Below, in pieces: positions 1 to 24,183 of a stretch of 24,183 nucleotides of DNA. Each line of letters opens with the position of its first letter. Position 1 is the first letter of the stretch. The notes beneath the pieces are model-generated. The model ran no database searches. It was not told the origin of the DNA and saw only the letters and a list, made by a program, of their open reading frames with translations. Source of the stretch: a virus; the IMG/VR virus record IMGVR_UViG_3300042292_000586, positions 1 through 24,183 of that record; one strand, 5' to 3'. The translations under genes were made by a program, and so were the position numbers.

Positions 1-1086
1 CTCCGACTCGACCAAACGGTGCAGAAGGATGGTGTCGAGCGTAGGCATCGGGTCGATGCCGTACTGCGCCCGCACCACCATGCGGTCATAGGAACCCGCG
101 TTGTGGCCCACCTTCACCACCTCGGGGTGCGTGAAGAACGCCCGCAGCACCTCGTGGATGCGGGCTTCGTCGCTCGGCGTGTAGAAGCGGCTCACGCCGT
201 CCTTCGCGAGCAGCCCGACAAGGTGAACCTCATCGGCGTCCCCGATGCCGATGCACCGGACGTTCGCCGTCAGCGGTTCGATGCCGTCCGTTTCGTAGTC
301 GTAGGCCAGCACCGCGCCGGGGCGCAGAAGGAACGCCGCCAACTGCTCGGGGGTCGGCTGATAGACGACACTCGGCTCCCGCCATGCCAGTGAGCCTCGG
401 AACCATCGGATGGCGCGGCCCACGTCGGAGCGGAACGGGACCGTCCACTTCGGCATGTGGGTGACGAAGCCGGGGGAGAGGGTCGGCATCACCTTGACCC
501 GCCCACCCGTGTTCGCCTCGCTCGCCTCGCTGCCCACCACGCGGAGCGTGTTCGCAGCGGGGTCGTAGTGCAGCCGCCCCTCCATCATGCCGCCCCGCAG
601 ATCGAGGATGGACGCCCCCGCGCCCGTCACCGCTTTCGTCGCGGTACTCCCCATGAGGATGATCTTATCGAAACGGGCCAACTCGGACGCGAGCCGGGGG
701 CGGCAGCAGTCAATGGGCGACGGCTCCAGCGGCAGGGCGGGGTAGCCGTCCTTCGCACGCTGCGCGTTCTCCCGCCGACGCTCGGCGTTGCGGCTCTGGA
801 TCTGCGCCAGCAGCCGCTTGAGGTCGTTCCCCGGCGGCTGGCACGCCACTGTCGTCGTCCAGAAGGCGTCGCCGCGTCGTAGGCTTTGCGCGGCCAGTGC
901 GCGCATGGCCTCTTGGTTCGACGGCCCGACGAAGGGACGCCCCTCGCGCACTTCCACGTCGCCGGGACTGTCCCCGACGACGGCGATGCGGGCACCGTCG
1001 TTGTCCTCGGCGGGGACGGGGCCACCCTGTCGGCACGTCGCCAGCGGGCACACGTCGCAGCGTGCGCCTCGGAAGGATTCCGTCAT
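1..1086 (-). CDS. Uracil-DNA glycosylase-like / family A DNA polymerase fusion, C-terminus beyond window
   Basis: The reading frame is open from ATG at 1086 to the window edge (362 codons, 3' part missing). Residues 1-210 resemble family 4 uracil-DNA glycosylases: cysteines at about 10, 13, 82 and 127 could hold a 4Fe-4S cluster, VVGDSPG (36-42) matches the GEAPG motif, GRPFVG follows, and CQPPGN (82-87) matches the CRPPGN block. From about 245 a DnaQ-type 3'-5' exonuclease begins, with Exo I as YDYETDG (261-267) and Exo II as VGHNAGSYD (325-333), the order seen in PolA-type phage polymerases. The polymerase domain itself would lie outside the window and is inferred. Where family 4 enzymes have an HPS motif after PT, this protein reads PTLSPG, so the usual histidine appears replaced by serine. 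Role: replicative polymerase with a uracil-sensing or -excising module. ATG overlaps the stop of the upstream gene (ATGA). Confidence 0.85.
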   Translation of the reverse strand, partial: MTESFRGARCDVCPLATCRQGGPVPAEDNDGARIAVVGDSPGDVEVREGRPFVGPSNQEAMRALAAQSLRRGDAFWTTTVACQPPGNDLKRLLAQIQSRNAERRRENAQRAKDGYPALPLEPSPIDCCRPRLASELARFDKIILMGSTATKAVTGAGASILDLRGGMMEGRLHYDPAANTLRVVGSEASEANTGGRVKVMPTLSPGFVTHMPKWTVPFRSDVGRAIRWFRGSLAWREPSVVYQPTPEQLAAFLLRPGAVLAYDYETDGIEPLTANVRCIGIGDADEVHLVGLLAKDGVSRFYTPSDEARIHEVLRAFFTHPEVVKVGHNAGSYDRMVVRAQYGIDPMPTLDTILLHRLVESE

Positions 1087-1388
1087 GCGGTGCCCCACGG
1101 GTCGATGCCGTCGTCGTCCTCATCGCCCCGGTAGTGCATGATGGGCGTGCCGGGTCCGGCGTAGGTGCCGACGACGTTGAACTCGACCCACTCGACGGCG
1201 TCCTCCTCCGTCCACTCGGGGTTCATGGCGAGGAAGGCATTGACCACGGCGTCGTAGTCGTAGACGGCGACCGCGACGTTGTCCCGCAGCCCGATGCCCA
1301 CGATGGCGGCGTCCAGCCCGTCCCACAGGACGGCCTCGGGGTTGCCGAACGCGAGCATGGCGCGAAGGGTTTCGTGCGGCGCGCTCAC
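1083..1388 (-). CDS. Small acidic phage protein of unknown function
   Basis: 101 residues, acidic, with no signal peptide or membrane helix. The stretch NPEWTEEDAVEWVEFNVVG followed by a glycine/proline turn and PIMHY resembles a short hypothetical protein I have seen in many tailed-phage early regions, but I know of no assigned function. Its stop overlaps the start of the polymerase fusion by ATGA and its start overlaps the preceding gene in the same way, so the genes are translationally coupled. The context suggests a role in DNA metabolism or early takeover; this is inference from position only. Confidence 0.75.
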   Translation of the reverse strand: MSAPHETLRAMLAFGNPEAVLWDGLDAAIVGIGLRDNVAVAVYDYDAVVNAFLAMNPEWTEEDAVEWVEFNVVGTYAGPGTPIMHYRGDEDDDGIDPWGTA

Positions 1389-1741
1389 GGCAGCACCCGC
1401 AGGTAGTCGCAGTCGTCGCCGGTCGCGACGACGCGAGAGTAGGCGCGCACGTCGTCCTCGTAGCGGCGTTCCGCGAGGACGGCCTCGTAGTGCGCGATCT
1501 CCTCCTCGGTCACGGCGTCGATCTCGGACCCGTAAACGAGGACGGCGTAGCGAACCTCGGCCCCCGACTCACGTCGGAGGACGAGGGTGATGTGCGCGGC
1601 GTCGGGGGAGTAGTACCGCACCGCGCTGATGAGGGCGCGATGGATCGGCTCGCCGTAGGCGTCAAGTCGGCGCGCTGCGACGACGAACGCACGTCGGACG
1701 ATGTTGGCGTGGGCTTCATAGGCGATGCGGTACACGGTCAC
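1385..1741 (-). CDS. Hypothetical protein
   Basis: 118 residues. The first half is basic and helical (AHANIVRRAFVVAARRL), the middle has beta-like runs (AHITLVLRRE, EVRYAVLVYG), and the C-terminal part is acidic and then ends in a short hydrophobic strand. No family recognised. ATGA overlaps on both sides place it inside the polymerase operon, and strong G/C preference at third codon positions supports real coding. Confidence 0.65.
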   Translation of the reverse strand: MTVYRIAYEAHANIVRRAFVVAARRLDAYGEPIHRALISAVRYYSPDAAHITLVLRRESGAEVRYAVLVYGSEIDAVTEEEIAHYEAVLAERRYEDDVRAYSRVVATGDDCDYLRVLP

Positions 1742-1965
1742 TCCTCTTCTGCGTTGAGCGCGGCGTCTTCAGCGGCGGCGACGATGCCGTCCAGCACCTT
1801 GTCGGCGCGATCCATCGCGTCGTGCAGATCGGCGTCGAAGCGGTGCGCGAGGTCGCGCATCACGTTGGGTCCGGCTGCGGTGTCTGCGAGCGTCATCACG
1901 TTCCGCACGGCGTCGCGGAGGTCTTCCAGTGCGGCGACGGCGTCGCCGGGGGTCGCGTGGGTCAT
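1738..1965 (-). CDS. Small helical hypothetical protein
   Basis: 75 residues, almost entirely predicted amphipathic helix (EDLRDAVRNVMTLADTA, DADLHDAMDRADKVLDGIV), with an acidic tail. No family recognised. It is the first gene after the hairpin at 2003-2029 and overlaps the next gene by ATGA. The ribosome binding site is weak (GGGTGAACGACC before ATG). It could be a small regulator or partner protein, but nothing in the sequence decides this. Confidence 0.6.
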   Translation of the reverse strand: MTHATPGDAVAALEDLRDAVRNVMTLADTAAGPNVMRDLAHRFDADLHDAMDRADKVLDGIVAAAEDAALNAEEE

Positions 1966-2002
1966 GGTCGTTCACCCGTGGGGTAAGGGTTGGCGCACGA
2001 AA

Positions 2003-2029
2003 GGGCGGGCAGTCTTCGACCACCCGCCC
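2003..2029 (-). terminator. Stem-loop after the ssDNA-binding-like gene
   Basis: GGGCGGG and CCCGCCC form a 7-bp stem, with an inner GTC/GAC stem closing a TTC loop. On the minus strand the hairpin is followed directly by TTTCGT, a short degenerate T tract. It lies just downstream of the stop at 2053, as expected for a terminator or attenuator between the ssDNA-binding gene and the small-gene operon. Confidence 0.45.
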
Positions 2030-2052
2030 CCCGTGTTGCCGTGAGGCGAGGA

Positions 2053-2694
2053 CTACGCGCCCAGAGCCTTCAGCAGATCAGCCGCCGCGACGCCACCCTT
2101 CGGGGCACCGCCCAGACCGCCGCCCAGACCGCCACCCGCCGGGGTGGTGACCGTCGCGGCCATGCCGCCACCCATGCCGCCGACGGCCTGCGTGTTCGGC
2201 ATGGTCACCTTCGCGCCGCCGCCCAGTGCGGAGCCGTTGCTGCCCGCGTTGGCGACCGCGCCCTCGGACTTCTTGCCCTGCTCCCACGCGCCCGGCGAGA
2301 GGAACTTCAGCGAGTCACGCTGACCCGCGTCCTTGTCGCCCGCCGTGTAGTGGATGGTGACCTCACGGCCCACGAACAGCGCGGGGCTGGCGTTGATGGT
2401 GCCCGCCTCGATCTGCGCCGGGGTGTAGCCCGCCGACTCGAACGCAGCGCGCCAGTAGTAGCGCACGCCGTCGTCAGCGGACTGCGGGATGCCCAGCCAC
2501 GTCGTGCGGACGACGCCAGCGTACTCGGGGTCGGTGATCTCGACCTTGAACGCGACCTGCGGGCGACCCGTCGAAGCGACGGTGCCGTCGGCGTCCACGA
2601 TCTTCCCCTTGTAGTAGCCCGTGGGCAGGTTGCGTGCGCCGGTTCCAGCGGGCGCGACGCCCGCGAGGTTCACGGAAAAGTTCCACTCGGCCAT
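2053..2694 (-). CDS. DUF669-like phage single-stranded DNA-binding protein
   Basis: 213 residues. The N-terminal half is a beta-rich domain with a typical phage ssDNA-binding signature: a tyrosine-rich GYYKGKIVDADGT strand pair, FKVEITDPEYAG, then RTTWLGIP and a YYWRAAFESAGY helix. The last 70 residues are low-complexity Gly/Ala with repeated GGGLGG and GGMGGG, like the flexible tails of SSB proteins that recruit partners. Known members of DUF669-type families sit beside Sak4-like ATPases and Cas4-like nucleases, as here. The start is set by AAGGAGG eight bases before ATG. Role: protects ssDNA and loads the recombination and replication proteins. Identification rests on pattern and context, so the family name is moderately sure. 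Confidence 0.65.
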   Translation of the reverse strand: MAEWNFSVNLAGVAPAGTGARNLPTGYYKGKIVDADGTVASTGRPQVAFKVEITDPEYAGVVRTTWLGIPQSADDGVRYYWRAAFESAGYTPAQIEAGTINASPALFVGREVTIHYTAGDKDAGQRDSLKFLSPGAWEQGKKSEGAVANAGSNGSALGGGAKVTMPNTQAVGGMGGGMAATVTTPAGGGLGGGLGGAPKGGVAAADLLKALGA

Positions 2695-2725
2695 GATGAT
2701 TGCCTCCTTGCAGTTTGATGAACGT

Positions 2726-2747
2726 CCCGGTGCTTACGCCCACCGGG
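2726..2747 (-). other. Short hairpin in the leader of the ssDNA-binding-like gene
   Basis: CCCGGTG and CACCGGG form a perfect 7-bp stem with an 8-base loop, between the Sak4-like gene and the next start codon. There is no T-run, so it is more likely a leader hairpin or weak attenuator than a full terminator. I see no good promoter in this gap. Confidence 0.35.
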
Positions 2748-2784
2748 GGGAAGCGTGAGGGCGAAACCGCGCCCCCTCGGAAGT

Positions 2785-3678
2785 CTAGAAGAACGTCGCC
2801 CAGCGAGTCGCCTTCGCACGGCGCAGCGCGGCTCGGTCCCATGCGTCGCGGATCGTCCAGCGGGCGTGCCGGGGGTCGATCCCCTTGCCCACGAGGTCGG
2901 CGTAGAACGCCTCCAGAATGGCAGCGTCGCCTTCGGGCGTCCCTGCGAGCAGTTTCCCGGCGACGGCCTCGACCACCTCTTCTTGCCACGCCAGCGACGG
3001 CAAGCGGCTGATGGTGTAGCCGTTGAGGCGCAGAATCTCGCCAAGGTTGAGCGGCGCGGGGCTAGGCGTCCCGGCGTCGCGGTCCTTGCCGGTCCACTCG
3101 ATGCCGCCGTCGCAGCGGTAGACCGCGCCCCACGGGCGTCGGGCAGCGTCGAACGTCGCCCGCAGCACAAGGTCAGCCATCGCGGGCAACTGCTCGGGAA
3201 GGTCACCGGAGAGTTTCGGGCCACCGCGCACGCGGGTGCCGTCCGGCTTCGTCATGGGCAACTGCTCCCAGCAGTTCACGACGACGTGGATGCCCGCGTA
3301 GCGAGCGGCGGCGCGGAAGTCCAAGACGTACTCGCGCAACTTGCCCCACAACTTGTAGCCGGAAAACTTGTTCTCCAGCAGGTTGAAGGTGTGTTCGGCC
3401 ATGAACGAGAAGTCATCGACCACGACGGCATCGACGGTCTTCGCCTTCGCCGCCGCCTCGATGGCCTTCGTCGCCGCGTCGATGGTCGCGCAGTCGTAGA
3501 CCTTCGGGGTGTAGCCGCAGAGGGCGGGGAGCGGCTTCAGCGCGCCGGGGGCCGCGAGGAAGAGCGCATTAGGGAAACTGTAGCCTTGGTCGGTCGTCTT
3601 TCCGACGCCGCTGCGCCCGTAGGTCACGACGAACGCTGGCCCGCCGGGGTCGGCGGGGTTCTTTGCTTGGGTGGTCAC
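2785..3678 (-). CDS. Sak4-like RecA-fold ATPase (phage recombination)
   Basis: 297 residues from GTG at 3678. Walker A is GRSGVGKTT (21-29) and Walker B is DAVVVDDFS (about 83-91), the layout of the Sak4/RecA-like phage ATPases annotated as nucleotide-binding or single-strand annealing helper proteins. After Walker B come a KLWGKLREYVLDF helix and the beta strand GIHVVVNCWEQ, a sensor-like position in RecA folds. The C-terminus is helical and basic. Neighbours are an ssDNA-binding protein and a Cas4-like nuclease, a common phage recombination triad. An in-frame GTG at 3720 is rejected as start because it lies within the promoter, between -35 TTGACA and -10; GTG 3678 is preceded by GGAGG. Confidence 0.8.
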   Translation of the reverse strand: MTTQAKNPADPGGPAFVVTYGRSGVGKTTDQGYSFPNALFLAAPGALKPLPALCGYTPKVYDCATIDAATKAIEAAAKAKTVDAVVVDDFSFMAEHTFNLLENKFSGYKLWGKLREYVLDFRAAARYAGIHVVVNCWEQLPMTKPDGTRVRGGPKLSGDLPEQLPAMADLVLRATFDAARRPWGAVYRCDGGIEWTGKDRDAGTPSPAPLNLGEILRLNGYTISRLPSLAWQEEVVEAVAGKLLAGTPEGDAAILEAFYADLVGKGIDPRHARWTIRDAWDRAALRRAKATRWATFF

Positions 3679-3698
3679 GTTGCCTCCGTGATGCTTTC

Positions 3699-3727
3699 CA
3701 TGTAGTACCCGCTTTGCCACCTGTCAA
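3699..3727 (-). promoter_or_regulatory. Sigma-70-like promoter for the Sak4-like gene
   Basis: Minus-strand -35 TTGACA (3722-3727), 17-bp spacer, -10 TACATG (3699-3704). The spacer contains TGGCAAAGCGGG, which recurs at the same position in other promoters of this window. It lies about 20 bases upstream of the GTG start. Confidence 0.6.
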
Positions 3728-3748
3728 CGGGGCGCGGGCCTTTTTCTT

Positions 3749-4585
3749 TCAGCCCTGCTCGGGGGGCGTCGCCCACTCGCACCGCGCATACATCGGGCAC
3801 GCGCCGTAGCGGGTCCAGCAAGTGTGTTCGCTCGGATGCGCGGGCCACTCGCTCACCGCGAGGTTCCGCGCCTCCAACTCCTGCAAGCGACGCCACGCCT
3901 CGCGGATCGCCTCGGGGAACTTTCGGAGCAGCCCCGGCACCGGGGCCAACTGCGGACGGGCGAAGGTGATGTCCTTCACGTCGGTCTGAATGAGGTTGCA
4001 CACGACGCCGCCGAACTGGTCGCCGTAGGCGAGCCGCCCGGCCCAGCGGTAGGCGAGGAACTGGCCCGACACCGCATACCACCGGGGGTGCGACGTGGTG
4101 ATGCGCCCGGTCGTCTTGTGGTCAACGAAGTAGACGCGCCCGTCGCGCCCGCGCCACACCAAGTCCACGCGCATCGTCAGCGGTGCGCCGTCGAACTCCA
4201 GTGCGAAGACCTCCTCGACGTGAAGGATCTCGGGACGCTCGGCGGCGTAGCGGGTGACGTAGCCACGCACGATGTCGCGAGCCAGCCCCGCGAACTCGCG
4301 CCACGCGGGACCGTCCTTCTTCGCCGCGAGCGCGGTGACGGCGTCCAGCGGCTCGTAGTAGGCGGCGGGGTCACGGCCCTGCTGGTCTTCGCGCATCCGT
4401 GCGTAGTGATGCGCCAGCCCGACGTGAACCATGCTCCCCAAGGCGAGCGCACGCCCGCTCTCGGAGTCGTCGTGCTTCTCCCCCTTGTGGGAGTACGCAT
4501 AGAGTTGAGGGCACCGGAGGAAAGTTTCGTAGCGGTGCCAGCCGAACGGGGACGGCCCCGTGTCGAGCAGAAGAGGTTGGGTCAT
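3749..4585 (-). CDS. Cas4/RecB-like PD-(D/E)XK nuclease with Fe-S cluster
   Basis: 278 residues. PD-(D/E)XK nuclease motifs are visible: a histidine in GSMVHVGL (H54), D141 in MRVDLVW and D155-x-K157 in FVDHKTTG, a QFLAYRW helix matching the RecB QxxxY motif, and four cysteines (C25, C256, C263, C269) with the one-plus-three spacing of Cas4 and AddB 4Fe-4S nucleases. The family cuts single-stranded or end DNA and works with phage recombinases. There is no CRISPR array in the window, so a role in CRISPR adaptation is unlikely; a partnership with the adjacent Sak4-like ATPase is the simplest reading. The start has only a modest GAGG ribosome binding site. Confidence 0.85.
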   Translation of the reverse strand: MTQPLLLDTGPSPFGWHRYETFLRCPQLYAYSHKGEKHDDSESGRALALGSMVHVGLAHHYARMREDQQGRDPAAYYEPLDAVTALAAKKDGPAWREFAGLARDIVRGYVTRYAAERPEILHVEEVFALEFDGAPLTMRVDLVWRGRDGRVYFVDHKTTGRITTSHPRWYAVSGQFLAYRWAGRLAYGDQFGGVVCNLIQTDVKDITFARPQLAPVPGLLRKFPEAIREAWRRLQELEARNLAVSEWPAHPSEHTCWTRYGACPMYARCEWATPPEQG

Positions 4586-4711
4586 TCGCGTTGCCTCGCG
4601 TGCTGGAGTACCTATGCGCCGGAGGCGGGGACGGCCACCAAAATCGAACCCGCCGCCCGGTCAGAACATGACCGCGACGGCGGGCCGATGGCGCGCTAGC
4701 GCGCCGTCCCG
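4586..4711. other. Non-coding gap with a perfect 16-bp palindrome
   Basis: 126 bases between the DUF2325 and Cas4-like genes. GGCGCGCTAGCGCGCC at 4690-4705 is a perfect palindrome next to the DUF2325 stop, able to form a short GC hairpin or bind a dimeric protein. No convincing promoter is present; a weak TTGGTG / CATAGG pair has poor spacing. Confidence 0.5.
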
Positions 4712-5749
4712 TCAGATCGTGAGCGAGGACGTGATGACGATGCGGCGGCGCAGGTTGACCTTGCCGTCGTCGCTCACGGTGACGCTCTCCACGCCCTCGG
4801 CGCGCATCGCCTCCAGCAACAGGCGCAACGCCTCCAGCGTGTCCTTCGCGGCCTCGCCGGGGAGCAGCGCGGCGACGGGAGCGGGCGACGGGGGCGCGGG
4901 AGCCTCGGGGACCGGGGCAACGTGCGAGACATCGAACTCGCTGCCCACCTTTGCGGGCACGGGGGCCGTGAGCGGGAACTGCCCGACGGCAGCGCGCCAG
5001 CCACCCGCCCGCGTGTGCGCCGTGCCCGGCGCACGGGTCGGGCTGGCGTCCTCTGCGGTGGGGACGACGCCCAGCGTGGCGCACACGGACTCGTAGAGGG
5101 CGCGGTTCACGATGCGCGTCGCCGCCGCGCCCTGCCCCGCCTTGATGCCCAACGCGAGCCGGGCGGCGCGGACGGGCTGGAAGAGGGCCGTCGCGTTGTG
5201 GTCGGTCTTCTCCGCGATCTCGGCCACGGTGAACCACGGGTTCGCGGCGACGAGCGGCAGCACGCTCTGATAGACCTTGTCCTCGGTGGGCTTCAGACGC
5301 AGGGGGGCGGGGGGAACGGTGACGACGGGGACGCGCATGAGGGACTCCTGTTCAGCGGGTTGATCGAGCGGGGGAAGGTCGAGAATGACGGACGCGGGGA
5401 GCGACATGATCGCGGCTTGCGTCACGTCGATGGGCTGCGGCTTGCCCTCGGCCACGAGAGTCAGAGCCGGGAAGCCCTGCCTCTCCAGCACCGGGGACAT
5501 CGCGGCCTTGCGGTGGGGTCCGCACACGAGCGGGACACCCGCCTCGCGTGCGCGCTCCATCGCGGGCTTCGACAGTTTGTGGGAGCAGTTGTCCGTCGCG
5601 ACGACGACGACGCCGCAGCCAGCCGGGATGCTGCCCAAGTGCGAGGTCGTGGGCCACCACCACGCCACCTCAATGCCGTGAGCGAGGAGCGTCGTGTCCA
5701 TCTGCCGCCGCCACGTCGTGCGGGAGCCGACGAGTAGAGCCGCGATCAT
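4712..5749 (-). CDS. DUF2325 protein with central winged-helix-like region
   Basis: 345 residues from ATG 5749, which overlaps the upstream stop (ATGA). Residues 1-85 match the DUF2325 pattern: an N-terminal VGSR nucleotide-binding-like strand, a hydrophobic strand GVVVVATDNCSH (about 46-57) with the typical cysteine and SH, then a helix and GVPLVCGP. Residues about 150-205 (YQSVLPLVAANPWFTVAEIA followed by an NATALFQPVRAARLALG helix) look like a winged helix-turn-helix. A Pro/Ala-rich linker of roughly 60 residues leads to a C-terminal helix-and-strand module. DUF2325 proteins are frequent in phages but have no proven biochemical role; a DNA-binding regulator or replication accessory is inferred. 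The frame is open further upstream, but there the residues become an Arg-rich shadow of the next gene. Confidence 0.75.
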   Translation of the reverse strand: MIAALLVGSRTTWRRQMDTTLLAHGIEVAWWWPTTSHLGSIPAGCGVVVVATDNCSHKLSKPAMERAREAGVPLVCGPHRKAAMSPVLERQGFPALTLVAEGKPQPIDVTQAAIMSLPASVILDLPPLDQPAEQESLMRVPVVTVPPAPLRLKPTEDKVYQSVLPLVAANPWFTVAEIAEKTDHNATALFQPVRAARLALGIKAGQGAAATRIVNRALYESVCATLGVVPTAEDASPTRAPGTAHTRAGGWRAAVGQFPLTAPVPAKVGSEFDVSHVAPVPEAPAPPSPAPVAALLPGEAAKDTLEALRLLLEAMRAEGVESVTVSDDGKVNLRRRIVITSSLTI

Positions 5750-6258
5750 TCGACACCCCACGGGAGCGTGATGTCGTGCGTGATGAGGTCTTTCGCGATG
5801 TGCTTCATGCGGGCCGCGAGCGCGTCGATGCACGCGAACATGAAGGTCGTCGCCACCTCGCGCTTCGTGTCGGCGGGCATCCCCGTCGCCCACAGAGCCG
5901 TGTGCTGCTCCAGCAGATCGTAGAGGGCGATCATGCCGCCGTCGTCGTGGGCAACGTCGGCGAACGTCGCGGCGTCCTCCGCGAACCTTTCGCGGACGGC
6001 GTTGCGCGACGTGGACGCGGCGACCCGGTGTTCCGTCGAGCCGACGGGCACGGCGATGCGCTGCACCGCTTCGCGGGCGAAGCCCTGCATCGTCCACCCG
6101 CCGTGCGGGAGGTCGCCGGGACGAAGCGCGTAGGCGGCAGCGGTCGCCTTGCGGGACCGGATCTTCTCGTAGCCGACGAGCGCGTAGACTTCCGTGCATC
6201 CCGTCGGCACGGGTGCGCCGGGGGCGAGGAGGATGTGGTCGATGTAGTTGCGGCTCAT
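5746..6258 (-). CDS. Hypothetical protein
   Basis: 170 residues with mixed alpha/beta composition. The N-terminal part (HILLAPGAPVPTGCTEVYALVGYEK) looks like beta strands, and the C-terminal part is helical (GMIALYDLLEQHTALWATG, FMFACIDALAARMKHIAKDL). No family recognised and no membrane segments. ATGA overlaps at both ends couple it to the DUF2325 gene downstream and a short gene upstream, so it probably works in DNA metabolism with them. Confidence 0.7.
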   Translation of the reverse strand: MSRNYIDHILLAPGAPVPTGCTEVYALVGYEKIRSRKATAAAYALRPGDLPHGGWTMQGFAREAVQRIAVPVGSTEHRVAASTSRNAVRERFAEDAATFADVAHDDGGMIALYDLLEQHTALWATGMPADTKREVATTFMFACIDALAARMKHIAKDLITHDITLPWGVE

Positions 6259-6467
6259 GCGATCCCCACGGGTGCGGGGCGACGGGCATCGGCTTCCGCG
6301 AGCGCGTCAGCCAGCGCACGGAGCGCGTCGGGGATCGTGGCGCGGCCAATGACGTGTCCGGCGTAGCCGGGGATGGTCGCCGCGAGGGTCACACCGTGGG
6401 CGGTGTAGTCGATGCTGATGGCCGCATCGTGGGGGGTGCGCCTTCGGGCGCGGGGGGTGCTGGACAT
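6255..6467 (-). CDS. Small hypothetical protein, first gene of its operon
   Basis: 70 residues from ATG 6467 (MSSTPRARRR), chosen because AAGGAGG lies nine bases upstream. An in-frame ATG at 6494 sits essentially at the transcription start of the promoter at 6497-6524 and has no ribosome binding site. A basic N-terminus (RARRR) is followed by strands (ISIDYTAHGVTLAATIPGYAGHVIGRATI) and a helix (DALRALADALAEADARR). No family recognised. Confidence 0.65.
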   Translation of the reverse strand: MSSTPRARRRTPHDAAISIDYTAHGVTLAATIPGYAGHVIGRATIPDALRALADALAEADARRPAPVGIA

Positions 6468-6496
6468 GGGAGCCGCCTCCTTGGTGCGGCCCATTC

Positions 6497-6524
6497 ATCA
6501 TAGCACCCGTTTGCCACGGGTCAA
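6497..6524 (-). promoter_or_regulatory. Sigma-70-like promoter
   Basis: Minus-strand -35 TTGACC (6519-6524), 16-bp spacer, -10 TATGAT (6497-6502). The spacer holds TGGCAAACGGGTGC, shared with other promoters here. It drives the operon starting at 6467 (unknown, unknown, DUF2325 gene). Confidence 0.75.
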
Positions 6525-6572
6525 GGGGCGTCGGGCAGAATAGTGCTAGCGGGACAGGTCGGCGCGAATCAG

Positions 6573-6600
6573 AAGGGGGAGGGCTTTCGCCCTCCCCCTT
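6573..6600 (-). terminator. Strong hairpin terminator
   Basis: AAGGGGGAGGGC and its exact complement form a 12-bp stem closing a GAAA loop (minus strand), a GNRA tetraloop. It lies between the gene ending at 6649 and the promoter at 6497-6524. There is no long T-run (CTTCTGATTC follows), so efficiency is uncertain; it could act in both directions. Confidence 0.65.
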
Positions 6601-6648
6601 CACCCTACCAGCAGCACACCACGTCGTCGGACCACCGACAGAACGAGT

Positions 6649-6903
6649 CTAGCGTGGACGCCGCATGTAGGCCAGCGTCAGACGAAGACTCGCGTCGTGA
6701 ACGGTTTCGTGCGCGGTGATCTCCTCGTCCGGTGTCATGGCGACCCACTCGCCGGATGAGAGCCGCCCCGTCACCCCGATGGCCGTGCCTTCCTTTGTGC
6801 GCCACGCTCGCAGCGTGCCGGGCACAAGGTCGAAGTCAGCGAGGTCATCGGGCGGGTCGTTCGCGTCAGTGGGCGGTGGGTCCAGTTTCAGTGCAGCAGC
6901 CAT
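6649..6903 (-). CDS. Hypothetical protein
   Basis: 84 residues, acidic Pro/Asp-rich N-terminus (LDPPPTDANDPPDDLADFD), then a compact beta-like part (TLRAWRTKEGTAIGVTGRLSS, then GEWVAMTPDEEI) and a final helix. Ribosome binding site AAGGAGG seven bases before ATG. No family recognised. It has its own promoter and terminator, so it is a single-gene unit. Confidence 0.7.
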   Translation of the reverse strand: MAAALKLDPPPTDANDPPDDLADFDLVPGTLRAWRTKEGTAIGVTGRLSSGEWVAMTPDEEITAHETVHDASLRLTLAYMRRPR

Positions 6904-6927
6904 CGGGTGCCTCCTTGTGGCCTCCAG

Positions 6928-6956
6928 AGACTAGTCCCCGCGTTGCCATTCGGCAA
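6928..6956 (-). promoter_or_regulatory. Sigma-70-like promoter
   Basis: Minus-strand -35 TTGCCG (6951-6956), 17-bp spacer, -10 TAGTCT (6928-6933). The hexamers are weaker, but the spacer contains the same TGGCAACGCGGGG element as its siblings, suggesting a shared factor. Confidence 0.55.
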
Positions 6957-6973
6957 GGTGCCGCCTATGCCCG

Positions 6974-7510
6974 TCAGTCGTTCGTGTGCGCCCCGCAGCC
7001 ACAAGTACGGCGTCCGTTCAACAGGTGGCCGTGCGCGACACGATGAAGCGTGAGGTTCGGGATCTGCGCCGTCTTGACCATCGCCGGGAGGTCGGCATGG
7101 TCGTCGTAAAGGTGGATGTCGTCCTCGTCGTCGGCAAGGTCGCGGATGAGCCGCAGTTTCACGTCGGGGATGCGCTCCCCGGCCCGCCGGAACCGGGGCA
7201 CCGGGATCGTCCCCTCCAGAACCGCCAGACCGGGAGCCACGTCGGGGTCGTTGGCGTGAGCGTCCAGCCACTCGTCCACGGCTTCGGGCGCACGCCCGCT
7301 GAACAGGACATGCCGCCCCGGCGTGCGGGCCATCAACTCCCACATCGCCGGGAAGGGCGCAGTCTCCGCGAGAGCGATGCGCGCATACCGCACGTCCCGC
7401 CACCACGCCGATCCGTCAACCTCGGGGTGCTGGCGAGCCAGCCGCTCCACGACTTCGTTGGAGGCGGCGAGGGTGTCGTCAAAGTCCCAGAGGTTGAGCC
7501 GCGTCGTCAT
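6974..7510 (-). CDS. HAD-superfamily phosphatase, Swiss-Army-Knife RNA-repair-like
   Basis: 178 residues from ATG 7510 (overlaps upstream stop as ATGA). HAD motifs are complete: motif I WDFDDTLA (nucleophile Asp near residue 9), motif II LFSGR, a conserved-position lysine in IPDVKLRLI, and motif IV IHLYDDHADL. The tryptophan pair SAWWRDV shortly after motif I and the YDDH ending resemble the HAD domain of Swiss Army Knife RNA-repair proteins and phage polynucleotide 3'-phosphatases more than sugar phosphatases. The C-terminus has a CGCG pair that could bind metal. Likely role: removing phosphates from nucleic-acid ends or nucleotides. The exact substrate is not determined by the sequence. Confidence 0.75.
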   Translation of the reverse strand: MTTRLNLWDFDDTLAASNEVVERLARQHPEVDGSAWWRDVRYARIALAETAPFPAMWELMARTPGRHVLFSGRAPEAVDEWLDAHANDPDVAPGLAVLEGTIPVPRFRRAGERIPDVKLRLIRDLADDEDDIHLYDDHADLPAMVKTAQIPNLTLHRVAHGHLLNGRRTCGCGAHTND

Positions 7511-8073
7511 GGCTCGGTCTGCATCTCCCACCACGCCTTGCTCCAGACCCACCCGCTCCACGCCGCGACGGCGAGGGCCGCAGCCTGCGTAGCGTACCCC
7601 AATGCCTTCTCGTCCTTCTTCTTCAGCCGGTGCCCGGCGTAGAAGATGACGGGAGCGCAGACCAAGAACGCCGCCAGCCGAAGGGGCTGAACCTGCGTGC
7701 GCTCTACGTCGTAGGACACGCAGAGGTAGGGCTTGCCGTCCACGCGAGTCTTGCTGACGGCTCCCGCATCGGGGAGCCTCTGCCCGGTCACGCCGGGGTA
7801 GCCGTAGGCTGGCACTTGTCCTCCCGCTTCAAGGATCGCGGCGACCGCATCCCGCCGCGACGTAGCCCCTGCGGGATCATTCCCGCTAGCCAGCACGTCG
7901 CACGTCAAGCGTCCGATCCAAAACCACACGTCTTCTTGTCCGCGCCGCAACGCGGCAGCATCCCCGCGACGGCGCGCACGCTCCCGTGCTGCAACCGCGC
8001 CCCGAAGGCGAAGTGTCCACGCCGGAAGCCGATCCGCATGTTCTTCGGGGGGTAGGCCATAGGGCGCGGGCAT
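7507..8073 (-). CDS. Hypothetical membrane protein (two C-terminal helices)
   Basis: 188 residues. The first 130 are soluble and Arg/Ala-rich with cysteines at about 58 and 118. Two hydrophobic segments follow (about 131-148 LRLAAFLVCAPVIFYAGH and about 160-180 ATQAAALAVAAWSGWVWSK), separated by a basic HRLKKKDEK loop that should be cytoplasmic by the positive-inside rule. No family recognised. It is the first minus-strand gene after the divergent region, and its stop overlaps the HAD gene. Confidence 0.65.
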   Translation of the reverse strand: MPAPYGLPPEEHADRLPAWTLRLRGAVAARERARRRGDAAALRRGQEDVWFWIGRLTCDVLASGNDPAGATSRRDAVAAILEAGGQVPAYGYPGVTGQRLPDAGAVSKTRVDGKPYLCVSYDVERTQVQPLRLAAFLVCAPVIFYAGHRLKKKDEKALGYATQAAALAVAAWSGWVWSKAWWEMQTEP

Positions 8074-8277
8074 GACCGCACACTATCGGGGAATGGCCCT
8101 CGGCGGTGGGGCGTGTGGCCCTCGGCGTTGGGCATAGCGGGCGACGTACCGCAAAGAGGCGACTACCACCGGGACATGGCCGACTGCACCACCCGCCTCG
8201 GAGACAGCGCAGATCCCTGCGCGGTTGTGCCGGGAGCAGTGCTGCGCTTCGCCTTCGACACCCCAAAGGAGGCACCC
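8074..8277. other. Divergent intergenic region with a direct repeat
   Basis: Separates the minus-strand DNA-metabolism genes from the plus-strand lysis genes, so it should hold both promoters. A near-identical 18-base direct repeat starting TGGCCCTCGGCG lies at 8094-8111 and 8116-8133 (16/18 identical), a possible operator. I see no clear -35/-10 pair. The frame of the next gene stays open back to an ATG at 8176 with coding-like composition, so its protein might be 34 residues longer. Confidence 0.4.
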
Positions 8278-8811
8278 GTGGAACCCACCGCACCCATCGC
8301 CGCCGCGCCTGTGGCCGCTGTACCCGTCGCACCTGTGGCTGCTGCCCCTGTGGTCGTTGCTCCCGTTGACCCGGCGACGCTGACCGCGACGACGGCCCCG
8401 GCCCCTGCGGCCCCGACGCCCGCCGACATCGGCGCACTGGCCCAGCAGGGTGGCGGTGGCATGACGGGCATCATCCTCGCAGTCATCGCGGTCGCCGGGG
8501 GCGGCGCGGCCATGAAGTTCTACTCCCAGCGCAGCGAGCAGCAGTACGAACTCGCCAAGGAGAAGATGAAGATGGAGCAGGCGGCGCAGGGCTTGAACGG
8601 TGCCCAGCCCCCGCCTTGCCAGACCGCGAACGCCGCCATCGAGCAGCGGATCGCCGCGCTCACCGCTCGCGTCGAAGCCGCCGAAGCGAAGGCCGCTGCG
8701 GCAGAGAAGAAGAGCGCGAGCCTGTCGGCTGACTTTGACGCCGAAGCACTGGAGCGGAAGGTCAAGCGGCTGGAGAAGAACGTGAAAGAGATGCTGGAGG
8801 ACAAGGTCTGA
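8278..8811 (+). CDS. Pro/Ala-rich membrane protein with coiled coil
   Basis: 177 residues from GTG 8278. Residues 1-60 are low-complexity Pro/Ala/Val, 62-80 a single membrane helix (MTGIILAVIAVAGGGAAMKFY), and 84-105 and 118-175 are heptad-like helices ending in a basic/acidic coiled coil. The GTG start is preferred because AAAGGAGG lies five bases upstream and because the next gene begins with the same EPT residues over nearly the same DNA (TGGAACCCACC). Next to a second membrane protein and an endolysin, it may be a holin partner, antiholin or spanin-like protein. A structural membrane protein is equally possible. Confidence 0.7.
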   Translation: MEPTAPIAAAPVAAVPVAPVAAAPVVVAPVDPATLTATTAPAPAAPTPADIGALAQQGGGGMTGIILAVIAVAGGGAAMKFYSQRSEQQYELAKEKMKMEQAAQGLNGAQPPPCQTANAAIEQRIAALTARVEAAEAKAAAAEKKSASLSADFDAEALERKVKRLEKNVKEMLEDKV

Positions 8812-9374
8812 TGGAACCCACCCCAACCGTGCCCACGCAAGCCGTACCCGTTACGGCTCCCGTGGATGCTGCACCCGCCGCCGACGCTGCCCCCACTGCT
8901 CCTGTGGCTGCTGACGCCCCCGCACCCGACGTGGCAAGCCCTGCGGCTGCGGACGATGCTCCTGTTGACGCAGTGGACGCCGACGCTGGTGTTCAGCCTG
9001 TTGTAGTCGCGGTCCCGCACCACGCCCCGGCGCGCACCTACCCGTCGCTCTACGACTCGACCTTGACGACGATCCTCGCCATCGTCCTCGGCATGAGCAT
9101 CATCGGCGGCATCCAGTTTGCGGTGAACCGGATGTTCAAGAACGCGAAGGACGAGTACGCCGCGCTCACGCAGTTCGTCGTGAGCATGGTCGCGCTCGTC
9201 GTCGGGGCCTACCTCGTGGATCTGGTGATCAGCGGCCCCGACACGTCGCTGCTCTCCGCGAGCGAGAAGGCCACGATCCTCGACTTCGTGAAGGCGAACG
9301 TCGCCCTCGTCTTCGGCTACTACTTCGGGTCGCGCAGCCGTACCCCGCCCCCTTCTTCCACCCCCTCGGAGTGA
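8811..9374 (+). CDS. Holin-like multi-span membrane protein
   Basis: 187 residues. A long Pro/Ala/Asp-rich N-terminus (1-75) precedes membrane helices at about 84-106 and 121-141 and a weaker hydrophobic segment at 155-172, then a Ser/Pro tail. The start codon shares its first base with the stop of the previous gene (TGATG). Small size, two to three helices and position just before the endolysin argue for a holin, but holins have no universal motif. The shared EPT start and Pro/Ala-rich leader suggest a common origin with the preceding gene or matching targeting of their N-termini. Confidence 0.65.
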   Translation: MEPTPTVPTQAVPVTAPVDAAPAADAAPTAPVAADAPAPDVASPAAADDAPVDAVDADAGVQPVVVAVPHHAPARTYPSLYDSTLTTILAIVLGMSIIGGIQFAVNRMFKNAKDEYAALTQFVVSMVALVVGAYLVDLVISGPDTSLLSASEKATILDFVKANVALVFGYYFGSRSRTPPPSSTPSE

Positions 9375-9376
9375 CC

Positions 9377-10081
9377 ATGACCCCCACGGCCTCGCAGAAG
9401 CACGTCATCGACTGCGTCCTCTCGATCTTTGAGACAGGGCGCGTCCCCACCGCTGCCTCCTACGCTACCTGCACCATCCTCCCCGACGGGGCGGGGATCT
9501 CCTACGGGAAGCACCAATGCACCGACCGCGCCGGGAGCCTCGACGCGGTGGTCAAGCGGTACATCGAACTCGGGGGCGCGCACGCGGCGGCGTTGCAGGG
9601 GATGCTCCCGCTGCTCGCCAGCAACGCCAGCACGAAAGAGCCGCCGAAGGGTCCGCACTCTGCGCCGGTCGCCGCGCTCATGCAGACGTTGCGGACGGCG
9701 GGTGCCGACCCGCTCATGCAGCGGGCGCAAGACGAAGTGTTCGACCGCGATTACTTCGCCCCGGCAGTGAACCTCGCGCAGCAGATCGGGCTGAAGACGG
9801 CTCTCGGGCTGCTCGTGGTCTACGACTCGTGCATCCACAGTGGCCCCGGCGGGGTGACGATGATCCGGCAAAAGTTCGCGGAGAAGTCGCCCGCGAACGG
9901 CGGCGACGAGAAGGCGTGGGTGCTGGCCTACATCCGCACCCGCCGCAACTGGCTGGCGACGCACTCCATGACGGTGCTGCACGCGACGGTCTACCGGATG
10001 GACGCACTGAAGGCCATCGCGGACGCGGGCAACTGGGACTTGGCGACACCGCTCACCGTGCGTGGTCAGCGCATCGCGTGA
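9377..10081 (+). CDS. GH46/chitosanase-like endolysin
   Basis: 234 residues. The N-terminal pattern IFETGR (Glu near 19) followed by ILPDGAGISYGKHQ (Asp near 37) matches the two acidic catalytic residues and nearby glycine/tyrosine stretch of GH46-like glycosidases, and SLDAVVKRYIELGG is the usual next helix. Later LLVVYDSCIHSGPGG and a WVLAYIRTRRNWL helix fit the same fold, which in phages serves as a muralytic enzyme rather than a true chitosanase. There is no signal peptide, so release through the upstream holin-like protein is expected. ATG 9377 is chosen over GTG 9371 because CGGAG lies five bases before it. Role: cutting the glycan strands of host peptidoglycan. Confidence 0.75.
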   Translation: MTPTASQKHVIDCVLSIFETGRVPTAASYATCTILPDGAGISYGKHQCTDRAGSLDAVVKRYIELGGAHAAALQGMLPLLASNASTKEPPKGPHSAPVAALMQTLRTAGADPLMQRAQDEVFDRDYFAPAVNLAQQIGLKTALGLLVVYDSCIHSGPGGVTMIRQKFAEKSPANGGDEKAWVLAYIRTRRNWLATHSMTVLHATVYRMDALKAIADAGNWDLATPLTVRGQRIA

Positions 10082-10464
10082 TCTACATCGTACCTGTTGC
10101 CTTCGCCCTCTCGACCCCTGCGTGGGGTCTAGAGGACTGCGGGCTGCTGCCCGGCGAACGCTGGTGGGTCGTCACAGGCGGGCTGCTCGTCGCGGACGAT
10201 GGCCGGGTCGTGGACGCGGCAGGGTGCATCATCCCCGCCGGGGTGACGCTCTCTCTCCGCGTTGAGAACGTGGCCCCGCCGACGGTGCTGACCATCACGC
10301 CGCCGTGCGGCGAAGCGGAAACGGCGTTCATCGCCCGCGAAGGCGCGAAGGCCCGCGACTACCTAGAGAGCCGGGGCGTTCGCGACATTGAGATCATCGT
10401 CGCGGCGTGCGCGGCGGTGCCCATCATCACGGCGACGATCAAGGGTGGGGACGGCGGGACTTGA
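10078..10464 (+). CDS. Small exported protein, possible spanin-like lysis factor
   Basis: 128 residues from GTG 10078, which overlaps the endolysin stop (GTGA). The first 18 residues (VIYIVPVAFALSTPAWG) form a short hydrophobic signal-peptide-like segment with cleavage likely after AWG. The mature part has four cysteines and a charged EAETAFIAREGAKARDYLESRG helix, ending with hydrophobic strands. It lacks a clear lipobox. Position after holin and endolysin genes suggests a spanin or another envelope protein, though no family is recognised. Its last 19 bases overlap the 3' end of the oppositely oriented tRNA gene. Confidence 0.6.
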   Translation: MIYIVPVAFALSTPAWGLEDCGLLPGERWWVVTGGLLVADDGRVVDAAGCIIPAGVTLSLRVENVAPPTVLTITPPCGEAETAFIAREGAKARDYLESRGVRDIEIIVAACAAVPIITATIKGGDGGT

Positions 10465-10528
10465 ACCCGCACTCCGTGTCGGAACCCGCTTTTGAGGCGG
10501 GCGCGTCTACCATTCCAGCCACGTCCCC
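10446..10528 (-). tRNA. tRNA-Leu (anticodon CAA)
   Basis: Reading the minus strand: acceptor GGGGACG pairs fully with CGTCCCC; the D-arm contains GGAATGGTAGACGCG, typical of leucine tRNAs; the anticodon stem CCCGC/GCGGG encloses CTCAAAA, giving anticodon CAA for UUG codons; a long class II variable arm follows; the T-arm is GCGGG-TTCAAGT-CCCGC. The discriminator is A and CCA is not encoded. UUG is rare in a GC-rich genome, so the tRNA may compensate for host/phage codon differences. Confidence 0.93.
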
Positions 10529-10535
10529 GTGAGGG

Positions 10536-10736
10536 CTACCCGCGCAGCCACGCCGCCAGACGGGCGAAGAAGCCCGCCGCCGGGACGGGCGCAACGAGGT
10601 GCGGGTACTTCAGCGACCGCTCGCGGATGCGCTCGACTTCGTTGTCGGTGAGCAGCCAGTGTTCGATCCCGCCCGTGCGGGTGCGGATCGCGAGTTGCCA
10701 GTAGGCACCGGACTTCGTGAGGATAGAGAGGTTCAT
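10536..10736 (-). CDS. Small hypothetical protein
   Basis: 66 residues. Beta-like start (LSILTKSGAYWQLAIRTR) followed by a helix with LTDNEVERIRERSLKYPH and a basic amphipathic tail ending FFARLAAWLRG, which might associate with membranes. No family recognised. The start overlaps the upstream stop (ATGA). It is the last protein gene of the small-gene operon, seven bases before the tRNA gene. Confidence 0.6.
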   Translation of the reverse strand: MNLSILTKSGAYWQLAIRTRTGGIEHWLLTDNEVERIRERSLKYPHLVAPVPAAGFFARLAAWLRG

Positions 10737-10987
10737 CGTGATGCTCGTTTCGTGACGGCGTGCGCTCGGATCGCTTGTGCCAGTTCTGTCCCGGTGGCGC
10801 ACGCGGGGGTGAAGGTGGACTTCATGGTATCGGTGCCGAACACCGCGCCCGTCACCAGCACGCACCGTGAACAAGAAGCGGAAGCAGCGTGTGCGGTGAG
10901 AGCGCGGTGCAGATCGGCATCTTGCTCCCACGGCCACACGAGGTCATGGCCGTTGTCGCCGGGGAGCGTCAGAAAGAGAAGGGTCAT
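10733..10987 (-). CDS. Small hypothetical protein with CxxC
   Basis: 84 residues with a hydrophobic beginning (TLLFLTLPGD), SASCSRCVLV with a CxxC pair, a further cysteine in PACATG, and a final ELAQAIRAHAVTKR helix. The cysteines could bind a metal but are too few for a firm call. Weak ribosome binding site (CAGGGC). A TTGACA lies only a few bases before the ATG and cannot be its -35 element. No family recognised. Confidence 0.55.
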   Translation of the reverse strand: MTLLFLTLPGDNGHDLVWPWEQDADLHRALTAHAASASCSRCVLVTGAVFGTDTMKSTFTPACATGTELAQAIRAHAVTKRASR

Positions 10988-11005
10988 GCCCTGTCAACTA
11001 TCGCG

Positions 11006-11296
11006 CTATGGTACGAGCCGCTGCGGCACGGACGCCTTCGCTGCGATGGACCGGGCGGCGGCGGCGCGCTCTCCGTCCCGACGGCCCACGCCGGGGGTGA
11101 GGCCCAGTGCCACGTCGATGTCGTGGAGTTCATCCGTCATCTCGATCACCGCTTGGCCGTGCCGCGTGATCTGCTCGCGCAGGTTCCCGATGGTGTGGTC
11201 GCGCTCCGCGATGTCGTCGCGCAGCCGGTCGATGACTTCCAGCAGCGCGGCGCGTACTGCTTGGTGCTTCTTCTGCACCTTCTTCGGCGTGGTCAT
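11006..11296 (-). CDS. Basic helical hypothetical protein
   Basis: 96 residues, ATG 11296 overlapping the upstream stop. A basic N-terminus (TTPKKVQKKHQ) leads into a long heptad-like helix of about 50 residues (VRAALLEVIDRLRDDIAERD, then HTIGNLREQITRHG), suggesting a coiled-coil dimer. The tail is Arg/Ala-rich. No family recognised; possible DNA-associated or adaptor protein. Confidence 0.6.
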   Translation of the reverse strand: MTTPKKVQKKHQAVRAALLEVIDRLRDDIAERDHTIGNLREQITRHGQAVIEMTDELHDIDVALGLTPGVGRRDGERAAAARSIAAKASVPQRLVP

Positions 11297-11616
11297 GCTC
11301 CGATCTCCGTGTGCATGTAGGAGGCGAGCGCGCCAAACACGCGCTCGTCGTCCACGCGCTCGGCCTTGCCGTTCTGCTGGAGCGCGGCGTAGAGGCCGCG
11401 AGCGAACGCGAGACTGTGGCCCCTGCACGTCCCCGGCATGTCGAGGACCGTGCAGAGGTCGCTGCCGGGGTCCGCGACGTGATCCGTCACGTCGCACCCG
11501 ATGAAGTCGCGGTCCACCTTCAGCACGGTGAGCGTCACGGCGGTCTTGCCGTTGCGGTGCGTGTAGAAGATGCTGCTCTCGTCCTCTCGGACGCTGAAGA
11601 GTCGCGGGGGGTTCAT
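11293..11616 (-). CDS. Hypothetical protein
   Basis: 107 residues, ATG 11616 chosen for its ATGA overlap with the upstream stop. Beta-rich first half (SSIFYTHRNGKTAVTLTVLK, then VDRDFIGCDVTDHV) and helical second half (HSLAFARGLYAALQQNGKAE, RVFGALASYMHTEI). No family recognised. Confidence 0.6.
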   Translation of the reverse strand: MNPPRLFSVREDESSIFYTHRNGKTAVTLTVLKVDRDFIGCDVTDHVADPGSDLCTVLDMPGTCRGHSLAFARGLYAALQQNGKAERVDDERVFGALASYMHTEIGA

Positions 11617-11957
11617 TCGCTGCTCCCCGTGTCCACGGGCGTCGGGGCGTCGGACTCCACGCCCCAACCGCTGACGAAGGCGGGGCTGATGGGGTTGCTC
11701 TCGGTCCACTGCGTCACCACGTCCGCAGGGGCACTGACGGTTTCGATGTCCGCGAGGAAGTCGTCGCCGGGGAGCGCGAGCAGTACGCCCATGCCCTTGT
11801 CGGTCGCGACGGCGACGAGAAACTGGAAGTCGGGGGCCTTCGCGCCGATGAGTCCGCTCTGCGCGGTGAGTTTCGCAAGGTGTTCGCGGATCGTCGCGGC
11901 GGCACCGCGCAGCCGCTCGGCGGGAGTGAGGTCATGGGGGATGAGGTCAGTGATCAC
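11613..11957 (-). CDS. Hypothetical protein, GTG start
   Basis: 114 residues. GTG 11957 overlaps the upstream stop (GTGA) and has AAGGAG five bases before it. A DLTPAERLRGAAATIREHLA helix is followed by strands FQFLVAVATDKGMGVLLALP; the C-terminus is acidic and Ser/Pro-rich. The opening matches the look of short phage proteins with a helical DLTPxERLRxA segment, but no function is known to me. Confidence 0.6.
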   Translation of the reverse strand: MITDLIPHDLTPAERLRGAAATIREHLAKLTAQSGLIGAKAPDFQFLVAVATDKGMGVLLALPGDDFLADIETVSAPADVVTQWTESNPISPAFVSGWGVESDAPTPVDTGSSE

Positions 11958-12319
11958 GGCTTCTCCTTGATGTCGGCAGGGTACGAGGGCCACTTGCCCT
12001 CTTCGATGTAGGCGGCGGCGTCGTTGAAGGCGTCGGCGCGGTAGTGCTGGCCCGTGCCCTCGCAAACCTTCCCGGCGCGGCGCAGTTCCGACACGACGCC
12101 CAGCAGGGCGGTGCGAACGTCGTCCGCGCTGCTATGCGGGTGGGGGCAGTCGGCGCGAGGGACGTTCTCGGCGTCGGGCAGCGCGCACACGGCGCGGCAG
12201 AACGTCTGCCCGCCCCACGTCAGCACCATCTCCATCGCGGGGTCGCCCTCCAGCGTGGTGATGTGCAGATCGGCGCGCAGCCCGTCCAGCACCAGTTTCG
12301 TCACCTCTTGCGGCGTCAT
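11954..12319 (-). CDS. Hypothetical protein with several cysteines
   Basis: 121 residues, ATG 12319 overlapping the upstream stop. Helix EVTKLVLDGLRADL, strands (HITTLEGDPAMEMVLTWGG), then cysteines in TFCRAVCALPD, RADCPHPH and GKVCEGTGQHY. The Cys/His set might bind zinc, but spacing matches no family I recognise. Ends with DAAAYIEEGKWPSYPADIKE. Confidence 0.6.
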   Translation of the reverse strand: MTPQEVTKLVLDGLRADLHITTLEGDPAMEMVLTWGGQTFCRAVCALPDAENVPRADCPHPHSSADDVRTALLGVVSELRRAGKVCEGTGQHYRADAFNDAAAYIEEGKWPSYPADIKEKP

Positions 12320-12579
12320 GTGTCCCCCAGCGGCTTCGGGTGCGTGATGTGGTCCCACAGGGCTTGCGCCTCGGCGGCGGGCATGGACGGGTAGCGCGAA
12401 GCCATGCCCAGCGAGGTCGGGTTGACGCTCCGAAAGGAACCCCCCGTGCGCTCGGCATCGGCCTTCAGCACGGCGTCGATGTCAGCCGCCGACTTCCCGG
12501 CAGCGGCTCCGACGGCGATGAGGGCACGCTCGGCCACGGTGTAGTTCCGGCGCAGACTCACACGGATGGCGCGCTTCAT
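12316..12579 (-). CDS. Small hypothetical protein, possible DNA binding
   Basis: 87 residues, basic N-terminus (MKRAIRVSLRRNYTVAERAL) followed by AVGAAAGKSAADIDAVLKADAERTGGSFRS, which reads like a helix-turn-helix of the kind scanning for terse DNA-binding motifs (KSAADIDAVL as recognition helix). This is suggestive only. ATGA overlaps at both ends. Confidence 0.55.
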   Translation of the reverse strand: MKRAIRVSLRRNYTVAERALIAVGAAAGKSAADIDAVLKADAERTGGSFRSVNPTSLGMASRYPSMPAAEAQALWDHITHPKPLGDT

Positions 12580-12812
12580 TCCTCACCTTCCCCGTCGCCG
12601 CTGGCGCGGTTCAGAATCCAGCCGTCCAGTGCGTCGTCTTCGTCTGCCTCCGACACTTCGGCTTCCAGCCACTCGACGCTCTCCTCCTCCACTTCGTCCT
12701 CTTCGACGGTGATGGCGATGCGGCGTGCGGCCTCTTCCGTGTCTGCGATGACGTAGACGGCGTAGCGGACGACTTTGTCCAGTTCGACCCGCCAATACTT
12801 CTTCGCGCTCAT
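12576..12812 (-). CDS. DpnD/PcfM-like small acidic protein, paralog 1
   Basis: 78 residues, ATG 12812. Starts with a beta strand (KKYWRVELDKVVRYAVYVIA), then DTEEAARRIAITVEEDEVEE, the EW pair SVEWLEAE and a highly acidic tail. The strand-strand-helix pattern W-x-V ... V-x-A-x-(S/T)-x-(D/E)-E-A is shared with the next two genes and resembles DpnD/PcfM-type small proteins, whose role is unknown. Tandem copies point to local duplication. Confidence 0.65.
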   Translation of the reverse strand: MSAKKYWRVELDKVVRYAVYVIADTEEAARRIAITVEEDEVEEESVEWLEAEVSEADEDDALDGWILNRASGDGEGEE

Positions 12813-13003
12813 TCTTCGTCCTCCTCGATCTCCTCGATCTCCTCGGGATCGCCGTCCGGCGTGATGGAGTCCCACTCTTGGCACGTTTCGTGACCCCAAT
12901 CCTTCAGCGCGATCTTCCACGCCTCGTCTGCGGTCGCGGCTTCGACAACTTGGACGTGGTACTGCGTGACGTTCGCGGACACGCGCCACTGCTTCTTCTT
13001 CAT
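12809..13003 (-). CDS. DpnD/PcfM-like small acidic protein, paralog 2
   Basis: 64 residues, ATG 13003. KKKQWRVSANVTQYHVQVVE aligns with the first strands of its neighbours, followed by ATADEAWKIALKDWG and the EW pair in CQEWDSITPDG. It ends in almost pure Glu/Ile/Asp (EEIEEIEEDEE). ATGA overlaps join it to both paralogs. Function unknown; acidic tails could mimic DNA or bind basic partners, which is inference. Confidence 0.65.
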   Translation of the reverse strand: MKKKQWRVSANVTQYHVQVVEAATADEAWKIALKDWGHETCQEWDSITPDGDPEEIEEIEEDEE

Positions 13004-13182
13004 TCCTTGTTCTCCTCGTCCTCTTCCATCACGGTGACGATCTGAACGCTCTCCCACTCGTTGAGCGTTTCGACGCTCCAGCCCTCGGCGTCAGCCTTCA
13101 TCGCCGCTTCGTCGGGCGACTCGGCATCCACGATGCGGCAGTGCAGGGACATCACCCGCGCTTCAACCATCCAGCGGCTCAT
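13000..13182 (-). CDS. DpnD/PcfM-like small acidic protein, paralog 3
   Basis: 60 residues, ATG 13182. SRWMVEARVMSLHCRIVDAE, SPDEAAMKADAEGW, then NEWESVQIVTVMEEDEENKE. Alignment by eye with the two downstream genes keeps the W-x-V strand, the DEA helix, the EW pair and the acidic C-terminus, so the three likely arose by tandem duplication. Confidence 0.65.
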   Translation of the reverse strand: MSRWMVEARVMSLHCRIVDAESPDEAAMKADAEGWSVETLNEWESVQIVTVMEEDEENKE

Positions 13183-13397
13183 GCGTTCACCTCCTCGGTC
13201 GGTTCGTCCTCTGCGAGCGCAGGGGCACAGTTTGCGGCTTGCACCATCTTCTCCATCCCGGTGTCGTCGCGGAGCGTGAGCAGCAGCAACGGCTCGCCCA
13301 GCCACTCGTCCTCGACTACGCGGACCAGCAGGTAGACGGTGCGCTCGCGCCCATGTCGGACCCGCTGGCCCACCGTCCACGTCGCCCCCTCGCTCAC
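13179..13397 (-). CDS. Small hypothetical protein
   Basis: 72 residues, mostly beta (WTVGQRVRHGRERTVYLLVR, LLLLTLRDDTGMEKMVQ) and then an acidic end. The GQRVRHG opening resembles small SH3-like barrels found in DNA-associated phage proteins, but this is a loose likeness. ATGA overlaps at both ends. Confidence 0.6.
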   Translation of the reverse strand: MSEGATWTVGQRVRHGRERTVYLLVRVVEDEWLGEPLLLLTLRDDTGMEKMVQAANCAPALAEDEPTEEVNA

Positions 13398-13789
13398 GAT
13401 GCCCCCTTCGGGAAGACCGTCACCCCGGCGTGCGCCGCCGCGATCAGCCGCTCGACGCGGACCCGGTTCGGGTAGCGGCGTTCGTAGGCTGCGACGGCGC
13501 GGAACAGGGGTTCGACTTCGGGACCGGCGATGCAGCCGTCATAGCCGCTGCGGACGAGCGTGACGGCCTCGACGGCGACGTGCCGGAACGCCATCGCGTC
13601 GATGTAGACGGCGCGCATCTCGGTGTTCTCGGCGCGCACCCGCTCCAGCGCATCCAGCGCATCGCGCAGGGCATCGGACGAGCCGGGATCGTCAGCCATG
13701 CGGGCAAGGCGACGCACGGCAGCGCGGGCTTCGTCAATGCCGGGACAGGTGTGCCCCGGCGGCTTCGGTGGGATGGGTACGGTGTTCAT
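13394..13789 (-). CDS. Hypothetical protein, first gene of the small-gene operon
   Basis: 131 residues. Pro-rich N-terminus (NTVPIPPKPPGHTCPG), long helices (DEARAAVRRLARMADD, DALRDALDALERVRAENTEM), and a C-terminal FRAVAAYERRYPNRVRVERL. No family recognised. The ATG lies only seven bases from the -10 element of the promoter at 13797-13825, so the transcript may have essentially no leader; only a weak TAGGGC is present as ribosome binding site. Confidence 0.65.
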   Translation of the reverse strand: MNTVPIPPKPPGHTCPGIDEARAAVRRLARMADDPGSSDALRDALDALERVRAENTEMRAVYIDAMAFRHVAVEAVTLVRSGYDGCIAGPEVEPLFRAVAAYERRYPNRVRVERLIAAAHAGVTVFPKGAS

Positions 13790-13796
13790 GCCCTAC

Positions 13797-13825
13797 GTCA
13801 TAGCGTATCCGCTGCCACCCGACAA
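13797..13825 (-). promoter_or_regulatory. Sigma-70-like promoter of the small-gene operon
   Basis: Minus-strand -35 TTGTCG (13820-13825), 17-bp spacer with GGTGGCAGCGG, -10 TATGAC (13797-13802). The spacer element matches the TGGCAA-type motif of other promoters. The predicted start of transcription falls on or next to the ATG at 13789. Confidence 0.6.
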
Positions 13826-13840
13826 GGGACGAAACGAAGA

Positions 13841-13868
13841 ACGGGGGCTGGCTTTCGCCAGCCCCCGT
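13841..13868 (-). terminator. Strong hairpin terminator
   Basis: ACGGGGGCTGGC pairs exactly with GCCAGCCCCCGT around a GAAA loop on the minus strand, followed by TCTTCGTTTCGTCC. It stops transcripts of the gene ending at 13920, just before the next promoter. Further small GC hairpins (CCCC-AAA-GGGG and GGGG-CGTTG-CCCC) occupy 13880-13912. Confidence 0.65.
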
Positions 13869-13919
13869 CGTCGGGGCCGCTCCCCAAAGGGGATGGGGGC
13901 GTTGCCCCTTCGCGTGCGG

Positions 13920-14150
13920 CTAGTCCGCTTCCGCGATGTAGAACATCGGAACCTCGGCGTCCATGAGGCTATCCAGCCTGTTGAGGCTGAAGGTGCGCCC
14001 GTTCGCGCCCTCCCACTGAACGCGCTCGCGTCCGTTCACTTCGCGGGTGCGCGGACGGTAGATCACACCGTCCACGACGAGAGCGCGGCGGCTGTCCACC
14101 ACGGCGTTGAAGACCTCGGGGGTCACGGGGAGAAGGTCACTAGCCAGCAT
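13920..14150 (-). CDS. Hypothetical protein, single-gene unit
   Basis: 76 residues. LASDLLPVTPEVFNAVVDSR helix, strands ALVVDGVIYRPRTREVNG and VQWEGANGRTFSL, then a short helix and MFYIAEAD. No family recognised. AAGGAGA lies seven bases before ATG, and it has its own promoter and terminator. Confidence 0.65.
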   Translation of the reverse strand: MLASDLLPVTPEVFNAVVDSRRALVVDGVIYRPRTREVNGRERVQWEGANGRTFSLNRLDSLMDAEVPMFYIAEAD

Positions 14151-14210
14151 CGGTGTCTCCTTGATGCCCGTTCATCATAGCCCCCTATTGTCGGGTGTCA
14201 AGAGACACCG
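14151..14210. repeat. Inverted repeat flanking the divergent promoter
   Basis: CGGTGTCTCCTTGA (14151-14164) and TCAAGAGACACCG (14198-14210) are inverted copies differing by one inserted base. One arm overlaps the minus-strand ribosome binding site and the other overlaps -35. Both arms place an AAG(G)AGACACCG-ATG sequence outward, so the region is nearly symmetric. Confidence 0.55.
14174..14201 (-). promoter_or_regulatory. Near-consensus sigma-70 promoter
   Basis: Minus-strand -35 TTGACA (14196-14201), 16-bp spacer, -10 TATGAT (14174-14179), 24 bases upstream of ATG 14150. The spacer contains GACAATAGGGGGC, a variant of the shared element. A plus-strand promoter for the genes from 14286 is not clear; TTGATG / CTATTG at 14161-14190 is a weak candidate. 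Confidence 0.75.
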
Positions 14211-14285
14211 ATGGCCTCCGCGCAACTTTCCTCGCCTCCCCGATGGCCCTCCGACCCGCTAGGCTTCCCGGCGAGAGGGCGCATC

Positions 14286-15092
14286 ATGGGCTTCAAGGTC
14301 ACGGTACACAAGAACGGTGCGAAGCACGGCGAAGCGCACTACACGTCGGAAGCCGTCGCCGTTGGCATGGCGAAGAAGATGAAGAACGCCGGGGCCGACG
14401 TGTCCGTGGCGCGCTGCAACGGTGCGTGCTGCTGCGGGACGAAGTCGAACCCCCGCCGTGCGCGGGGCGGCTCGTCGGCGGCACTGGAGCAGAAGATCGC
14501 GGCACTGGAAGCCACGCTCCCGAAGGCGACCGTGCGCGCTGCGCTGGAAGAGTGTGGCTGGAGCGGCCCGATGATGATGGCGTCCCGCTCGGAGATGGAA
14601 ACCTACCTCCGCGAGTTGCGCCGCCACGCCAAGGCGAACCCCCGCCGCAACGTGAAGAGCGCGAAGGAAGAGGCAAAGTTCTGGCGGCAGATCAAGCGCG
14701 CAGAGGCAGAAGAGTTCGTGACCAAGGTGCCGCGCCGCAACGGCACGACGGCGGGCGAGATGGCCGCTGGCCGGTCGATGGCCTACACGCGCCTGTTCCG
14801 CAACGGTGCCGCGAAGAGCGAAACCTACGAGCAGGCGCGGAAGCGCATCTTCGCAGAGTTTGGCGCAGCGGGCTGGACGACGAGCAGCCCGTCGCTGAAG
14901 GTGCCGCACGCTACCTCGCCGGACGGACTGACCCGTGCGTGGTTCAAGCCGCAGGCGATCCACTTTACGAATGTTGGCCCCCACCAGCGTCACGAACTCG
15001 GCAACGCCCACACGGTGTCGTACTCGCTCGACATTCGCAAGGTGCCCGCCGGGGTCTTCGTCCCGTGGTTCACCAAGAACTTCGCCAAGTAG
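14286..15092 (+). CDS. NPRR-tagged protein with KNGxxHGE domain
   Basis: 268 residues from ATG 14286. Residues 1-45 (FKVTVHKNGAKHGEAHYTSE then AADV-like strand) align with the N-terminus of the next gene: (F/Y)K(V/I)x(V/I)xKNGxxHGE, then Y(T/S)S and ADVxVxR. A cysteine cluster (RCNGACCCG) precedes KSNPRR, a helical segment follows, then a second KANPRR and a basic third region ending VFVPWFTKNFAK. The tags sit between domains as if marking junctions. An in-frame ATG at 14211 with an AAGAGA leader would add 25 unalike residues; 14286 is preferred because the shared domain begins there. No known family recognised. Confidence 0.75.
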   Translation: MGFKVTVHKNGAKHGEAHYTSEAVAVGMAKKMKNAGADVSVARCNGACCCGTKSNPRRARGGSSAALEQKIAALEATLPKATVRAALEECGWSGPMMMASRSEMETYLRELRRHAKANPRRNVKSAKEEAKFWRQIKRAEAEEFVTKVPRRNGTTAGEMAAGRSMAYTRLFRNGAAKSETYEQARKRIFAEFGAAGWTTSSPSLKVPHATSPDGLTRAWFKPQAIHFTNVGPHQRHELGNAHTVSYSLDIRKVPAGVFVPWFTKNFAK

Positions 15093-15102
15093 GGAGGGAG
15101 CC

Positions 15103-15948
15103 GTGGCCTACAAGATCGTCATCCGCAAGAACGGGAAGTCCCACGGCGAGATGGGGCCGTACTCGTCGCCGCAGGCGGCGCAGTCCGACGCCCGCACGAT
15201 CAAGATTCGGCTGACCGAAGATGCCGACGTTGTCGTCCAGCGCATCGAAGTCGGCGGGGTCAAGTATGTGCCCCGGCAGTCGAGCGGGTCGTCCTCGGGC
15301 GGGTCGTCGTCCTCGGGCAAGCCGAAGTCGTCGTCCCCGTCCTCTCCCCCGCCGTGGTGGCAGCAGCACACCACTGGGTCGTCGTCCAAACTGGAGGCGG
15401 CGATGGGTCCAAAGTGGGGCGGCAGCGGGTCTATGCCCGCAGGCCCGCAGGCCCCCTACGTCCCGCCCCCGCCGCGCATCGCCGCTGGCGGCGTCGTCAT
15501 CAACGAAGACGGGTTGATCCTCGTCCGCGAGCCGCTGAATCACTTTGACGGCTACGTCTGGTCGCTCCCGAAGGGCGGCGTCGATCCCGGTGAGACTGAC
15601 GAACAGGGCGCGCTCCGCGAGGTCGAGGAAGAAACGGGTGTGCGCGCAGAGATCGTCGCCCGCATCCCCGGCGAGTGGAAGGGGGGTACGTCGCTCAACC
15701 GCTACTTCCTCATGCGCCCCATCGAAGTCACGGGCGTGCTGGACGAGGAAACGGAGCAGATCGCCTTCGTCACCTACGACGAGGCGCGGGAGTTGCTGGG
15801 CATGACGACGAACAAGCGGGGTCGCGAGCGCGACCTTGAGGTTCTGGACGCGGGCTACGCGATGTGGCTCCAGCAGCAGTCGGGCCTGCCCATGACGGGC
15901 ACGGGGCCGGGACCGAAGGCGAACCCTCGTCGCCACACGTTCGCGTAG
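15103..15948 (+). CDS. Nudix hydrolase fused to KNGxxHGE domain, NPRR tail
   Basis: 281 residues from GTG 15103 (ribosome binding site AGGGAGGGAG). Residues 1-58 repeat the N-terminal domain of the previous protein. A Ser/Gly/Pro linker (59-125) leads to a complete Nudix fold: box GGVDPGETDEQGALREVEEE plus TGV at 158-180 satisfies Gx5Ex7REUxEExGU. The protein ends KANPRRHTFA. Nudix enzymes hydrolyse nucleoside diphosphates linked to another group, for example oxidised nucleotides, caps or ADP-ribose; which of these is used here cannot be told. Domain sharing with its neighbour suggests the N-terminal module localises different partners to one place. Confidence 0.85.
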   Translation: MAYKIVIRKNGKSHGEMGPYSSPQAAQSDARTIKIRLTEDADVVVQRIEVGGVKYVPRQSSGSSSGGSSSSGKPKSSSPSSPPPWWQQHTTGSSSKLEAAMGPKWGGSGSMPAGPQAPYVPPPPRIAAGGVVINEDGLILVREPLNHFDGYVWSLPKGGVDPGETDEQGALREVEEETGVRAEIVARIPGEWKGGTSLNRYFLMRPIEVTGVLDEETEQIAFVTYDEARELLGMTTNKRGRERDLEVLDAGYAMWLQQQSGLPMTGTGPGPKANPRRHTFA

Positions 15949-15954
15949 GTCGCC

Positions 15955-16479
15955 ATGATCGCTCGTCCTCCGTTCAGCGGCTACACATCCCCCGGTGTAG
16001 CAGGCGGGGCTGCGCTCGCGGCCATTGGTCAGTTCTCCAACGACACCGATCAATCGCTCGTCGCCAACACGCCGACGCTCGTCCGCTTCAACACGACGGA
16101 CTTCGCGACTAACGTGTCGGTCGTTGACCCCGGCACGGGGCCGACGCGCATCACCCCGGCGGTCGCAGGCGTCTATCGGTTCGACGTGAGCCTCCAGATG
16201 CTACACACCGGAGGTGGCGGCATCACCGTTACGTTTTGGCCCCGGCTCGACGGCGTGAACGTGCCCAACTCGGCGTCCAGCATCGAAATGGGCAACAACA
16301 ACAACCGCACCTTGCCCTACGTCGCCGTCGTCCTCCAGTTGCTCGCGGGGCAGTACGTTGAGTGGGTTGTCCTTGCGTCGGGCGCGAACACCAGCATCGA
16401 ACACTTCGCTGCCGTCGTTGGCCCTCCCGCCGTTCCCGCCATCCCCTCGGCCATCGCTGGCGTCTTCCGCGTCGGGTAA
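15955..16479 (+). CDS. C1q/TNF-like jelly-roll protein, possible fibre or spike head
   Basis: 174 residues. After a Gly/Ala-rich beginning, the strand pattern fits the C1q/TNF-like fold used in phage receptor-binding and head-fibre proteins: FSNDTDQSLVANTPTLVRFN, GVYRFDVSLQMLHTGGGG, FWPRLDGVNVPNSAS, TLPYVAVVLQLLAGQYVEWV and a final NTSIEHFAAVVG. GVYRFDVSLQ is the most characteristic strand. Such domains trimerise and bind receptors or decorate capsids. No NPRR tag and no signal peptide. Position inside the tagged-enzyme module suggests a virion surface role. Confidence 0.65.
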   Translation: MIARPPFSGYTSPGVAGGAALAAIGQFSNDTDQSLVANTPTLVRFNTTDFATNVSVVDPGTGPTRITPAVAGVYRFDVSLQMLHTGGGGITVTFWPRLDGVNVPNSASSIEMGNNNNRTLPYVAVVLQLLAGQYVEWVVLASGANTSIEHFAAVVGPPAVPAIPSAIAGVFRVG

Positions 16480-16496
16480 CCCCAAGGAGTCTCTCT

Positions 16497-17375
16497 ATGC
16501 CTCGGAACCTCGACTACCCGATGCCCATGCACGGTCGCATGATGCGCCAGCGGTTGTGGGAGGCGCAGATCGACGCCGGGATGCTCTACGACGTGCTGCG
16601 CGACGACGACGCCGTCCCGGCGTGGACGCTCGACAAGGTGGCCCGTGGCGCGGAGAACATCCACCAAGTCAGCCGCTATCTGCGCTTCAAGGCCAGCAAC
16701 CCGCTGCACTGGGGCGCACCCGACGCGCCCGCCACCGTGACGCTCCCCGAAACCACGGACGGCCCCTTCTACGCGGCGATCCTTCGCGGCATCGGCGCAC
16801 CCGTCACGGGGAACACGCTCGCGCTGATCTACGCATGGCGGCAGACGGAGGGCGGCAAGGCCACCTACAACCCGTTCAACACGACGCTGAAGAAGCCCGG
16901 CAGCACGCTGTACGCCAAGAACACCCACGGCGTGCAGAACTACGCGACCCCGCAAGACGGCGTGGACGCGACCGTCACGACGATGCTGCACCCGCGCTAC
17001 GCGGACATCATGGCCCTGCTGCGGGCGAACGCCGACCCGACGACGACGGCGAAGGCGATCATCGCGAGCAAGTGGGGCACGGGCAAACTGCTGCTCGACG
17101 TGCTGGCGATGTATGCGCGGGGGCGAGTCGTGCTGCCCGCTATCGCCACCGTGCCCGGTGCCCCGGCGATCTCGACGCTCGACGCGCCGCCCCCGGCTGC
17201 GCCGCCCGCGAAGAAGTCTCGGCGCGCTGCCCCGCCGCCGAAGCCGACGAACTGGCTTCTCTGGGGCGGGATCGCCGCCGCCATCGCCGCCGTCGCGCTG
17301 CTCCCGGTCGTCTTTGGGAGCGGCGTACCCACGCTCCCCGCGCCGCCGAAGTCCAACCCGCGCCGTCGGCGTTAG
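16497..17375 (+). CDS. Membrane-anchored transglycosylase-like protein, NPRRRR tail
   Basis: 292 residues, ATG 16497 with AAGGAG upstream. Residues about 85-205 resemble lysozyme-like or transglycosylase domains of phages: LIYAWRQTEGG (Glu118 as likely catalytic acid), NPFNTT, GVQNYATPQDGVDATVTTML and a YADIMALLRAN helix. A Pro/Ala/Lys linker (220-250) leads to a membrane helix (about 253-274, NWLLWGGIAAAIAAVALLPV) and then PPKSNPRRRR at the extreme C-terminus. The positive-inside rule puts the tag on the cytoplasmic or virion-interior side and the enzyme outside. Role: local peptidoglycan digestion, perhaps at entry. There is no signal peptide. Confidence 0.75.
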   Translation: MPRNLDYPMPMHGRMMRQRLWEAQIDAGMLYDVLRDDDAVPAWTLDKVARGAENIHQVSRYLRFKASNPLHWGAPDAPATVTLPETTDGPFYAAILRGIGAPVTGNTLALIYAWRQTEGGKATYNPFNTTLKKPGSTLYAKNTHGVQNYATPQDGVDATVTTMLHPRYADIMALLRANADPTTTAKAIIASKWGTGKLLLDVLAMYARGRVVLPAIATVPGAPAISTLDAPPPAAPPAKKSRRAAPPPKPTNWLLWGGIAAAIAAVALLPVVFGSGVPTLPAPPKSNPRRRR

Positions 17376-17384
17376 GGGGTCGTC

Positions 17385-18056
17385 ATGCTATCGAAGTCGC
17401 AGAACGGCTGGCCCGCCGCCTCGGATCGCTCGGTCATCAACATCCAGACGTTCACCGTCCCCGTCCGCAACGGCACGGTAAAGATCCCGCTGCGCGGTGA
17501 AGCCGCGCCCCGCTTGATCGAGATGATCAAGTGGTGGGACGCGAACATCGAACCCGTCTACACGAGCGGCGCGAACGCCGGGACGTGGGGCTACGCCTAC
17601 CGCACCATCCGTGGCTACACGACGACGTTGAGCAACCACGCCTCGGGCACCGCCATCGACATCAACGCCCCGTTGCACCCGCTCGGAGCGCGGAACACCA
17701 TCGCCGCCGACAAGGTCGCCCCGCTGCGGGCGAAGGCCCGTGAACTGGGGCTGCGGTGGGGCGGCGACTACACCGGACGCGCTGACGAGATGCACTTTGA
17801 GGTCATCGTCCCGCCGCCCGCCGAAGCCGTGGCGTACAGCGAGCAGCGGGCGCAGGGCATCGCCGCCGTCGCACCGGAGGCTGCGGAGTTTGCAGTCGCC
17901 GTCGCGAAGGGTGCGGCCCGGCAAGTCGTCGGCGGTGGGCGCAAGGAGTTGGCCCGCAAGGTGCGCCGGAACTGGTGGATCGCGGCAGTGGGCTTCGCGG
18001 GTGCGTCCTTCGCGCTCTGGTGGTTCGCGCTGCGGAAGCCGAAGGCCCGCCTGTGA
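17385..18056 (+). CDS. M15-type peptidoglycan peptidase with C-terminal membrane helix
   Basis: 223 residues. Zinc-peptidase residues are visible: SNHASGTAID (H85, D92) and DEMHFE (D134, H137), the arrangement of M15 L-Ala-D-Glu or D-Ala-D-Ala peptidases, with aspartate where VanY types have glutamate. A long Ala-rich helix is followed by KVRRNWWIAAVGFAGASFAL (membrane helix about 196-214) and a basic end RKPKARL that lacks the NPRR motif. Together with the genes before and after, this is a third envelope-acting enzyme built as enzyme, linker, RNW-type helix, basic tail. Role: cleaving stem-peptide bonds in the wall. Confidence 0.85.
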   Translation: MLSKSQNGWPAASDRSVINIQTFTVPVRNGTVKIPLRGEAAPRLIEMIKWWDANIEPVYTSGANAGTWGYAYRTIRGYTTTLSNHASGTAIDINAPLHPLGARNTIAADKVAPLRAKARELGLRWGGDYTGRADEMHFEVIVPPPAEAVAYSEQRAQGIAAVAPEAAEFAVAVAKGAARQVVGGGRKELARKVRRNWWIAAVGFAGASFALWWFALRKPKARL

Positions 18057-18973
18057 TGTCCGCGCTCATCGGCCCGCTCGCCGTGTCCTACGGGGCTGCG
18101 GACATCGGCCCGTGGCGCACGGACACGAGCAGTCGCGGCACGACGACGTTCGTCCCGGCGGGGCGTAGCCGTGGGCCGCTGCTCTACGTCTTCCCCGGCA
18201 TCGACGGCTTCCCCTACGGGGGCGGCATCACGTCGGGCGCGGAGTGGATTCGGAAGGTGCTGCCCGCTGGGATGGCGAGCATCGGCGCGGTGGTCGTCGC
18301 TCGGAAGTCCTCGGCCCCGTGGCCCGAAGTCCAAGCCGACGCGGCGGCGAGCCTCGCGAAGTTGGGCTACGCGCCGACGTTCAGCAGCGCGATGGGCTTC
18401 AGCGGTGGCGCGGCGACGCTGCTCGGTGCCCCGCTGACGACGGCGGGCTGGCGGCGCGTCATGCTCGTTGACCCGTCCATCCCCCCGGCGATGCAGCGAG
18501 CGGTGACGGGCGGTGGCCCGATCCCCGGCATCGACTCCCGCGTCGAGATGACGTTCCACGCGGGAAACTGGGGCGGCTTCAAGTCGATCCAAGCCGCGAT
18601 GCGCCCGCTGGCTGACGCGATCAACCGCGCCGGGGGCAAGGCCGTCGAGATCAAGCAGTACCACGCCAAGTTTGTCTACGACGCCTTCGCGGCGATGCAG
18701 CAGCGACCCAGCGACCCGTCGTTGTTCGGCGCGGAGCGTCCGTCGTTTGTCTCGTCCGACGCTCCCGCAGAGTCGCGAGCGGTGGCCCGCCGCAAGCGTG
18801 CGCCGAAGCGTAGGGCTTCGACGCTGCGCCGAAACTGGCTGCTCGCGGGCCTCGGAGCGGTGGGCCTCGGACTCGTCGTGTGGCTCGCCTTCTCGGGCGG
18901 GAAGCCGACGACGCTGGCCGTCGTCACGCCGCGAGCAAACCCACGTCGCCGTAGACTGCGCGGGCGCGGATGA
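18056..18973 (+). CDS. Membrane-anchored alpha/beta-hydrolase-like protein, NPRRRR tail
   Basis: 305 residues, ATG shares its first base with the previous stop (TGATG). LLYVFPGIDGF gives the strand and oxyanion region, GFSGG (114-118, Ser116) the nucleophile elbow, LVDPSIP an acidic position (Asp139) and QYHAKF (His203) the likely catalytic histidine, so lipase/esterase chemistry is plausible. The C-terminus has a basic stretch (RRKRAPKRRASTLRR), an RNWLLAGLGAVGLGLVVWLA helix (about 259-279) and ANPRRRRLRGRG at the end. Substrate unknown: lipid, an acylated surface glycan or another ester. Its last 50 bases overlap the opposite-strand gene ending at 18924. Confidence 0.7.
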   Translation: MSALIGPLAVSYGAADIGPWRTDTSSRGTTTFVPAGRSRGPLLYVFPGIDGFPYGGGITSGAEWIRKVLPAGMASIGAVVVARKSSAPWPEVQADAAASLAKLGYAPTFSSAMGFSGGAATLLGAPLTTAGWRRVMLVDPSIPPAMQRAVTGGGPIPGIDSRVEMTFHAGNWGGFKSIQAAMRPLADAINRAGGKAVEIKQYHAKFVYDAFAAMQQRPSDPSLFGAERPSFVSSDAPAESRAVARRKRAPKRRASTLRRNWLLAGLGAVGLGLVVWLAFSGGKPTTLAVVTPRANPRRRRLRGRG

Positions 18974-19169
18974 GGGCGTCGCGGCGGTTCGCGTAGGCGT
19001 AGCAGACGCCGCCGATCCACGGCAGCGTGCCTAGCGCGAGGTTCCCGTAGGTGCTGACGTAGGCGGCGTGGACGGGGCCGTAGAGCCGCCCGCTACCGTC
19101 GGCGCACGGTCGGGCGACGATCCAGCGGTCGGTGAGGGTGCAGTGGTGAACGCAGTCGTCTAGGGTCAT
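18924..19169 (-). CDS. Small cysteine-containing hypothetical protein
   Basis: 81 residues. Cysteines near 6, 10, 22 and 56 (DDCVHHCTLTDRW, VARPCADG, GGVCYAYA) and aromatic strands (YGPVHAAYVSTYGNLAL). GGGAGG precedes ATG by eight bases. It does not carry the Arg tag of its upstream neighbours. The 3' end overlaps the tag-coding end of the convergent plus-strand gene. No family recognised. Confidence 0.55.
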   Translation of the reverse strand: MTLDDCVHHCTLTDRWIVARPCADGSGRLYGPVHAAYVSTYGNLALGTLPWIGGVCYAYANRRDALIRARAVYGDVGLLAA

Positions 19170-19186
19170 CGGGTTGCCTCCCGATG
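19167..19186 (-). promoter_or_regulatory. Hairpin enclosing ribosome binding site and start codon
   Basis: On the minus-strand RNA, CAUCGGG pairs with CCCGAUG around a six-base AGGCAA loop. The final AUG of the right arm is the start codon at 19169, and the Shine-Dalgarno bases lie in the loop and left arm. Folding would limit initiation, allowing translational control. Confidence 0.4.
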
Positions 19187-19231
19187 AAGGGTAGGCCCGA
19201 TGCCCCAGTGTTCAAGCGCGAGCGCGAGCGG

Positions 19232-19471
19232 TCAGTCGCCCAGTTTGGGCAGCACCGCGAGAACGTGCTTGCTCGCGCTTTCGATTGCGTCGTAGACGAC
19301 GTAGATTTGCGCCACTTCGGCTTCTGTCGCGTCGGAGTATTGTTGCTCAAGTAGGACGTTGAGGGCCTTCTCCAAGTCGCGACTTGCCGCTTCCACGGCC
19401 TTGCGAACCTTGGTGGACCCCGGGACACGGGGATTGCGGTGGCGACGAACGGTACGACGACGGGTAGCCAT
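19232..19471 (-). CDS. RRxNP-tagged helical protein
   Basis: 79 residues. The tag ATRRRTVRRHRNP (2-14) is followed by two helices (STKVRKAVEAASRDLEKALN, EAEVAQIYVVYDAIESASKH), suggesting a small helical bundle. Basic at the N-terminus, near neutral later. CGAGG precedes ATG by six bases. No family recognised; the tag is shared with the neighbouring genes. Confidence 0.7.
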   Translation of the reverse strand: MATRRRTVRRHRNPRVPGSTKVRKAVEAASRDLEKALNVLLEQQYSDATEAEVAQIYVVYDAIESASKHVLAVLPKLGD

Positions 19472-19494
19472 TGGAAGCCTCGGAAGGTGAGAGG

Positions 19495-19827
19495 TCAGCG
19501 GCGACGACGAGCGACGGTGCGGCGACGACGCGGGTTTGCGCGGCCCGCCAAGAAATAGGCGGTGTCCAGCGCACGCTGGCTTATGCTCCCTTTGGGGGCG
19601 TGCGCGGCGGCTTCGGCCATGATGTCAGCGTACTGCGACTGCGTGATGACGCCCACGTCACGGAGGTAGGCGTAGTCGTGCTGGCCCCAAGCGTCTTCGA
19701 TGTCGTCAGCCTTCTTGCGGAGGTCGTGAGCCTCGGCGCGCATGAACTGGATGGCCTCGCGGATGCGCTCGCCCACGAAGGACGAGGGGTTGCGGCGACG
19801 GCGAACGGTGCGGCGGGCGGTGGGCAT
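19495..19827 (-). CDS. Protein tagged at both ends (RRRRNP and NPRRRR)
   Basis: 110 residues from ATG 19827. The N-terminus PTARRTVRRRRNP and the C-terminus RANPRRRRTVARRRR bracket a helical core (GERIREAIQFMRAEAHDLRK, SQYADIMAEAAAHAPKG). Having both tag types on one chain shows the motifs are not simply a minus- or plus-strand habit. No family recognised; a nucleic-acid-binding or assembly role is inferred. Confidence 0.75.
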   Translation of the reverse strand: MPTARRTVRRRRNPSSFVGERIREAIQFMRAEAHDLRKKADDIEDAWGQHDYAYLRDVGVITQSQYADIMAEAAAHAPKGSISQRALDTAYFLAGRANPRRRRTVARRRR

Positions 19828-19876
19828 GATGAACCTCGTAGGTGCTGGGCGGTCAGCGGCGGGGGGAGCGACGGTT

Positions 19877-20746
19877 CTACTTCTTGCGCTCGTAGTAGAG
19901 GCCGACACGGTGCAGTACCCAGCCAGCCTTCTCCACGATGCGCCGCTCGGGGGCGCGCATCGCCTTGGCGATCTTGGAGGTCTTGCCACGCTTCCACAGG
20001 TGATTCCCGCCGAACGCTCCCGGTTCGCCCTCGTAGACCTTCGGGTGCGCGGCGAAGACGGCGCGTGCCGCTGCTTCGACCTCGTCCGTCGGGTTCCGAC
20101 GACGGGTGGCGGTGCGGCGACGGGGGTTGCGCTTCGGCCCCTTGCCGATGGAAACGAGGAGCGCGTCCGATCCACGTTCGATCACGGCCCAGTTGCCCCG
20201 GTGGTTGCGCTTGTCGAGGAGGCCCGACGCGATCAGCGACGTGGCGTACTGCTCGTTGTGCGGGTCGCTGCCTGCCGCGACACCCGTCACGGTGAACACG
20301 TCGCCTTCGTCGGCGTAGACTTTCTCGCCCAGCCGCACCTTCGCGCTCGCCGGGAAGTAGTTGGAGCCGACGAAGCCCGCCTCGGCCTTCTTCTTCGCTG
20401 CCGTGGCTGCGCGCTTCGCCGCTGCCGCAGCCTTCTTCGCAGCCTTCTCTGCCGCTTCTTGGGCGGCAAGCCGCTCCAACGCCATGTCCTGCATGGGGCC
20501 GTACCCATAGTCCGTAAGGCGTCGATAGGCGGCGTAGGCGCGGTCGCCTTCTGCGCTGCCCTTGCGGGCGTAGCGGTCTGCCCCAAACGCCAAGCGAAAC
20601 ACCGCGCTGCGGAGGTCGAAGAAGTCGTTGTCGGAGAGCGCGGCCAGTTCTCGTGGCGGCATTAGGGGGAACGCCTCGGCGGCAAGGACGGCTTCGGGCA
20701 CGTCGGGGTTGCGACGGCGAACGGTGCGGCGGCGGGTAGCGGGCAT
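19877..20746 (-). CDS. Two-domain RRRNP protein with internal double tag
   Basis: 289 residues. N-terminal tag PATRRRTVRRRNP; helical region 30-92; an Ala/Lys-rich helix 93-122; a beta-rich domain about 124-203; then KRNPRRR (205-211) followed after three residues by RRRNP (215-219), and a second domain to the basic end YYERKK. The internal junction looks like the C-tag of one protein joined to the N-tag of another, so this may be a gene fusion or a precursor cut in two. GAGAGGA precedes ATG. No known family recognised. Confidence 0.75.
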   Translation of the reverse strand: MPATRRRTVRRRNPDVPEAVLAAEAFPLMPPRELAALSDNDFFDLRSAVFRLAFGADRYARKGSAEGDRAYAAYRRLTDYGYGPMQDMALERLAAQEAAEKAAKKAAAAAKRAATAAKKKAEAGFVGSNYFPASAKVRLGEKVYADEGDVFTVTGVAAGSDPHNEQYATSLIASGLLDKRNHRGNWAVIERGSDALLVSIGKGPKRNPRRRTATRRRNPTDEVEAAARAVFAAHPKVYEGEPGAFGGNHLWKRGKTSKIAKAMRAPERRIVEKAGWVLHRVGLYYERKK

Positions 20747-20748
20747 GA

Positions 20749-21039
20749 TCAGTCCTCTCCATTCATGGCGAAGATCTCGCGCTCCACTGCGTCAGCAAAG
20801 CGAAGCGTTTCCGTCGTGGCTTGGCCCAGAAGGACAAGGTGGTCGAAGAGGCCCTTCATGTTCTGCGTCTGCCGGTAGCCCTCACCTTCGACCTCTTCCC
20901 GAAGGTCAGCGAGCATCCGGCGCACGCGCACAAGGTTCCTCTCAAAGGCATCGAGGGTTTCCACGATGTCAGCGGCGCGGCTTCGGGCCTTGACGTTGGG
21001 GTTGCGGCGGCGAGCAACACGGCGGCGGGTAGCGGGCAT
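20749..21039 (-). CDS. RRRNP-tagged helical protein
   Basis: 96 residues. Tag PATRRRVARRRNP (2-14), then long helices (AADIVETLDAFERNLVRVRR, MLADLREEVEGEG, FDHLVLLGQATTETLRFADA), possibly a three-helix bundle with an acidic end. AAGGAG lies seven bases before ATG. The first residues match the downstream gene at 20746 almost exactly in protein and DNA, implying duplication of the tag segment. Confidence 0.7.
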   Translation of the reverse strand: MPATRRRVARRRNPNVKARSRAADIVETLDAFERNLVRVRRMLADLREEVEGEGYRQTQNMKGLFDHLVLLGQATTETLRFADAVEREIFAMNGED

Positions 21040-21050
21040 CGAGGACTCCT

Positions 21051-21233
21051 TCAGCGGTGACGGCGGTTGCGGCGGCGGGACGGCTGATCCGCGCCCAGCG
21101 TAGAACGGAAGAGGAGGTAGAACGCAGTGCCCACTGCCACGAGGGTGAGCGGCAAGCGGAGCGCGACGGGGACGCCGCCCTCGCTCTGCTCGGCTGCGGA
21201 CGCGGCATAGTCTTCGTAGGGGTTGTGGTACAC
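21051..21233 (-). CDS. Small single-span membrane protein with RRRNRR tail
   Basis: 60 residues from GTG 21233. Soluble N-terminus (YHNPYEDYAASAAEQSEGG), one membrane helix (about 27-46, LRLPLTLVAVGTAFYLLF) and a basic C-terminus SRRRNRRHR that looks like a degenerate tag. The upstream stop lies at 21239-21241. The start is uncertain: a CTG overlapping that stop (CTGA at 21239-21242) is the only longer option. Confidence 0.55.
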   Translation of the reverse strand: MYHNPYEDYAASAAEQSEGGVPVALRLPLTLVAVGTAFYLLFRSTLGADQPSRRRNRRHR

Positions 21234-21238
21234 GGCGT

Positions 21239-21643
21239 TCAGACGTTCTTCAGCGCGTTGCCGATGGCGAGCGCGATCTTGTCGATCTGCTTGGCTTCCA
21301 TATCGAAGACGCCGACGGGGAAGTCCTTGAACTGCGAAGTCGTGGCCGCACGGCGATAGGCTTCGTCTGCGCTCATGCCGTAGGCCATCATCTGCTCCTT
21401 CGTGGCGAAGAAGCGACCGCGCATGTCGCGAGCCATCGCAGTGTCGCCGTGGTTGGCGAAGGCGTTGATCGCCGCCGCCCAGCCCTTGCCGAAGGTGTCG
21501 ATCCACACCTGTGCCTCGGCGGCACCGTGCGGAAGCCACATGCGGACGCTGGGGTCAGCCCCGGCGTAGACCTTCAGCAGATCAAGGGCCTTGGCGGGGG
21601 TGACGTGGACGCGGGTGACGCGGGCGGGGTTGCGACGAGCCAT
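21239..21643 (-). CDS. RRNP-tagged hypothetical protein
   Basis: 134 residues. Short tag MARRNP (1-6), then strands and helices (RVHVTPAKALDLLKVYAGAD, AQVWIDTFGKGWAAAINAFA) and a helical end with QIDKIALAIGNALKN. Slightly basic overall. AGGAG precedes ATG within the repeated leader GAGTAGGAGTAC. No known family recognised. Confidence 0.75.
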   Translation of the reverse strand: MARRNPARVTRVHVTPAKALDLLKVYAGADPSVRMWLPHGAAEAQVWIDTFGKGWAAAINAFANHGDTAMARDMRGRFFATKEQMMAYGMSADEAYRRAATTSQFKDFPVGVFDMEAKQIDKIALAIGNALKNV

Positions 21644-21649
21644 GTGGGG

Positions 21650-21688
21650 GTACTCCTACTCCCCGCGAGCGTAACGGACGAAACGGCG
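21650..21688 (-). repeat. Repeated leader, copy A
   Basis: Plus-strand GTACTCCTACTC (21650-21661) and CGTAACGGACGAAACG (21670-21685). The first block carries the ribosome binding site of the gene at 21643; the second adjoins the terminator. Same layout in copies B and C. Confidence 0.75.
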
Positions 21689-21721
21689 AGGGCCACCGGG
21701 AACGGTGTCCCCGGTGGCCCT
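21689..21721 (-). terminator. Hairpin terminator, cassette A
   Basis: AGGGCCACCGGG pairs perfectly with CCCGGTGGCCCT (12 bp, 9-base loop). On the minus strand it is followed by CGCCGTTTCGTCC. It sits between the gene ending at 21740 and the leader of the next gene. Confidence 0.7.
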
Positions 21722-21739
21722 TGGGCGATGCCTCGGTGA

Positions 21740-21958
21740 TCAGTAATCGCCAAGCAACGAGCGTAGATGCGACGGAAGTCCCGAAGACGCACCGTGCGCT
21801 TCGGCTACGGATTCCAGTGCCCGCTGAATGTGGCGGTTTGCCGCCCGCAGGTTCTCCGCATGGGCATAGGTTTGGGCTTCTTCCAGTGCCTCGGCGGCGG
21901 CGGCGAGCGCGTCATCGAGGGTGGGGTAAAGCATTTCGGGGTTGCGGCGGCGGGCCAT
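21740..21958 (-). CDS. RRRNP-tagged small helical protein
   Basis: 72 residues from ATG 21958. Tag MARRRNP, then TLDDALAAAAEALEEAQTYA and ENLRAANRHIQRALESVAEA as two helices separated by a histidine, probably a helical hairpin. The start is fixed by the repeated GAGTAGGAGTAC leader. No family recognised. Confidence 0.75.
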   Translation of the reverse strand: MARRRNPEMLYPTLDDALAAAAEALEEAQTYAHAENLRAANRHIQRALESVAEAHGASSGLPSHLRSLLGDY

Positions 21959-21962
21959 AGGC

Positions 21963-22000
21963 GTACTCCTACTCCCGCCGACGTAACGGACGAAACGCCA
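21963..22000 (-). repeat. Repeated leader, copy B
   Basis: GTACTCCTACTC (21963-21974) and an exact copy of the 16-mer CGTAACGGACGAAACG (21982-21997) as in copy A. Confidence 0.75.
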
Positions 22001-22034
22001 AAGGTCACCGGAGGCTTTGCTTCCGATGGCCCTT
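22001..22034 (-). terminator. Imperfect hairpin, cassette B
   Basis: AAGGTCACCGGA and TCCGATGGCCCTT pair with two or three mismatches or wobbles around a GGCTTTGCT loop. It is the same position and family as the hairpins at 21689 and 22372, but weaker. Confidence 0.5.
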
Positions 22035-22059
22035 GGACGACGCCCCTGCGGGCGGGTGT

Positions 22060-22329
22060 TCAACCCTTGCTATTGGCGGCGTCCCACGCGGCGATCAGTC
22101 CCAGCATGTCCTCGACGCTCACCCCGGTCACGTTCGACCATGAGATCGACGCCCCGAGGTCGATGCTCTCGTTCCCGACGTACTTGAACTTCGGCCCGAC
22201 GCGCACCACTTCCGTGCGGTTTCCATGCAAGGGGTTCTCGCGTGTCATTTCGGCGTAGGTGTGCCCCTTGTGGCGATAGACCTCGATCTCCCACGGCGTA
22301 GGCTTGAGCAAGGGGTTGCGACGGGTCAT
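22060..22329 (-). CDS. RRNP-tagged hypothetical protein
   Basis: 89 residues. Tag MTRRNP, then strands WEIEVYRHKGHTYAEMTREN, RTEVVRVGPKFKYVGNE, and a helix VEDMLGLIAAWDAA. A second NP occurs in RENPLHGN without the Arg pair. AGGAG precedes ATG in the repeated leader. No known family recognised. Confidence 0.75.
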   Translation of the reverse strand: MTRRNPLLKPTPWEIEVYRHKGHTYAEMTRENPLHGNRTEVVRVGPKFKYVGNESIDLGASISWSNVTGVSVEDMLGLIAAWDAANSKG

Positions 22330-22333
22330 GCGG

Positions 22334-22371
22334 GTACTCCTACTCGTGGCGACGTAGCAAGCGGAAACGGC
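22334..22371 (-). repeat. Repeated leader, copy C
   Basis: GTACTCCTACTC (22334-22345), then CGACGTAGCAAGCGGAAACG, a diverged version of the second block in copies A and B. Confidence 0.65.
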
Positions 22372-22405
22372 GAAGGCTACCGGGGCGCGAACCCCGATGG
22401 CCTTC
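22372..22405 (-). terminator. Hairpin terminator, cassette C
   Basis: GAAGGCTACCGGGG and CCCCGATGGCCTTC pair except for one mismatch and one wobble, with a CGCGAA loop. It follows the DUF932-like gene by 16 bases, so most of that transcript may stop or pause here before the tagged genes. Confidence 0.6.
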
Positions 22406-22420
22406 CCGTCCCGGCGGCGT

Positions 22421-23800
22421 CTACGCGACGGCGGCGCGAGCGAACACGGGCATCAACTCCCCGGCGCGATGCTCCAGCATCGAGCGGCTGAACTCGCTCC
22501 ACTGCGCCTCGTGGGCGGCGCGGGTGACCGCGTTCAACAGGTCGGCCAGCGTGTCGCCCTGCTCGGCCTTGTAGGCAGAGAGGAGGGCTTCCACCAGCGT
22601 GTCGCGAGCGACGCCCGCGTCGATCTCCCCCTTCTCCGCGAGAGCCGTGAGCGCGGTGGGCACGTCCTTGTAGGTCTGCCCGAACAGGGACACCTTCGAC
22701 ACGTCGGTCGCACGGGTCACCTTCCAATCGCGGGCGAACGCGGCGAACGCCTCGGGCGCGGCCTTGACGGTCGCGACGATCTCGGGGACGACGCCGTCGA
22801 GGTTGCCCCGGTGGGCGCGACGGAAGGCCGCGAGGTAGGCGTCCGCGATGGTGAGGTTGACGCAGAGGATGCGGGTCGCGGCGAGCGACACCTTGAACCC
22901 GCCGTTCGCGGCGTCAGCGGTGGACCCGGCCACGCCGACTCGCAGCACGTCGCCCACGCGGGGGTCGATCTCCTGCGGGGCCATCCACGCGGCTTCCCAC
23001 CGCACGCGGGTGCTGGCGGGATCGTAGACGACGGAGCCGCGCATCCCCTCGCCCTTCAGCGCGTCGGCCACGCCCGCGAGGACTCGGTCGGCTTGCGCCG
23101 TCGTCGGGTAGGTGCCGCTGACGGCGCGGAACGCTTGCCACGCGCCGTTCACGTTGCGGACGCCGACTTGCGCCTTCGCGGTGTCGGGGAGTTTCGGGGC
23201 CTGTCGATTCCAGACCTCGGCGCGCACGTCGGGGTCGAGGATGCGGAGCATCGCCTTCGCGGACGGGAGGACCGGCGCGGCCATGCCCACGAGAGCGTCC
23301 CACGCCAGCGGCTCCAGCGGGATGCTGCCCTTGCCCCTCGTGATCTGCCCGTCGGGGGTGATGCGGAGATCGCGGAGCGGGACGGTGAAGTTTGTGCGCC
23401 GCTCCGCGCTGATCGCCTTCGCCGCTTCCATCGCCGCGTCTTCGATGAAGGGCTTGCTCGCGTGGTCGGTCGCCATCGCCTTGAACTTGTCCTTGCCGCT
23501 CTTCGCGAGCGGGGTGCCGACGGCGAAGAAGGGCTGCGGGAGGGCGAAGCCCATGCCGTCGAGGACGGCCATCTGCGCGGCGTTGCGCTGCTGCGCGGCC
23601 ACGGCCCCGGCGTCCGTCGCCGTCTGCGCGACGGGGGCGGCGGGCGTCGCGGGCGTCGTGGCGTTGGGGTCGGTCAGCCGTCCCGCGAACCCGTCGGCGG
23701 CGAAGCGCGCCATCGCGTCGGGGGTGGGCAGCGTGACGGGGACGCCGTCGGGCGCGGTGTAGACGAGGTGCGAGGGGGTGGGGTTCTGGTCGGTGTCCAT
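22421..23800 (-). CDS. DUF932-like phage/plasmid protein
   Basis: 459 residues, the largest complete gene here. After a Thr/Pro/Ala-rich start, the middle (about 225-330) shows the DUF932 layout: VRNVNGAWQAFRAVSGTYPT, an ADALKGEGMRGSVVYDP helix and strand, KVSLAATRILCVNLTIADAY with the conserved C-x-N turn and a RRAHRGNLD segment, then a helical C-terminal half. Family members occur on phages and plasmids, often near replication or anti-restriction genes, and have no agreed function. A strong promoter lies 25 bases upstream and AAGGAG precedes ATG. It lacks the RRxNP tag although it heads that operon. Confidence 0.7.
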   Translation of the reverse strand: MDTDQNPTPSHLVYTAPDGVPVTLPTPDAMARFAADGFAGRLTDPNATTPATPAAPVAQTATDAGAVAAQQRNAAQMAVLDGMGFALPQPFFAVGTPLAKSGKDKFKAMATDHASKPFIEDAAMEAAKAISAERRTNFTVPLRDLRITPDGQITRGKGSIPLEPLAWDALVGMAAPVLPSAKAMLRILDPDVRAEVWNRQAPKLPDTAKAQVGVRNVNGAWQAFRAVSGTYPTTAQADRVLAGVADALKGEGMRGSVVYDPASTRVRWEAAWMAPQEIDPRVGDVLRVGVAGSTADAANGGFKVSLAATRILCVNLTIADAYLAAFRRAHRGNLDGVVPEIVATVKAAPEAFAAFARDWKVTRATDVSKVSLFGQTYKDVPTALTALAEKGEIDAGVARDTLVEALLSAYKAEQGDTLADLLNAVTRAAHEAQWSEFSRSMLEHRAGELMPVFARAAVA

Positions 23801-23824
23801 GATGCTCCTTGGGTGGACGCTCCT

Positions 23825-23853
23825 TCTATAGTCCCGGCCCTCGGGGGTGTCAA
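23825..23853 (-). promoter_or_regulatory. Near-consensus sigma-70 promoter
   Basis: Minus-strand -35 TTGACA (23848-23853), 17-bp spacer, -10 TATAGA (23825-23830). It drives the DUF932-like gene and possibly, by read-through, the tagged genes beyond. It borders the ATAG-rich repeat region. Confidence 0.75.
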
Positions 23854-23940
23854 GGGGCGACTATGCCGATAGTCCGATAGCCCTTATGGCCGAACGGGCA
23901 TAGCCTCATAGCCTACTATCGACGCTGCTCTGCGCGTACT

Positions 23941-23957
23941 TCATAGCCCGATAGCCC
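23941..23957. repeat. 17-bp iteron-like repeat, copy 1
   Basis: TCATAGCCCGATAGCCC, identical to 23984-24000, start-to-start distance 43 bases (about four helical turns), so proteins bound at both copies would lie on the same face. Confidence 0.7.
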
Positions 23958-23983
23958 CCTATCGCTTACGTCAAACTGCAACA

Positions 23984-24000
23984 TCATAGCCCGATAGCCC
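23984..24000. repeat. 17-bp iteron-like repeat, copy 2
   Basis: Second exact copy. With the next seven bases it forms an inverted pair (TCATAGC at 23984-23990 and GCTATGA at 24001-24007). Confidence 0.7.
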
Positions 24001-24043
24001 GCTATGAAAGTGGCAAGAACGGGGCTATTCTCGATAGCGATAG

Positions 24044-24183
24044 GGCATAGCGCGACTTTTTTCACACGCTCTAGATCCCCAAGGAAACCCCCAGACCCCC
24101 CGCACATGGGACCGAAACTCATAGGGGCTATGCCTTATTAGAAATAGGGTATAAGAGAGTGTGAAAAAAACACGGGCTATGCC
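24044..24183. repeat. Large inverted repeat with T/A tracts
   Basis: Left arm GGCATAG, CGCGAC, TTTTTTCACACGCTCT (24044-24072). Right arm, read on the opposite strand, is GGCATAG, CCCGTG and then TTTTTTTCACACTCTCT (ending 24154). The inner 16 bases match at 15 positions and the outer GGCATAG is identical. The 81-base centre contains a CCCC-rich stretch and ATAG elements. It could extrude as a cruciform, or mark an origin or a replicon end. Confidence 0.65.

Follow-up and report, generated by a model that had tools for sequence, protein, structure and literature searches.

What could lead a run of unrelated phage proteins to begin or end with nearly the same few residues? Few systems are known in which a tag marks unrelated proteins for one assembly. 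The question was raised by a 24,183-base virus record of 68% GC (the window, that is, the whole stretch of DNA analyzed), for which no near DNA match was found. An earlier note had claimed a shared NPRR or RRxNP terminal tag on unrelated proteins of one gene cluster and had read it as a signal for one assembly. Genes were called with our own simple caller based on codon usage, which gave 43 genes in the window, and the patterns NPRR or RR(x)NP were searched in six frames. In the open-access literature, no NPRR tag was found, the matches being the quorum-sensing receptor NprR, and no virus group matching this lineage was found there either.

The tag occurs in 9 of the 43 called genes (Table 1), and two more small carriers, placed by the starts of the open reading frame (ORF) tool, lie outside these nine, at 19232, where the caller started late, and at 21740, which the caller missed. 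NPRR starts at 14448, 14637, 15922, 17355, and 18938 on the plus strand and at 19536 and 20128 on the minus strand; the RRxNP starts (19800, 20104, 20719, 21012, and 21952) are all on the minus strand. The plus-strand tags had been described as mostly C-terminal, which holds at 15103, 16497, and 18056, but both copies in the 14286 protein, TKSNPRR at 14448 and AKANPRR at 14637, lie well inside the chain, at residues 55 and 118 of its 268. This protein has an N-terminal RKNG-type domain in common with the 15103 protein. The minus-strand proteins claimed to start with RRxNP do so strictly at 19495, 19877, 20749, and 21740, but 21239 and 22060 begin M-x-RRNP and 19232 has RRHRNP. The C-type copy also reported for two of them is terminal in the 19495 protein but internal in the 19877 protein, where it reads KRNPRRRTATRRRNP, a C-tag with an N-tag directly after it, so that 19877 looks like two tagged genes fused. 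The genes from 1 to 14.2 kb and from 22.4 to 24.2 kb carry no motif, in agreement with its claimed absence elsewhere in the window; inside the cluster, the M15 endolysin at 17385 is untagged, while its orthologues in two related records are tagged. As for the differing folds in the cluster, the assignments to Nudix (15103) and M15 (17385) reach significance in Pfam, but 16497 has only its weak lysozyme match in the PDB, and no family match was found for the 18056 protein.

Table 1. Tag carriers and the untagged endolysin of the window, in order of position. G001 to G003 are related records described in the text.
Position	Strand	Protein	Tag	Basis
14286..15092	+	268-aa protein	Two internal tags between domains	Orthologues in G001 (3 copies), G002, and G003
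15103..15948	+	Nudix protein	C-terminus PKANPRRHTFA	Pfam NUDIX 2e-20
16497..17375	+	Possibly lysozyme-like; C-terminal membrane helix	PKSNPRRRR after the helix	PDB lysozyme E = 0.012 (weak)
17385..18056	+	M15 peptidase endolysin; C-terminal membrane helix	Untagged	Pfam 1.5e-13
18056..18973	+	Candidate hydrolase-like (by eye, GFSGG); C-terminal membrane helix	PRANPRRRRLRGRG after the helix	Tail comparison
19232..19471	-	79-aa protein	Variant N-tag (RRHRNP), start MATRRRTVRRHRNP	ORF tool
19495..19827	-	110-aa protein	Both ends: MPTARRTVRRRRNP ... GRANPRRRRTVARRRR	Motif search
19877..20746	-	289-aa protein	N-tag MPATRRRTVRRRNP and internal KRNPRRRTATRRRNP	G002 orthologue, 35%
20749..21039	-	96-aa protein	N-tag MPATRRRVARRRNP	Motif search
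21239..21643	-	134-aa protein	N-tag MARRNP	ORF tool, gene calls
21740..21964	-	74-aa protein	N-tag MARRRNP	ORF tool, motif search
22060..22329	-	89-aa protein	N-tag MTRRNP	ORF tool, gene calls

The virus group is known here from eight records, the window included. G001 (IMGVR_UViG_3300037485_001485, 72,988 bp) and G002 (IMGVR_UViG_3300037041_000775, 58,610 bp) were reached via the 22421 protein, G003 (IMGVR_UViG_3300017761_003982, 18,878 bp) via the endolysin, G004 (IMGVR_UViG_3300032214_001486, 105 kb) by a homology-free DNA pattern scan for NPRRRR-stop, and G005 (CAIUMM010000152.1, 92,743 bp), G006 (39 kb), and G007 (41 kb) via the most conserved structural proteins. G001, whose ends share an exact repeat of 127 bp, is read as a closed circular map, and G005, binned with an uncultured proteobacterium, is probably a free virus genome in view of its 141-bp terminal repeat. 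G004 is a member of the group, with 60 to 62% identity in its capsid candidates; G004 to G007 are distant members (39 to 105 kb). No relative of the 18056 protein was found among viral contigs, and the 16497, 18056, and 22421 proteins together with two candidate capsid proteins had no match in 50,697 named phage records.

The shared tag is real by two kinds of control. Each protein was divided into its 30 N-terminal residues, its 30 C-terminal residues, and the part between, and these were shuffled separately in 1000 rounds; the window then gave on average 0.01 proteins with a C-tag, 0.05 with an N-tag, and 0.25 with any tag (maxima 1, 2, and 3), compared with 4, 5, and 9 observed, to which the proteins at 19232 and 21740 are added. 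The window with G001, G002, and G003 had 17, 9, and 35, compared with 0.2, 0.2, and 1.7 after shuffling. Letter order is the sharper control: across these four records, the C-terminal 30-mers hold NPRR 17 times and PNRR, RRPN, and RRNP never, and the N-terminal ones hold RRNP nine times and PNRR and RRPN never. Asparagine makes up 2.6% of residues but fills the position before PRR in 17 of 21 cases at C-termini (P, R, A, and K once each, S or T in none), and the pair preceding NPRR is mostly KS, KA, or RA. Since Asn and Pro are both specific, charge alone is not the explanation, and since the 29 NPRR sites are written in 16 different 12-base spellings, the conserved unit is the peptide. The N- and C-tags mirror each other, with the arginines outermost and NP between them and the folded domain.

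Within the window, G001, G002, and G003, 35 of 121 late genes are tagged, compared with none of 123 early or replication genes; the corresponding P value of 1e-12 is only indicative, because the borders were drawn by us from gene content, the late class comprising the structural and lysis regions and 14 to 22 kb of the window. Among the carriers are Nudix, M23, and GNAT-like proteins, a 1379-aa protein, small helical proteins, and small membrane proteins. In this unclassified lineage of large phages, about a dozen unrelated late proteins are tagged. Some copies are internal, at domain borders, and some of these look like fused tagged genes. The tag is retained in orthologues of the window carriers; relatives of the 15103 protein end in SNPRHRFA, KNPRHVFA, and RNRRRHSFA. 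Most of the small N-tagged window proteins are without a detectable relative. Frequency in unrelated genomes, named in the earlier note as a point that could refute the tag, was checked as well and did not do so: at 80 viral loci with the NPRRRR-stop DNA pattern, tags were unclustered, the sole clear exception being G004, a member of the same group. Tag density is high only in the clade of the window, G001, G002, and G003 and sparse in G004 to G007, and the tag is therefore dispensable for building a virion of this kind.

The cassette in the window consists of the tagged lysozyme-like 16497, the untagged M15 peptidase, and the tagged 18056; the order of its counterpart in G001 is a lysozyme-like gene (59425, ending NPRYRRSRRSR), a tagged GNAT-like gene (58673), and a tagged M23 peptidase (57981, Pfam 2.8e-17). 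Residues 170 to 224 of the M23 peptidase and 241 to 296 of the 18056 protein are 62.5% identical (E = 3e-13), their tails reading RRNWWIAALATVGVGAVLLFALGGGKRTLAVVTPKANPRRRRRR and RRNWLLAGLGAVGLGLVVWLAFSGGKPTTLAVVTPRANPRRRRLRGRG, while the domains ahead of them are unrelated, M23 in G001 and another domain at the corresponding place in the window. The M15 tails of G002 and G003 are of a similar kind and tagged, and the window M15 has kept the helix and lost the tag. A shared tail on differing domains, together with loss of the tag where the helix is kept, indicates that helix-plus-tag is selected independently of the preceding domain. This apparent tail swapping is the strongest new evidence for the tag. 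That the tag is a feature of one assembly rather than a legacy of any one domain, as first proposed from the window, is now well supported by its late-only location, its conservation in relatives, and the tail on unrelated domains.

One further carrier adjoins the two candidate capsid genes. This core protein of 460 to 680 aa, found in each of the six members whose sequence extends over this part of the genome, has in its N-terminal region KNPRRRR (G001 and G002), TNPRRKRRR (G006), SNPKR (G004), TNPSRR (G005), or TNPNDRRR (G007). Over the first 200 residues, 43 to 59 R+K stand against 1 to 7 D+E, a composition like that of protamines, and hydrophobic helices come after this stretch. From this layout, the core protein may be a genome-membrane linker of the virion, and it is likely the ancestral carrier of the motif. 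Of the structural proteins, the two conserved best (180 and 232 aa) look beta-rich and are candidate capsid proteins. PDB profile searches with both gave nothing, and a low-confidence model of the 180-aa protein (eight strands, pLDDT 50, pTM 0.55) gave only generic jelly-roll-like matches in Foldseek.

A scan of 49 G001 proteins, including the structural region, against Pfam and PHROG found no terminase, portal, HK97 capsid, head, tail, or prohead protease; a PHROG "portal" match (phrog_15528) was rejected, as it falls on the Nudix part of a protein of that family. In six-frame searches, Terminase_6N and TerL_ATPase gave nothing over the cut-off in G001, G002, G004, G006, and G007, the controls being detected. 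Pox_A32 was absent from five records and detected in the control genomes, and FtsK gave nothing over the cut-off in five records, with one sub-threshold match in an SMC-like gene of G006. Candidate capsid proteins that look beta-rich, the many small proteins of the lineage with a membrane helix at the end, and the lack of a recognized terminase or tail gene suggest that the particle is probably tailless and membrane-containing.

The reading preferred here, to which about an even chance is given, is that the tag would be an address for incorporation into the virion or retention with the genome and would bind packaged DNA or an internal partner. [KR][SA]NPRR(R) at the C-terminus and RRRNP at the N-terminus would be the address tag of one phage lineage, in which an Asn-Pro turn would set the folded domain apart from the outermost arginine tail. 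Late proteins so tagged would be co-assembled into the virion and held in a genome-facing compartment through the packaged DNA or the internal partner, as presumably would the core protein encoded next to the capsid genes, with its protamine-like stretch. The small proteins at 19.2 to 22.3 kb, which change fast, would be virion cargo, and the M15, M23, and lysozyme-like enzymes, in which the tag comes behind a membrane helix, would be membrane-associated entry enzymes of the virion. A strongly positive tail after a single C-terminal helix should be retained in the cytoplasm, and this counts against the reading as far as the orientation of these enzymes in a membrane is concerned. Inferred here are the location in the virion, the partner that is bound, and a particle with a membrane and no tail. 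A co-assembly tag is favored by the strict sequence, its use at either end, the late genes, the variable cargo, the exchangeable enzymes, and the protamine-like core carrier. Counting against a virion tag are its sparsity in G004 to G007, the one untagged endolysin, and the internal copies.

Other readings of the tag differ in what the arginines would do. It might dock, while the particle is assembled, on a scaffold-like, polyacidic protein of the virus instead of on DNA; the candidate is a coiled-coil protein of the structural module (G001 38569-40596, G004 96473-99190), whose long run of D/E is among the few strongly acidic stretches of these genomes, and T4 cargo likewise goes into a scaffolding core (PMC3012670). 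Docking of this kind is nevertheless unlikely, as the strict Asn-Pro goes beyond charge alone and the acidic protein was recovered in only some members. The same Asn-Pro would be superfluous if the tag were a mere membrane-topology or lipid-binding device, with the arginine tail cytoplasmic and the lytic domains periplasmic during lysis, because charge would suffice for that. Such a device accords with the membrane helix no more than 60 residues from the end in 12 of 23 proteins with a slightly looser C-tag pattern and with the basic ends of untagged membrane proteins of these phages, but the tag also occurs at N-termini and on soluble carriers, namely Nudix, GNAT-like, and small proteins, and this reading is given a rather small probability.

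The copies that lie between domains or in what look like fusions would suit a processing site, cut at or near NPRR or RRNP in maturation by a viral enzyme such as the transglutaminase-like membrane protein (Transglut_core, G001 35356-36159) conserved in the structural module. Cleavage is improbable, however, because terminal tags would free few residues only, no protease family was recognized, and the tag has no Gln, a mismatch with transglutaminase chemistry. Chance, GC-rich composition, or a translated DNA repeat has next to no probability, even though arginine is common in genomes of 68% GC and 116 stretches elsewhere match NPRRRR-stop: shuffles and letter permutations, far below the observed counts, reject chance and composition, the 16 DNA spellings reject a repeat, and the late-only location and the lack of clustering at unrelated matches point the same way. 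The address-tag reading in its fullest form, in which an undescribed lineage of large (73 to 105 kb), tailless, probably membrane-containing phages would load its virions with more than 10 unrelated enzymes and small proteins via a mirror-symmetric terminal code spread by a mobile helix-plus-tag cassette, is offered tentatively and has less than an even chance. If true, it would make virion content predictable from sequence alone, provide a new tag usable from either end and a fresh peptide with which proteins could be loaded into particles, and draw attention to unclassified large phages without a recognizable tail, terminase, or packaging ATPase.

Several known systems resemble the tag in part. 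SPKK and SPRR minor-groove motifs form a turn with Pro and basic residues in DNA-condensing tails, with Ser or Thr before the Pro, where the tag has mostly Asn; unlike such protamine-like tails, most carriers here have a single copy. In LPXTG- and PEP-CTERM-like sorting, the motif lies ahead of a membrane helix, and this kind of sorting was set aside, as the tag here comes after the helix. According to passages on PM2 (P7) and PRD1 (P7 and P15), these phages have peptidoglycan-degrading enzymes on the virion membrane (PMC5380687), which fits the membrane association proposed for the M15, M23, and lysozyme-like (16497) carriers with their helix anchors; a common terminal tag is not described in those passages. 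Unlike in PRD1, a packaging ATPase of the PRD1 type was not found in five records. Encapsulin cargo, unrelated proteins encoded near the shell gene, has a short C- or N-terminal peptide that occupies a hydrophobic pocket of the shell (PMC7355545), whereas the tag is basic with Asn-Pro, and the structural region of G001 gave no Pfam or PHROG match to an HK97-fold encapsulin shell. The internal proteins of T4 are diverse, are described as having no more than the capsid targeting sequence (CTS) in common, and are loaded into the scaffolding core (PMC3012670). Like the CTS, the tag is one short terminal sequence on otherwise unlike, fast-changing late proteins; unlike the N-terminal CTS of a tailed phage, it is arginine-rich and used at both ends, in phages with no recognized tail, terminase, or HK97 capsid gene. 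The T4 CTS and the encapsulin peptides would be functional analogues of the tag, not families to which it belongs.

Apart from the NPRR/RRxNP tag, two further modules recur on proteins of these genomes. A second end motif was common to small proteins, the majority with a C-terminal membrane helix: those of G001, G002 and G005 start with R-F-x-P-S-x-Y-G/S, those of G006 with R-N-F-G instead. Through this start the proteins may dock to the shell. The third module is an N-terminal domain of ~50 to 65 residues with the sequence K-x-x-I-R-K-N-G-x-x-H-G-E-x-G-P-Y-S-S, common to unrelated proteins.

The glycosyl hydrolase family 46 gene of the window is adjoined by genes for small membrane proteins and perhaps encodes an additional lytic enzyme. 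The DUF932-like protein adjoins the tagged cluster, itself without the tag; it shared ~80% identity with its G001 and G002 counterparts and had no match among named phages.

Features of the window, its relatives G001 and G002, and distant members G004 to G007
Feature	Genome	Position	Remark
Glycosyl hydrolase family 46 (chitosanase-type)	Window	9371-10081	Pfam 5.6e-24
DUF932-like	Window	22421-23800 (-)	Weak, E = 0.003
Third module	Window	14286-14480, 15103-15300	
	G001	21975, 61640, 62335	
	G002	14988, 51047	
	G004	80180	
Second end motif	G001	29941, 30750, 31196, 36836	
	G002	1125, 6323, 6892, 7281	
	G005	50321	
	G006	1299, 18545, 18757	
Transglutaminase-like	G001	35356-36159	
	G002	2323	
	G004	93861	
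	G005	31665	
SNF2-type helicase	G001	10482-12107	
	G002	26011	
	G004	63208	
	G005	53590	
	G006	13813	
	G007	21814	

The structural module, which holds the candidate capsid genes, has a conserved transglutaminase-like protein, ending C-terminally in a hydrophobic stretch and an arginine cluster in G001 and G002, that could process or cross-link virion proteins. A SNF2-type helicase gene lay inside or adjoining this module in every distant member. No terminase or FtsK/A32 packaging ATPase was recognisable in model searches of five records of the group, and because no known packaging enzyme was found, this helicase is conceivable as the packaging motor.

The phage group to which the window, G001, G002 and G004 to G007 belong is apparently undescribed. 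Its genomes are large (73-105 kb) and encode an integrase, a DNA polymerase of family A and two candidate capsid proteins, of 180 and 232 amino acids, that are both very conserved and seemingly beta-rich.
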